Made by a program: the position numbers and the translations under genes. 64,000 nucleotides of DNA from Lentisphaerae bacterium GWF2_49_21. GTDB lineage: Bacteria > Verrucomicrobiota > Lentisphaeria > Victivallales > GWF2-50-93. Shown here one piece after another: positions 1-64,000 of this stretch. How positions within the stretch are numbered: position 1 is the stretch's first letter; each line of letters begins with the position of its first letter. The DNA lies in assembly GCA_001804805.1 (NCBI GenBank), contig MHBH01000028.1, positions 1 to 64,000 of the forward strand, written 5' to 3'. A model generated the notes under the pieces. It did not search any database and was not told the origin of the DNA. It saw only the letters and a program-made list of their open reading frames with translations.

Positions 1-191
1 CACACAATAAATAAAAGTCTATACTATTATGAGACGATTAGTAACGCATTTTTGCGTGTTCTTGTGCTTCTTTAAACACAGCCAATAATGGCTTGACTAC
101 AAACAATTTTGAAAAACTTACGTTCGAGACTCTCTGATGTCCGATATTTTTCTTACGAAATAAAAAAATCCTTAATTATCCTTGCACGCTC

Positions 192-220
192 TTGACAAAT
201 GTACAAATAATGTATAAAAT
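192..220 (+). promoter_or_regulatory. putative sigma70-type promoter (TTGACA-N17-TAAAAT) for the GntR-type regulator
   Basis: TTGACA at 192-197 and TAAAAT at 215-220 with 17-nt spacing, just upstream of the ORF at 241. Confidence 0.5.
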
Positions 221-240
221 ATGTCTAAACAAGGGATAAT

Positions 241-1431
241 GTGGAGAGTGGAAATATGAAGAGGGTCAAGGATGTCATCCAGAACAATTCGCCTCGGTCG
301 CGGGTCATAAGGACGCTGAGGGACTGGATACAGAACGGGGATCTTGAGCCCGGTGAAAGACTGCCCGGCGAAATGGATATAGCAGAGAAGCTCGATGTGT
401 CGCGGGGGACTGTCAGGACCGCCCTGCGGCATCTTGAAGACGACGGCATCATAAAGACCATCGCCAATGGCCGTGGCAGGCATGTGGCGGACAGGGAGGA
501 GAAGAAGCCTGTCAATCCCCTGGAGAAGTTTTTCATCGTCCTGAGCAATCTTTCCGACGATCCTGCGAGATACGCAAAAAGCCATGCGATGTGGTCCGTG
601 GAATCCGGAGTAATAGACCAGTGCGGCAGGATGGGATTCCATTCGATGATACTGAACACAAGCTGTCTCAGGGACGGATCTTTCATCAATATGGTCAGGA
701 GTTCTCCTGCCGGCGTTCTGCTCTCCCACAACATGGTTGATTCCGGAGACTTGTGCAGGCAGGCATTGTCCGAGGCAACTTCGATGAGGATTCCGGTGGT
801 GATCAACGGTGACGGGGAAGGGCTGCAGAAGTTCGACCGTATCATCTCCGACCATGAGGCCGGCGCCTATCTCCTTGCAAAATATCTGATCAGTCGGGGC
901 TGCAGGAGAATTTTGATGGTATGGAGTTTCTCCGCAGTTCCATACTGGGTCAGAAGCAGGAATTCAGGGTATGAAAAGGCTGTCCGTGAATCCGGCCTGA
1001 AGTATCTTCCACCCATCTGCATTGACAACCTTGCATTGCGTGTTTCCGGGAGCAGGAAAAGCTTTGAGGAGAGGACCAGGCAGTACACAGGATATCTCGT
1101 GGAACACCTGTCCAAATCTGATCCGGTTGATGCGATCATGCTCACCAGCGACTCTGATTTCTATCCGGTTGCGGCCGCATGCCGCTTGCTCAATAAGATT
1201 CCCGGCAAGGACATATTGCTGGCGGGATATGACAATACATGGCAGGAATTCGAAGAGCGACAATGGGAGGAGTCTGTTCCAGCCGCCACAGTGGACAAAT
1301 GCAATTTCCAGATCGGTGGAGAAATGATAGACATGCTTATGGCCAGGATAGAGGGGAAGCTTTCCGGAAAACCTCAGTTCAAAAAAATAAAACCCCAGCT
1401 GATTGCAGGTGGAGTGGAAAATGGAAAATAG
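241..1431 (+). CDS. GntR-family transcriptional regulator with LacI/periplasmic-binding-like sensor domain
   Basis: N-terminal wHTH ([52 protein letters not shown]) followed by a LacI-like sensor region. The true start may be the ATG at 256. Confidence 0.85.
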
Positions 1432-2257
1432 CAGACATACGCTGATTGAACTGCTCGCCGCCGTACCAGTTGCGGATAGGCATCATTGCCAATTGCCGAT
1501 TGCCGATTGCCGATTTAAGAATAAAATTGGAAATCGGAAATTGGAAATCGGAAATAAATTCACCCTAATCGAGTTGCTCGTGGTCATTGCGATCATCGCA
1601 ATCCTCGCCGCGATGCTGCTGCCGGCCCTGCAGAACGCCAGGGAGCAGGCGAAAAGGGCCGTCTGCATTAACAATCTCAAGCAGATCGGAACCAGCGTGC
1701 ACATCTATGCGACGGACCATGAAGGATGGGGGATGGGCGGGTATCGCGGCGATGGATGGCTTATCCAATATGCCGGGACAGGACGTGTTTATCTGGGAGT
1801 ATTGATAGATGAGGGCTACCTCAAGATCCCTCCGGATATTCTTTATTGTCCGAGTTCCAAGTTTGTTCCCGGATGGACAGGTAAGAAGTGGAAGGCTGGA
1901 TCCACGGAGCAGGCCTGCTGGAATGCAGGTTCGGGCACCGAGTCATCCTATGAGACCAATCCAAACCTTTCATCGCATTCTTTAGGTGCAGGTTCGGATG
2001 GTTATGCCACGACCCGTAAAAGACTTTATAACATGCCTACCGGCTTGGCCATTGTCAGCGACTGGCACGGATATGATTCCTCTAATGCGACCTACGGTGA
2101 TTGTCCGAGAAATCACTGCAACTTCGGAAAGCCCAACTATTATACCTATTTAAAAGCCGATGGCTCAGTCCTTGCATTCTCGGATCCGACAGGAATAATC
2201 TATATGGCGGTAGAAGGCGCCCCTAATACAGGGCAACGGATGGCTCTTTTCCCGTAA
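1421..2257 (+). CDS. prepilin-type N-terminal cleavage/methylation domain protein, duplicated leader motif
   Basis: [15 protein letters not shown]...[36 protein letters not shown]-terminal '[10 protein letters not shown]' resembles the H-X9-DG motif. Overlaps the end of the regulator by 11 nt. Confidence 0.85.
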
Positions 2258-2264
2258 CAAAGAT

Positions 2265-2282
2265 AAATAGAGGTAATTGCAT
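2265..2282 (+). promoter_or_regulatory. leader/RBS module AAATAGAGGTAATTGCAT (copy 1)
   Basis: Identical 18-mer occurs at 7838-7855; lies just before the ATG at 2286. Confidence 0.4.
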
Positions 2283-2285
2283 AAC

Positions 2286-3080
2286 ATGAATAAAATGATT
2301 GTGTTTCTATTGTTTCTTTCCGCCTGCACAAGTTTCAACGAGCAAAAAACAGAAGGCATTCCATCCTTGATTGTCCCTAGGGCTGAAACAGCTCCGGTCA
2401 TTGATGGGAAGCTTGATGAGCCGGCCTGGAGCGGTGCAGCGGTAATTAAGGGGCTTCATCCGAGCAGAGGGGAAAGCTATCGGGACAGGATAGGCAAGAT
2501 TCCTACTACGGTACGTGTCCTCTGGGATGAGAACTTCCTGTATGTGAGTTTCGAGTGCGTTGACGACGATATCTACAGTTCTGGGAAATTGAAGCATGAC
2601 GATGATCTCTACAAGGAGGATGTCTGCGAGGTCTTCATCGACGGCAAGGGCGACGGACGGCAATTTGTGGAGATACAGGCGAATCCCGACGGGGTGAACC
2701 TGGATTTGATGTATGTTTTCACAGGAGATCCCGAATATACTTCTGAACTGCGCATGACTTCTGAATTCTGCGACAAGAACCGCTGGGGATTCCGCGAATG
2801 GAACATGGAGGGGCTGCGTACTGCCGGCTCGCGGATTTCCAGAGATGGCAAGATTGTCGGATGGAATGTGGAAATGGCTATTCCTGCGGCAGCGGTTGTG
2901 AAGCGGCAGGGCCTCAAGAATTTTGCTCCGATGGAGATAAGGGCGAATTTCCTGCGTTACTCCTGGCCTGTTGACGAAAAGACCGGCAAGCGCGATCTTC
3001 TCCACATGAACTGGTTCCCGGTTCTCAAAGGATGCCCGCATATCTCCCAGTCGTCAATGGGCAGGCTCGTACTAAGGTAA
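2286..3080 (+). CDS. CBM9/DOMON-like carbohydrate-binding lipoprotein
   Basis: Lipoprotein-like signal MNKMIVFLLFLSAC; 'APVIDGKLDEPAWSGAAVI' and 'VRVLWDENFLYVSFEC' typical of CBM9-like domains. Confidence 0.75.
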   Translation: MNKMIVFLLFLSACTSFNEQKTEGIPSLIVPRAETAPVIDGKLDEPAWSGAAVIKGLHPSRGESYRDRIGKIPTTVRVLWDENFLYVSFECVDDDIYSSGKLKHDDDLYKEDVCEVFIDGKGDGRQFVEIQANPDGVNLDLMYVFTGDPEYTSELRMTSEFCDKNRWGFREWNMEGLRTAGSRISRDGKIVGWNVEMAIPAAAVVKRQGLKNFAPMEIRANFLRYSWPVDEKTGKRDLLHMNWFPVLKGCPHISQSSMGRLVLR

Positions 3081-3087
3081 GGATTAG

Positions 3088-3960
3088 ATGAAAATGAAAA
3101 ATTTGATTCTTGATTTTTTCTCTCTGCACGAGAGAAAAAATATGTTCACTTTGATTGAATTGCTTGCTGTGCCAGCCGTAGCTGTTGGACTGTTTAGTCC
3201 GACGCGAAGGCAAGTTCGAAAAGCGTTTACGCTTATCGAACTGTTGGTCGTAATTGCGATCATCGCAATTCTCGTAGCGCTCCTGCTGCCGGCCCTGAAA
3301 CAGGCGAAGGAAACGGCAGCCAAGGTTGTATGCATGAGCAACCTAAGGCAGACAGGCATCGGAATTTCAGCCTATACCGTTGATTCCCAGGGCTGGACAC
3401 CTCCCTGCGCGGCAGTCTACTATTCGGATCAGGCGACTAATACCACCCAGTTTGGATATTATTCCGGAATGGGAATTCTCTACCCGGACTATATAAGCAG
3501 TTATAAGGTCCTGTACTGCCCGTCGTATCCCTACGCCCAGAAATGGATGATCCCGGCACGCTGGGAGCCGGACGTGATCAGGGCCCCTTTGAATAATTAT
3601 GGTGATAACCCGCCTTATATTGGATATTTCGCCCATGCACAACAGTACAGCGTCACTAATTTAAGGTCATCACCCAGCATGACCGATATCGTGCTGGACA
3701 GGATTCAAAAATCAAATGTAATAATCCCTCCATATCACTCAAACCATCCTGGCGGCAGCGACAATGACAAACGTGTCTGGCGTAAACCCAAGGGCGCCAA
3801 CTTCCTGTTTCTCGACGGAAGTGTGAGATGGTATTCCACAGGGGCTGAAGACATAAATACAGGGGGCCCCTTTCTATGGTCAGGCCAGATAATGTTCCAC
3901 AATGGGCAGCCTGTAAATATCATAGCGCAACCCAGCTATCCGTCCACGGTGAGGGATTGA
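3088..3960 (+). CDS. prepilin-type N-terminal domain protein, duplicated leader motif
   Basis: [57 protein letters not shown]; '[14 protein letters not shown]' C-terminal motif. An alternative start at 3142 (ATGTTCACTTTG) is possible. Confidence 0.85.
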
Positions 3961-4130
3961 AAAGAGGAGAAAAATAATTGGGAAGAGAACATGCCTTACG
4001 GGATCAATCCGCCTTAGGCGGATTAACTACAGGCAAATTCCAAATTGTCTTGTATATGTTCGTAGTCAATGTCGCAAGACATGTTCCTGATTTTATAGAG
4101 TTCACATAAATTTAAAGTAAAGGTTCAATC

Positions 4131-7100
4131 ATGAAAAGTACAGTCATCGCGAGTTTTACCAGCCTAATGTTGGTAGCTTATGTCCTAGTGGGTGCAGACG
4201 AAGCTGCGGCGCCTTCTGCTCTCGCGCCATTTGGTGCCGATCTCAAGGTGCCTGCCAGACAGGCCATCAAGGCTGCAGAGGTGAAGTCGCAGGCGATTGA
4301 ATGCCTGGCTCCCGCGAATGCAACCCAGTGGATTGTTGAAAATCCCCCGGAAGGTACGGCTGCGAAACTTTTCACGGTTGAAGAGCGCGACGGGAAAAAT
4401 ATCTTGAACATTTCCGCAGGCGAACTTGTTCCCGCAAGATCGACCGTGCGCATCCTTCTGCCTGGAGACGGGCCTGCCAACGGAGATCTCTGGGCGAAGA
4501 ACAGAGCCAGCTACATATCTTTCCTTTGCAAAAGCAGCAAGCCTTCGCAGATGACTTTCCATCTGCTCCAGCGCGGGAAGACAGCCGGGACGTTCCAGAC
4601 TGGTTTCTCCGCGAAGCCCGGTGAATGGCAGAGGATCATCCTCCCCATCCAGCTGTTCGATCTCAAGAGCTTCGCCAAAATTGCCGGCATCGGATTCCGG
4701 ACTGCATCCGCTGAAAAGGGGACGGATGTGTCGATTGCGGACTTCAGGGTCGGAGGAATTGCATACACCGACGATTCATGGAAGAGCCACAGGCTCTCGA
4801 TCAGTATTAATGGCGACTGGCATTTCGCCACTGATCCAGGAGAGCAGGGCATGAAGGATAAATGGTATGCCGACACCTTCGATGATTCACAGTGGAAGAT
4901 TCTCAAGTCGGGACTCTCATGGCAGGAGCAGGGGATATCCCATTACGGATACGCTTGGTACCGCCAGAAGATTTTTGTTCCGAAGGAATTCGCCGGTGTC
5001 CCGCTCACATTGAACCTGGTGCAGATCCAATCCGACGACGACACGTGGTTCAACGGCGCGCGCATTGGCGGATTCAGCAGCGAGTACAAGTACAAGAACT
5101 GGAATACGCGGGCATACACGGTTCCGCCTTCATTGATCCGTTATGGTGAGAACAATACCATCGCCATCCGTATCTGGGGCGGGAAAATCACATTTATCGG
5201 TGAGAAGAGCGGGCTTGTCAAAGGACCGCTGGTGGCGGAGCTGGATCCCTATTGCGTGAAGATGCGGGAGCCGGGCGGCGCGGATGTTCCGTTCGACTTG
5301 TTCGACTTGAGCGATGCCCGACAGGGCAAACCGTTTGAAATCGTCTTTTCATTACCGGCCGAAATGGCGAAGGAACAAGGCGCGAAGCTTCGTTACAGTC
5401 TCTCTGATCTACTCGGCAACGAAATAAAATCCGGCGAAACAACCCTGTCGACCGGTGCGGATCAGATTGCCAAGGCGGTGGTGGGCATTGACCGCGAGAC
5501 TGCGCAGGCCGTTTATCTGCGGGGACGTCTGCAGGCGAGCCTCGTCATCGAAGACGCAGCTGGCAATCCCCTGTATTCCGGGATCCGGGAGATGGATCGT
5601 CTCTCATTCGCGAAACGCGACAATCAGCCGTTGCCCGCCTTGCCGGAAAAAACCGAGGATACGCCTTACGGCAAACTCAGGCTCGTGGACGAGATTGATT
5701 GCGCGATATCGCTCTTTGAAGATCCGCATCCCTATCTTGAAAGCGGATTCAGTCATGCCGCTTCCCACTATACCCCCGGCATACCTGTACAGGTGAAAGT
5801 CGTAGACATCCTCGGCAAAAAAGCACGCGAGAGCGAATTCGGCTGGTTCGCCTACAGGATCGGCCGCGGCAAGCTCAAGCCGCACACGGATTATCTGCTC
5901 CGCATCGAATATCCCGAGGACAAGCCGCGTTTCGCCCCCATCGAGATCCAGACCGGACAGAACTTCATGGATGTCGGCTGGAGAAACGGCACCGGGCCCG
6001 ACAGTGTATATGACAATTGGCCGTTGAGCAAAAAATGGCAGTGGTATGATGTGATCATCCCTCTCGACGACCAGACAGTCGGCACAGCAGGGACCGGAAG
6101 TGCCTCCGCCGAGAATGGAGTCTGGGTTTATTTCATGAACAAGCTCAAGCCTAACATGTATTACGCTATGTGGGAAGGAGGTCCTGCCGTCGCCAGCATG
6201 AAGCTATATGAGATCGATCCCGAAAAAAATGCACCCCTCATCCAGAAGCCGAAAGGACTGCCCAGCCGTGTCCTGTCATTCGACTGGGAACGCCAGCCGG
6301 ATCACAATCCCGCCGACCTCGTGCGCTACGCGAAGCTCATGGGCTACAACGCCATTTCACCAGTGATCCTCAAGTGGTTCTTTGCAAACTACAGCGATCC
6401 TTTCAACGGTTATGACTCGATGGTGATCGACGATCACGATTACTGGGCGCACAAAGCCTACGATCCCGCCGGCGGCAAGAGCGCAGATTCGCCCTGGCCG
6501 GGAAAAAAATCCCAGCATGTCCGTTATCTTGAGGAGACAAAGCGTTACGGCATCGATTACATTCCTCGCGTGGAATGGGGCGGTTCCCAGGATCTGCCCA
6601 AGGAAGCTTGGGTGGTCGAAGTCAATGGAGAACCCGCCAAGCCCAACCGTTTCGCCCCATGGTGCGGCAACATCCTGAATCCGCTGACCTGGGACGACCT
6701 GAAAAAATTCATGGACCATCTGATCAAACCATACGTCAAGGACAATCCGCAGTTGACCGGCATGCTTTGGCGCATCCGCTGTGACAGGATGAGGATCAGC
6801 TACGGTCAGGCCGACCTGGAATTGTTCTCGAAGGAAACCAGCACCAAGCTTCCGCCCGGCGGGAAAGCACAGCAGGCCGCCTGGGCGACTGGTGAAGGAA
6901 AGGCGCAATACGATGCCTGGTGGCACCAGAAGCGTGTGGATTTCCACAGGAAGCTGGTGGAACTGCTTAAAAGCTACTGCTCCGATATGACGCTTTATTA
7001 TTACAACTGGGAAGGGGACAAGTTCGGTCTGATCCTGCCGTCCAACACGACATGGGCATTCAACAAGAATCTGATCAATGCGCCCAATGGAGCCAAGGCG

Positions 7101-7823
7101 GTCTATGAAAAGGACGAGGCGGAACGCAGGAAGTTCACTGCGGCCGACTATATCGAAACTGTGCGCACTGGAAACTTTGGCGCATCAAGCGGAGGTATCA
7201 ACCGGGCCGACTACGGAATTCGTCCGAACCTCTACAAGGACATCAAAGGCATCCAGCTTTTTGCTCCTGCCAACTATCTGTGCTACGCGGATCTGCCCGA
7301 ATACTTGAACTATTTCCAGACCGCCGACGGTCTGGCGGTCAGTAATGCTGTTCCCTATGACGAGATAGGTTCACGTTCCATCAATCCCAAATATGAAGGC
7401 AACATGATCACTCCTGCAGGTGCTCCCTTCAGCATGGCCTTCGAACTTCTGCCGTATTTCCATGGTGATGCGAGGACGCTGAACTACACGGTCTACACAT
7501 ACGGACGTGGATTCGCCGATGCGCACCGCCGTTTTGCGCAGGCATTCCTGGCGCTGCCGGCGATCCCGGGGACCGTCGTAGAGCAGGGGGACAAGGATCT
7601 GAAAGTCCGCGTCTATCATTCGGTGAATGGAACTTATGTCGGAGTGGCATATAAAGGTTATGCAGCGAAGAAACTCACGGTGAAAGTGCCGGCCAAGGCA
7701 GGAGCGAAGATCACCAATCTTGTCACAGGCCAGAGTGTTCCGACAACAGCCGCGGGCAATGACCTTCAATTCGATCTGGAGTCGGGGCCGATGGAACTCA
7801 ATGCGTTTCTGGTGCAGCCGTGA
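4131..7823 (+). CDS. large secreted protein with GH2-like sugar-binding jelly-roll domain; putative glycoside hydrolase
   Basis: Signal peptide; 'INGDWHFATDPGEQGMKDKWYADTFDDSQWKIL...WYRQKIFVP' resembles GH2 N-terminal domains; C-terminal all-beta domain. Confidence 0.6.
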   Translation: MKSTVIASFTSLMLVAYVLVGADEAAAPSALAPFGADLKVPARQAIKAAEVKSQAIECLAPANATQWIVENPPEGTAAKLFTVEERDGKNILNISAGELVPARSTVRILLPGDGPANGDLWAKNRASYISFLCKSSKPSQMTFHLLQRGKTAGTFQTGFSAKPGEWQRIILPIQLFDLKSFAKIAGIGFRTASAEKGTDVSIADFRVGGIAYTDDSWKSHRLSISINGDWHFATDPGEQGMKDKWYADTFDDSQWKILKSGLSWQEQGISHYGYAWYRQKIFVPKEFAGVPLTLNLVQIQSDDDTWFNGARIGGFSSEYKYKNWNTRAYTVPPSLIRYGENNTIAIRIWGGKITFIGEKSGLVKGPLVAELDPYCVKMREPGGADVPFDLFDLSDARQGKPFEIVFSLPAEMAKEQGAKLRYSLSDLLGNEIKSGETTLSTGADQIAKAVVGIDRETAQAVYLRGRLQASLVIEDAAGNPLYSGIREMDRLSFAKRDNQPLPALPEKTEDTPYGKLRLVDEIDCAISLFEDPHPYLESGFSHAASHYTPGIPVQVKVVDILGKKARESEFGWFAYRIGRGKLKPHTDYLLRIEYPEDKPRFAPIEIQTGQNFMDVGWRNGTGPDSVYDNWPLSKKWQWYDVIIPLDDQTVGTAGTGSASAENGVWVYFMNKLKPNMYYAMWEGGPAVASMKLYEIDPEKNAPLIQKPKGLPSRVLSFDWERQPDHNPADLVRYAKLMGYNAISPVILKWFFANYSDPFNGYDSMVIDDHDYWAHKAYDPAGGKSADSPWPGKKSQHVRYLEETKRYGIDYIPRVEWGGSQDLPKEAWVVEVNGEPAKPNRFAPWCGNILNPLTWDDLKKFMDHLIKPYVKDNPQLTGMLWRIRCDRMRISYGQADLELFSKETSTKLPPGGKAQQAAWATGEGKAQYDAWWHQKRVDFHRKLVELLKSYCSDMTLYYYNWEGDKFGLILPSNTTWAFNKNLINAPNGAKAVYEKDEAERRKFTAADYIETVRTGNFGASSGGINRADYGIRPNLYKDIKGIQLFAPANYLCYADLPEYLNYFQTADGLAVSNAVPYDEIGSRSINPKYEGNMITPAGAPFSMAFELLPYFHGDARTLNYTVYTYGRGFADAHRRFAQAFLALPAIPGTVVEQGDKDLKVRVYHSVNGTYVGVAYKGYAAKKLTVKVPAKAGAKITNLVTGQSVPTTAAGNDLQFDLESGPMELNAFLVQP

Positions 7824-7837
7824 TCGCATTTGTAAAA

Positions 7838-7855
7838 AAATAGAGGTAATTGCAT
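7838..7855 (+). promoter_or_regulatory. leader/RBS module AAATAGAGGTAATTGCAT (copy 2), not adjacent to a start codon
   Basis: Same 18-mer as at 2265-2282; here followed by ~120 nt of repeat-like sequence before the ATG at 7999. Confidence 0.4.
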
Positions 7856-7998
7856 TATTGCTTTTTAAAGGAGCGCCGGTCTCAAGACCGGCTCTTATAG
7901 CCGACCTGGCCTGTCCTTCATAGCCTCTTGGCGAAGTAGGAAGGTCGGCGTTCCTTGGCAATTTTGCAATCAGCTCATTAAAATAAGGAATAATCGTT

Positions 7999-9504
7999 AT
8001 GCACAATATTCTTGGCATTGCTGGAACTCATCTTCTTCAATTCATTGCCGCTATCTCCGCGCTGCTGGCGCTCACATCCCAGGCCGGAACGGCGGTTCAG
8101 CTCCCCTCCTTCTTTTCCGATCACATGGTACTTCAAACCGGCAGACCTGTTCCTGTGTGGGGCAAGGCCGATCCCAAGGAGAAAATTACTGTCAGCATTG
8201 GCGACCAGACAAAGACAACCGAGGCGGGACAGGATGGCAAATGGTCTGTGAAACTTGATCCCATGCAGCCGGGTGGTCCCCTGACACTTACTGTGCAAAG
8301 TGGTGATGCCGGCAAACGTACCATTAATGACGTGCTGGTGGGAGAGGTCTGGCTCTGCTCGGGCCAGTCGAACATGGCGCTGACCGTCAACAAGGCGATG
8401 AATTATGAAAAGGAACAGCCCTTGGCGACCTGGCCGAAGATCCGGACGATGCAGAATAACAAGTGGGTAGTGTGCAGTCCCGAGACCGTCGGCACTTTCT
8501 CCGCGGCGGCTTATTTCTTTGGCCGCGAAATCCATAAAAAGACAGGTCTGCCTGTCGGATTGCTCAACGTTTCTTCGGGTGGCACTCCAATCGAATTGTG
8601 GACAAGCCTGGAAGCACAGAAGGCTGTTCCGGAACTGAAGCCTCTTTTCGAATCAAGCGGGGAGGCCGCAGTCGCCAGCAAGGAAGATGCAGAGCAGGCC
8701 AACAGTGACCGCAACCAAGCTGCGGAAGTCGAAGGCAAAAAGGCCGTCGCCGGACAGAAGGTGGCCCCCGGCTATCTCTTCAATGGCAGAATCCTTCCTC
8801 TGGCCCCATACGCGATTCGCGGCGCCATATGGTATCAGGGTGAGGCAAATTCCTATACCGTCAACGCCAATCTCTACGGAATCCAGCTCGCTACCATGAT
8901 CAAGGACTGGCGCAGCCGCTGGGGATTCGATTTCGCCTTCATCACGGTGCAGCTTCCAGACATCGGATCAGCACAGACCGAGCCGGTGCAGACCCATGGG
9001 CGCGTGCTGGTGCGCGAAGGGGTCCTGAAATCGTTGAGCGTGCCCAATACCGGCATGGCTGTAACGATCGGAACCGGCGAGGAGAAAAGCAATCATCCCA
9101 AGAACAAGCAGGAAGTTGGACGGCGCCTGGCGCAGTGGGCCCTGGCTAAGGTTTACGAACAGAAGGACGTGGCGGGCTCCGGACCATTGCCTGAGAGCAG
9201 TAAGGTCGTAGACGGAAAAATCGTAGTCACTTTTTCTCATGCCGATGGAGGCTTGGTGGCGCAGGGCGGTGGAGAACTGAAAGGCTTTGCAATCGCCGGT
9301 GCGGACATGAAATGGGTATGGGGCAGGGCGACGATTGACGGCAAGACAGTGATCGTCTCAAGTCCGGAAGTGAAAGAGCCTGTCGCAGTGCGTTACGCCT
9401 GGGCGCTCAACCCGGCAAGCAGCAATCTGTTCAACGGCGCAGGCCTGCCAGCCACGCCGTTCAGGACCGACAACGAACCGCTCTCAAATGCGCATATGCA
9501 TTAG
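7999..9504 (+). CDS. sialate O-acetylesterase family (SGNH) protein
   Basis: 'LPSFFSDHMVLQ', 'VGEVWLCSGQSNMALTV', 'IRGAIWYQGEANSY' are characteristic of this family. Confidence 0.9.
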   Translation: MHNILGIAGTHLLQFIAAISALLALTSQAGTAVQLPSFFSDHMVLQTGRPVPVWGKADPKEKITVSIGDQTKTTEAGQDGKWSVKLDPMQPGGPLTLTVQSGDAGKRTINDVLVGEVWLCSGQSNMALTVNKAMNYEKEQPLATWPKIRTMQNNKWVVCSPETVGTFSAAAYFFGREIHKKTGLPVGLLNVSSGGTPIELWTSLEAQKAVPELKPLFESSGEAAVASKEDAEQANSDRNQAAEVEGKKAVAGQKVAPGYLFNGRILPLAPYAIRGAIWYQGEANSYTVNANLYGIQLATMIKDWRSRWGFDFAFITVQLPDIGSAQTEPVQTHGRVLVREGVLKSLSVPNTGMAVTIGTGEEKSNHPKNKQEVGRRLAQWALAKVYEQKDVAGSGPLPESSKVVDGKIVVTFSHADGGLVAQGGGELKGFAIAGADMKWVWGRATIDGKTVIVSSPEVKEPVAVRYAWALNPASSNLFNGAGLPATPFRTDNEPLSNAHMH

Positions 9505-9550
9505 CGGATTTAGTGATTCTCTGTTTAACGTTGCGGATCACCTGCGGCTA

Positions 9551-10951
9551 TCAGCCGTCGCGTGCATCCGGCTTGTTGGCCGATGTCTGGTATTTTGCGT
9601 TCGTATAGCTCGTGTCCGCATTTGGTCCATGCCCCAGTTCGGAAAGGCGCTGCCGGAATTGGCGGATGGCATCGGAGTATCCCGGTAAGTCAGCGACATT
9701 CACAGTCTCGCCTGGGTCATTCGCCAGATCAAAAAGTACCTCCGGGATCCCTTCACCATAATACTGATACTTCAATCGGTCCTGTTTGATCATGACATGG
9801 GTTGGGCCCATCTGACTAACTGTCTCGTTGTTCCAGTCTCCGGTTTCTCCATGAAGAAGGGGCAACAGACTGCGACTGTCCAGCCCGTCTGGAATGTCTA
9901 AGCCCGCAAGATCACAGAGAGTTGCGAACAAATCACAGAGATTGACATTTTCATCTACTACGCGTGCTTGGAACTGCTTGGGCCATCTGATGATCAGCGG
10001 AACACGCACACTGCCTTCGTAGAATCGGGTCTTCTCCCATATGCCGTGTTCTCCGAGCATTTCTCCATGGTCGGAAGTGTAGACGATAATCCAATCATCC
10101 AGGTCTTCACCCAGTGCCTCCAGTTTGTCCAGAACCTGACCGAAGTAGGCATCCACCTGATCGATCATGCCGTAGTAGGCTGCCGTCGCGCGGCGAATGG
10201 CGTCTTCAGAAACGTTCACCGGCTTGTTCTGCTGACTCAAAGACAAGACGGGGTGGTCGCACGGTTCCTGAACGTAGACCGGTACACGATCCAGATAATA
10301 TGCAAACCTCTGCTCGTCGGTGAAGAACGGATAGTGTGGTTGCAGCAGGCTGAGTTTGAAAAGAAGCGGACGGTGAGATTGAGGGCGGCAATAGACTGGG
10401 TCGGCAAAATAACGCTCAAGATAGTCGAGAGCGGCATCGACAGCACGCGCATCAAACGTCTGGTACGGTCCTTCGACCGCTTTCGCTTCCTCGATTTCGC
10501 GCTGGTTAGACCATTTCCCCGTTCCCGGCGCTGGCGAATACCGTTCAAATTCCTCCGCGATGGCGCCTTCAATGTAACGGTTCATCATGTCAGCATCGGG
10601 AGCAATGCGCGTTGTCCATCCCTGCATCTGGTCTTGGGTCAAGTGGTGCAGTTTCCCGCTGCAGGCGGTATTGTACGCGTATCTTGAAAACTCACGCGAA
10701 AAGGTTTGATATCCCGGCTCAAGATCAATCCACCCCTCACATTTGCACGTTTTGGGCAACTGTCCCGCCATCATGCACTGTCGGGCAGGAACACAGACTG
10801 GAGACGGAGTGTACGCATTGTGAAACACAACCCCTGCCTTGGCCAGGCGGTCAAGATTCGGCGTGCGAATAACCGGATTGCCTTCGTAACCAGTCACATC
10901 GGCGCGGTGCTCGTCGCTCATCAGAAACAGGATATTGGGTTTCTTCTTCAT
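9551..10951 (-). CDS. type I sulfatase (arylsulfatase family)
   Basis: 'KPNILFLMSDEHRADVTG' metal-binding start and 'SPVCVPARQCMMAG' containing the CxPxR formylglycine signature. Confidence 0.92.
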   Translation of the reverse strand: MKKKPNILFLMSDEHRADVTGYEGNPVIRTPNLDRLAKAGVVFHNAYTPSPVCVPARQCMMAGQLPKTCKCEGWIDLEPGYQTFSREFSRYAYNTACSGKLHHLTQDQMQGWTTRIAPDADMMNRYIEGAIAEEFERYSPAPGTGKWSNQREIEEAKAVEGPYQTFDARAVDAALDYLERYFADPVYCRPQSHRPLLFKLSLLQPHYPFFTDEQRFAYYLDRVPVYVQEPCDHPVLSLSQQNKPVNVSEDAIRRATAAYYGMIDQVDAYFGQVLDKLEALGEDLDDWIIVYTSDHGEMLGEHGIWEKTRFYEGSVRVPLIIRWPKQFQARVVDENVNLCDLFATLCDLAGLDIPDGLDSRSLLPLLHGETGDWNNETVSQMGPTHVMIKQDRLKYQYYGEGIPEVLFDLANDPGETVNVADLPGYSDAIRQFRQRLSELGHGPNADTSYTNAKYQTSANKPDARDG

Positions 10952-11022
10952 GTTGTCTCAGCCAACGCCTCAGCCTGGTAACCGAACGTAGCGAGGTTAC
11001 CAGAAGGCTCATGGTTATAATT

Positions 11023-11250
11023 CTATTTTTTGTCTTTGTCTGTAATTTCTTTGCTCACATGTGTACTAATCGCAATCAGTGTATTCAGGTCAGTTTTAAT
11101 TTCTTCAATTGATTCTTCCATTTTATTCATTTGTTTTTTCATTCTATAAACAAAAAATGGCATGAGCAATGCCAAGGCACCTATTACGAAAAGAGCTGTA
11201 TAAGCTAGAATCCATAAAATCAACATCATTATTGTTCCAAAGTTTTCCAT
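11023..11250 (-). CDS. small membrane protein with C-terminal coiled segment
   Basis: Long hydrophobic N-terminal stretch (ILWILAYTALFVIGALALLMPFFVY) then KMEESIEEIKTDLNTLIAI. Confidence 0.6.
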   Translation of the reverse strand: MENFGTIMMLILWILAYTALFVIGALALLMPFFVYRMKKQMNKMEESIEEIKTDLNTLIAISTHVSKEITDKDKK

Positions 11251-11276
11251 AATCGCTTTCTTTCTATTTATAACGC

Positions 11277-11864
11277 CTATGGTCTGCCGGACGGCGGAGC
11301 CGGATAGGCAGAACTAGATTTGTTAGGAGTTATTATAATTGGCATGCCGTATCCTTCTTTGGTCAACTCATCTTCAGTCTTCTTTCTCAGTTTAGTAACG
11401 TCTACAGGTTTTCCCTCAATATCTGTTGTGGCAATTCGTTGACCTTCCGAATATTTCTCTATAACTGGGATTTCATACTCAAAAATGCAAAAGGTTCCAT
11501 TTCTGTTCTTCTTAACAAATCCTGATTGGTAGCTTCCTTCGGCTGTAAGTCGACCATCCTTAAGCCATGATTTTTCTGTAACAGTTTTTGAGTCATATTT
11601 CTTTTCTGTCCATTTCTTGCCCGATGAATAATAAAATTTTATATATCCTTCCCCAGAAACATCATCCCTGTATTCTTCAAGGAATATTGTTCCGTCAGGG
11701 TAAAGCCTTGTTAAAGTCGGTTTTTTAGATTCCTTATCTGTCTTATCTTCTGCAATTGAATTCCCGGCAGCTTTTATATTGGTCTCTGTAGCTGTTTTTG
11801 AACATGAACAGAAATATCCTAATGCGCAACATAAGAAAGAATATATAATCATTCTGTAGTTCAT
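11277..11864 (-). CDS. lipoprotein with MORN/YwqK-like repeats
   Basis: Lipobox-like 'ALGYFCSC'; repeats such as 'LYPDGTIFLEEYRDD', 'FYYSSGKKWTEKKYD', 'WLKDGRLTAEGSYQSG'. Confidence 0.6.
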   Translation of the reverse strand: MNYRMIIYSFLCCALGYFCSCSKTATETNIKAAGNSIAEDKTDKESKKPTLTRLYPDGTIFLEEYRDDVSGEGYIKFYYSSGKKWTEKKYDSKTVTEKSWLKDGRLTAEGSYQSGFVKKNRNGTFCIFEYEIPVIEKYSEGQRIATTDIEGKPVDVTKLRKKTEDELTKEGYGMPIIITPNKSSSAYPAPPSGRP

Positions 11865-12257
11865 TTTTATTCTTCTCCTAACTCCTTATTATGCTGAACA
11901 GCATAGCAGGTTGAAATGGGGGTATGGAGACAGTGTGTTGTAGCGCCATTCCCCCGTGTCTAGCCTCAAAAATCAATCGGGTTAACTGCTTATGCTTAAA
12001 TCAGCATAAGCACATATAAAATAGACCCCGATGAACCACGGAAGTCAAGGTTGCGGTTTCAAATACCCGCCCAGGGTATTGCTATATAAAAAGGGTTAGA
12101 TCCTTTTAGCATCCATCCTTTTTACACCGGCAAGATGCCAGAGCTCCGTTAATCAAGAACAGCTCTTGAGAGCGTGGGACAGAATATCGAATAACGAACG
12201 CCGAATGACGAATATCGAAGGTGAAATGGGAAGCGGGCATTCGTGATTGAATTAAAG

Positions 12258-12338
12258 AATGTAACACAGGCATCTTGCCTGTGGTTGGAATTCGGGAAAG
12301 TAAAATAGAAGACACAGGCAAGATGCCTGTGTTACATT
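12258..12338. repeat. 26-bp perfect inverted repeat with 29-nt spacer
   Basis: AATGTAACACAGGCATCTTGCCTGTG (12258-12283) and CACAGGCAAGATGCCTGTGTTACATT (12313-12338) are exact reverse complements. Confidence 0.9.
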
Positions 12339-12651
12339 GGTAAAACAATCCGGAGGTTTGGAACTTGGAACTTACTAATAGTCTCGAAATAGAATGGAGT
12401 TCCAAAATAAAGGAGGGCGGACTTTCCAGTCCGCCAACTCGCGGGTTGGAAAACCCGCGCTCCGTTGAAGAGGAAATGTATTGAGACTATTATGAGACGA
12501 CTAGTAATTACAGGGGGGCATGAACATCGAACATTCAACATTGAACGTCCAACATCGAATGGAAAAGCTTGCCGGCAAGATGCCAGCGCTCCAGGGGGAA
12601 TGAACAGTGCGAATCTTGTTTTATTTCAAATTCACCTGTAAGCTATTTATT

Positions 12652-14364
12652 ATGCAACAGATGGAACATGATGTAAAGAACAGGATGATGAAGCGGCTGC
12701 GCTTTGTATATGGAGATACTTCGTCCGGGATCTTCGAGGAGATTGAGAAGATCATCGGGGCATATCGCGGACGGATTCCAGCTGCGAAGACCGCATGGAG
12801 CGAAAAGGACTCGTTCCTCATCGCCTATGGCGATTCAATAACAGGCGGGAAGAATCCTCTGTCCACACTTCATGGATTTTTAAAGAAGAATTTCAAGGAC
12901 GAGATCTCATTCGTTCATCTTCTTCCTTTTTACCCATACTCGTCGGACGACGGTTTTTCCGTGATCGACTACCGCGAGGTCAGGAAGGATCTTGGCGACT
13001 GGAATGATGTCAAGTCGATGGGCGGGGATTTCAAACTGGTCTTTGACGGCGTGATCAACCATGTCTCAAGCCAGAGCCGGTATTTGAAGGAATATCTGGC
13101 AGGGAATCTGGAATATGCGTATTATTTCATTTCGCTTCCGCCTGACACCGACACTTCATCCGTGCTGCGGACCCGGAATCTTCCCCTACTTCATGATTAT
13201 GATTCTGCAGAAGGGAAGAAGTGGCTCTGGACTACGTTCAGCCGCGACCAGGTGGATTTCAATTTTTCCAATCCTAAAGTGCTGCTTGAGATCGTGGACA
13301 TCCTCCTCTTCTATGCGGCGCATGGCGCGACGATGATACGCCTTGACGCCATCCCATACATGTGGAAGAAACTCGGTACAAGCTGTGCGCATCTTCCGGA
13401 GACACACGAGCTCATCAAGCTGTTCAGGGATATTTTTGACGTTTCGGCTCCGCATGTGATCCTGCTTACTGAGACAAATGTCCCACATCATGAGAACATA
13501 GCTTATTTTGGAAATGCCGGCGACGAAGCACAGATCATCTATAATTTCAGCCTGCCTCCGCTGATTCTCTGGTCAATGTTCAAACAGGATGCGACTGTCC
13601 TTTCCGACTGGGCGTCAGGAGTGAAAAAAGTTTCGGATCGGACGACATTCCTCAATATTACTGCGACACATGACGGGATAGGGGTGAGGCCGACAGAAGG
13701 GATTTTGTCGGTGGATGAGCGGATGGAGCTGTGCGAGCTGGCGCGGAGGCATGGCGGGGACATCACAGGGAAGAAGAATTCCGACGGTTCGATAAGTCCG
13801 TATGAGCTTAATATAAATTATTTCGATGCGATAAACGATCCTCATGCCGATGAAAGTATTGATCTGCAGATAAGACGTTTCATGCTTTCGCAGACCATCC
13901 CGATGTCGTTCATAGGCATTCCGGGGATCTATATCCACAGCCTTCTTGGTTCGCGGAACTGGACGGAAGGTGTCAGGAAGACAGGCCGCGCGAGGACGAT
14001 CAACCGTGAGATCCTTAAAAGCAACGAGCTTGAAAAGGAACTTGGAAATCCGGGATCTGTCCGTGCGAAAGTCGCAAATGAGTACAGGCGTCTCCTGAAG
14101 ATACGTTCAGGATGCAAGGCTTTCCATCCTGGCTCTCCGCAGGAGGTGCTGAAGCTCCATCCGAAGCTTTTCTGTCTGAGGAGATGGACGGAAGATGGCA
14201 GCGATGAACTTTTCGCGATACATAACATCTCTTCCGAGGAAGTGATCTGCCGTCTGCCGGATTCCATCGAGGGAGCATACCGTGATCTTCTCAAAGGAGA
14301 GGTTTTCAAGTCCGGTGAAGTTTCAGTTCCCGCCTGGACTGCCTTATGGCTGTCATCTTTTTGA
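12652..14364 (+). CDS. GH13-family sugar phosphorylase (sucrose phosphorylase/glucosylglycerate phosphorylase-like)
   Basis: 'YGDSITGGKNPLSTLHGFLKKNF...VHLLPFYPYSSDDGFSVIDYREVRKDLGDW', 'LIRLDAIPYMWKKLGT'-like region, 'TETNVPH', 'TATHDGIGVRP'. Confidence 0.85.
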   Translation: MQQMEHDVKNRMMKRLRFVYGDTSSGIFEEIEKIIGAYRGRIPAAKTAWSEKDSFLIAYGDSITGGKNPLSTLHGFLKKNFKDEISFVHLLPFYPYSSDDGFSVIDYREVRKDLGDWNDVKSMGGDFKLVFDGVINHVSSQSRYLKEYLAGNLEYAYYFISLPPDTDTSSVLRTRNLPLLHDYDSAEGKKWLWTTFSRDQVDFNFSNPKVLLEIVDILLFYAAHGATMIRLDAIPYMWKKLGTSCAHLPETHELIKLFRDIFDVSAPHVILLTETNVPHHENIAYFGNAGDEAQIIYNFSLPPLILWSMFKQDATVLSDWASGVKKVSDRTTFLNITATHDGIGVRPTEGILSVDERMELCELARRHGGDITGKKNSDGSISPYELNINYFDAINDPHADESIDLQIRRFMLSQTIPMSFIGIPGIYIHSLLGSRNWTEGVRKTGRARTINREILKSNELEKELGNPGSVRAKVANEYRRLLKIRSGCKAFHPGSPQEVLKLHPKLFCLRRWTEDGSDELFAIHNISSEEVICRLPDSIEGAYRDLLKGEVFKSGEVSVPAWTALWLSSF

Positions 14365-14481
14365 GAAAGATCTATTTTCCAGCTTTCCATTCATTTGCTG
14401 TTGCGTTTTAATACTTTGTTATATATAATACTGATAATAAAGTAAAAAGACTGCATGTTCATATTACTGCAAGGTGGGACA

Positions 14482-15522
14482 ATGGAAGAGAAATTCCGCT
14501 GTAAAAGCAAATCCCTGCGGTTTACGCTTATCGAGCTTCTCGTGGCCTGCCCCACGTCGCCAAGGCTATGTGGGGTAAACCAGCCGACGTGTCCCTCGAA
14601 GCCCCTTGGGCGTAGTGGGAAGTTACCCGTAAGGGGACGTAGGCCAATTCAGTCAAAGTTCACTTTGATTGAATTGCTTGTGGTCATTGCGATCATCGGA
14701 ATCCTCATGGCGCTGCTTTTTCCAGCATTGCGTAAGGCAAAGGACAAGGCCAAGGTGGCCTGCTGCATGAGCAACCAGAGGCAGATGGGGGTGTCGCTCG
14801 GGGCATACGGTGCAGACTTCGGTGAATATCCCACAAACTATGATGAAGACGATCCGGAGGCCGCCACAAACTGGGGTGATGAATGCACTCTCAAGTGGTA
14901 TGGCAGTCCTCCCAGTACGTTGGTTCCCGGAATAGTTTATCTCCCCAACCAGGCAGATGCCGCTCCTGATCTTCCAGGTCTCCAGAACGGCGCCTGGCAC
15001 AGGCTGGCTGGCGCAGGATATGTAGCTTATGCGAACTTTCCTTCGTCAAACAGGTATATGATTCCGAGCGGGATCAATCTTTGCACCGGAGATCTGCCTG
15101 CTGGCAGGGTTTTCAATGGTGGTTCATCGCTGTATTCCGATGGCGGAGCCTTGTACACATATAATGGCCCTAACGCCAAAGGATCAAACGTAGGAAACAA
15201 TGGCTGCCTGAACGGCATGTACCGCATGGGACGCCACCATCAGGCTGTCACATGGGGACTTCGCCTATATAGGGAAGTCCCTAAGTTCACTGTATCACAG
15301 ATAGCGTTCCTGGGCTGTCCCTCCATATATAGCAAAAGCAATGTTGATAAAATAGTGATCGAACCGCACGGTTTTCAGCCCGCTTCTGTAGGTGCCGGCC
15401 AGTATGATGCTGGTTTTGGCGGCATGAACCCTCTCCAGAACTACCACTACGACCGCAACTATCTCTACGGCGACCTCCATGCCGAATATCTGCATGCCAT
15501 CAGCAGGGAAGGGATTCCGTGA
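14482..15522 (+). CDS. prepilin-type N-terminal domain protein, duplicated leader motif
   Basis: [77 protein letters not shown]-terminus '[24 protein letters not shown]'. Confidence 0.85.
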   Translation: MEEKFRCKSKSLRFTLIELLVACPTSPRLCGVNQPTCPSKPLGRSGKLPVRGRRPIQSKFTLIELLVVIAIIGILMALLFPALRKAKDKAKVACCMSNQRQMGVSLGAYGADFGEYPTNYDEDDPEAATNWGDECTLKWYGSPPSTLVPGIVYLPNQADAAPDLPGLQNGAWHRLAGAGYVAYANFPSSNRYMIPSGINLCTGDLPAGRVFNGGSSLYSDGGALYTYNGPNAKGSNVGNNGCLNGMYRMGRHHQAVTWGLRLYREVPKFTVSQIAFLGCPSIYSKSNVDKIVIEPHGFQPASVGAGQYDAGFGGMNPLQNYHYDRNYLYGDLHAEYLHAISREGIP

Positions 15523-15567
15523 TTCCTGCAGCTCCGCAAAAAATTTAAATAATCACGCTCTTTGGAT

Positions 15568-15596
15568 TTGACATGCTCAAACATTGCGTGTATTGT
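15568..15596 (+). promoter_or_regulatory. putative promoter TTGACA-N17-TATTGT overlapping the inverted repeat at 15591
   Basis: TTGACA 15568-15573; TATTGT 15591-15596, overlapping the operator-like left arm. Confidence 0.5.
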
Positions 15597-15628
15597 TATC
15601 GTAATAATACTATATAGCGATAACAATA
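15591..15628. promoter_or_regulatory. operator-like inverted repeat TATTGTTATCG-N16-CGATAACAATA
   Basis: 11-bp perfect arms 23 nt upstream of the ATG at 15648; core TGTTATC-N18-GATAACA recurs at 45025-45056. Confidence 0.55.
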
Positions 15629-15647
15629 TCTGCCGGGGGGAGCGCCG

Positions 15648-16619
15648 ATGAACAGGAAGTTTACGCTTATCGAACTGTTGGTGGCCTGCCAGCCGAAGTT
15701 ACCCGATAGGGGACGTAGGCCAATTCAAACAAAGTTTACTTTGATTGAATTGCTTGTGGTCATTGCGATCATCGCAATCCTGATCATGCTGCTTCTGCCT
15801 GCGCTCCAGCGGGCCAAGGAAAAGGCGCGGGTGGTCTGCTGCATGAGCAACCAGAAGCAGATGGGAGTGGCTCTTGCGGCATATGCCTGCGATGCCACTG
15901 AATATCCCACGAACTATTCAAATGACACCGACGAAGTTTCCTGGAACTGGGGCGACGAATGCGCCGGATACTGGTTTGGCGATCCTATGACTGACACCTA
16001 TATCCCTACCAATCCCGTTCATTATTATCCCAACTCAAGCAAGGCTGTTGATGTAACTCACTACGCAAAGGGAGCCTGGGCCCGTCTTGCCGGAACTGGA
16101 TATGCAACGTATAAGGCGGGACCGCTCTGGTCGGGAGGTCCCACCGGCATGGTTCCAACCGGCGCCAATCTCTGCACCGGAGAACTGCCTTCCGGGTGGA
16201 GGTACAGTGGTGGTGCCTACATGGGCGACGTATCGCAGACCAATGGAGGGGCCCTGTATACTTACAATGGCCCGCACCTTTCGCGTGTCTCCGCCGGAAA
16301 CAATGGCCATATGTCGGGCATGTATTTCATGGGCCGCTTCAATCAAGGGATCAAGTGGGGGATGCGGATAATGGGAAATACTGCAGGCTTCACTCTTTCG
16401 CAGATCGCATTGCTGGGCTGTCCTTCCATAATAACCAGCGATGCCTCAGTGATCCGCGAACCGCATGGCTTCCAATCAGCACGTGGAAGCTATGGCAATG
16501 GCCAGTATGATCCCGGCTGGGGCCCTCTTCCTGACAACTACCATTACGACCGCAGCTATCTTTTTGGCGACCTCCATGCTGAATATCTGCATACAGCCAG
16601 CCGTGCAGGGATTCCGTAA
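15648..16619 (+). CDS. prepilin-type N-terminal domain protein, duplicated leader motif; tandem paralogue of 14482-15522
   Basis: [71 protein letters not shown]-terminus '[24 protein letters not shown]'. Confidence 0.88.
15681..15780 (+). repeat. ~100-nt leader cassette copy 1 (insert plus second FTLIELLV motif)
   Basis: gtggcctgccagccgaagttacccgataggggacgtaggcc...gatcatcgcaatcc; about four mismatches versus 16814-16913 by eye. Confidence 0.8.
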
Positions 16620-16635
16620 TAGGGACGGAAGTTTC

Positions 16636-16664
16636 TTGACTATAAGAGGAAAATTTGATATAAT
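16636..16664 (+). promoter_or_regulatory. putative sigma70-type promoter TTGACT-N17-TATAAT
   Basis: TTGACT 16636-16641, TATAAT 16659-16664, upstream of the prepilin gene at 16688. Confidence 0.6.
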
Positions 16665-16687
16665 ACGACGCAACGGGGAGATGGCAT

Positions 16688-17644
16688 ATGGAAACCATGG
16701 GAAAAGAAACTGATGCCGGATTCAGGATACAGGATGCTAGATGTTCAAAGCCAGTATCCTCCTACGCAAGGTCTGCGCTGGACAGGATGCATTTCACCCT
16801 AATAGAACTGCTAGTGGCCTGCCAGCCGAAGTTACCCGTTAGGGGACGTAGGCCAATTCAAACAAAGTTTACTTTGATTGAATTGCTCGTGGTTATTGCG
16901 ATCATCGCAATTCTCGCATCATTGCTCCTGCCGGCATTGTCGAACGCAAAGGAGACTGCCCGCAGATCCATTTGCCTGTCGAACCTGAAGCAGATAGGAA
17001 CGATGTGCATGTGCTATGACTCCGACTACAACGGCTGGTTCCCCCCTTTCAATCAGAATCCAAACTGGCTGACCAGCAACACCTGCGGCTGCGGGGCATA
17101 TGTCCATGGACTTGGCATGCTCAACCGGCCACGCTTCGTTACCACGGCACCGGACTCGCCCGCCTACACCACCAATACCCAGGTTTTCTATTGTCCTAAC
17201 TTGAACAACGGTACTGCTCCACATTTCAATTTAGATTCCAGATTTGACGTATGGCATGATCTGGGTGGAGCCGGATATTTCTATCTCGGAAATCCATGGC
17301 ATACAGCCGATCCGGATGCCTGGAATAATTTGATCTTCGAACGCCTGTTGGTAGGAGGAGATACCAACCTGTGGTTGCCAACAGGATTCATATACGGCTC
17401 GGGCAGGATGGAAAATAGAAGTTTCACTCCCGATAAAATTCCATTGACCTGTGAATTGATGCAGGAGAACGGAGGCGATAGCTTCATAAGGATGCACTTT
17501 CCCGGCTCTGCCTGGCCCAGTGGCAAAAGCGGAGGCAATGTCGTCTTCGGAGATGGCCATGCAAGCTGGCTGAAGGGGACCAACTGGGGCATTGCCGGGG
17601 GAGCCAACGGTTTCTGCAGGCCCGCCATTTATCCTTGGGATTGA
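16688..17644 (+). CDS. prepilin-type N-terminal domain protein, duplicated leader motif
   Basis: [70 protein letters not shown]; '[14 protein letters not shown]' C-terminal motif. Confidence 0.88.
16814..16913 (+). repeat. ~100-nt leader cassette copy 2
   Basis: Near-identical to 15681-15780. Confidence 0.8.
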
Positions 17645-17829
17645 GCGAACCTTCACGTTCTAACACTGCGCAGATCAGACAAATTGAATCTCCATTCCCC
17701 AGATTGGCAAGCTCCATGCAGCCGATCCGATGGAAAGCGGCAGTTTGCTGTGTATATTTGGCTTTGATTATTGATGAGTCCGCCGTGTCGGGCGTAGCCT
17801 CCCGGCGAAGACTGAGTACCGCTTTTTTC

Positions 17830-17896
17830 CTGACAAGCTTGCTTGTCAGTTATACGAGGAGCGAGCTCCTCTAAACAAGGCTGTAACAAGTTACAG
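17830..17896. repeat. cluster of three short palindromic hairpins
   Basis: CTGACAAGC-TT-GCTTGTCAG (17830-17849), GAGGAGC-GA-GCTCCTC (17856-17871), CTGTAAC-AA-GTTACAG (17881-17896). Confidence 0.7.
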
Positions 17897-18004
17897 CACT
17901 TCCGCCTTCGCTGAGAAGCTACGGCGCGACAGGCCAAGGTCAGGGCCAAAGCGCCTGACATGAAAAATGAAAAAACCACATGTATAAAATAAGGACATGT
18001 TGAA

Positions 18005-19045
18005 ATGAAAATCAAACAGGCGGTGATTACAGGACAGGGAAAAGCTGAACTTCAGAATTTAGAGATTGATACAAAACTCGGGCCGGATGAAATACTTGTC
18101 AGGACGGAATGTTCATTCATAAGTGCAGGGACTGAACTCTCCATTTTCACTGCGAAGGAGTCGCAGGTCTTCCAGAAGGGCTCGTGGTGCGCCTATCCTT
18201 GGAAGCCGGGATACGCGAATGTCGGTACAGTCGAGGCCGTCGGAAAATCTGTTGTCAGGGCGGAAAAAGGGCAGAGGGTTTTCACTTTCGGTCCGCACGC
18301 ATCGCATTTCAAATATTCACAGAATGATCTTGTCATGCCGGTGCCTCCGAAGATTGATCCGGGCATTGCTGGCGCCTCCAGGATGGCAGGAGTCGCCACT
18401 GCCGCGATGGCGATGGCGGACCGTTCGCTGCACCGTCCGAATGTCGTGGTGTTCGGACTCGGCATGGTCGGCAATCTCGCCGCGCAGTCCTTCCAGATAC
18501 TCGGTGGGAAAGTCGTCGGGATCGATCCTCTTCCCGCGCGCAGAAAACTCGCAGGCATCTGCGGAATTCGCAATACCCTTGCAGGAGGCGAACTGAAAAC
18601 AATTGAAGAAGGCCTGGAGAAGCTCACTGGAAATACGAAGGCTGACATCTGTATTGACGCGGTCGGACACAGTTCGGTCGTCCTGCAGGCTCTTTCATTG
18701 ACGGCAAATGTCGGGCAGCTCATCCTTCTTGGAACTCCGCGCGCCCCGCTCGAGGGGAATCTGACAACTGCCTTCAACGAAATCCATCTGAGAAACATAT
18801 GTGTACGTGGCGCCCTGGAATGGTGCCTGCCCGTATATCCGCCTGTGGGAATGTTCGGCTACAAGACATTGCCGCTCCTTTCGCTCTGGGACAAGCAGAA
18901 GATGATATTCGAATGGATAAAGGAAGGAAAGCTTCTCATTGAACCAATGATCTCGCACAGGCTTCCGCCGTCAAAGATTCTTGACGCTTACCAGGGATTG
19001 CTCAAGAGCCCGGAAAAATTCACTGGAGTAGTCATCGAGTGGTGA
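18005..19045 (+). CDS. zinc-binding alcohol dehydrogenase/MDR-family protein
   Basis: 'GPDEILVRTECSFISAGTELSIF', 'VVVFGLGMVGNLAAQSFQILGGKVVGID' Rossmann motif. Confidence 0.85.
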   Translation: MKIKQAVITGQGKAELQNLEIDTKLGPDEILVRTECSFISAGTELSIFTAKESQVFQKGSWCAYPWKPGYANVGTVEAVGKSVVRAEKGQRVFTFGPHASHFKYSQNDLVMPVPPKIDPGIAGASRMAGVATAAMAMADRSLHRPNVVVFGLGMVGNLAAQSFQILGGKVVGIDPLPARRKLAGICGIRNTLAGGELKTIEEGLEKLTGNTKADICIDAVGHSSVVLQALSLTANVGQLILLGTPRAPLEGNLTTAFNEIHLRNICVRGALEWCLPVYPPVGMFGYKTLPLLSLWDKQKMIFEWIKEGKLLIEPMISHRLPPSKILDAYQGLLKSPEKFTGVVIEW

Positions 19046-19057
19046 AGTAGGGATAGG

Positions 19058-19124
19058 AGTAGGTACGCCCTTAAGGGTGTACCATGCTTTAAATCATGGG
19101 ACAGCCTAAAGGCCGCCCCTGCTT
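19058..19124. repeat. interspersed double-hairpin repeat AGTAGGTACGCCCTT..CCATG..GGGACAGCCTAAAGGCC (copy 1)
   Basis: Closely matches 33017-33083; diverged/nested version at 23920-24023. Confidence 0.75.
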
Positions 19125-19369
19125 CTTCCCGTAGACCTCGACTTCGGTCGTGAACGCGAAGTTCTTGGAATAGTTGACATCATCTGGATAGTTACCTGCA
19201 ATTCCATTCAGATTGAAATTATACACGTAAAACCTCCTCTTTTAATATTGAAACATGGTGCATGTTATGATATTGTAAATAACAGAAAATGCAATAACAA
19301 TAAGGCAAGTTTTCAACCATTTGTCAGCTGAGGTGGTTCCAGAACGCCTCTGATGCGCTGATTGCTTAT

Positions 19370-19440
19370 GTTGGAGTACAAGCTTCAGCTTGCGTAAATG
19401 ATTGAATAAAGACAAACTAAAGTTTGTACTCCAACGGGGT
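19370..19440. repeat. interspersed repeat with GTTGGAGTACAA/TTGTACTCCAAC inverted ends (copy 1)
   Basis: Second copy at 56847-56920 including internal GCTTCAGCTTGCGTAAA and AGACAAACTAAAGTTTGTACTCCAACGGGGTT. Confidence 0.8.
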
Positions 19441-19501
19441 TAATAATCCCGCAGCAATCGCGTTCTTCATTTTTGTAATTGGTTCAACCATGAGGAGATT
19501 C

Positions 19502-20650
19502 ATGCGTCAGTCTCTGAAGAAAAAAGACACAAGCTCGGACACGGTTTCCTACCTCAGGAGTTCAGTTGAAAATCATCCTCCTGCTCCAGTAGTCATCCAT
19601 CCCGCGAAAAGAGGGCGTTCGGACGACAGGTTCCAGGAGATCGCGGCGGAACTGAAGAAAAATATCATCAGCGGCAGATGGAAGCCGGAGATGCGCGTTC
19701 CCACCCGGCGCGAGCTCTGCGCCAAGTACGGCGCAAGCCCGATCACCATACAGAATATCATCGACCAGTTCGTGGAGGATGGCTTTTTAAAGTCTGACGG
19801 GCGCAACGGCACCCATGTAATGAAGACTCCTCCTCATCATGTCAATGTGGCGCTCGTGTTCCCGGAGGACGTCGCCCACAACCGTTTCTGGAGGGCCATT
19901 TCCACCGTGGCCAAGGAGGGACGTACGGATGGACTTAAGATAATCCAGCGGTTCAACATCAAATACAATGGCTGGACCGACAATCCGGATCAAAACGCCC
20001 TTATAAGAGACATCCTCAGGAAGAGGCTGATGGGTATTTTCTTCACTTCGCCTCCGTATCTGGTGGACAAGACGCCGATCGTGACCGAACATGGAATCCC
20101 CAGATGTGCCTTGATGGCTCCTGAAGGTTATTCTGAAATATCACAGCTCTGTCCGGACGGTTTCAGCTTCCAGGAAAAAGCCCTTGCCTGCTTGAAGGCC
20201 AAAGGCAGGAAACGCATTGCCGTTGTCGGACATCCTGATATATCCAACTTGGACTGGCTGGACAAAATGTCAGCTTACGGCTTTGTTTCCGGCCCCCATT
20301 GGATCCAGGGGATGAGCCTTGGTGATACGCTTCCCGGATGCAATCTTGCACGACTTTTGTTCCATGACAGCAGGGATAAAAGGCCGGACGGACTTATCAT
20401 CACCGACGACAACATCGTTGAATCTGTCACAAAGGGCATTGCTGAATCAGGAGTTAAATTCCCACAGGAGCTGGATGTCATTGCACACTGCAACTTCCCG
20501 TGTATTCCACCAAGCTCAGTGCCGGTAGTCCGTCTTGGATATGATGCAAGGGAAGTCCTGGAGCTGGGGCTTGGTTTCATACGCGCCATGAAAGAAGGAG
20601 CTTCGCCTACCAAAGCTACAGTCAAAGCGGTCTTTGAGGATGAATTGTAA
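19502..20650 (+). CDS. GntR-family transcriptional regulator with LacI-like sensor domain
   Basis: 'IAAELKKNIISGRWKPEMRVPTRRELCAKYGASPITIQNIIDQFVEDGFLKSDGRNGTHV'; ATG 19502 preceded by GAGGAG. Confidence 0.82.
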   Translation: MRQSLKKKDTSSDTVSYLRSSVENHPPAPVVIHPAKRGRSDDRFQEIAAELKKNIISGRWKPEMRVPTRRELCAKYGASPITIQNIIDQFVEDGFLKSDGRNGTHVMKTPPHHVNVALVFPEDVAHNRFWRAISTVAKEGRTDGLKIIQRFNIKYNGWTDNPDQNALIRDILRKRLMGIFFTSPPYLVDKTPIVTEHGIPRCALMAPEGYSEISQLCPDGFSFQEKALACLKAKGRKRIAVVGHPDISNLDWLDKMSAYGFVSGPHWIQGMSLGDTLPGCNLARLLFHDSRDKRPDGLIITDDNIVESVTKGIAESGVKFPQELDVIAHCNFPCIPPSSVPVVRLGYDAREVLELGLGFIRAMKEGASPTKATVKAVFEDEL

Positions 20651-20668
20651 ATATTCGCCGGCGAATAT

Positions 20669-23600
20669 TTACTTCCAGTCCTTCCAGAACTGTTCCGCCG
20701 TGCGCACTGCGCGCCAGTCACCCCTGCCACCATGCCCTTTGATGTCGATCTGCTTCAGCGACTTGATGGAGCGGAGGTATTCGATGTCCTGGAGGTGGGA
20801 CGGGACAATTAGAATTTGCAATTTTGGACAATCCAGCAGAGGCCGGAGATCGTTCAGGTTGCTGCATCCTTCCAGGCGCAGGATTTCCAGGGGGATTCCC
20901 CTAAGCACATCAATGCTGCTTATTTTCGTGTTACTGAGATCGAGGTATTTCAGTTTCATGCCTTTCAGAACTGACAGATCCTGGATTTCAGTATTGACCA
21001 GACTCAGATGCTCAAGAGGCATTCCCTGCAACAGAGTGGGATCTGCAATGGGCTGGCCGTAGAAAAAGAGTTTGCGCAAAGGCATCCCTTTGAGCACGCT
21101 GATATCCCTGACCTGAGTTCCGTCTATGTCCAATTCCTCCAGCCGCATCCCTTTCAGGGGGGAAAGATCGGAAATATTTGAAGTATGCCATAATGTCAGT
21201 TTTTTCAAGGGCATTCCCTTCAAAACGGCAAGGTCCGTGATCTTCAACAAGGAAAGATTAAGCGCTTCAAGCGGCATTCCTTGCAAAGGTGAGATATCGG
21301 CAACATTTGTTTGAAACAAGTTCAGGGTTTGCAACTTCATGCCCTTCAAGACGGAGATCTCCTTGATATTTGTGAAGCCAATATCCAGATATTCAAGTGG
21401 CATATTCCGCAGGGAAGAAATATTGTCCACTTTCGTCCGCCATAAGTTCAGCTTCTTCAGCGGTGCGCCGGACAACGGCTGTATATCTGAAACAGGAACG
21501 GCGAACAAGCTCAATTCCTCGAGGGGGGCGCCCTTCAGGGCATCAATCTTGGAAACCTTGCAGTCTACGAGGTTCAGGAATGTCAAGGGCGCACCTTTAA
21601 GTACGGAGATGTCTGTCACCTGGATCCGGACAATGTCCAAATACTGCAAATGGCTGGTGTCGAGCATGCTGATATCGTTGACGGAAGTTTCGTAGATATT
21701 AAGATATTTCAACGGACATCCGGCAAGAGCATTGAGATCCGCGATCTTACTGCAGCCACTTAGATTGACATGCTCCAGCGGCATTCCTTTCAATGGGCCA
21801 AGGTCATCCACTTTCGTGTAGAGGTTGTGTAAATCAATAGTCTTAAGCGGCATCCCCCTGAGGGGTTCCAAACTCAATTTGCTCTTTGCGCTTATGGGTG
21901 ATTCAAAATACAGGTCCTTTATATGGAAAAATCCATCGTTGTCAACGGTGAAAACAAGCTCTCCCAGTGTGTTATTAGGCAGGTTCCACTGCTCTCTGAG
22001 CCTTTTCCTGTAGATTTCGTGCAGGTTCTTGGTCGCGCCGGCAAGTTCCCCGGCCTGTGGCAGCAGACCCTGGCGGCCGAAGACATTTGCGGTTTTCACA
22101 TCCAATCCCAGAGACTGGCCTTTTTTTGCTCCTTCTTCTGCCAGCTTGAGAAGTTCGGCGGCGTCCTTGTCATTCGGCTGAAGAGAAAGGTATTTCTTCA
22201 GGAAGGATTGCGAATCGGAATATTTGCGTCCATATACCAGCAACTGCGCCTTCATCAGGTTCGCGTCCGGCAGGTCCGGATTGAAGTTCAGGGCTGCATC
22301 TACGTCCTTGCTGGCGCTGTCGGTTTCCTTCAACGCCAGTTTCCTCTTTGCCTGGCTGATTAGCGCGGGGGCGGCAAGTAAGCGATCAGCCTTCCTTGCG
22401 TTCTGCTCCTCGAGAAACTTGTTCAGGTTCCCGACCGCAACCACTTATTCCTGGTTGACTTGGTAGAAAGCAATACCGACAATCAATATGATCAGCACAA
22501 ACGCCGCCGCAAGTGTTCCGAACATTCCCTTATGCCTCTTCACCAGCAATATCAATTGTGTCAATGGTCCCGCCTCCTGCGCGGAAGTCGCATATCCCGA
22601 CTGGTAGGATTCGATCTCATGCTGTAGTTCAATGGCCGACTGATATCTGTCATTCATTCCAAGCGCCAGCGCCTTCATCGTCACCGACGACAATGCCGGC
22701 GGAATTTTATTGTTCGGGCAGTGTGGAAAACTTCCGCTGGCATTCAATTCGACTGGCGGAGTGATCTCCCCCTTTGCTGTCTTTATCAGGATCATATTGA
22801 TGTTATCCGCTTCTACAGGCGGACGGAGCGCCAGGATATTGTAGAGAATGCCGCCGAGGGCGTAGATGTCGGTCCTGGCATCCATTTCGTTGACTTTGCC
22901 ACAGGCCTGTTCCGGCGACAGAAAACCCGGCGTGCCCATTATTGTACCGTCCATTGTCAGCATCGGTCCACCGGATTCATGGAAACGCTGTGATTCGATC
23001 TCGTCCATGCCCCGTTCTTTCTCGACGACATCTGCTTTTCTCTGCTGCCCTCTGTCCTCTGCCTGGTGTCCTCTGGTTTCAAGCACTTTCGAAAGCCCCC
23101 AGTCCATCACAAGCACTTCGCCGTAGTCGCCGACCATGATGTTCTCCGGTTTCAGGTCGCGATGGATGACTTTCCGGTGATGCGCGAAGGACATGCCCTC
23201 GCAGATCTTGAGGAATATATTGAGCAGGCGGTTCAGGGGATATTTTTTTATTAAGTCAGCGTTTCCGTCTTTGATTCCGCTGAGTATGTCGTCGAGATTG
23301 ACACCCTTGACCAGTTTCATAGTGTAGAAAACTTGTTCTTTTTCATCTACCCCGAGTTCGTGGACCGGGACGATGCAGGGATGTTCGAGCTGGCCGGTGA
23401 CCTGCGCCGCGCCTCCTCGATGAACCTGACAATGTTGTCTGCCGTAAGTTCGGTGGCGTCAAGCATCACCTTCATGGCGACATCGCGATGTATGTTCAGG
23501 TCCTTGGCGCTGAGTATTGCACCCATGCCACCTTTGGCCAGCAGTTTTCCGATCATGTATTTACGGTCATCCTTGGAGGCGAGGATGGATGAGGGAGTTG

Positions 23601-23769
23601 AGCTGTCCTTGCCTGTGTTGGCATCTGAATCGGAAAGATTGACGGTGCCTTTATCTATCCCGTGTACTGACAGGAAGGAAGAGATCGTCATCGCGGCGCG
23701 TTTGATATTCCGCTCCTCCTCTGGGATGAATTTGGTTTTCCGCACCTGCCCATTTTCAGCCATTGGCAT
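20669..23769 (-). pseudogene. Ser/Thr protein kinase with C-terminal LRR-like repeats, disrupted by a frameshift and an in-frame TAA
   Basis: N-terminal ORF 23347-23769 (DDRKYMIGKLLAKGGMGAILSAKDLNIHRDVAMKVM), middle ORF 22445-23320 (VIHRDLKPENIMVGDYGEVLVMDWGLSKVL...GTPGFLSPEQACGKVNEMDARTDIYALGGILY), C-terminal ORF 20669-22444 with ~23-aa LKGMPLxxLxL repeats. Middle and C-terminal ORFs share a frame and are separated only by TAA (22447-22445). Confidence 0.8.
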
Positions 23770-23919
23770 TTACCCCCCCCTGTGGATTAGCCCTGTTCAG
23801 ACAAGAATTAATATAACATTTTTATTTTTAATTGAAAGTGGGAAAGGGAGAATGATAATGGTCTCAAATAAGAAATTGGTTCGTTTGTAGTAGGCCACCT
23901 GTGACAGAATTGCGCGTTA

Positions 23920-24023
23920 AGTAGGTACGTGCTTCCCGTGTCCGCCATAGCTTCTTTGCGACGGTGGAAGCATGTACCATTTTAATCTAAGAAAATGGGA
24001 CAGGCTAAAGCCCGTCCCTACTT
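23920..24023. repeat. composite copy of the AGTAGGTACG..CCCTACTT repeat carrying a longer internal palindromic segment
   Basis: Flanks match 33017-33083 but the first hairpin contains tgtccgccatagcttctttgcgacggtggaa. Confidence 0.65.
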
Positions 24024-24043
24024 TAATAACGAGTGGACACGTG

Positions 24044-25402
24044 CTACTTGAAGACAATGTCTTTTGCATGTCCGCTGACTTCCACCGATGGAGAATCCTG
24101 CTTTGTGATTTCGCCGTGCCGGACAACATTTTCAAAGAGGACATTTACTACGGTGTGTTCCGGATCCGGGCCATGAACCTTGATCTTTCCGTAATTCCCC
24201 TGGAAGGAACCTGTCAATGATATGTTCCTGAAAGTGCAGTTCCTGATCGTGCCAAATGTCTTTTTTTCAGCCCACTGCGTCACCTTGGGCATGATCTCGA
24301 ACACCCATTCCTGTCCTTCATGATTGATCCGGATATCCTCGAAGAGGACGTTCTCGAGCGGCATGTCCTCTGCAGGCTGCAGTGAAACACAGGTGGGGAG
24401 ATCATCTCCGTTCCAGTAGTTTGTCACATAATGCAGGACGTCGATGTCCTTGAATGTGATGTTGCGCATTGCTTCAGCCCGGCATTCGCAGCCGATACGC
24501 CAGACGTGCGCGCGGTCGTTCCATAACGACGTGCGTCTTACAAGGACATTGTCAACGGCCTGCCTGTCGGCGAAACCGAAACCCTTGATCGCGATGCAGT
24601 CGTCCTCGCTGCGTATGAAGCTGTCCTCGATGAGCACGTCCCTGGTGTTGCAGATGTCGATTCCGTCGTTGTTCATGCAGCGCAACGCGACAAGCTTGAA
24701 ATTTCTGACGGTAACATCTTTGCAGCCCCGCATGTTCAGGTTCCATCCCCAGCCGTCCTTTATGATGATGCCGTCCACAAGGACATTCTCACAGTGGTCA
24801 AGATCAATTATTGTCTTGGCGGGACCTTGGAACCACGGATGGTCAATGCCGTCAAGGATGCCGCGTCCGAGGATTTTAATATTTCTCCCTTCGGCGTGTA
24901 TGCCCCCTTTGACGACGGCTCCGCCTGCGATGTAGAGAGTTTCATTGTCGGTGAGTTCTATCGCGCCGGGCCTGTGGATTCCGGGTCCGAAATATTTTAC
25001 GTTGGCGTCATTCGGACTGGGCGCGGATTTCTCCAGCGGATTCGCAAATAGGAGCAGGGGGCCGTGTTTTGCATCGGGTTCTATTGAAAGATAACTTGGA
25101 GCATCCGTAAGATTGAATTTCATCGTGCCACGGTAGACATGGCTGGGCTTGACACCCTTTGATTCGGGCCGGATAACGACATCCCTCAGCCACTGCTTTG
25201 ATGATCCAACCTCCAATTCAACAGTTCCAGAAAAATCAAAGTATGCGAAGGAGTAGGGACCCCCGAACGGAGGTGACATCGTCTGATGATATATTTCGCC
25301 GCGATAGACATCAACCTGCGTGCCGTTGACCTTGACAGTATAGTCATCCGAAAGTTTCGCCCCTTCCGGGGCAGGATAGGCTTTCAGGTTTACATCGTGC
25401 AT
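24044..25402 (-). CDS. GH28-like glycoside hydrolase (polygalacturonase-type beta-helix)
   Basis: 'NVLVDGIIIKDGWGWNLNMRGCKDVTVRNFKLVALRCMNNDGIDICNTRDVLIEDSFIRSEDDCIAIKG' is a classical GH28-type signature. Confidence 0.85.
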   Translation of the reverse strand: MHDVNLKAYPAPEGAKLSDDYTVKVNGTQVDVYRGEIYHQTMSPPFGGPYSFAYFDFSGTVELEVGSSKQWLRDVVIRPESKGVKPSHVYRGTMKFNLTDAPSYLSIEPDAKHGPLLLFANPLEKSAPSPNDANVKYFGPGIHRPGAIELTDNETLYIAGGAVVKGGIHAEGRNIKILGRGILDGIDHPWFQGPAKTIIDLDHCENVLVDGIIIKDGWGWNLNMRGCKDVTVRNFKLVALRCMNNDGIDICNTRDVLIEDSFIRSEDDCIAIKGFGFADRQAVDNVLVRRTSLWNDRAHVWRIGCECRAEAMRNITFKDIDVLHYVTNYWNGDDLPTCVSLQPAEDMPLENVLFEDIRINHEGQEWVFEIMPKVTQWAEKKTFGTIRNCTFRNISLTGSFQGNYGKIKVHGPDPEHTVVNVLFENVVRHGEITKQDSPSVEVSGHAKDIVFK

Positions 25403-25419
25403 GGTATGGTTCTTTCTTG

Positions 25420-25508
25420 CTCCGGCCCTTCAGGACGGAATCATCTTCTATTATAGTACCTATGGTTGAAACCATAGGCTTCATTACTATACGCTTTCAG
25501 CGTTAAAT
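25420..25508. repeat. hairpin array (CCCTTCAGGACGG; CCTATGGTTGAAACCATAGG; TACGCTTTCAGCGTTAAA)
   Basis: Modules recur in a longer array at 30571-30751. Confidence 0.7.
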
Positions 25509-25544
25509 CCAGCTCCTGATGAATTAGCACATTTAGTTCGATGT

Positions 25545-26252
25545 TCAAAGTTGAATGTTGGACGTTGGATGTTCAATTTGTGTTGAGTATTTTCTCCTAA
25601 GCAGATACCGTAGCGTTGCCAGGTTCCATGCGATAAGTGTTATGACGACGCACCATTCGAGTATGGCTATATCCCAGATGGCGGGCCTTTTGAACGCCTG
25701 TGTGTTCTTGATGTTGAAGCAGGTGTCGGCGGACATATGGAATGCGTTGAAGACGACTGCAAGGAAGAGGCAGCATGCGATTATCGAAAATATGCCAGCG
25801 AGAACGAGGGAAGGGGATTCGCGGAAGGAGAACCTGCGGCAGAACGCGATAGTGAACAGGATGACCGAGAACAGCCATCCCCAGAAGAACATCATTGCCA
25901 GGATGATGTGCGGTACAAGCAGATCCATCGGAGCAAATCCGACGCCTACTGCCCCTGCCAATGCACATGTGCCAAGCGCCGTCGCCACATAGGCGAGCTT
26001 GGTCCTTATATGAAGTCCCAGCGAATACATCAGCGGGAATAGCATGAGGCTGGAAATTATCATCGTCCAGTTGAACACCTGCGCCATCAGCGAGTGCCGT
26101 GGCGCGCCCAGTTCCGACACGAAATTGTTGAGGAATGAGAAACCGCCCCTCTCGGCGCTGAATATGGATATCGCCCAGGCGATCCCGCAGGTCTGGACCA
26201 CAAGCCCGCAGAATGCGAGCCATATCGGCAGATGATTTGATTTTATTTTCAC
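25545..26252 (-). CDS. DUF998-like integral membrane protein
   Basis: Six predicted hydrophobic segments; '[39 protein letters not shown]' resembles DUF998. Confidence 0.65.
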
Positions 26253-27202
26253 TGCGGATCATCCCATGGCTGGAGGATGTTGTTGGAACCGCCGAGGAAT
26301 TTCCATTTGCCTTCAGCGTATTTCAGCCAGGAGACATGTCCGTCGGCATATGTCGCATTGCCTCCACCTCTTTCTGCGGCACAGCCTTTTGGATGGCAGT
26401 TCCTGTCGTAACTGTCTGAGCCGTAATAATTGTCGGTGAGAAGCACGGCCTTGCTTGGAGAGACACCCTTCTTGGAGCCATTCCAAATTTTATTCAAGGT
26501 GTAGGCGATGCAGTTGTTTGGTCTAGTGTTCAATAAATCAGGTGTTATCTGTGCACCCCATTCTCCCGGAGGATACCAGTTGTAGGGATCATCGTCATAC
26601 ACCCTACATGGATTCGCCCAGTATACATAGCCGACCATCCCCTGATGCCTCTGATGGTAGTAATAGGCGGCGTTGGGAGCCATGTCTGGATTGTTTGTCC
26701 CGAAATATGTCGAGTTCGGACAGAAGAATACGGTCTCGTTCTTCATGTATTCCATGCCTCTGCCAAGAGTAACCTGGTTGTTCGGATAGAGAAAGCCAAG
26801 ACCGTATGGAGCTATCCCGTTGGCGGCATTGTTTTCCCATGAAAGTCCGCTTTTCCAGAAGTAGTTCGGGCTCAAAGTCTGGGGAGGGAAATAGGCGTCG
26901 GGCGCGTCTCCGGCATAGAGCAGGCAGCCGACACCGAGTTGTTTCTGGTTGCTTGCGCAGACGACACGTCTGGATATTTCCTTTGCATTCTTCAGGGCAG
27001 GCATCATCAGGGCGATCAGGATTGCGATGATCGCTATTACTACCAATAGCTCGATGAGAGTAAAATGCGATACTGGATACTTGATACTGGATACTGGCTT
27101 TGAACATATGGCATCCTGAAGCCTGTCTCCTGGATCATCTCTTTTAAATCGAGAATTGCTGGTTCTTTTCAGAGAGTTGGACTTATCGCGTCTGGATTTC
27201 AT
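26249..27202 (-). CDS. prepilin-type N-terminal domain protein (single leader motif with repeat-derived N-terminal extension)
   Basis: [47 protein letters not shown]; '[15 protein letters not shown]'; extension [20 protein letters not shown]. Confidence 0.88.
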
Positions 27203-28182
27203 TTGCGCTCCGCTGATTGACTGAGTTGATTGGTTCTTTCCTGTCCGGCCATTTCCTTTAACGTATCGAATGCGAATTTAGCAACAGCATGATTCCCATG
27301 GGGTGTAAGGTGAAATCCATCGAAGAAGAAGAGGTGGTTGTCGGTGAAGCCTCCAGATGTGACATTCTTGAATCCGAACGCGGACGGATTGCTGATGATC
27401 TCCTGGAAACGCGTTGCAATATCAAGCTTGATTATGTTCAGACTCGGATTCGCCGTTTTTAGCCTGAGAATTGCGGCATCCATCTCCTTGTTGAAGGCCT
27501 TGGATGCGCCGGCCAGCGCCTTGAATCCGGAACCGCCCGCAAGCTTTTGTGATTGTATGCCGGGCAACATGGACGGATCCGGAAGGTTCAGCCAGAGTAC
27601 GTTTTTTACTCCTGCTGTTGCCAGAGCCTGTATCTGGTCCTCTACGCTCCTTGCAACGCCTGCTGAGATTTCATCTATGGATTTCCATTTCTCCTTGATC
27701 TGCTGCCTGTCGTTGTATGCAAGAACAATGTCGTTAAGCCCGATCCAGATCGTATGAAGCGCTTCCGGTCCGGTTTTAACACCTCCGGTGTTGAAGGCGC
27801 CGAGATAACGGGTACTGATCTGATCCGTAAGATTATGTGTAAGGAGGGTCTTGTCGGCAGCCGTCCAACCCCATCCCATGTCGGATATGAACTTGGTTGT
27901 TGAACCGCTGTATGCATAGATAGTCCCTCCCAGGAAGCTTTTATTGCCAGAGGCCTTAAGCGCCGGAACCTTCAACATCGCAGCCAGCTGCTTGACCCAT
28001 GGATGCATAGGATATGCGCTTGGATAAGGAATGGTTTCCGGAAGCGCCAGACTGTTCCCGTAGTCGCTGGTGCTGTCGCCAAATGCAACGATCTCCGAAA
28101 ACTGCTGTGCTTTTATCTGGAAACCCAGGAGGAAACATGAGATGATAAGCAGAGCTGTCCTTGAAAACATAATGCGCTCCAT
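27199..28182 (-). CDS. GDSL/SGNH-type lipase/esterase
   Basis: '[15 protein letters not shown]' block I, '[12 protein letters not shown]' block III, '[17 protein letters not shown]' block V; signal peptide. Confidence 0.85.
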
Positions 28183-28205
28183 GTCTATTATTGCTTTAGT
28201 AATGA

Positions 28206-28234
28206 TAATATATATAATAAAGTGAACGTGTCAA
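28206..28234 (-). promoter_or_regulatory. putative promoter TTGACA-N16-TATATT for the GDSL esterase
   Basis: On the minus strand TTGACA (28234-28229) and TATATT (28212-28207). Confidence 0.45.
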
Positions 28235-28476
28235 GGGTCGGGATTTATTATAATATGGAAAATTTTGCTTCTGTTCAGAAAAGGACTTTGTATTGACATT
28301 GATTTCATCCTTTATCCGTATATCTTACAAGCCCGCGAGGGATTTCTTGTCCGTGATTGATAAATTAATGGAGCGCTGGCGTACTTCGACTGTGCTCAGT
28401 ACAGGTCTCGCCGGCAATTGATTATGTTTTATACTTGATCACATTAACAGTCAACCTTTAAAGAAAGAAGATAAAC

Positions 28477-29433
28477 ATGAATCTCAGGGAACAGAGAGCC
28501 CATTTCGAGAAGACAAAAAAGATTTACGAGCGCGCGAAGCTCAAATTCCATGGCGTCGAAGGATACGACGTCTATAACGCATCGATACCTTTCGAATGGA
28601 AGGGGAAATCCTATATCTACGGACGCGTCGAACGCCGAAAGGATTGGGCGCGGTCATGGGTGCGCCTGTTCCAGAAGACAGGAAAGGATGTCTGGTCTCT
28701 TGTCCCGAACTCGATGATCTACCAGCTCGAAGATCCATATGTGGCAATGATCGGCAAGGAAATTGTCCTTGGCGGAACGCACGTCCGTTATAAGTCAGGA
28801 GAAGTTGACACCTATTACGGTTATTTCTACAAGGGCACGGACCTTGACGACCTCTATTACTTCACTACCGGCCCAGACTACATGAAGGATATACGCCTTG
28901 TCCAGCTCAGGGACGGACGCATCGGCGTCTTCTCGCGTCCGCGCAACAAGGAGATCATGCGGAAGTTCGGATGCGAATCGCAGATTGGTTTCACGATCAT
29001 CAAGAAGCTCGAGGATCTTACCGGAGACGTGATCGAGAACGCACCTTACATCCCCGGACTCTTCGACAAGCTTGAATGGGGCGGCTGTAACCAGGCTTAT
29101 CTGCTGGACAGCGGAAATATCGGCGTCATCGGGCACAAGTGCTACAACGAGGTCAACAACAAAGGCGTCACTATTGCTACTTACATGAATATTGCCTTTG
29201 TCTTCGATATCAAAAAACACAGGGCACTTGATGTGAAGATCATAGGAACCCGTCCCTGCTATCCGAAGGGGCCTGCAAAGAAACCAGAGCTTGTCGACTG
29301 CGCTTTCACCTCAGGCATAGTCATGCGCAAAGATGGAAAAGCGGATTTATACAGCGGGATAGGCGACGTCGAAGTAGGCAGGATAACAATAGACTATCCG
29401 TTCGCCGGACACGGGAAGATAGTGACAAAATAA
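28477..29433 (+). CDS. DUF1861-like protein (beta-propeller, GH43/GH130-like fold suspected)
   Basis: 'KFHGVEGYDVYNASIPFEWKGKSYIYGRVERRKDWARSWVRLF' and 'QLEDPYVAMIGKEIVLGG' resemble DUF1861; no homologue search possible. Confidence 0.55.
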   Translation: MNLREQRAHFEKTKKIYERAKLKFHGVEGYDVYNASIPFEWKGKSYIYGRVERRKDWARSWVRLFQKTGKDVWSLVPNSMIYQLEDPYVAMIGKEIVLGGTHVRYKSGEVDTYYGYFYKGTDLDDLYYFTTGPDYMKDIRLVQLRDGRIGVFSRPRNKEIMRKFGCESQIGFTIIKKLEDLTGDVIENAPYIPGLFDKLEWGGCNQAYLLDSGNIGVIGHKCYNEVNNKGVTIATYMNIAFVFDIKKHRALDVKIIGTRPCYPKGPAKKPELVDCAFTSGIVMRKDGKADLYSGIGDVEVGRITIDYPFAGHGKIVTK

Positions 29434-29582
29434 GGTTTCAGATGAACGCTCTTCTATCAGCCATTTGCCGTGGCGGATTAGCTGAATGGGAATAGTTAAA
29501 ATTCCAAATTCATTTTTCTCTCACAAAGGCACGGAGTCACAAAGTCGAAGATCCCGGCCCGTAGGCGTCGGGAATTATTTTT

Positions 29583-29674
29583 CACCACGAAGGGCACGAA
29601 GCACACGAAGGATTGTAATTGTTTTCGGAAATGCCTGTTTTTTTTACTTCGCGACCTTCGTGATCTTCGTGGTG
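29583..29674. repeat. inverted repeat CACCACGAAGggCACGAAG ... CTTCGTGatCTTCGTGGTG
   Basis: Near-complementary arms flanking ~55 nt. Confidence 0.7.
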
Positions 29675-29802
29675 TAGTCCTCTTTTTCTTGTTTGAATCC
29701 AACATGCTTTTAGGGATGGCGGTTATATAGGAACAGCTCTTGCGAGCTTAATCCGCCTCAGGCGGATTAACTACCAACGAATTCCATTGACTCGGTAATT
29801 GG

Positions 29803-29860
29803 TTTGTAGTTAAGCCATTATTGGCTGTGTGTCTTAATTAAAGAAACACGCAAAAATGCC
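29803..29860. repeat. interspersed repeat GTTTGTAGTTAAGCCATTATTGGCTGTGTG...AAACACGCAAAAATGC
   Basis: Inverted, diverged copy of 44-112 at the window start. Confidence 0.7.
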
Positions 29861-29953
29861 CCGAGATCTTTTAGACTCGGGGCGCTCCGGTGGAGGGAAT
29901 GGGATTATTTCATTCGATGTTGGAAGTTCGAAGTTGGATGTTCAATGTTCATT

Positions 29954-30529
29954 CTATTTGAGAATCTTCTTTACCGCTTTTCTCGCTTCGCAGCTCGTGC
30001 ACCATTCCTCGTCTTTGGTTGCCTTTTCCAGGATCGGCAGGCTTTCCGGAGATGCGAGCTGGCCAAGCGCCTTGCATGACGCCGCCCTTACGCTGTAGTC
30101 GCATTTCTGGTCGGTTGTGTAACGGTGGAGTTTCTCAAGTGCCTTCGGAGATGTTTTTCCAATGTTTCCAAGAGCCAGGCAGGCAGCTTGGATCAGGCGT
30201 CCGCGCCGGCGCCAGGCCTCCTTCGTCGCCTCGGTAGTTCCTTTGGGAAATATTACTGAGAAGGGAACATTTGATCCGGCGTGAGCTCCACCTTCGAGCT
30301 TCGGCTGAGAGAAGAGGGGAGCCTTGTCCTCATTGTCCAAAACTTGGACCAGTGCGTCGACCGCATTCGGATCTTTCCGGTCACCAAGAGCTATCGCGGC
30401 GGCATACCTGACACGCCAGTTGTCGTCAGAGAGGCACGTTAGTATCTTCTTGAATGATGCATCATCTTTTTTTGTCGCGTTTGCCGCGCAGTATTCCATC
30501 ATGTCGAATGTGGAGTTCATTATTGCCAA
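29954..30529 (-). CDS. HEAT-repeat protein
   Basis: 'WRVRYAAAIALGDRKDPNAVDALVQVLDNEDKAP', 'QAACLALGNIGKTSPKALEKL', 'VRAASCKALGQLASPESLPILEKA'. Confidence 0.8.
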   Translation of the reverse strand: MAIMNSTFDMMEYCAANATKKDDASFKKILTCLSDDNWRVRYAAAIALGDRKDPNAVDALVQVLDNEDKAPLFSQPKLEGGAHAGSNVPFSVIFPKGTTEATKEAWRRRGRLIQAACLALGNIGKTSPKALEKLHRYTTDQKCDYSVRAASCKALGQLASPESLPILEKATKDEEWCTSCEARKAVKKILK

Positions 30530-30570
30530 TCCCTGGTTTTAAATTATCACTTTAATTTGTATTCTTCTTT

Positions 30571-30751
30571 ATCCCGAAGGGATAGGGTAATGAAGCCTGT
30601 GGTTTCAACCACAGGTAGATTACGCATTACCCGCCCGTCTTGAAGAGACGGAGTAATCTATCTTACCCCGTCCCTTCAGGACGGAATAACCTCGAACATA
30701 ATACCTATGGTTGAAACCATAGGCTATATCACCATACGCTTTCAGCGTAAA
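30571..30751. repeat. long hairpin array of short palindromes
   Basis: Contains TCCCGAAGGGA, CCTGTGGTTTCAACCACAGG, CCCGTCTTGAAGAGACGG, CCGTCCCTTCAGGACGG, CCTATGGTTGAAACCATAGG, TACGCTTTCAGCGTA. Confidence 0.75.
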
Positions 30752-30759
30752 AATCAACG

Positions 30760-33003
30760 TTAAAAATCCATCAGCTTGTGTTTGACTTTGAATTCCTGAT
30801 TGCCGGATTTAACGATGACCATTCCATCGCGGTATTCGGCTTTTTCCACTCCGGGAGCATCCTGTCCGACAAGTATTACCGGTTTCCCGTAGAATCCGCC
30901 GCCGCCGTTTCCGTCAGATGCATATTGGCTGTAGCCGGTGTCACAGCATAGGACTATTTCGACTTTCTTCCCAAGCAGTTTATCGGGAATCCTGATTTCC
31001 GGTTCCATCAGGTTCATGCGTATTTTATGTTCGCTGACATCGAGCTCCTTGCCGTTCAGCCATACGCGCAGGTTCAGCATCTGTTTTGGAAGGCGCAGCC
31101 AGCTTGTTTCCTTTGGAATATTGATCTCACGCTTGAACCACCAGCGTCTGACAACAGGTAGATCCCGCTGGAGATATGGCGGTATCGTCAATGGCACTTC
31201 AACAGCATTGGCATCAAACTTGACCTCGGAGATCTCTAACTTACCAGTCGGATCTGGAACTGCCTGCCAGCCTTCACTTACATCCGTATTGATTTTTCTT
31301 GTCGCCTCAGGCCAAGCGAGCCAGAGCCAGCGGCATTCCTTGCCTTTCTGCTTGAAGTCAATCATCAGCGATTCACCGTCAAGCCGTTCAGGATAACCTT
31401 TTATTGTCTTGCAGGTCTTCTTGTCAGGTCCGATGATCGGAATCAGCGAAAGTCGCACCCCTTCGTTCGTTTCGAGAGTGACTCCTTGCTTCGACTTGAT
31501 CAAGTTTGGCCTAAAGAAAAATCTGGCAGACACATCATGTTCTTCTGCGAATATCGCAAGATCTTCGATGAGCCAGAAGCGTTCGCAGCATAGACGGGAA
31601 CGGCGACGGATCATCTTCACATCACTAAGTTTCTCCCGATAAATAGGTGTCACATCGGCCATCACGGACTTTTCCTTTTGGGAGAACTCTATCATTTCCG
31701 CCTGACGGTATTCCTTTGAAGCCCGCATGCCCTGCCAGTTGTCGACGAGTATTACGGAATGCGCTCCACCGCATCCGGCTCCGAAATTGAACTTCCTGCT
31801 TGTGCCGATGTCCATATAGCTTACTTCGCGCCAGGTGTCGTCGAAGTTGAAGTCAGTGCATTTCTTGTCCACGACGCCATCGATCATGAGAGGGCTTCCA
31901 TACGCGGAAAGGATGAGCGAGTTCGGATTGACATGCGCGCGTGTCGGATAGACAGGAGTGGATTCGTCCCACATCTGCATCAGGTAGAGCTGTGAATCTT
32001 CGGAAACCAGTGCTGCGCCGACTTCAGGCTCGTGCCAGGATGCGAACTTCGCACGTTTCTGTTTCTTCTCGGGCCACCATATCAGGGACCAGATCAGATC
32101 GTCATATCCCCAGCCGATCGACTGGTCGTATGACCAGTTTGCCTGGCGTTCCAGTAGTTCGCTGTAGAAGGGATCTTCGCTGCGGCTCGCAGCGAAGGCT
32201 ATGCATGATCTCATCGGAATGACATATCCGTAATGGTCCCAGGGAAGGAGAAGTCCGTTAGGCATCCATTCGCGTGCTATCATCCGGCATACGCTTTCGG
32301 CGCTACCACCATGCGGAGGAAGAGATTTGCAGAACCAGTCGCCAGATTCTGTCCGCTCAAGAAGCTCAACTATGAACGGTATCGAAGGTCCGACGACATA
32401 GTCCATGTATGTACTGCCTTCGCCTGAATATCCTGAAGTCGGAATTCCACCTATGAGTGACGGTAGCCTGCGGATGCCATCGTCATACATGCGTTTCGCC
32501 ATCGCAGTTTCATTGAAAAGGTGTCCGAGCAGGGCGTTGCTGAAGCAGAGCGACATCGTCTGGTTGTCGACGCATTCCGGTTCGGGCTTGGTGCGCATGC
32601 CATAGAAGAAGTTTATGTATTGGAACGTGAGGAGTTCCTCCTTTATCTTTTTCTCCTCGGCGGCATCCCATGCACCCATTTCGCACAGCCAATGGAAATA
32701 CAATGACCAGCGTGCATGAGGGAACGCGAAGCACCAGAAATGGAACTGGAGTCCCATCCCGAACGTCTGAGGATCAAGCGTCTTGAGATAGCCGCGTATG
32801 GACTCCTTCGCGTTTTCAATGTCCTTCTTCTCTCCGGTCACCAGTGCGGTGAATGGCGTGAACCATGGAAAGTTCTCCGGTGCGTTGCGCGAACGGCGCA
32901 TGACCGAATCCCGCACACGTCCCATCAAAGACCCATCGCGTTTCGCACGGGATAGCTTTTCCCGCAAGGCATCCAGATCGTCGATGTAAAACGGCTTCTG
33001 CAT
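30760..33003 (-). CDS. heparinase II/III-like or alginate-lyase-like polysaccharide-degrading protein
   Basis: N-terminal helical toroid-like region and C-terminal beta region ('NPNSLILSAYGSPLMIDGV...FGAGCGGAHSVILVDNWQG') reminiscent of heparinase II/III; no signal peptide. Confidence 0.5.
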   Translation of the reverse strand: MQKPFYIDDLDALREKLSRAKRDGSLMGRVRDSVMRRSRNAPENFPWFTPFTALVTGEKKDIENAKESIRGYLKTLDPQTFGMGLQFHFWCFAFPHARWSLYFHWLCEMGAWDAAEEKKIKEELLTFQYINFFYGMRTKPEPECVDNQTMSLCFSNALLGHLFNETAMAKRMYDDGIRRLPSLIGGIPTSGYSGEGSTYMDYVVGPSIPFIVELLERTESGDWFCKSLPPHGGSAESVCRMIAREWMPNGLLLPWDHYGYVIPMRSCIAFAASRSEDPFYSELLERQANWSYDQSIGWGYDDLIWSLIWWPEKKQKRAKFASWHEPEVGAALVSEDSQLYLMQMWDESTPVYPTRAHVNPNSLILSAYGSPLMIDGVVDKKCTDFNFDDTWREVSYMDIGTSRKFNFGAGCGGAHSVILVDNWQGMRASKEYRQAEMIEFSQKEKSVMADVTPIYREKLSDVKMIRRRSRLCCERFWLIEDLAIFAEEHDVSARFFFRPNLIKSKQGVTLETNEGVRLSLIPIIGPDKKTCKTIKGYPERLDGESLMIDFKQKGKECRWLWLAWPEATRKINTDVSEGWQAVPDPTGKLEISEVKFDANAVEVPLTIPPYLQRDLPVVRRWWFKREINIPKETSWLRLPKQMLNLRVWLNGKELDVSEHKIRMNLMEPEIRIPDKLLGKKVEIVLCCDTGYSQYASDGNGGGGFYGKPVILVGQDAPGVEKAEYRDGMVIVKSGNQEFKVKHKLMDF

Positions 33004-33016
33004 TTGTCTCCTATAA

Positions 33017-33083
33017 AGTAGGTACGCCCTTCAGGGTGTACCATTCTTGAATTCATGGGACAGCCTAAAGGCCGTCCCTACTT
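33017..33083. repeat. interspersed double-hairpin repeat AGTAGGTACGCCCTTCAGGGTGTACC...GGGACAGCCTAAAGGCCGTCCCTACTT (copy 2)
   Basis: Matches 19058-19124. Confidence 0.8.
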
Positions 33084-36000
33084 ACTCGAAACTGATCTCG
33101 CTCCAGGTGTCCGGGAAAAGCCAGCTTTCCTGCGGTTCGTCGTTCACCAGGTTCGTATGCTTGTTCGACCAGTACGTGCGCGCCGTGTTGATCATGCCGT
33201 TCGCGTCCGATGAGATGAATCCGACATCGCCGCGGATCTTCATTCCGGGTTTCGGTTCAAGACCGATCGCCTTCAGGGGCAGTGCGGCTTCCACCACGTA
33301 TCTGTTCCCTTCCGCCTTGACCTTCACGTTTGCATCGGCAATCGCCTCGACACGGTCGAAGACCTTTGTCCCTACCGGTGAGGTATAGCTCTTCTTCGCT
33401 TCAGCCGGAGCCTTCTTGTCAACTGGAGCCATCAGCACTGCAATGGGTTTTCCTGAGAGCTGTGCAAATACCACGCGGATATCTCCGGCTTCAGGCTGTG
33501 CATGTTTCTTCGCGCCGGCCCTTACATCCAGCTGCAGGTCGACGGAATCTCCGGTCTTGAAGAGGCGCGCAATATCCTTGCCTTCATTCTTCCATGGAGT
33601 GCTGTCGTTCACCTCATAGCTGATATAAAGGTTGTTCGCATCATATGCCATCTTGACTTTCGCCCTGTCCGGCAGTCCTTCCCTGGTGACATCAATAGCC
33701 GGAATGTCATTCCAGTCTTTGAGCGCGCCATCGAGATTCGGAGCCTTAGGCATCGGCTTGATGACGTAGGTTTTTGCTTCATCCTTCTTTGCAGTCCGGG
33801 CTATATTCTCCTGATCTGCCTTTACTATGGTCTGCATGTCGACGGAAATTTCAGTTCCGGCAAACCGCCTTATGGAATCAAGTCCGTTGATCTGCAGGAT
33901 CATGGCTGCCTGGCGCGGCCATCCGGTTGTGAGGCGTATCTTGCCGTCGGACTGTTTCCCGAACCAGCCGTTGAACGGTTCGCCGCCTTCCGTGAAATTG
34001 TCCAGAGGCATTCCTTTGAGCATGCTTTCCTTGTCGGGAAGCGTGTCGCAGGGCAGGCGTCCATCCTGGAATATTGCTCCGACATAGAGACCGTCGGTGG
34101 TGAATATGAAATCCTGTCCGAGGTTTCCACGCATGAGGAAGACGTTTCCAGCCTGCTCTCCGGCATTGGCAACGCCGCATATCTTGAGCGGTCCGATCAC
34201 AAGCCCAGGCTTGGGCATCGTTGCATTGTGCGAACCATGTACGCCTGGATAAGGATTCGGATATGACCATTCAATTTTATTTTTGGCGAGATCAATTCCA
34301 AGCATTCCCGAGGTCGGGCCGGCATATCCCTTGAAGCTCAGGCAGAGCAGGCGGTTTTCCTCGGGAACCGGCACAAGATCTCCGTTTTCAACTATTGGAA
34401 GTTTTACAAACGCCTTGGAAGCATATACCGGTGCTCCATCGGCTTTGATCTCCACAGGCTTTATTGCTGTCAGACCGTCGATATAAATTGTCAGGATTTT
34501 TGTATCAATTCTTCCGCCCCAGCCGTTGCTCAAGCGGAACGCTTCCTGACCGCGTTTCTTTTCATCCCCCGGTTTCACCGCTGGAAGAACTTCGCATTCG
34601 GAACGCTGGATTTTGCCGTCTCCGTTGCCGTCGTTCCATATGATCGTGTCGAACGCGTTGAGCCCGGACAGTTCGCCGGCGGGTTGTTTCACCACCTGTC
34701 CGCCGTGGGACAGATCACCAAGAGCCTGCCCAGCCAGGCAAATAGCCGATACAGGCTGCCATCCCTTTTCTGTTTCCATGAAGAGGACGTGTCCGACACT
34801 TTCATTGCCGGAATCATGCAGATAAAGATATTCGCGGTCCTTGCCTGCGATGTTCGCAGTGAAACGCTGAGGGCCGACATGTGAACCTGTGGATACCGTA
34901 AAGCATTCTCCCTTTTCCCCGTCGGGAACCCATAGTATCTGTTTCAATTTCCATGTGCCGGTCTGCTTGTCGAGTTTGAATTCGAGAGGTCCGCAATATC
35001 CAAGCGTCGGATCCTGATCATGCAGGAAACAGCCTGTTCCGGCATATCCGGTGTTCCCGAGATAGTCGCGGATCAATTTCCCATCTTCTTGCCCTGAGCC
35101 TGTCGAAGGGTGCCTCCATACGGAAACGCGGCGCGGATAGTTCCAGCTTTCAACCACCCATATCTGTCCTTTCGCGTCAACCGCTATCGAGCTCATCCTC
35201 AACATCGCCTGTTCGTCGAACGGACCACGGATCGCGCGTCCGCCTTTATTTCCGCAAGTGTAGACAGCTTTGCCATCAGGAGAAAACGCCTTCACCTGGC
35301 TGTCAGGACCCACATCGGCGATCAGGATGTTGCCTTCATTGTCGACAGCGAGTCCGGATATCTTGCCGATTCCTGCTGTTGCGATCGGTGCTGTTGCTCC
35401 CGAGGCCGTATCTATAGCGCAAATTTTCCCGTCGACGATCCCATAGAGTTTTCCATCGCGGGAGAAAGCGAGATCACCGGGATTTGCTGCATCGAATTTC
35501 TTCAGTACCGCTGCAGAAGCAGCATCAAGAATGAATATCTTTCCTGAATCAAGTGCGATCGCCAGCTTGCCGCCCTGAGCCGAAATGCCGGTAAGTTTTC
35601 CGGGATTTTCCTCACCAAGAATTTCCTTCAAAGTCAGATCGTATGTGCGTTCCTTGCCGTCCTTGACAAATGCCGCTGTCTTTCCGGTCTTCAGGTCATA
35701 TCGGCAGATAGTCTCTTTCGTGTACCAGTGAGTAACATAGGCGTATACGTACTTGTCGTCGCCGGCAAGTTTGCGGGTCCCGCGGCGGTCACCCCATTTT
35801 TTCTGTCCGGCGGGATCGATTCCAATCACACCGCTTCCGCCTTCGGGAACTTCGAAGCTGACCATTGTCCAGTCGCCTCCAGCAGCCACTCCGACAGGAG
35901 CGCTATGGTCGGAGCCCCAGGCTCCTCTTCCATCCTTCGTGTCCCATGGCGGAGTACCGGGATTGTAGAAACACATCTCGTATTCGGCGGAAATGCCCTT

Positions 36001-37101
36001 CTGTGTCAGGCCGCGCACCTTGAATGTTCCCGGTTCAATAAGTTTACCAAAATCATTGAGGCAGTCCCAGTTCACCTCTACAGTCTGCATGCCGTCCTTG
36101 TCCGCACCTTTCACAGCATAATCGGCGGGATCGCGGTCTGCCGCAAGAGTACGGATGCGTTTCCCTTCCTTGTCCTCGATCACAAGCGTGAAACGAGAGA
36201 CATCCTTTGGAATGTTGGCGCGAACAGGAACTGTTCCTGCGATCTTGTCAGTTTCGACGACATATTCGCGCAGAGGGATATTTCCCTTTTCGGATAGCGT
36301 GATGTTACCCCATGAATTTACGGCCGACCAGTAGAATTCACGCGATGTCTTTCCCGGCTGCATGTTGTCGGCATAACGGTGTACCGGCCATGTGCGCCCG
36401 GTCTGATCGCCCCAGAGGAATTCACAGCCCATGCGCAGGACGTTGCCAGCCTTTATTTCCGGAACTGTACGGTACAATAAATTCCATGGTATGCGTATCT
36501 CCTGCGAAAAACCTTTACCGTCGGCGTCCATCCTGTATGCCATCTGCGCGCCTTCACCGAGTTCGGCTGAACCTTCAGGGCTTACAAGCATCTTTACGTC
36601 GACGCCGTTCCTCTCGCTCTTGTCGTCCTTCCAATATGCGAAATGCATGACAGACTGTTTCTTGGTCGAGAACTGCCAGACAGTGATCCAAAGGTTGCGG
36701 TCGGAGTGGATGCGCATCTGCCAGGAGTCGGCCTTCCATCCTTCGTCGGGATTTATCGCAGGATCGATGGTGCTGTTCATCGGCATCGGATCCTTCCATT
36801 TCGCTGCAAGATAGAGGTAGTCCTTGTCCCACATCGCAGCAGCCTCGACGGAGTAGCGGCTGCGCATGCTGTACTCGGCGAACACGCTGATGCGTCCCGA
36901 CCAGTCCCATTCAGAAAGATCGCCGTCGACCGTAATCTTTCCCGCCTGCCCTGAGCCCGTCGAATGGGGCGCAGGCACGGCGATCATCCCTTCGTTCTGG
37001 CTTTGTTTGCCGATGGTGTTCTCTCCTGCGCATGCTGCGAAGTTCGCAGCGAAGATGCCGGCGGTCATGGCGATCAACAAGACTCTCATGCAGTTCTTCA
37101 T
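33082..37101 (-). CDS. giant secreted protein: CBM9/DOMON-like domains at both ends, FlgD-like Ig module, beta-propeller core
   Basis: 'GKITVDGDLSEWDWSGRI', 'FTLVIEDKEGKRIRTLAADRDP', NHL-like 'ISGLAVDNEGNILIADVGPDSQVKAFSPDG', C-terminal 'APNLDGALKDWNDIPAIDV'. Confidence 0.7.
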   Translation of the reverse strand: MKNCMRVLLIAMTAGIFAANFAACAGENTIGKQSQNEGMIAVPAPHSTGSGQAGKITVDGDLSEWDWSGRISVFAEYSMRSRYSVEAAAMWDKDYLYLAAKWKDPMPMNSTIDPAINPDEGWKADSWQMRIHSDRNLWITVWQFSTKKQSVMHFAYWKDDKSERNGVDVKMLVSPEGSAELGEGAQMAYRMDADGKGFSQEIRIPWNLLYRTVPEIKAGNVLRMGCEFLWGDQTGRTWPVHRYADNMQPGKTSREFYWSAVNSWGNITLSEKGNIPLREYVVETDKIAGTVPVRANIPKDVSRFTLVIEDKEGKRIRTLAADRDPADYAVKGADKDGMQTVEVNWDCLNDFGKLIEPGTFKVRGLTQKGISAEYEMCFYNPGTPPWDTKDGRGAWGSDHSAPVGVAAGGDWTMVSFEVPEGGSGVIGIDPAGQKKWGDRRGTRKLAGDDKYVYAYVTHWYTKETICRYDLKTGKTAAFVKDGKERTYDLTLKEILGEENPGKLTGISAQGGKLAIALDSGKIFILDAASAAVLKKFDAANPGDLAFSRDGKLYGIVDGKICAIDTASGATAPIATAGIGKISGLAVDNEGNILIADVGPDSQVKAFSPDGKAVYTCGNKGGRAIRGPFDEQAMLRMSSIAVDAKGQIWVVESWNYPRRVSVWRHPSTGSGQEDGKLIRDYLGNTGYAGTGCFLHDQDPTLGYCGPLEFKLDKQTGTWKLKQILWVPDGEKGECFTVSTGSHVGPQRFTANIAGKDREYLYLHDSGNESVGHVLFMETEKGWQPVSAICLAGQALGDLSHGGQVVKQPAGELSGLNAFDTIIWNDGNGDGKIQRSECEVLPAVKPGDEKKRGQEAFRLSNGWGGRIDTKILTIYIDGLTAIKPVEIKADGAPVYASKAFVKLPIVENGDLVPVPEENRLLCLSFKGYAGPTSGMLGIDLAKNKIEWSYPNPYPGVHGSHNATMPKPGLVIGPLKICGVANAGEQAGNVFLMRGNLGQDFIFTTDGLYVGAIFQDGRLPCDTLPDKESMLKGMPLDNFTEGGEPFNGWFGKQSDGKIRLTTGWPRQAAMILQINGLDSIRRFAGTEISVDMQTIVKADQENIARTAKKDEAKTYVIKPMPKAPNLDGALKDWNDIPAIDVTREGLPDRAKVKMAYDANNLYISYEVNDSTPWKNEGKDIARLFKTGDSVDLQLDVRAGAKKHAQPEAGDIRVVFAQLSGKPIAVLMAPVDKKAPAEAKKSYTSPVGTKVFDRVEAIADANVKVKAEGNRYVVEAALPLKAIGLEPKPGMKIRGDVGFISSDANGMINTARTYWSNKHTNLVNDEPQESWLFPDTWSEISFE

Positions 37102-37161
37102 TTGACTATTTCCTCCATTGATATTTTTAAAAACATGAAAAATGTCGGGCTAAAGCCCAAC

Positions 37162-38409
37162 TTACTTATTTTTGTCGTCTGAACTTGAAATCACCTTCGC
37201 GGCGATCTCGGCCATTTTCTTGTAACCGCTGTCGCTCGGATGAATCCAGTCGCTCTGGTATTCCTTCTTCATCCTGGTCGGCGCAGCCGGATCGAAGAGG
37301 GCCATGTCAAAGTCGATCACCTTGTCGGCTCCGCTTGAGGAACGTATCCAGTTGTTGATCTCCTGGCGCAGCTTTTCAAGCTCAGGTTTTTCATCGAACT
37401 TCTTGTAGCCGCCGGCTGGAAGAATGGTTCCGACATAGACCTTCAGATTCTGCTTCTTCAAACCCTCGACAACGGGTTTCAGCTTTGCCGTATAGTCCTT
37501 GAGCTCCTTGACTGAACCTGAAATGATGTCATTTATCCCCATGAGGAAGACAACGGTGTCAACGCCTTTCAAAGACTGTATGATGCCTGGGGCTCCGCCA
37601 GCCCACTTGATCAGGTCGCCGTTGACCCCGAGATTGAGGACAGGACGATCAAGAAGCTTGGAAAGCTGGTCGGGATAACGCTGACAGCTGTTGGGAGTTG
37701 AGCCAAATCCATGTGTTATCGAATCGCCATAGCATACGATTACAGGGCGTTTGTCTGCCGTGAAAACATCAATCCTCGTTAAAATGCCGATCCTGGATTT
37801 GAGCTCCCCGGAAAATTTCTCCTTGTCATCGTTGCCTTTTGTATCGCATGTCCCGAAGTCGACATCATAGGCATAGGGCATTTTTTCGGAAAGATATGAG
37901 TCCTGTACGTACCAGGTCCCTTTCTTGATTGGAACTTCCACAGGATCTGACCAAATTTTTGTTCCTGTAGTGAAAGATACGGTCGGCTCATCATTGAAAA
38001 GAATCTGATATCGGGGACCTGTCACCTTGCCATAGTCGTCGGCTCCGCGGACGAGGAACATGCGTTCGAGCTTGACATCCGTGTCGTGGCATCCGGTTAC
38101 CTCGACCTTGACACTTGTCCCGTCGAATGGCATCGGAGTCCTGGAACGTATGACAGATCCGGGGCCCTTGAGCCATTTGTCCTGGAAGGCGCCGCAGAAT
38201 CCGCGCTTCACGAATGCAGTCTTCCATTGTCCTTCTGCAGGTTCTTCGGCAGACACTGCACAGATGCCCGAAAGCGATACCGCAGCAAGTAATAATAATT
38301 TACGAATCGAATGGCTGTTATGTTTTTTCAATATAATCCTCAGTATGTCGGGTTTTGCTTTTAAGTAACTCGGGCTTTCCAGCCCGAGATTTAAATTATT
38401 CTCGGACAA
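37162..38409 (-). CDS. SGNH/GDSL hydrolase
   Basis: 'PVIVCYGDSITHGFGS', 'NLGVNGDLI', 'DTVVFLMGINDI', 'SDWIHPSDSGYKKMAEIA'. Confidence 0.85.
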   Translation of the reverse strand: MSENNLNLGLESPSYLKAKPDILRIILKKHNSHSIRKLLLLAAVSLSGICAVSAEEPAEGQWKTAFVKRGFCGAFQDKWLKGPGSVIRSRTPMPFDGTSVKVEVTGCHDTDVKLERMFLVRGADDYGKVTGPRYQILFNDEPTVSFTTGTKIWSDPVEVPIKKGTWYVQDSYLSEKMPYAYDVDFGTCDTKGNDDKEKFSGELKSRIGILTRIDVFTADKRPVIVCYGDSITHGFGSTPNSCQRYPDQLSKLLDRPVLNLGVNGDLIKWAGGAPGIIQSLKGVDTVVFLMGINDIISGSVKELKDYTAKLKPVVEGLKKQNLKVYVGTILPAGGYKKFDEKPELEKLRQEINNWIRSSSGADKVIDFDMALFDPAAPTRMKKEYQSDWIHPSDSGYKKMAEIAAKVISSSDDKNK

Positions 38410-38434
38410 GAATGTCCGAGTTACTTTATAAAAT

Positions 38435-40555
38435 TCAAACCTTCATCATCTCAATCCGTACTTTTCCGGGATTGCACTCTCGTTCCTCGAAAATAAGAAG
38501 CTCGTTCACTTCGTGTAGCCAGGCCTTTGGAACGTGGTAATACCTCTGGGTCGGCTCTCCTGAAGGACCGAGGGACAGGCCTTCACGTTTCATGTCCTGC
38601 CAGGCCTCGTCGGCTCCGTAACCGTTTGCTTCAATAAGCCAGTACCGACCGAGTGCATGTCCATTGATGAAGAGCATCCCTTTGCCCAATCCTTCTGCAT
38701 CGAGACGGAAATCAGCCTTCGATCCCAGGATCTGTTTTGTAATTGATACCTTTGCCCGATACCAGGCGCAGGGTTCATTCCGAACTTGCGACGCCTTGCG
38801 CCATTTCACTGATTCCTTAAATACCGTAAGATTCAATTTTTCTCCTGCAAGAAAAGGTCTCATCTCCCATTTTCCGACAGGACGTCCGTCGCAGACAACT
38901 TTTCCCCATATGCCCTTGCACTCGGTATTCATCGAAGCACCAAGCATCCAGTCGCCCTTGACCATGCCGATCGCAGAAGACAGGATGTCGAGGCGGTGAT
39001 GTCCTTTAGTTGAACGGAACGTGAACGACTGTGAATATTTCCCTTCCGACGACTCAAGCATGTTCACTTTTTCTCCAGCGGATTTACTAGCTTTTGAAAT
39101 AGACGTCGGGCCGCGGTTCTCAAGGAAGGGAGCTTGCGAATATCCCGCCGGCCTGCCGTCGATAAAGACAGACATCACATCTGCGCAATGAGTAAGTTCC
39201 AGGACGTGTTCGCCAGTCCTTTCCAGTTTTATTTCAGAGCTGTACCAGCAGTAGTCGCTCTTGTCATGGGTGAGGGAAAGCTGTTCGAGCGGTCCCGGAG
39301 ACGAGATTGCATCGTCCATCCTTTCACATGGGCGAGGTTCGGCCCAGGACTGCCAGTCCGAAGGAGCTGGGAGGGATTTCCATTTTGAAGGACGATGAGA
39401 AGAGAGGATCACTGAATAATAATCTTCCGTATCAAAGAGAACAGAGCCTTTCTCATCTTTTACGGTTGCCTGGAAAGGCGATTTGCGGCAAGTAATGGTA
39501 ATTGACCTGTCGGCTTTGCTCCATGTTGAAGTGATGTCTCCTTCGGCATAACTGCGGACTTCGCAATTTCCGTCGAGGATGATTCCGGCGTTTTCTACTA
39601 GCACACGATGCAGCCGGGCAAGATAACGGCCTTTGAGGGCAGGGGAGCCATGTTCGTCGAGGAGTGCATCGAAGTCATAGCTGGTGGTCTGCAGGTACAT
39701 GCTTGTCCGTCCGAAATTCGTACCGCCATGGAACATGTAGTAGTTGAATCCCGATCCGCCGTTGGCGATGAATGACAGGATATGGCTGGCTATGTTGCGG
39801 GGATCACGGTAATGCCGCTGGAATCCCCATGTGTCGTACCATGAAGGCCAGAGTTCGGTCCAGATTATAGGCATCCCCGGATGCGCCTTGCGGAACTGCT
39901 GCATCCTTTCCTCTGAAATGGAAAATCCGTTTACCGTTTCAATCGCCCCTTCGGCTCCGCCTTCGCACATTATTATCGGGACATCGACCCCGAGTTTTTT
40001 TGCCAGCTCACCCATCCATGCGATGTAGCGCTGTCCGTCATCGCCATATCGTTTTGCGACATTCGCATATTCGTTTTCGACTTGGACGAGAATGATGGTG
40101 CTTCCATTGCCGGCGAGGTATGGACGGAACTCGGAGACAAGATGTGAAAAATATTTTTCAACCCGGCGCATATACGGCTCATTCCATGTGCGGATTTCGA
40201 TGCCAGGCTCATCGCGGAGATAAGGCGGATATCCGCCATAGTTCCATTCGGCGCAGCAATATGGGCCGGCGCGCAGGATCACGTCAAGATCCCTTTCCGC
40301 GCAGAGGGAAAGGAAATGTCCGAGGTCGCGGTCTCCGGAGAAGTCATAGACGTCCCGTTCCGGCTCATGCCAGTTCCAGAAGACGTAGGATGCAATGCAG
40401 TTCAGCCCGAGATCCTTTGCATTGTCAAGAAGGACAGGCCACAATTCCCTCGGCGATCGTGCATAATGTATTTCCCCGCTGACGAGCAGTTTCCGCTGCC
40501 CGTCGACTTTAAACGCGCGTTCGTCAAAAGTAATATTTCTCGATCTTGATGGCAT
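38435..40555 (-). CDS. GH35 beta-galactosidase
   Basis: 'LLVSGEIHYARSPRELWPVLLDNAKDLGLNCIASYVFWNWHEPERDVYDFSGDRDLGHFLSLCAERDLDVILRAGPYCCAEWNYGGYPPYL'; 'QVENEY'; 'WTELWPSWYDTWG'. Confidence 0.93.
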   Translation of the reverse strand: MPSRSRNITFDERAFKVDGQRKLLVSGEIHYARSPRELWPVLLDNAKDLGLNCIASYVFWNWHEPERDVYDFSGDRDLGHFLSLCAERDLDVILRAGPYCCAEWNYGGYPPYLRDEPGIEIRTWNEPYMRRVEKYFSHLVSEFRPYLAGNGSTIILVQVENEYANVAKRYGDDGQRYIAWMGELAKKLGVDVPIIMCEGGAEGAIETVNGFSISEERMQQFRKAHPGMPIIWTELWPSWYDTWGFQRHYRDPRNIASHILSFIANGGSGFNYYMFHGGTNFGRTSMYLQTTSYDFDALLDEHGSPALKGRYLARLHRVLVENAGIILDGNCEVRSYAEGDITSTWSKADRSITITCRKSPFQATVKDEKGSVLFDTEDYYSVILSSHRPSKWKSLPAPSDWQSWAEPRPCERMDDAISSPGPLEQLSLTHDKSDYCWYSSEIKLERTGEHVLELTHCADVMSVFIDGRPAGYSQAPFLENRGPTSISKASKSAGEKVNMLESSEGKYSQSFTFRSTKGHHRLDILSSAIGMVKGDWMLGASMNTECKGIWGKVVCDGRPVGKWEMRPFLAGEKLNLTVFKESVKWRKASQVRNEPCAWYRAKVSITKQILGSKADFRLDAEGLGKGMLFINGHALGRYWLIEANGYGADEAWQDMKREGLSLGPSGEPTQRYYHVPKAWLHEVNELLIFEERECNPGKVRIEMMKV

Positions 40556-40693
40556 GAGATCCTTTCAAGATATCAACGTCGAACACTCAACATCGAACAT
40601 CCTCCGTAGCCAAGGCTATGGAGGACAGGTCCAGCTTCAGATGAATTTCAATTTTAATTCGAAGTTCGAAGTTCAAAGTTGGATGTTGGACGT

Positions 40694-43600
40694 TCATTTA
40701 GTTTTAAACTCCCACTCGCCCCAGAGATTCGGGCTTAGCATGGCCTCACTCGGGATATCCGCGGTTATTCCAGTGGCCTTGTTGGACCAATATACCCGCT
40801 GGAGAGTCTGGAATCCGTCGCCGCGCAGCACCCCGATATCAGCCTTGAGTCGCTTCATTCCAACAGGATTCAAACCAAGAACTTTGAGTGGGATGGAAAC
40901 TTCGAAGTCTCCTTCAACTCCCGCCAGCTGCACCTGGTCGCTCACATCCTCGACCTTGTCGATATAAGTCGTGCGCCATGGCGAAGAGAACGGTACACGG
41001 TCCTTTTCAGCAGTGCCGGGCACGACAGCGCGATACAATACTGCAACCGGCTTGTCCTTTACCTTTGCGACCAGAAGACGCAGGTCTCCGGCAACCGGAT
41101 CAGTTCTTTTAGGATTGGCAGAGGGATTGGTTGCGATCATCAGATCAAGAGCGCCGCCTGTCTTGAATATCAGATTTATCTTCTCGCCTGAATTCCGCAG
41201 TATATCCTTGTCGGCTGTACGGTATGCCAGATAGAGCCTGTCTCCCGAGATCATTGCCGCCGCCTGTACATCGTAGGGCTTGCTGTTGCTGTTGAAGTTT
41301 GCGGCCGTCCCGCGCTTGTCGACGGACGCCCAGTCGCTGTCCTTCCATTCATCAAGCTTGCCATCTACAACCGGAGCAGTCTTCGGGATTGCAACAAGCA
41401 GGTTCTTTCTGCCCTGTGCGGCCTGCCGCGCGATTTCCTGTACGGCAAAATATTCCTGCGCCTTCTTGAGATCGGCCTCGGTCACCTTGACTTCGGAATC
41501 TGGAAGACGCTGTATGGTCTCCAGTCCGTCGACTCGGACAAGGCTTGTCCGTCCGCCGTCGACGATATAGACTTTGCCATCCTTGGTCTGCGTGATGGAA
41601 GGCCAGAAATTTTCGTCGTGCGGAGATACGTCGTTCAATTTCATTCCACGCTGTGCAACAGGCATCGACCAGGATGTCCCCACCCTTACATCCTTGAACA
41701 GGGAGGCGACGAACAATCCGTCGACGGACATGAGGTACATCGGCCCCATGTTGCCGTTCACGCACCATAGAGGGCCGGCATCGCTGTTCAACGGCTTGAT
41801 CAAATCACCGAGTAGACGGGTAGTGCCGATTAGCATTCCCGGCCTGTCGGGAACCTGCGCCTCATGGGACGGATGCAGACCAGGCCAGGGATCCGGATAT
41901 GACCACTTGGCTTCGCCCTTATAGACGCCCGCAACTGATAATTGCGAGTATGGTTTAGGTACTGCGGTCAGAACTGTCCATCCGTCCGGACTTGCAATTG
42001 CCTGATCTCCGCCTGAACTTGCCGGTCCCTGGACATCGGTCGCCAGGACTTCTCCCGCATCGAAATCATAGAGTGGTGTGCCACCAGGAGAGAATTTCGC
42101 AGCCTTGAAAAGAGTTGTCTTGCCGTCAATCCTCGACACCAGCGCAGAGAGGTCGGGCATTATCGTGACACCGCCCGGGGAAGCCTTTTTAATCTTTACT
42201 TCCTCTGGCTGTGGCTGGCCGTCGTCGTTCTTGTCCGTCCATATGCAGAATGACTGGTTCTTCCAGTAGTCGCCCTTGAGATCAAGCCCTTCGGGCAGGA
42301 TTTTCTTGAACGGTTCGCTCTTCAGCAGTCCCCAGTCGTTTGCACGCCCGACGGCCGCAGTCATTTTCGCAAGACCGTCCTTTTCGATCCATACCATGAC
42401 AATTCCGGCGCCATTCGTCGGATTGCTGTCATGGCAGTTGGTGAAGTATTTTTTTCCGTTGGCATATACCGGATGCTGCGGTGCACCGCCACAGCCATAT
42501 CCGTCAGGCAGCAGGCTTGTTCCGGCTTCAGGCCGCCAGTACACTTTCGTCAGCTTGTTTGTTCCCTTATCCCAGTCCAGCTTGAACTCCATCCCTTTAT
42601 AATAGAAGAGAGTCTTGTCCTGGGGATCGAGCATCCCGCCGCCGCCGTATTCGGCCGGTCCGTAGAACGCATTTACAAAGACTCCGTCAAACTGCCATAC
42701 GCTGACGCGTTTGGGGTATTCGTCCTGTTCGGTGACCCATAGACGGCCCTTGTTGTCGATGGTGAGTCCTGCAGGATTGTTCATGTGCATCGGATCATAC
42801 GGACCCGCTTTTGGAAGTCCGGCTTTTCCAATGCTGCGCATCTGCTTGCCTGCAGCAGTGAAAATTTTAATCTGATGGCTGGTTCCCCTGTCGGAGATGA
42901 ACATGGTGTCAGCATCGTCTACGGTCAGCTGCACAGGCTGATCCAATCCTTTGGCAACTAGGATTTCAGGTTTCGCCATTTCCTTCGGCGGAGGATTGTT
43001 CATCGCATAGCGAAGGACTTTCTTCTCGGAAATCACAAGGAGATTGCCCTTTGTGTCAAAGGTAATTCCTAGCGGCTCGGTAATAGCTGCTTCACCGATC
43101 TGCTTGCCGGTTGCGACATCGACGAAGATCAGCTTATTGCTTTTTGACAGACTGCACACAAGCATACCGTCACGCGCGGCCAGTCCTGCCATCTCGTATT
43201 TGTTCCCGTCCTCCTTCTTGCCGATCTTGAAGACGGATTTCTCGCCGTTGCGTGTCATTGCAGTAAGCCTGAGTTCGCCTTCGAAGTTGGAGCCGACGAA
43301 AAGAACTGTGTTCGTGTCGGCTTTTGCGCCTGAATCGAGTGCAAGGAACTGCGCGCCGGTCCAGTGGCCGCCGATCCAGTTGATTCCGCCGACCTTCTTG
43401 CCGTCGAGATCTACCCAGGCAAGCCCGTGCGTGCCTTCTGACACATGGCTTCCAATATATATTAGATCCTTATCGTACTGGTTCCTGTTTGCCGGGACGA
43501 ACAATGTGCAGCATGGAGGAGTGTGGTTGCTGAGCCAGGCTCCGGTGTTGTCCGCGGTGTTCCATGCAGGATTTCCGGCAGTGTAGACTGGGAACTCGTA

Positions 43601-45004
43601 GAACAGATCAATCGACTTGTAGCTGAGTCCTCTGACCTTGTATGTGCCAGGCGCGACAAATACTCCGGGCACATGATACAGTCCATGACGTGCCGCTTCC
43701 GGATCACGGCCGACATCGTCCATTCCATCCCACCAGGCGATATTGTCGCCGGCGGGGAATGGAGTTTCACTCACCAGATTGCGGATGCGTTTTCCGTTGG
43801 CGTCCTCGATGACGATGGTCGCATATCCGGCTTCCTTGAGCTTGAAGTTCACCGGTATCGGGGGATGCACGGTCTCTGTCACAATCTTTTTCGGTAGTGC
43901 GATGGACAGAGGATCTGCTCCGAGCGGACGCAATACGAACATGTCATCAACCCATACGCGGAGTCCTTTCTTTGTGTTTCCAGTGATATGAGGATGGCTT
44001 TCCGGGGCGACTTTTGTCATGCGGATACGGATAGCCTTCGTAGTGACAGTTGTGCCGAAGTCCATCATCTGCACTGGCAGCTGTAGCGGATACCAGCTTT
44101 GAAGATCGCTGAATGCCTTGACAAGTTTCCAGTCTGTATCAACTGCTTCCGCAGGATTCTTGTCTTTCGGGCCTGCAAAGGTCTGTACTTCAGCAGCGCC
44201 GAAACCGCCGAACACTGCCGCAAGACCGGAGATAGTGACGGGTTCCTGCCAGATGAACATCAGCCATGGGGCTTGTTCAGCGACGGGTTTTGGAGGATTT
44301 GTTTCGTTCCAGTTGTCCCATTCGCCCCAGCAGTTGTTCCATTCGTTTGCAATTACACCGACCTTGTTTTCATTCACGGAAGCCATGATCCTGGCCTGCG
44401 GTGCGAGATTCGCAAAACGTCCGGAGAACAGACAGACACCGCCAAGGCTTCCAGCATATGATCGGTCTGTCGCTTTTGGCTCATGGGTGAAGCGGATGGC
44501 GCGGGTCTGCGTGTTCGGAGGGAGGATCCACAGCAGGAATCCTTGTCCTTCCTTGAGGATCTTGTCGCCAGCGATCCGTTCTGCTGGCAGCCACTGCGAA
44601 TCGTCTGCGATGTCGCCGGGATATGCTGCGTCCGGTTTGAGAACGCCTACGCGGCAGTTCCCTGCAGTCATCACCGTGCCAACCTGTATTGCCTTTGTGA
44701 ATCCAATTCGGAGATGGCGGGGGCCAAGTGTCTTTCCATCGGCGAAAGAGGAGACGCCATTCCATTCGGGGCGCGAGTTGCGGGTCCAGATCACTCGGGC
44801 AGGCTCTGCCTCCTTGCCTTCCATAAGCACCTTGTCTTCCTTGCCGTCCAGCCATTGCGTAAACGCAGATCTGTCAAGATCCTCGCGGGTGACAGGCGAA
44901 TCGAACAACGAAGCAGGCTTTGCATCCTGTCCAGGAAGGGAATTGCAGAAGATAAGGGCGGATAATGCTACAGTAATTTTCAAGAAGGCCGGAATCCGTT
45001 TCAT
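40694..45004 (-). CDS. giant secreted beta-propeller/CBM9-like protein, paralogue of 33082-37101
   Basis: 'ATIVIEDANGKRIRNLVSETPFPAGDNIAWWDGMDDVGRD', 'APGTYKVRGLSYKSIDLFYEFPVYTAGNPAWNTADNTGAWLSNHTPP', C-terminal 'APVVDGKLDEWKDSDWASVD'. Confidence 0.7.
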   Translation of the reverse strand: MKRIPAFLKITVALSALIFCNSLPGQDAKPASLFDSPVTREDLDRSAFTQWLDGKEDKVLMEGKEAEPARVIWTRNSRPEWNGVSSFADGKTLGPRHLRIGFTKAIQVGTVMTAGNCRVGVLKPDAAYPGDIADDSQWLPAERIAGDKILKEGQGFLLWILPPNTQTRAIRFTHEPKATDRSYAGSLGGVCLFSGRFANLAPQARIMASVNENKVGVIANEWNNCWGEWDNWNETNPPKPVAEQAPWLMFIWQEPVTISGLAAVFGGFGAAEVQTFAGPKDKNPAEAVDTDWKLVKAFSDLQSWYPLQLPVQMMDFGTTVTTKAIRIRMTKVAPESHPHITGNTKKGLRVWVDDMFVLRPLGADPLSIALPKKIVTETVHPPIPVNFKLKEAGYATIVIEDANGKRIRNLVSETPFPAGDNIAWWDGMDDVGRDPEAARHGLYHVPGVFVAPGTYKVRGLSYKSIDLFYEFPVYTAGNPAWNTADNTGAWLSNHTPPCCTLFVPANRNQYDKDLIYIGSHVSEGTHGLAWVDLDGKKVGGINWIGGHWTGAQFLALDSGAKADTNTVLFVGSNFEGELRLTAMTRNGEKSVFKIGKKEDGNKYEMAGLAARDGMLVCSLSKSNKLIFVDVATGKQIGEAAITEPLGITFDTKGNLLVISEKKVLRYAMNNPPPKEMAKPEILVAKGLDQPVQLTVDDADTMFISDRGTSHQIKIFTAAGKQMRSIGKAGLPKAGPYDPMHMNNPAGLTIDNKGRLWVTEQDEYPKRVSVWQFDGVFVNAFYGPAEYGGGGMLDPQDKTLFYYKGMEFKLDWDKGTNKLTKVYWRPEAGTSLLPDGYGCGGAPQHPVYANGKKYFTNCHDSNPTNGAGIVMVWIEKDGLAKMTAAVGRANDWGLLKSEPFKKILPEGLDLKGDYWKNQSFCIWTDKNDDGQPQPEEVKIKKASPGGVTIMPDLSALVSRIDGKTTLFKAAKFSPGGTPLYDFDAGEVLATDVQGPASSGGDQAIASPDGWTVLTAVPKPYSQLSVAGVYKGEAKWSYPDPWPGLHPSHEAQVPDRPGMLIGTTRLLGDLIKPLNSDAGPLWCVNGNMGPMYLMSVDGLFVASLFKDVRVGTSWSMPVAQRGMKLNDVSPHDENFWPSITQTKDGKVYIVDGGRTSLVRVDGLETIQRLPDSEVKVTEADLKKAQEYFAVQEIARQAAQGRKNLLVAIPKTAPVVDGKLDEWKDSDWASVDKRGTAANFNSNSKPYDVQAAAMISGDRLYLAYRTADKDILRNSGEKINLIFKTGGALDLMIATNPSANPKRTDPVAGDLRLLVAKVKDKPVAVLYRAVVPGTAEKDRVPFSSPWRTTYIDKVEDVSDQVQLAGVEGDFEVSIPLKVLGLNPVGMKRLKADIGVLRGDGFQTLQRVYWSNKATGITADIPSEAMLSPNLWGEWEFKTK

Positions 45005-45021
45005 GAACGCTCCCCCGATAT

Positions 45022-45059
45022 TAATGTTATCGTAATTAATATTTATAAAGATAACATTA
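45022..45059. promoter_or_regulatory. operator-like inverted repeat TAATGTTATC-N18-GATAACATTA
   Basis: 10-bp perfect arms ending 18 nt upstream of the start of the 40694-45004 gene; same TGTTATC-N18-GATAACA core and GTAAT spacer start as 15591-15628. Confidence 0.55.
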
Positions 45060-45290
45060 TCTTTGGCGGTTTATTTTCAAGACTGAAAGCAAATATTTTA
45101 CTGTTTTCAGGGAAGGCAGGGGGAAGTTTCAATATTCAACGGACGGTTGCTCCAAGCAAGGAAATAAATAGGCAAAAGAACACGATTCTGCCTCGCCGAC
45201 CTTGATTACTTATCCATATGGACTTATGATACTTAATGGTATTTTATAGTATAATGCGACTGTTTCAAAAACGAACTCGGAGATTCTTCA

Positions 45291-46814
45291 ATGGCTGAAA
45301 ATAACGAACTCGAAAAAACCCTTTGGTCGGCAGCGGACAAGATGCGCTCCAACATGGATGCAGCGGAATACAAGCACGTTGTCCTGGGCCTGATCTTTCT
45401 CAAATACATTTCTGACGCATTCAATGATATGCACGCAAAACTTAAAGATGGCAAAGGGGAATTTGAAGGAGCAAATCCCGAAGATCCCGATGAATACCAT
45501 GCATACAACGTCTTCTTTGTTCCGGAAAAAGCACGCTGGGACTATCTGCAGGACCGCGCAAAACAACCGGAAATCGGAAATTACATTGACGACTCGATGG
45601 ACGCCATCGAGAAGATCAATCCATCATTGAAAGGCGTGCTCCCTAAAATCTATGCCGATCCTGAACTGAACAAGCAGCGCCTAGGCGAACTGATAGACCT
45701 GATTGGAACCATCGGCTTCAGTCAGGACGGACATACGTCCAAAGACTTGCTCGGTAGAGTCTACGAATATTTCCTCGGACAGTTCGCCGACGCGGAAGGC
45801 AAGAAAGGCGGTCAATTTTACACGCCTGAAAGCATAGTCAAGCTGCTGGTGGAAATGCTTGAACCTTACAATGGACGCGTGTATGACGGCTGTTGCGGTA
45901 GCGGCGGGATGTTCGTGCAGAGCGAAAAATTTGTGCTTAATCATCAAGGCAATATCAAGGATCTGTCCATCTACGGGCAGGAATCCAATCCCACCACACT
46001 GCGCCTTGCCAGGATGAACCTTGCCATTCGAGGCATTGACGCCAAACTGGAACTGGGCGACACATTCCTGCACGACAGGCATCCCGACTTGAAAGCGGAC
46101 TTCATCATGGCAAACCCACCGTTCAACATCAGTGATTGGAACGGTGAGCAACTGCGCGGCGATAACCGCTGGAAATACGGTGTGCCGCCAACAGGCAATG
46201 CCAATTATGCCTGGCTCCAGCATTTCGCACACAAGCTCAAACCTAATGGATCTGCTGGAATCGTTCTTGCCAATGGCAGTATGAATTCCAATTCCGGAGG
46301 TGAAGGTGACATCCGAAAGAACATGATAGAGGAAGGTTTGATTGACTGCATGGTGGCTTTGCCTTCGCAACTGTTTTATAACACCATGATTCCTGCCTGT
46401 CTGTGGTTTCTGTCACGCAACAGGACAAATGGGAAATTTCGTAACCGCGCCAATGAAATTCTTTTTATTGATACCCGCAAGCTAGGCGAGATGACCAATC
46501 GCCGAAATCGGAAATTGACAGACGCTGAGATTGCCCTTGTTGCCAGCACATATCACGCCTGGCGAAATAAAGACGGTAAATACAAAGACAAGCTGGGATT
46601 CTGCAAGTCAGCAACACTGGAAGAAGTTAAGAATAATAGTTATGTGCTGATGCCGGGGCGATATGTGGGGACGGAAGAAATAGAAGACGACGGGATTCCT
46701 TTTGAAGATAAAATGAACGCGTTGACGACAAAGCTCGCTGAACAGTTTGCAAAGAGTTCGGAGTTAGAAAAGGCTATTCGAAAGAACCTTAAAGGAATCG
46801 GTTATGAATTCTAA
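45291..46814 (+). CDS. hsdM: type I restriction-modification system DNA methyltransferase subunit HsdM
   Basis: '[41 protein letters not shown]', '[42 protein letters not shown]'. Confidence 0.95.
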
Positions 46815-47078
46815 GGGACAAGTGGACAGCTCATCTTCGAAAATACGTGTGCTGAATCAGGATTGGGAATATCTTTACAATCCCAATTTTAATCCCGTCG
46901 AATTCGACGGGATTAAAATGCAAGCCGGGTTAAACACTAATAAGTTCGCAATTCACCAGATGACTATCTTGGTCAACAGCCTGTTGGCCAAATTGCACAA
47001 TCACCGGTTTTGCAAATCACTCAATCCATACCGACGGTGGAAGAGATTGAAGCCGAGCTTGGAGGAGATTTGAAATGA
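46804..47078 (+). pseudogene. remnant of a KilA-N-domain-like gene joined to an out-of-frame C-terminal fragment
   Basis: Frame of 46804: LNQDWEYLYNPNFNPVEFDGIKMQAGLN (KilA-N-like). Frame ending 47078: VGQIAQSPVLQITQSIPTVEEIEAELGGDLK*, whose TGA overlaps the hsdS ATG (ATGA). Confidence 0.55.
46887..46918. repeat. 32-nt perfect palindrome TTTTAATCCCGTCGAATTCGACGGGATTAAAA
   Basis: Exact self-reverse-complement, read directly. Confidence 0.95.
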
Positions 47079-48295
47079 GTTCTAAGGAGTGGACATCTTT
47101 TAAAATAGAAGACTTGGGTCGTGTAGTTACGGGAAAAACGCCTCCCACTCAAAATTCTGACAATTTTGGCAATAAATATCCATTTATTACTCCAAGGGAC
47201 ATGTCTGGGCAAAAGAGAATCATAAAAACTGAACGCTATCTTTCTGAGGAAGGAAAGAAGACTGTAAAGAATTGCTTATTACCCAAGGATGCAATCTGTG
47301 TTTCTTGTATTGGCTCTGATATGGGCAAAGTAGTATTGACAACTCAAGACAGTGTTACCAACCAGCAACTAAATTCAATTATCTGTAAACAGGAATTTAA
47401 TCCTGACTTCGTATATTACTCTATCATAAATATTTCTGATACGCTGCGCAATGTTGCTCATCATAGTACGGCAGTTCCAATTTTAAACAAATCTGATTTT
47501 TCTAATTTTGAAATACTATCCCCAGCCATCTCCACTCAAAATAAAATAGCATCCATTCTTTCCGCCCTCGACGACAAACTCGAACTCAACCGCCAGACCA
47601 ACGCCACTCTCGAAGCCATTGCGCAGACGATTTTCAAGGAGTGGTTTGTGGATTTCAAGTTCCCCGGAGCAACAGGTGAAATGCAGGAGAGCGAACTGGG
47701 GATGATTCCGAAGGGATGGACGGCTCTGCCAATATATGAAACTGCAGAATTTATTAATGGCGCTGCATACAAGGAAACTGATTTTACTCCGGATAATTCA
47801 GGCCTTCCAGTAATTAAAATAGCTGAGTTAAAATATGGCATTACAAGTCAAACGCGTTTTTCTAAAACAATAAAAAACGAAAACTCTAGAATTGATAACG
47901 GAGATATCCTTTTCTCCTGGTCTGGTAGCCCTGACACATCAATTGATGTGTTTGTCTGGGCGGGTGATGCGGGAATATTAAACCAGCATATTTTCAGAGT
48001 TGTAAACGGCGATACTGATAAGAAATATTACGAGTGCTATTTGTTGAAATATTTAAAACCCATCTTCATTGAAATAGCAAGGGATAAACAAACAACTGGC
48101 CTTGGGCATGTAACTGCGCAGGACATGAGAAGAATAAAAATTGCATATCCCGATAAAAAGTCTATTGGAATGTTTGCCGAGAAAATAGGGCCAATTTTCG
48201 AGAAGTCATTAAACAATTCCCTGCAAACTGCGACTCTTGTGCGACTTCGCGACTCTTTGCTCCCCAAATTAATGAACGGTGAAATCGAAGCATGA
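47075..48295 (+). CDS. hsdS: type I restriction-modification specificity subunit HsdS
   Basis: Two TRD-like halves with conserved 'ISTQNKIASILSALDDKLELNRQTNATLEAIAQTIFKEWFVDF' and 'LRDSLLPKLMNGEIEA'. Confidence 0.93.
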   Translation: MSSKEWTSFKIEDLGRVVTGKTPPTQNSDNFGNKYPFITPRDMSGQKRIIKTERYLSEEGKKTVKNCLLPKDAICVSCIGSDMGKVVLTTQDSVTNQQLNSIICKQEFNPDFVYYSIINISDTLRNVAHHSTAVPILNKSDFSNFEILSPAISTQNKIASILSALDDKLELNRQTNATLEAIAQTIFKEWFVDFKFPGATGEMQESELGMIPKGWTALPIYETAEFINGAAYKETDFTPDNSGLPVIKIAELKYGITSQTRFSKTIKNENSRIDNGDILFSWSGSPDTSIDVFVWAGDAGILNQHIFRVVNGDTDKKYYECYLLKYLKPIFIEIARDKQTTGLGHVTAQDMRRIKIAYPDKKSIGMFAEKIGPIFEKSLNNSLQTATLVRLRDSLLPKLMNGEIEA

Positions 48296-49296
48296 GCGAA
48301 GAAAAGAAAATTGATTTCATAGACAACCCTGACTTCAACCGTTGGATTGAAGAGAATTATAAAGTTGAAATCGAGGAATATGAATATCAATCAAGCGACG
48401 TGCTATATAAAATCAATTATGATGACTATCTGGATGCGCTTAAGCGATACAATGCCGACCCCAAAATTGAGCTCACAAGAATTGAAGACAATTTTCCGTC
48501 CCCTATCGCTTATTATTTCTCCCAGGCAAACAACAATTATCAAAATGACCATCATCGTCTTGATCTGTTAAAATCCTGCTGGGAGTCTATTGTGTTTTTC
48601 CTGTATGGATTGGTTGTTGCCGAAGCTCGTCACAGGAAGATACCGCTTAACAGTCTCGGCAATAGATGGGATAAATATTGGAGCGACAAGATTTTCGACA
48701 AGCTAACAATCATAGAAAACATTATTGATTACACTACGAAAAATGGATTAAAATTTGATTGTTCCGTTTTGGTGCCGGTTGCTACATTGAGCAAAATAAA
48801 ATCTCTTAATCAAGAAAGAAATGGTTTTGAACATTCCGCTGCAAGAACATCAGCTCAACAAATGGATTTATATAAGACCTTATGTCCTCTTCTTGAAAAC
48901 GTTCTTAAAGAACTTATAAATCTTGAAAAGGTAACTGTCCTCCGTTATTACTCTTCTGAAATACCACTTGTTCCTCGTTGCGAGATTTTTAACGGAAGTT
49001 CTCTTGAAGGTCATAAGGACAATATAATTCTCAAAAAGGACAATTACATCGAGATACTCGACCATTTCAACGCAAGCTCAATATTTGCAAAAATAGGCGA
49101 TGAAGTTTTCTGCTTGTCCCCATTTATCCATTTTTCGCAGGAACTGCACGAAACCAATGCGACACTTTGTTTTTTTAAGAAAGAAAAGTCAGGCAAGTAT
49201 CTCTTTGAGGTTGTAAGTAAAGCAAAAGATATTGAGTTCGATAAAAGCAATTTTTCTTTAATTGAAAACAAACTTAAAGCTTTGGTGGTGCCATGA
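48292..49296 (+). CDS. uncharacterised RM-operon accessory protein with HEPN-like RNxxxH motif
   Basis: ATGA overlap with hsdS stop; helical region with 'NQERNGFEHSAARTS'. Confidence 0.7.
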   Translation: MSEEKKIDFIDNPDFNRWIEENYKVEIEEYEYQSSDVLYKINYDDYLDALKRYNADPKIELTRIEDNFPSPIAYYFSQANNNYQNDHHRLDLLKSCWESIVFFLYGLVVAEARHRKIPLNSLGNRWDKYWSDKIFDKLTIIENIIDYTTKNGLKFDCSVLVPVATLSKIKSLNQERNGFEHSAARTSAQQMDLYKTLCPLLENVLKELINLEKVTVLRYYSSEIPLVPRCEIFNGSSLEGHKDNIILKKDNYIEILDHFNASSIFAKIGDEVFCLSPFIHFSQELHETNATLCFFKKEKSGKYLFEVVSKAKDIEFDKSNFSLIENKLKALVVP

Positions 49297-49368
49297 AAAA
49301 CTCAGTTAGTTCCATTTTGGAACATACTGTCGATGATGGCATAAGCTTTTTAATTTTGAGGATATATA

Positions 49369-50394
49369 ATGAGCGATAAATTCTTGCAAATAAGAAACAG
49401 CACGGCTGAATTCCTGGTTTTCACTTCCCAGGCCGGAAAAAACACCATAGAGGTGCGGGTGGAGGATGAAACTGTCTGGCTTACCCAGAAGATCATCGCC
49501 ACTCTGTTTGAGGTTTCAATCCCAACTATCAATGAGCATCTGAACAATATCTACAGCCAAGGTGAATTGACACGGGAAGCAACTATTCGGAATTTCCGAA
49601 TAGTTCAAATGGAGGGGGCGCGACAAGTCAACCGTAACGTTGACTACTACAATCTGGACGTCATCATTTCTGTCGGTTACCGTGTGAATTCCCTACGGGC
49701 CACCCAATTCCGCCAGTGGGCGACCGGGGTACTGCGCAATTTTGCCATACGCGGTTATGTACTTGACAACGAACGGCTCAAGAACGGGTCTTTTCTCAGC
49801 AAGGAGTATTACGAAAACCTCCTTGCCGAAATCAGGGAAATCAGGGCAAGCGAAAGAAGATTCTACCAGAAAATTGCCGACATATACTCAACAGCAATGG
49901 ATTACAACAAGGACGCAGAGATTACAAAGGTGTTCTTCGCCACGGTTCAAAACAAGCTGCATTTTGCCATCCACGGCCATACCGCTGCCGAACTTATCAT
50001 GAAGCGCGCAAGCAGCAAGAAGGAGCGCATGGGGCTGAACACCTGGAAAAATGCGCCAAAGGGAAAGATTGTCAAAACGGATGTTTCCATAGCTAAGAAC
50101 TACCTGACCGCAAAAGAGCTGAAGTCTTTGGACCGTTTTGTTGTCATGTATCTCGATTATGCCGAGGACCAGGCGGAGCGCAAGATCCCCATGAGCATGG
50201 AGGACTGGGCGAACAAACTCAATGCGTTCCTCCAATTCAACCAGCGGGATATTCTGGAAAACCAGGGAAAGGTCACCCAGGCAATTGCAAAGGCATTCGC
50301 CGAAAGTGAATTTGAAAAATACAGGATCGTCCAGGATGCGCTGTTCGAAAGCGATTTCGACAAGGAAGTCAAACGAATCGAGGGGAAAGAATGA
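49369..50394 (+). CDS. RhuM-family protein
   Basis: '[84 protein letters not shown]' is diagnostic of RhuM. Confidence 0.92.
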
Positions 50395-53300
50395 GCAACC
50401 GCAGCTTTGAGTCCGAAATAGAGAAAATCGCCCTCGACATTCTCCGCGAAGAGAATGACTACGAGATCCGTCTCGGCCCAAGTTTGACTGAAGGTGAAGC
50501 CAAGGAACGTGAATACACCGAAACCATCCTGCAAGACCGTCTGCACGCCGCGATAGACAAGATCAATCCTGATATTCCGGTGCCTGCGCGTGAAGATGCC
50601 TTGAAGAAAGTGATGCGTCTGACGGCAATGACTGTAATTGACAGCAATGAATCCTTTCATCACCTGCTCACCGAAGGAGTGGATGTCAAATTCAGCATTG
50701 GCGATGGCAAGACCAGGACCGACAAGGTCTGGCTGATTGATTTCAACAATCCAGAGGACAATGAGTTTCTGGCAGTTAATCAATATACAGTCATTGAAAA
50801 CAACAATAACAAACGTCCCGATATAGTTCTGTTCATCAATGGTCTGCCATTGGTCGTGATCGAACTTAAGAATGCCGCTGACGAAAACGCCGATGTACAG
50901 GCCGCATTCCGCCAGATGCAAACATATCAGCAGCTCATTCCTTCCCTCTTCACCTATAATGCATTTCTCGTAATCAGCGACGGATGGTTCGCCAAGGCTG
51001 GCACGATTTCGAGCGATTATCCACGATTTATGGATTGGAAGACAGCCGACGGCGAAACGGTTGTAGATTCAAAAGTCCAGCCTGAACTGGAGCCTCTAAT
51101 CAAGGGCCTGCTAAATAAAAAGACCATATTGGATGTCATCCGCCATTTCATAGTATTTGAAGACACCAAGGAGAAAAATGTAAAGAAGATTGCCGCCTAT
51201 CACCAGTATTACGCGGTCAACAAGGCCGTTTCGTCAACCCTCCGCGCTTCAGCAGACACAAGTACCATCATTCGCGAAAATCCTGCCGGGTATGGGCTGT
51301 CAACCGTGGAGGAACAACCCAAGGGCGACAGGCGTGCAGGCGTCATCTGGCACACGCAAGGCAGCGGCAAGAGTCTCTCAATGGTCTTCTATACAGGCAA
51401 GCTGGTACTGGCGGAAGGAATGAACAATCCCACAATCGTGATGCTCACAGACCGCAACGACCTTGACCAGCAGTTGTTTGAAACCTTCACTAATTGCCAG
51501 CAGTTGCTCCGCCAGACGCCTATGCAGGCCACCAACCGTGATGAATTGAAGAAACTCCTGTCAGTCGCGTCGGGAGGCATCGTATTTACGACCATTCAGA
51601 AATTCCTGCCGGATGAAAAGGGAGCTGCCTATCCGCTTCTGACAGACCGCCGCAACGTTGTCGTAATCGCCGACGAAGCCCATCGCAGCCAATATGACTT
51701 CATAGACGGCTTCGCCCGCCACATGCGCGATGCACTGCCAAACGCTTCTTTCATCGGGTTCACAGGTACCCCCATCGAAAAGGAAGACCGCGACACACAG
51801 GCTGTTTTTGGCAATCATATTGATGTATACGACATCCAGCAAGCTGTAGAAGACGGGGCGACCGTCCGCATCTACTATGAAAGCCGTCTGGCAAAAATCG
51901 GACTTTCCACTGATGACCGCAAGATTCTTGACGAACGCGTCGAAGAAGTCACTGAAGATGACGAACTCACCGAACGCCAGCAGCGCTTTGCCAAATGGAC
52001 AAGCGTTGAATCGGTGGTTGGAAGCGAGCCACGTGTCAGACAAATAGCCGCGGATTTGGTGGATCACTTTGACAAACGCCTCTCTGCATCTGATGGCAAG
52101 GGGATGATCGTCTGCATGAGCCGACGCATCTGTGTTTCCATGTACAACGAAATCATAAAACTGCGTCCGCACTGGCATGACTCTGCCGATGATAAAGGCG
52201 TCATCAAAGTCGTGATGACAGGTTCCGCCAGCGATCCACTAGACTGGCAGGAACACATCCGCAACAAGCCGCGACGAAAATCCATAGGCGACAGGCTGAA
52301 AGATCCCAAAGATTCGCTCAAGCTTATAATAGTACGCGATATGTTCCTGACTGGCTTTGATGCCCCTCCATTGCACACAATGTACATAGACAAGCCGATG
52401 AACGGACATACCCTCATGCAGGCCATTGCCCGCGTCAATCGCGTATTTGGTGACAAGGAAGGTGGATTGATCGTTGATTACATCGGCATTGCACAGGATC
52501 TGAAGAACGCTTTAGCTGTATATGCCGCAAGAAAAGGCAGAGGCGAAATCAAACACGACCAGGAAGAAGCCGTAGCCAAGATGCTGGAAATCTACGAAGT
52601 CATTGTAAATATGTTTGGACGCTTTGATTACCGCCAATATTTCAAGATAGAGCCACGAGCCAAGCTGAACTTCATTCTTGATGCCGCCAACCATGTTTCC
52701 GAGCTCACGGAAGAAAAAGACGGTAAGACTGTAAGAAATGGAAAGGAACGTTTCAAGGAAAATGTCATTCGGCTTCAGAAAGCTTTTGCCTTGTCAGTGC
52801 CACATCAAAAGGCATTTGAAATTCGGGATGATCTCGCTTTCTTCCAGGCTATCAAAGCCAGATTCAACAAATTCGACGATCAGACCAAAATCCGTACTAA
52901 CGCAGAGATAGAAACCGCCATCAGGCAGATTATAAACGATGCCATCATTTCGCAGGAAGTTATTGACGTTTTCGATGCGGCAGGTATCCGCAAACCGGAT
53001 ATCTCCATCCTTTCCGACGAGTTTCTTGGTGAAGTCCAAAGCATGGAACGCAAGAATCTCGCTCTGGAACTGCTCAAACGTCTGCTAAATGACGAAATCA
53101 AGATCCGCAGCAATTTAAACTTAGTGCAAGGCAGAAAGTTTTCAGACATGCTTGCCGAAGCTGTCAAGCGTTATCAAAGCGGATTGATTGATTCAGCTCG
53201 AGTAATAGAAGAACTAATACATCTTGCAAAAGAGATCCGCGAAGCCGACAAACGCGGTGAAAAAATGAATCTGCGTGTTGATGAGCTGGCTTTTTATGAT

Positions 53301-53570
53301 GCGTTAGCAGATAATCCAACTGCGGAGAATATTCTTGGGAACCAGACAATGAAACTAATCGCGAATGAGCTTGTTGATAGTGTCAGGAAGAATACCTCGA
53401 TAGACTGGCAGTTGAAGGAAAGCGTACAAGCAAAGCTACGCGTGATGGTCAAAAGAATTTTAAGGAAATACAAGTATCCGCCAGATGATCCCGCCACAGG
53501 TGAATATACAATTTCAGTGACTAAGGTATTGGATCAGGCTGAGTTACTGGCGGATTATTGGACTAAGTGA
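50391..53570 (+). CDS. hsdR: type I restriction endonuclease subunit HsdR
   Basis: '[12 protein letters not shown]' nuclease region, '[17 protein letters not shown]' Walker A, '[14 protein letters not shown]', '[16 protein letters not shown]'; ATGA overlap with rhuM. Confidence 0.95.
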
Positions 53571-53592
53571 ATATTTCAAAAGTTGAAGTTCT

Positions 53593-54456
53593 TCAGTTTT
53601 GCGGGTTGATCAGTTTATCTGATTGCCTTCTGTCACGATATGCCTTCGGGCTGGTTCCGGTAATCTTTTTGAATATACGGCTGAAATAGAACTGGTCGTG
53701 GTATCCGACCAGATTTGATATCTGGGAGAGCTTCAGGTCGGAACGCATCAGCCACTGCGCGGCGTTCTGGATCCGCACCTTTGAAATATATGAAACAGGG
53801 GTCATGCCGATCCTCTTCTTGAACAGACGGTAGAAATGACCTTCGCTGCAGTTTAGTTTCTTGGAAAGTTCCGCGATGTCAATATCGTCGGCGAAGTGCT
53901 CGTTGATGTAGCTGACCGCCTTCTCGACAATATTCTGGTCAGGATGGACTTCGCCTTCCTTGAGCAGGCGCTGGAAGCATCCCAGGATATCCAGGCATCT
54001 TCCGTCCAGCTCCATTCCTATGTTTCCGTATCCCCTGCAGGAAAGCTTCCACAGATCAAGGAACTTGCCGGCGAGATCGGGATATGTCGTATAAAGAACC
54101 TTGTCAATTGAGAATTTGTTGAAGACTGTTCCTTTGCAGCCGACCCAGATAATCTCGGTTTTCTTCTCGGAATATTCGGCATGCGAAGTGTTCGGAGGGA
54201 TCAGGAAGATACGGCTGTCGACGAGGGGGACATCGGCCCTGCCTTCGACCATGAACTTGCCTTCACCGTTCATGACACAGACAAACTCCCAGAACTTGTG
54301 GTATCCGAAAGGGACCCTGGTCCTCTCTCCCCTGAACCTTTCAATGTAGATAGGGGAGAGGGACGGGGAACGGATGAGTCCGAAATCACCGCTCCACAGG
54401 GAGTCCTTCAATATGGCGATATGTCCGAGTTTTACTTCCATGTCATAATAGTCCAT
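53593..54456 (-). CDS. AraC-family transcriptional regulator
   Basis: C-terminal 'DIAELSKKLNCSEGHFYRLFKKRIGMTPVSYISKVRIQNAAQWLMRSDLKLSQISNLVGYHDQFYFSRIFKKITGTSPKAYR'; N-terminal cupin-like. Confidence 0.93.
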   Translation of the reverse strand: MDYYDMEVKLGHIAILKDSLWSGDFGLIRSPSLSPIYIERFRGERTRVPFGYHKFWEFVCVMNGEGKFMVEGRADVPLVDSRIFLIPPNTSHAEYSEKKTEIIWVGCKGTVFNKFSIDKVLYTTYPDLAGKFLDLWKLSCRGYGNIGMELDGRCLDILGCFQRLLKEGEVHPDQNIVEKAVSYINEHFADDIDIAELSKKLNCSEGHFYRLFKKRIGMTPVSYISKVRIQNAAQWLMRSDLKLSQISNLVGYHDQFYFSRIFKKITGTSPKAYRDRRQSDKLINPQN

Positions 54457-54602
54457 GCTTTATGCTAATTTTGTCCATGGCTGAAATATTACAAGAGCAG
54501 TATTGTTAATATCAGAAAAAAGGAGCGGATGATTGGGTTTTGAAATTCATAATATCCTGTAAATCCTGTTATCCTGTCTGAAATCTAAATCAAGGAGATA
54601 CA

Positions 54603-55592
54603 ATGAAAGCTGCATTCAAAGGACCAGGAGGAATCAAGTTCAAGGACGTCGTGACGCGCCCACTCAAGCCCGATGAGATCAGGCTGAAGGTCGACGCCTG
54701 CGGAATATGCGGGACGGACCTGCATTCCGATCCGAACAACAAGAATGAATCCCGCTTCGGACACGAGATGGCCGGAACGATAAAGGAACTCGGATTAGGT
54801 GTGAAAAATCTCAAGGTCGGACAGAAAATCGCGGTGGACTCTTCAAGTGCATGCGGCCACTGCAGCGAGTGCAAGAACGGACTTCAGGAGCTCTGCACAA
54901 ACGTCCAGAGCATCTTCAACAGCATGGAACTGTGTTTTGCAGAGGAAGTCATCGCCCCGGCGATCAGCGCAGTCCCGTTCAGCGGAATCTCTGACGATGT
55001 CGCCTCGCTCCAGGAACCTCTGGGAGTTTCGATCGACATGGTCCGCCTTACCGACATCAACCTGAATTCCAATGTCCTTCTGATTGGTGCCGGTCCGATC
55101 GGACTCATGGCGGTGGCGTTGGCAAAACGGCAGGGCGCCCGGAAAATCTTTGTCTGCCAGCGCAAACGGCGCAAGGCGCGGTGCCAGATAGCCCTTGACT
55201 TCGGCGCCGACAAAATTATTGAGCCCGAGGAACTTGAGAAATATGATTTCGGCTGCAAGATCGACCGGATCATGGTCACTTCCGCGCCCGACACCATCGG
55301 AACTGCTGCGAAGATCGCATGCAAAGGTGGAATCATAACTTTCATCGGACTTGGATTCGGCGAGAAGGAAAAGATTTCCCTGGACGGGAACGCATTCCAT
55401 TTCAAAAAGCTCCAGCTCCGCGCGTCATTCGCGTCCCCGGCGATGTTCGGTCCTATGGCAATTGAATATCTGGAAAAAGGAATAATCGACGGCAAGAGAC
55501 TGATCTCCCATACTTTTCCACTGGCTGAACTGGCAAAAGGGATGGAAGTGGCGGCGAAGGATCTGGATGCGGTGAAGGTTGTAATCAAATAA
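54603..55592 (+). CDS. zinc-dependent alcohol/sugar dehydrogenase (MDR family)
   Basis: 'DACGICGTDLHSDP', 'FGHEMAGTI', 'VLLIGAGPIGLMAVALAKRQGARKIFV'. Confidence 0.9.
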   Translation: MKAAFKGPGGIKFKDVVTRPLKPDEIRLKVDACGICGTDLHSDPNNKNESRFGHEMAGTIKELGLGVKNLKVGQKIAVDSSSACGHCSECKNGLQELCTNVQSIFNSMELCFAEEVIAPAISAVPFSGISDDVASLQEPLGVSIDMVRLTDINLNSNVLLIGAGPIGLMAVALAKRQGARKIFVCQRKRRKARCQIALDFGADKIIEPEELEKYDFGCKIDRIMVTSAPDTIGTAAKIACKGGIITFIGLGFGEKEKISLDGNAFHFKKLQLRASFASPAMFGPMAIEYLEKGIIDGKRLISHTFPLAELAKGMEVAAKDLDAVKVVIK

Positions 55593-55628
55593 AGAATCTC
55601 CTGACGTCCATCGGACGGGAGATTCTTT
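55591..55628 (+). terminator. strong stem-loop, putative intrinsic terminator
   Basis: AAAGAATCTCC-tga-CGTCC-atc-GGACG-GGAGATTCTTT immediately after the dehydrogenase stop codon. Confidence 0.65.
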
Positions 55629-55738
55629 ATGCTGTAAAACAAAGACGTCGAATATATGCTTGGCGTGTATGAGGATTTCTGCAAATCACAAAAATATAGG
55701 AAATGCAGTTGAAAGCAAATATAAAGGAGAATGTAAAA

Positions 55739-56797
55739 ATGAAGTTGACAGCAGCAGTAATTGGGTGCGGTAACATTTCGAAATTCCATTTTTCCGGGCT
55801 CGAGAAGACCGGAGCGAAAATCAAATGGGTATGCGATCTGAGGAAGGAATCCGCCAAGCCTTGGATGGAGAAGTTCAACGCGAAGTATACGGACGACTTC
55901 ATGGACATCATGAACGATCCGGAAGTCAATGTCGTCAACATCACTTCATTCTCATCCATACACAAGGACATGTGCCTGGCCGCAATAGATGCAGGCAAGT
56001 CCGTGATCTGCGAGAAGACCCTGACGACAAACGCCGAAGATTCCTATGAGATCGTGAAAAAGGCGGAGAAAGCCGGGACAATCTTCTATACTTCGTACAT
56101 GAAGCGCTTTCTTCCGGCAGTGGAAAAGGGCAAGGAGATCCTCCCTTCCATCGGAAAGATTCTCTCCACCAGCATACGCGCATTCCAGCCGTGGGGCGAC
56201 ATGTGGAGCGGAAATCCCAAGGAAGGGGCATGCCACACTCCGCCCGGAGGGAAATCAGTATTGGTCAAGAACCTCGGCGGCGGCGTGCTGGTCTGCGGCG
56301 GAAGCCATATACTTGATCTTGTCTGCCACTTCCTGGGAAGACCAAGCAGCCTTTACGCCTACATGGCCATTCCGAAGGACAGGGATTACGATCTGCAGGC
56401 TGCCGCGCTCATGGAGACCGAGAACGGACCTGTCCATTACGAAACCCTCATGCATTCCCTGGACAAGATAGGATATCTGCGTGATGGCTGGGATGAGACA
56501 ATTGAAATAACTGGTACAAAAGGCAGGATCAATGTCTACTGTCCGTTCTGGGACAAGGTTGACATCAAGGGATCGTTGATGGTGCATTGTGGCAGCGCCA
56601 ACGGGACTGCGACCGAATATCGCTTTGCGCCGGTTTCTCCATTTGACCGCGCGATAGCCTTCTTCTGTGAGAACATTTCCAAGGGCAAGCAGGGAACGCA
56701 GTCGCGCCTGACCGGGTACGATGTCGATGAACTAATATCCTGCATTACTAAAAGCGCCAAGTCGAAAAAGGCCCTGGAGATCAAGTGGAAGATATAG
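55739..56797 (+). CDS. Gfo/Idh/MocA-family oxidoreductase
   Basis: 'TAAVIGCGNISKFHFSGLEKTGAKIKWVCDL', 'AAIDAGKSVICEKTLTTNAEDSYEIVKKAEKAG'; RBS AAGGAGAA. Confidence 0.92.
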   Translation: MKLTAAVIGCGNISKFHFSGLEKTGAKIKWVCDLRKESAKPWMEKFNAKYTDDFMDIMNDPEVNVVNITSFSSIHKDMCLAAIDAGKSVICEKTLTTNAEDSYEIVKKAEKAGTIFYTSYMKRFLPAVEKGKEILPSIGKILSTSIRAFQPWGDMWSGNPKEGACHTPPGGKSVLVKNLGGGVLVCGGSHILDLVCHFLGRPSSLYAYMAIPKDRDYDLQAAALMETENGPVHYETLMHSLDKIGYLRDGWDETIEITGTKGRINVYCPFWDKVDIKGSLMVHCGSANGTATEYRFAPVSPFDRAIAFFCENISKGKQGTQSRLTGYDVDELISCITKSAKSKKALEIKWKI

Positions 56798-56846
56798 GGA
56801 AGGGGAGCTAAAACGCGCGTGCTTTGCCGGGAACTTGATTGTTTTA

Positions 56847-56920
56847 GTTGGAGTACAAGCTTCAGCTTGCGTAAACTATTTAATAGTAAGACAAACTAAA
56901 GTTTGTACTCCAACGGGGTT
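56847..56920. repeat. interspersed repeat with GTTGGAGTACAA/TTGTACTCCAAC inverted ends (copy 2)
   Basis: Matches 19370-19440. Confidence 0.8.
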
Positions 56921-57031
56921 TATCGCCGAGTGTTTCTGCGAGAAAGTTTTAAGGAAGTTCGTCTTGATATTCCCCTGCAGTCTGATTATCTTCAGGAAAT
57001 ATTAAAACCAAATTCCCTTTAAAAGGCAATC

Positions 57032-59908
57032 ATGATGCGCGTGGCATTATTATCATTTTTAGTTCTATGTGTAATCTGTCTGGCTGAGAATGGATCTGCT
57101 GCTTCGACGGAGAACCATGTCCTGCGTTCGACGCCTGCGCCGGGGCCGGTGAGTCTGGATAAGGACTTGAGCGGCTGGGACCGCAGCGGAGCGATCGTGA
57201 TGGCTGACGACATTGAAAAGCCTCGATACGTTGTGCGTGTGACGTCGATGTACGATCAGTCAAGCCTTTATCTGGCGTTCGAATTCAAGGATCCGACACC
57301 GATGGTCAACCACGTGGATCCTAAGAAGTCGCCGGGACAAGCGTGGTGTGGCGATACTGTTCAACTGCGCTTCAACACCAGTCCGGACCTTGCCGACAAA
57401 CCACAGAAACCGGAACAGTTGCTGCATCTTGACGGGTATTGGTATACAGACGGCAAGCAGGCAGTGGCATACGCGGTTTACGGGGACTTGGCGCCGGGCG
57501 GGAAAGTTGAGAAGACGATTGAACAGGCCATAGGGCAGGGAGTGGAGATGAGTTTCCGTCCGGATGCGGACGGAAAAGGATATTTGCAGATCATTAGAAT
57601 AGACTGGAAGATGCTTCGTCCGGACGGTGAGGCGTACAAGGCGGGTCAGTCTTTGCGGATGGCGATTGAAGCGATGTGGGGGAACATCCAGTACCAACAG
57701 CATGCTGCGGACAGGGTGGTTGATCTGCTGAATCCTAAGCATATGGAGAAGGAGATGCTGTGGACGAATCCGCCTGCGTTCGGGAAAGTTGATCTGGTGG
57801 ATAAAGGTGGGCTTGAACCTGGCGAGACCTCGGTGCTGTGGCCGAAACTTGTGGAGCGTTACGAGCAATTACAGAAAGAGGAGGCGGCAAGAACAGTTCC
57901 GCAAACTGCTGAGAAAGCCACGCCTCCGGCGCCGGACAGGCCGTGCCTGGATGGCAAGGACGAAGTTCAGCGATTGCTGAACCAGTGGTTTGCAGAGGGA
58001 ACTGCGGCTGGCAACAAGGGAGATTGCTACGACAACCGCGACCGCGAGCACTCCGCGATCAAGAGGTCTCAGTTTCCACAGCTGCGCAACTTCGAATACA
58101 CGAAGGAACAGACGGCGAAGAATGAGGATTATGCTTTGTTTCTCGGAGTCAGATCAGATGTGACGTTTGGAAATTCATCGACGTCCTCGGCGCCGGAGAA
58201 GGGCGGATGCAATCCGCGTCACGCGATGATGCAGCCAATGGGCATGTCAAAACTTTGTACGCAGTACCGCGGTTCGAATCTCTATATGTATCCCGCCCAT
58301 CATGACTACCTGCCCGGCCACAATGGCCAGGGCATGTACGGGGATCTTCTTCCGCTGAACAGCCCGTACGTTCTGATTTCGAAGGGATCTTCAGGAAGTG
58401 ACATTCCATTCCTCAATGCGATGATCCACACGGCGGCGGCGTTTGATCCGAAGGTCAAGGAAATTCTGGTCAAGCATGGACTTCTGATGCCGACGCTCCA
58501 GGCGATCATGCGTGCCAGCAACACGCAGGTGGTCAAGCCCGAGGACTATTTCACAGGCAAGGCGCATCCGATTGTGTTCAGAGGGGACCAGCTCAACGAG
58601 CTTAAGATGGTAAAGGCGGCGCATGCCATGACACCGGAACAGATTTTACCGCTTGCCATGGTGCGAGTGGTGGATGAGGACATGATGAAGCCGGGCGTCA
58701 ATGCGCCGGAAGGCATGCCGTCCGAACGTTTCTGTGAAACGCCTGCGGTGGTGGGGCGCATTTTCCGGCGCTGGGACCGCGCAATGCGGATGAAGGTGAG
58801 CGCTGCCGAAAGTTTCGACTATATGAACAGGCCATTGCAGTTCCGCTGGGTTCTTCTGCAGGGCAATCTGGAACTTGTGAGGATCGAACCTTCTAAGGAT
58901 GGCAGCGAAGCTCTGTTGACGATCGCGTGGCATGATCGTTTTCCAGTTGAGGCGGGAAGTTCAATTGACACGAACCGCGTTGACATCGGCGTATTCGCCA
59001 GCACTGGCGAGGGCTGGTCGGCACCAGCATTTATAAGCGTCTGCTGTCCTGACAACGAGCTCCGCACGTATGACGAGAAGAACCGCCTGGTGGACATCCA
59101 CTATTCTGCAGGCGATACACGGATCGGGTATGAGACGGATGTGCTTTTGCCGGGAGAGGGCATTGCACCGTATCACGTGCGTGACTGGCCTGCGCTTTTG
59201 GAAATGGTCGACGGCAAAGGCGAGGGGATGGTCCGGGAAATGTTGCAAAAGAGTTTGAAAGATGATGCACGGACTGCGTCTGCATCGGTACGCCAGGAAC
59301 TGCTGGAGCTGGTGAAAAAATTCGAAGCGCAGCGGGAAGCGAAACCAGCGAGTAATCTGAATGCGCGGAGGGATGCAGTCCGGCGTGATGCGAAAGCAAG
59401 CAGCCAGCCTCTCCTCAAGACTGTGCCGTCTCAGGGGCGTTCGGTCAAGGACATGCTCGAAGCTGTCCTCAACGGATGGAAGGACGATCCGATGTTCTAT
59501 CTCCGGCAGCGCGAGGCGATTGACGCGGAGGCCGTAAAGATAGGTTCCAAGGCAAAGGATGAGCTCGAGAAAGCTAGAAAACGGCTGGTGGAGCTTGGGA
59601 TTTATCAGATGACTGCGGGCGGAGGCTGGGAACTTCACTCGGTGCGTCCAGGTGACAAGCCGGTGCTTGAACGGCTGACGAAATATGAACGATTGGAGCT
59701 GCAACGGTTCCATCTGGAGATTCTGAACCACGTGCTTCTTCCGGGCGTGCTGGTGCGGGATTACACTTTTAACTATGTGGACAACCGCATGGCGGTGTCG
59801 CCGCCTCTCTGGCTGGTTTTCGATTATGACGAAGCTACAAGGAAAGTCAATGTGAATGTGCGCAAGACTGATGAAGCCCGTGCTCCTCAGCCGCTGGAAA
59901 ATCCGTGA
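57032..59908 (+). CDS. secreted protein with N-terminal CBM9/DOMON-like domain, function unknown
   Basis: Signal peptide; 'GPVSLDKDLSGWDRSGAIVMADDIEKPRYVVRVTSMYDQSSLYLAFEFKDPTPMVNHVDP' parallels the N-terminus of the 33082-37101 protein. Confidence 0.7.
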   Translation: MMRVALLSFLVLCVICLAENGSAASTENHVLRSTPAPGPVSLDKDLSGWDRSGAIVMADDIEKPRYVVRVTSMYDQSSLYLAFEFKDPTPMVNHVDPKKSPGQAWCGDTVQLRFNTSPDLADKPQKPEQLLHLDGYWYTDGKQAVAYAVYGDLAPGGKVEKTIEQAIGQGVEMSFRPDADGKGYLQIIRIDWKMLRPDGEAYKAGQSLRMAIEAMWGNIQYQQHAADRVVDLLNPKHMEKEMLWTNPPAFGKVDLVDKGGLEPGETSVLWPKLVERYEQLQKEEAARTVPQTAEKATPPAPDRPCLDGKDEVQRLLNQWFAEGTAAGNKGDCYDNRDREHSAIKRSQFPQLRNFEYTKEQTAKNEDYALFLGVRSDVTFGNSSTSSAPEKGGCNPRHAMMQPMGMSKLCTQYRGSNLYMYPAHHDYLPGHNGQGMYGDLLPLNSPYVLISKGSSGSDIPFLNAMIHTAAAFDPKVKEILVKHGLLMPTLQAIMRASNTQVVKPEDYFTGKAHPIVFRGDQLNELKMVKAAHAMTPEQILPLAMVRVVDEDMMKPGVNAPEGMPSERFCETPAVVGRIFRRWDRAMRMKVSAAESFDYMNRPLQFRWVLLQGNLELVRIEPSKDGSEALLTIAWHDRFPVEAGSSIDTNRVDIGVFASTGEGWSAPAFISVCCPDNELRTYDEKNRLVDIHYSAGDTRIGYETDVLLPGEGIAPYHVRDWPALLEMVDGKGEGMVREMLQKSLKDDARTASASVRQELLELVKKFEAQREAKPASNLNARRDAVRRDAKASSQPLLKTVPSQGRSVKDMLEAVLNGWKDDPMFYLRQREAIDAEAVKIGSKAKDELEKARKRLVELGIYQMTAGGGWELHSVRPGDKPVLERLTKYERLELQRFHLEILNHVLLPGVLVRDYTFNYVDNRMAVSPPLWLVFDYDEATRKVNVNVRKTDEARAPQPLENP

Positions 59909-59924
59909 CAACGCGAATGCATTT

Positions 59925-60851
59925 TTATTTCTTCTTCTTCTGATTCTCCGCATCATTAAGCGATCGCTTGAATGTGTCCAGGGCGTTTTCCACATTAGCC
60001 GGATTCCGGTGAAAACCTCCGTGATCCCCCTTGGCGTCCTCTATGGCTGACACTATGCTGCCGCCATAACGTTTGATCCAGTCCTGAGCCTTCCGCATTC
60101 CAGCGATGCCATCACGGTCGGGGTGCGGATCGTTCGCGCCGGCATATGTGATCCACAATGTATCCTTGAGCGGCTGCGGTCCGAGCAGTCCGTTCTCTAT
60201 TTCACGGTTGATCGGGAAATCATCGCCAGCCTTTCCGGCGTTGGCAATTGTCATAAAAATGAATTTATCCGTTTTGTTGTCCAGTGCCGTTACTCCGTAG
60301 ATGTTAGCCGAACCACGGCTGAAACCGTGTGCAAGGACTGATCTCTTTGCAATGTTCTGAACTCCGAGGATCTTTGCCATGTTATGGACTATTTCCCTGG
60401 GCAGATAGTAATCGTTCGGCTTTTCACCTTCTCCAAACCACCATTGAAGGGCCACAATTCCATATCCGGCCTTGGCAATATGGGGTTGCCATAGGAAGAA
60501 CTCGTCAAAAGCCCAGCTGCCGTGACCGTGAAGCGTGAAGATCATGGGAGGAGGATTTTTGGATGAGGTGCCCTTTGGAAACCAAAGTATGTAGAAACTC
60601 CTGCCGTCAGGGGTGGGCAGGATTTGCGCCCCTTTGCCTGCGGCAAATTTATATCTCTCGGCGGACGCTTCCCTGGCCTTGATGAAAAGCGGAAGTTTCT
60701 CTACGCTGTTATCATCTTTCTGCAGGGTGACTTTAGTAGTCTCCTGCTGGGCCGGCAGCAATCCATTGAATAAAAAGAAAAACAGTATTCCAACCGTCAT
60801 GTATCGTCTTGTCATAAGATTACTCCGGGTCAACGCCAGTTGTGAAAACAT
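59925..60851 (-). CDS. alpha/beta hydrolase (esterase-like), secreted
   Basis: 'MIFTLHGHGSWAFDEFFLW' oxyanion HG motif; 'VLAHGFSRGSANIYG' GxSxG nucleophile elbow. Confidence 0.75.
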   Translation of the reverse strand: MFSQLALTRSNLMTRRYMTVGILFFFLFNGLLPAQQETTKVTLQKDDNSVEKLPLFIKAREASAERYKFAAGKGAQILPTPDGRSFYILWFPKGTSSKNPPPMIFTLHGHGSWAFDEFFLWQPHIAKAGYGIVALQWWFGEGEKPNDYYLPREIVHNMAKILGVQNIAKRSVLAHGFSRGSANIYGVTALDNKTDKFIFMTIANAGKAGDDFPINREIENGLLGPQPLKDTLWITYAGANDPHPDRDGIAGMRKAQDWIKRYGGSIVSAIEDAKGDHGGFHRNPANVENALDTFKRSLNDAENQKKKK

Positions 60852-60887
60852 TTAAACGTCCTTGTTGAAAAACAATTACATCTGGAC

Positions 60888-61577
60888 CTAGCACAACTCA
60901 AGCAATTTCACTCCGATCCTCAGCCGTCTCTTCATGTGTTTGTTGTTGGAATTCCGGGCGTTCTTCAAATACTTTTCCCAGAGCGGAGCGGCGTATTGCA
61001 TTTCGGATTTTGCCAGGCCGGGACCGAGTTCTGTCAGGGCAAGGCTCAGATAGAAAAATGGGAAGCGGCGCCAATGACCATCGCCAAGCCGGCTCTTTTT
61101 TAATTCTTTCATGCCTTTCACCAATCGTTCTTCCCGCTTGGAAAACTTTGTGACAAGAAGATTCCTCCAGTATGAGGTGGAACATTTGCCACAACAGTAG
61201 GTTCCAATCCCGTACCCTCTTTTCTCGGAATCTTCGAGCCGGGAGGAAAAACCTTTTATAGCCGCGAGATGTGCAGCTTTTATTTCCTTGTCCTTGAGAT
61301 CCACTATGGATAAGATGCGGCAGGTCTCCTCTCCAAGGATATGTGAGATTGCGGCGCCACTGGTTATTCTTTCACCTGTGAATACCCGGATGCCATTTTG
61401 CATGTCCACTTTTGTCGGTGCAAACATGTTGGCGTAGGAGCCCGGAAGTCCCTGTCGGGAAGCCAGCCATTTCCCGACCGCAATGCACTCTGTCTTTGGA
61501 ATATCACGCGAATAGAAAAGAGCTTCGGAAACCGAATCGATTGTTCCTGCAAGGCTGTTTTGGGTGAGGTATTTCAT
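60888..61577 (-). CDS. hypothetical protein
   Basis: Uninterrupted 229-aa ORF with ATG preceded by AGGAGAATC; contains 'YCCGKCSTSYW' Cys cluster. Confidence 0.6.
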   Translation of the reverse strand: MKYLTQNSLAGTIDSVSEALFYSRDIPKTECIAVGKWLASRQGLPGSYANMFAPTKVDMQNGIRVFTGERITSGAAISHILGEETCRILSIVDLKDKEIKAAHLAAIKGFSSRLEDSEKRGYGIGTYCCGKCSTSYWRNLLVTKFSKREERLVKGMKELKKSRLGDGHWRRFPFFYLSLALTELGPGLAKSEMQYAAPLWEKYLKNARNSNNKHMKRRLRIGVKLLELC

Positions 61578-61630
61578 GTGATTCTCCTTCTGGAAACTAT
61601 TTTGCTTTTATGTCAGGCACTTTGGCCTGA

Positions 61631-61736
61631 CTTTGGAGTGCGGCACCCCTGAGCCGCTTTTCTTTACAGTGAATTTGTTTTTCTAAATCCCGCTTCCGAC
61701 TGAATTCCAAAGCGGCACAGGGGTGCCGCACTCCAA
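61631..61736. repeat. large inverted repeat CTTTGGAGTGCGGCACCCCTG..GCCGCTTT ... AAAGCGGCACAGGGGTGCCGCACTCCAAG
   Basis: Near-perfect ~28-nt arms read directly. Confidence 0.8.
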
Positions 61737-61893
61737 GGATTCGCCTTGCTCATCAATTAATCATTTAAATCCAGAAGGATCATCTCCTTCTCTTTTGATT
61801 GCGGTGCCGTTGAACAGCCGACGCAGACCGCCAAAAGAATCGTCAAGTTTGTTTTCTACATCGATATACCCTTGCCGAACGTAAAATGATTTC

Positions 61894-62187
61894 CTATGGT
61901 GTTACATCATTAGGAGAATCTGCATTGTTAGGAATTGAAATATTACTTTTATATGGTTCTCCTTCAATCCCGTAGAACCATGTTCTCTTCCTGAATGGCT
62001 CTCTTGGCTTGCCTCCATGAAAGACAGAATAGCCAATTCTGTATAAAGTATAATGATGTGTCGAATTATAAAACTTTGGGCCACGGCAATCTCTGAAATT
62101 AAGCGAACCAGCAATTATCGGAAATATCAGATAGATAATCGCAATAGAAACCAGAATGAATATCACTATGTTTTTCTCTTTATCCAT
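61894..62187 (-). CDS. small single-pass membrane protein, hypothetical
   Basis: N-terminal hydrophobic 'IVIFILVSIAIIYLIFPIIAGSL'. Confidence 0.45.
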   Translation of the reverse strand: MDKEKNIVIFILVSIAIIYLIFPIIAGSLNFRDCRGPKFYNSTHHYTLYRIGYSVFHGGKPREPFRKRTWFYGIEGEPYKSNISIPNNADSPNDVTP

Positions 62188-62631
62188 TCATTCCTAACTT
62201 GTTATTTTGCAAAATTCCGCTTTTGCCAGCAAAAACAAGGGATGGAAACATCTTGACTTAGCACCCCCGCATGCACTTGAAAATAGAACATCCGGAACTG
62301 GAAAATCAAGGTTTAACTTTGAGGGAACGTAGAACTCCATTAGGAAAATAAGAGCACGCAAATCCGCCAAACTCCTTCGGTGGCACCTTAGACGACAAGA
62401 GACAACACTCGGTATGGGTAAATTACACACACTAAAGTGTGAACTCCAAAGTTTGGAGTCCAGCCTTTAGGCTGTCTTGGTTTCAAGAGGATTAAGCTCG
62501 CAAGAGCTGTTCTTGGATTTTTCCCTTGTTTGAATACTGGAATTTGTCTGGGATTTGGATTTTGGAACTTGGAATTTTCCATATAAGCAGTAAATCTTTG
62601 AGCGATGACAATTTAAACTCGGGATTCAACT

Positions 62632-64000
62632 ATGAAAAAAGTAAGAGTATCAGCTGACAGATGGAATTTTGAACTGGAAAGATCGGGAAGGCCCATAACT
62701 CCCATTGGCGGAAACATGCTGGACGACCAGCATCCCGGACAGGGTACACTGTTCCAGAAATTTGATGCCAATGACTGTGACCGCAGGTTCGGCATCATGG
62801 CGGAACTCGGGCTCAACTGCCTCCGGCAGGCGATCGGTGTCAACCAGGTCTTCGATCCGAAGACAGGACTGAAGTCCGAAGGCATGAAGAACTGGGATAC
62901 GTTCATCAGCCTCGCTGAGAAACATGGAATATACCTGATGCCTGTCGGAGGATATCTCGGCGGGAACGACTGGTTCGACATGCCGATTCTCGCGGATTCT
63001 GGAAAGGCGCTCGATAACGACTGTCTTTTCTGGGAGGCATTTGCAGGTCACTATAAGGATCATCCGGCGATATGGGCCTTGGATCTTCGCAACGAACTTC
63101 TGTTCGATAATGAATCACACATGGTCACGCCTGGCGCCGTCAATGCTAACAAAATTGATCTGATGCTCAAGGATCGCTGGCCGCTCTGGCTTGAGAAACG
63201 GTACGGATGCATTGAAGCGATGAACCGCGTCTATGGTGCGAAGTTCGCAACATTCAAGGATGTGCCCGGCTCCGTCAAGTTCATTGAGAAGCCCTTCGAC
63301 ATATGCGCCTGCGACTTTCGCAATTACCTGAACGACCGCGGCTACGACTGGTGCAAGCGTCAGTGCGACGCGATCCGTTCTGCTGCGCCAGGACAGATGA
63401 TCGTGTCAGGAAACAACACCTGGCTGTCACCTGACCAGGATCTCTGGCTCGCTAATGGATTCCATAACCGTGCACTCCATGAACTATTTGATTTTGTGAC
63501 GTTCCATCCTTATCCGGCATGGCAGGCAGTTCCAAAAGGACGCGGAGATCCGCTTGACGGCGGTGAACCTCTGAAATACTGGCTAAGCTCCTGCATCGGC
63601 AATGCCAGGATGGATCATTATGGCAAGCCTGTCGTTGTCCAGGAATTTGGCTGGTATGGCGGAGGCACTTCACGTTTCCTCTGCGAACTCCCATACAGGA
63701 GCGAGAAGGAACATGCGGACTATACCAGGGAATTGACGGATGCCTTGATCCCGCACGTCAACGGCTTCATCAACTGGCCGACATTCGACATGCCGAAGGC
63801 AAACGACATATCCAACCATGGTGGAATTTTCACCCGCGACGGAAAACGCAAGGAGCTGGCGAAAGTCTATGAGGAACTTGTTGCGAAGTTGCAGGGGAAG
63901 AAACTGATCCGGAAACCTTCGACGACAACGCTGACATATTCCCTTCTCGGTCTCTACACCTGCCGTTCATATCAGGACAGGATGTGGGACGAGGTGCATG
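62632..64000 (+). CDS. GH5-like/clan GH-A glycoside hydrolase, 3' end beyond the window
   Basis: Manual translation from ATG 62632 stays open to the window end: MKKVRVSADRWNFELERSGRPITPIGGNMLDD..., 'HPAIWALDLRNELLFDN' and 'KPVVVQEFGWYGGGTS' match GH-A acid/base and nucleophile contexts. Absent from the ORF track, probably because no stop is reached. Confidence 0.8.
   Translation, partial: MKKVRVSADRWNFELERSGRPITPIGGNMLDDQHPGQGTLFQKFDANDCDRRFGIMAELGLNCLRQAIGVNQVFDPKTGLKSEGMKNWDTFISLAEKHGIYLMPVGGYLGGNDWFDMPILADSGKALDNDCLFWEAFAGHYKDHPAIWALDLRNELLFDNESHMVTPGAVNANKIDLMLKDRWPLWLEKRYGCIEAMNRVYGAKFATFKDVPGSVKFIEKPFDICACDFRNYLNDRGYDWCKRQCDAIRSAAPGQMIVSGNNTWLSPDQDLWLANGFHNRALHELFDFVTFHPYPAWQAVPKGRGDPLDGGEPLKYWLSSCIGNARMDHYGKPVVVQEFGWYGGGTSRFLCELPYRSEKEHADYTRELTDALIPHVNGFINWPTFDMPKANDISNHGGIFTRDGKRKELAKVYEELVAKLQGKKLIRKPSTTTLTYSLLGLYTCRSYQDRMWDEVH

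Follow-up and report, generated by a model that had tools for sequence, protein, structure and literature searches.

Most palindromic repeats keep out of genes. Elements that integrate at tRNA ends bring DNA that replaces the displaced part of the gene. In-frame palindromes within genes have been described in Rickettsia, and intragenic GTAG/CGTC REPs above all in Opitutus terrae (PMC3733652; PMC6649704); the main text of PMC3733652 names no Lentisphaera, Victivallis or pilin case. Here we describe double leaders, in which the FTLIELL motif stands twice, among the prepilin-type genes of a groundwater-type Lentisphaerota bacterium (G000; genome of 5.9 Mb), starting from a window of 64 kb of its contig C28. 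With a probability of about 0.75, these double leaders are small palindromic DNA cassettes inserted in the codons right after FTLIELL, which resupply the motif that they interrupt. An earlier sequence-only reading of this DNA says nothing of the motif-built palindrome, of insert families or of a replacement motif borne by the insert, and in the literature searched no paper mentions the motif string or describes the phenomenon.

Prepilin-type genes and leaders in the window

All six genes on which the sequence-only reading was built are prepilin-type, and in all five window genes with a double leader the PF07963 / TIGR02532 profile stretches were found on the second motif only, two window genes lying just under or outside the Pfam cut-off (PF07963). 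The five double leaders and the single-motif gene at 26249 are present as that reading had it, and its spacing of 16-40 residues between motifs is right (34, 20, 39, 18 and 18 were counted). Its statement that FTLIELL is doubled in all five genes applies to four of them, the first motif of gene 1421 being HTLIELL. For the gene that it began at 14482 there is an earlier in-frame ATG at 14455, and the Shine-Dalgarno (SD) sequence GGGGGAG precedes the ATG at 15648. The features of the window are as follows.

1421..2257, + strand: prepilin-type gene (N_methyl and DUF1559 start); HTLIELL first motif 1436-1456, insert 1457-1558, functional motif 1559-1579
3088..3960, + strand: prepilin-type gene with H-X9-DG end; first motif 3145-3165, family B insert 3166-3225, functional motif 3226-3246
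3211..3246, + strand: family B second palindrome, CAAGTTCGAAAAGCG/TTTA/CGCTTATCGAACTGTTG; the right arm is the FTLIELL codons; fold of the B insert, z -4.95
14455..15522, + strand: prepilin-type gene; first motif 14521-14541, family A insert 14542-14658, functional motif 14659-14679
14646..14675, + strand: family A second palindrome, AATTCAGTCAAAG/TTCA/CTTTGATTGAATT
15648..16619, + strand: prepilin-type gene; first motif 15660-15680, family A insert 15681-15734, functional motif 15735-15755
15722..15751, + strand: family A second palindrome, AATTCAAACAAAG/TTTA/CTTTGATTGAATT
16688..17644, + strand: prepilin-type gene with repeat-derived N-terminus; first motif 16793-16813, family A insert 16814-16867, functional motif 16868-16888
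16855..16884, + strand: family A second palindrome
17899..17931, - strand: intergenic copy of the generic REP-like hairpin TGTCGCGCCGTAGCTTCTCAGCGAAGGCGGAAG, a type also found inside inserts
23943..23971, + strand: intergenic REP-like hairpin of the same type as the TGTCGCGCCGTAGCTTCTCAGCGAAGGCGGAAG copy
26249..27202, - strand: single-motif prepilin-type gene with repeat-derived leader; motif 27064-27044

The family A inserts of the window thus lie at 14542-14658, which contains two nested extra REP-like hairpins (30 and 33 nt), 15681-15734 and 16814-16867, and the family B insert at 3166-3225. The insert of gene 1421 (1457-1558) is a dispersed repeat of CCGATT/AATCGG, IADCR/IGNRK type without a second palindrome (score 3.5), and this gene is an atypical, probably older case that fits the cassette reading poorly. 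A dispersed repeat, QDA(R/I)CSKPVSS, is common to the leaders of two prepilin genes, at 16688-16790 and 27202-27065. The window also holds an Acido-Lenti-1 RNA (RF01687), an Rfam match above the gathering score, at 25459-25504 on the + strand.

The premise that prepilin peptidase cleaves before F is uncertain here, since only 12/170 genes of G000 have Gly at position -1; the figures for its two congeners G001 and G003 are 3/98 and 4/42, at odds with the classical pattern for prepilin peptidase. Peptidase A24 was found in G000 and G001, and classical prepilin peptidase cleavage of the G000 leaders is not assured. K, R and A dominate position -1 in the prepilin-type genes of G000.

Insert families and motif-built palindromes

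To extend the count beyond the window, 73 stretches were taken that cover nearly all prepilin-type loci of the host genome, with about 170 motif-plus-helix genes under a loose filter that lets in a few first motifs. Counting as an upstream copy any in-frame stretch that agrees with FTLIELL at 5 or more of 7 residues, we found double leaders in 53 of these ~170 genes (~31%), which supplies the genome-wide count that the sequence-only reading had proposed. Among sampled loci of congeners, G001 has 11/98 (11%) and G003 22/42 (52%). Over the three genomes, 86/310 leaders have such an upstream copy against 0/620 out-of-frame controls, and the double leaders are therefore not due to chance. Triple motifs occur in at least four genes.

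Five insert families were characterised, each of which begins directly after the host's own motif. The inserts, mostly 42-117 nt between motifs, usually contain a REP-like hairpin (H1), and every family ends in a second palindrome (H2), the right arm of which is the second FTLIELL coding sequence itself. Their left boundary is sharp and their right boundary soft, with the next 27 nt slightly above background within families. The REP-like hairpin GCCGTAGC...GCGAAGGC and its variants are found in most inserts and also alone between genes; by a search pattern that was derived from leaders it is about 20 times denser in leaders than elsewhere, and within leaders it runs 24:1 in gene orientation. 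Other dispersed-repeat words were found in 32/170 leaders against 5/170 equal stretches of gene body. With families A, B and C as queries, motif-bearing copies were seen at prepilin leaders only, wherever the match was inspected.

Comparison of the motif DNA separates the two copies. Within a family, second motifs are identical at 17.5-19.9 of 21 positions and first motifs at 13.7-15.8, and the first and second motif of the same gene agree at 14.0-14.9 of 21, against a paralogue background of 15.3. The second motif is thus alike within a family while the first is at paralogue background, which shows that the second copy is carried by the insert and that the first is the host's own. Two other origins were rejected on the same grounds: target-site duplication, because the motif DNA of one gene is no closer than that of random paralogues (14.7 vs 15.4 of 21), and in-situ duplication of the host motif, because the second motif DNA follows the insert family instead.

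Moreover, an inverted copy of the motif coding DNA lies just 5' of the second motif, as in family A, AATTCAATCAAAG-TTTA-CTTTGATTGAATT. This inverted arm scores a mean of 10.1 against its own second motif and 5.9 against swapped partners (0/10,000 permutations), with 5.0 against the first motif and 5.1 against single-leader genes. For family C, pairing holds in 96% of cells, and changes on both sides are seen in 10 cells compared with 3.2 after shuffling (0/500) and 0-2 in slid registers. Since the changes in the arms alter the encoded residues, it is base pairing that is kept and not the peptide.

A history without any mobile element has a real, if limited, chance of being right. Ectopic recombination and quasi-palindrome correction among the ~170 paralogues, with the arms matched by replication template switching, would find an obvious homology target in the repeated motif DNA, and would agree with the soft right boundary and with the covariation of palindrome arms between copies. 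It would also agree with two single-motif genes, C43:62976 and C33:143808 (L036, L026), which have an inverted motif copy 5' of the motif and so show the palindrome without an insert, REP or first motif. However, individual insert families turn up again in unrelated genes, sharply bounded on the left, in fixed orientation and with complete hairpins, and transfer of a donor's first motif was not seen. The earlier proposal of repeat insertion or recombination between paralogues stands in outline: the inserts are repeat-type palindromes, and the two motifs differ in origin.

It is improbable that the hairpins are selected RNA elements controlling the translation of prepilin mRNA. Representative inserts do fold strongly (z -1.6 to -5.9) and carry compensatory changes, but sister orthologues do without hairpins, hairpin sequences are unrelated between families, and the generic REP copies are intergenic.

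Decay, orthologues and reading frame

The first motif is altered by amino-acid changes in 26/88 cases and the second in none, which bears out the earlier suggestion that the first copy is a remnant. Of 56 reciprocal-best pairs between G000 and its congener G001, the double leader is confined to the G000 member in 19 and to the G001 member in 3, shared in 1 and absent in 33, so that the comparison with sister genomes, likewise suggested by the sequence-only reading, finds mostly single leaders and leaves its insertion idea in place. In the pair L063/L164, whose N-terminus is conserved, the first motif occupies the ancestral N-terminal position, where the sister has its single motif. The orthologue pattern, this position and the decay together indicate the order of events: insertion, takeover by the cassette motif, decay of the old motif and sometimes a new insertion. 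An attempt to place the insertion junction by DNA comparison with G001 orthologues was abandoned, since G000 and G001 have reached saturation at synonymous sites, which leaves the exact junction unreadable. The variant FTII is very rare, yet the two double-leader genes that have it as functional motif, L020 (C32:25292 region) and L044 (C53:90250 region), have FTII in the first motif as well. This may point to a link between the copies that lies outside the cassette model.

A selected role for the double leader as a functional domain, e.g., as a two-step targeting signal, is very unlikely. The double leader occurs in many genes with the frame kept, but orthologues at 80-90% identity are without it, its first motif decays, the insert peptides are unrelated between families, and the changes in the palindrome arms are non-synonymous.

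An any-frame DNA search, in which some loci count twice, gave 61 upstream copies, all of them in frame with the functional motif and separated from it by no stop; the same is true of 13/13 in a gut set that partly overlaps the 61. The motif-to-motif distance takes 22 values, all multiples of 3, and the length changes of 33 and 63 nt that nested extra hairpins cause in family A are also multiples of 3. These observations indicate that the upstream copy is translated, and the spacing pattern is a trace of selection for an open frame. Translational bypassing was rejected because all inserts are multiples of 3 and stop-free. An upstream ATG with an SD score of at least 4/6 is present in 61/86 doubles, no start codon lies between the motifs in 15/86, and SD sequences are better at upstream starts than anywhere between the copies. 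The earlier alternative of a translation start at the second motif, and likewise a start just before it that leaves the upstream copy untranslated, is therefore scarcely credible, even though only the second motif adjoins the helix and 11/86 doubles offer, between the motifs, a start codon preceded by a moderate SD.

For the reading that we prefer, insertion of palindromic cassettes, the following course may be proposed. A cassette would consist of the REP-like hairpin H1 and of H2, the right arm of which carries the cassette-borne FTLIELL codons. Insertion would leave the host motif upstream, no longer beside the membrane helix, and the cassette copy would take over its role so that the pilin stays functional; with the whole stretch read in frame, the first motif would be free to decay, and further cassettes landing behind the newest motif would produce triple leaders. 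Insertions may survive because the N-terminal pre-sequence is dispensable or removed. Copying would use the repeated motif coding DNA as homology, by template switching or gene conversion at the hairpins, with hairpin-stalled replication most likely the site of this homology-based copying and with a possible role for a Y1 transposase. Y1_Tnp (PF01797) genes are numerous where REP-type inserts occur, at 10-20 per genome in G000, G001, G002, G003 and G321, with about 20 in the host, and number 0-1 in the four other members of the order checked (G009, G016, G017 and G168). No REP hairpins flank the Y1 transposase at the four loci examined, three of them from insert-bearing genomes, and we count it against the cassette reading that no transposition or recombination event was seen. 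The further idea of a dedicated, still mobile class of Lentisphaerota cassettes, which would target the FTLIELL site with a fixed junction, restore the motif and stack in a way reminiscent of integron arrays, is tentative and in our view rather doubtful.

Distribution and comparison with known systems

Insert families that are built alike but unrelated in sequence occur in other Lentisphaerota, gut Victivallales included. The family of gut Victivallales, SHLCCDREKPAHGQGKAC, is present in 28/137 genomes of the order searched; its last hairpin is GGGTAAAGC..GCTTTACCC or GGTGAAGCTG..CAGCTTCACC and shares bases with the F-T codons. Beyond Lentisphaerota, a scan of a genome collection, which with one Ile codon and limited spacings samples part of what exists, returned one strict double only, the Patescibacteria gene L114. 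This gene, from Candidatus Vogelbacteria, has a double leader with a small palindrome and Gly at -1 in both copies. Most pattern-scan matches in Planctomycetota and Verrucomicrobia were discarded as chance ATTGARTTY strings without motifs.

In these leaders, a single 20-nt stretch reveals two constraints, that of the protein motif and that of base pairing. The leaders offer a natural system in which to study the movement of non-autonomous palindromes and the origin of new N-terminal peptides, and they carry a warning for annotation, since the start sites of double-leader prepilin proteins are unreliable.

Among described systems, Rickettsia palindromic elements (RPEs) are alike in being short palindromes placed in frame in many coding genes, translated, tolerated and lineage-specific, and the inserts described here are likewise palindromic, in frame, repeated in many genes and absent from orthologues. 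The likeness is one of design. RPEs occupy many unrelated genes, whereas here one motif of one superfamily is occupied and a copy of the motif lies inside the palindrome. GTAG/CGTC REPs may resemble H1, a hairpin of 20-40 nt with apparent GTAG (family B) or ATAG/CGTC-type feet that is also intergenic; a tetranucleotide foot followed by a short hairpin can be made out by eye in families B and C. However, the intragenic REPs reported lie in varied genes without a target-restoring second hairpin, as far as PMC3733652 shows, and RAYT-flanking copies are absent at the four Y1 loci examined here. Mitochondrial byp elements and T4 gene 60 bypassing also involve hairpin-bearing inserts in coding sequence, but the inserts here are all multiples of 3 and stop-free, and bypassing is unneeded. 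The likeness to gene-restoring elements at tRNA ends is by analogy, no integrase, core site or cargo being shown here. As far as the texts on RPEs and intragenic REPs show, neither carries its own target copy or keeps to one motif (PMC3733652; PMC6649704); the inserts of Lentisphaerota leaders, by bringing a replacement motif, have settled in the same handful of codons across a huge gene family.
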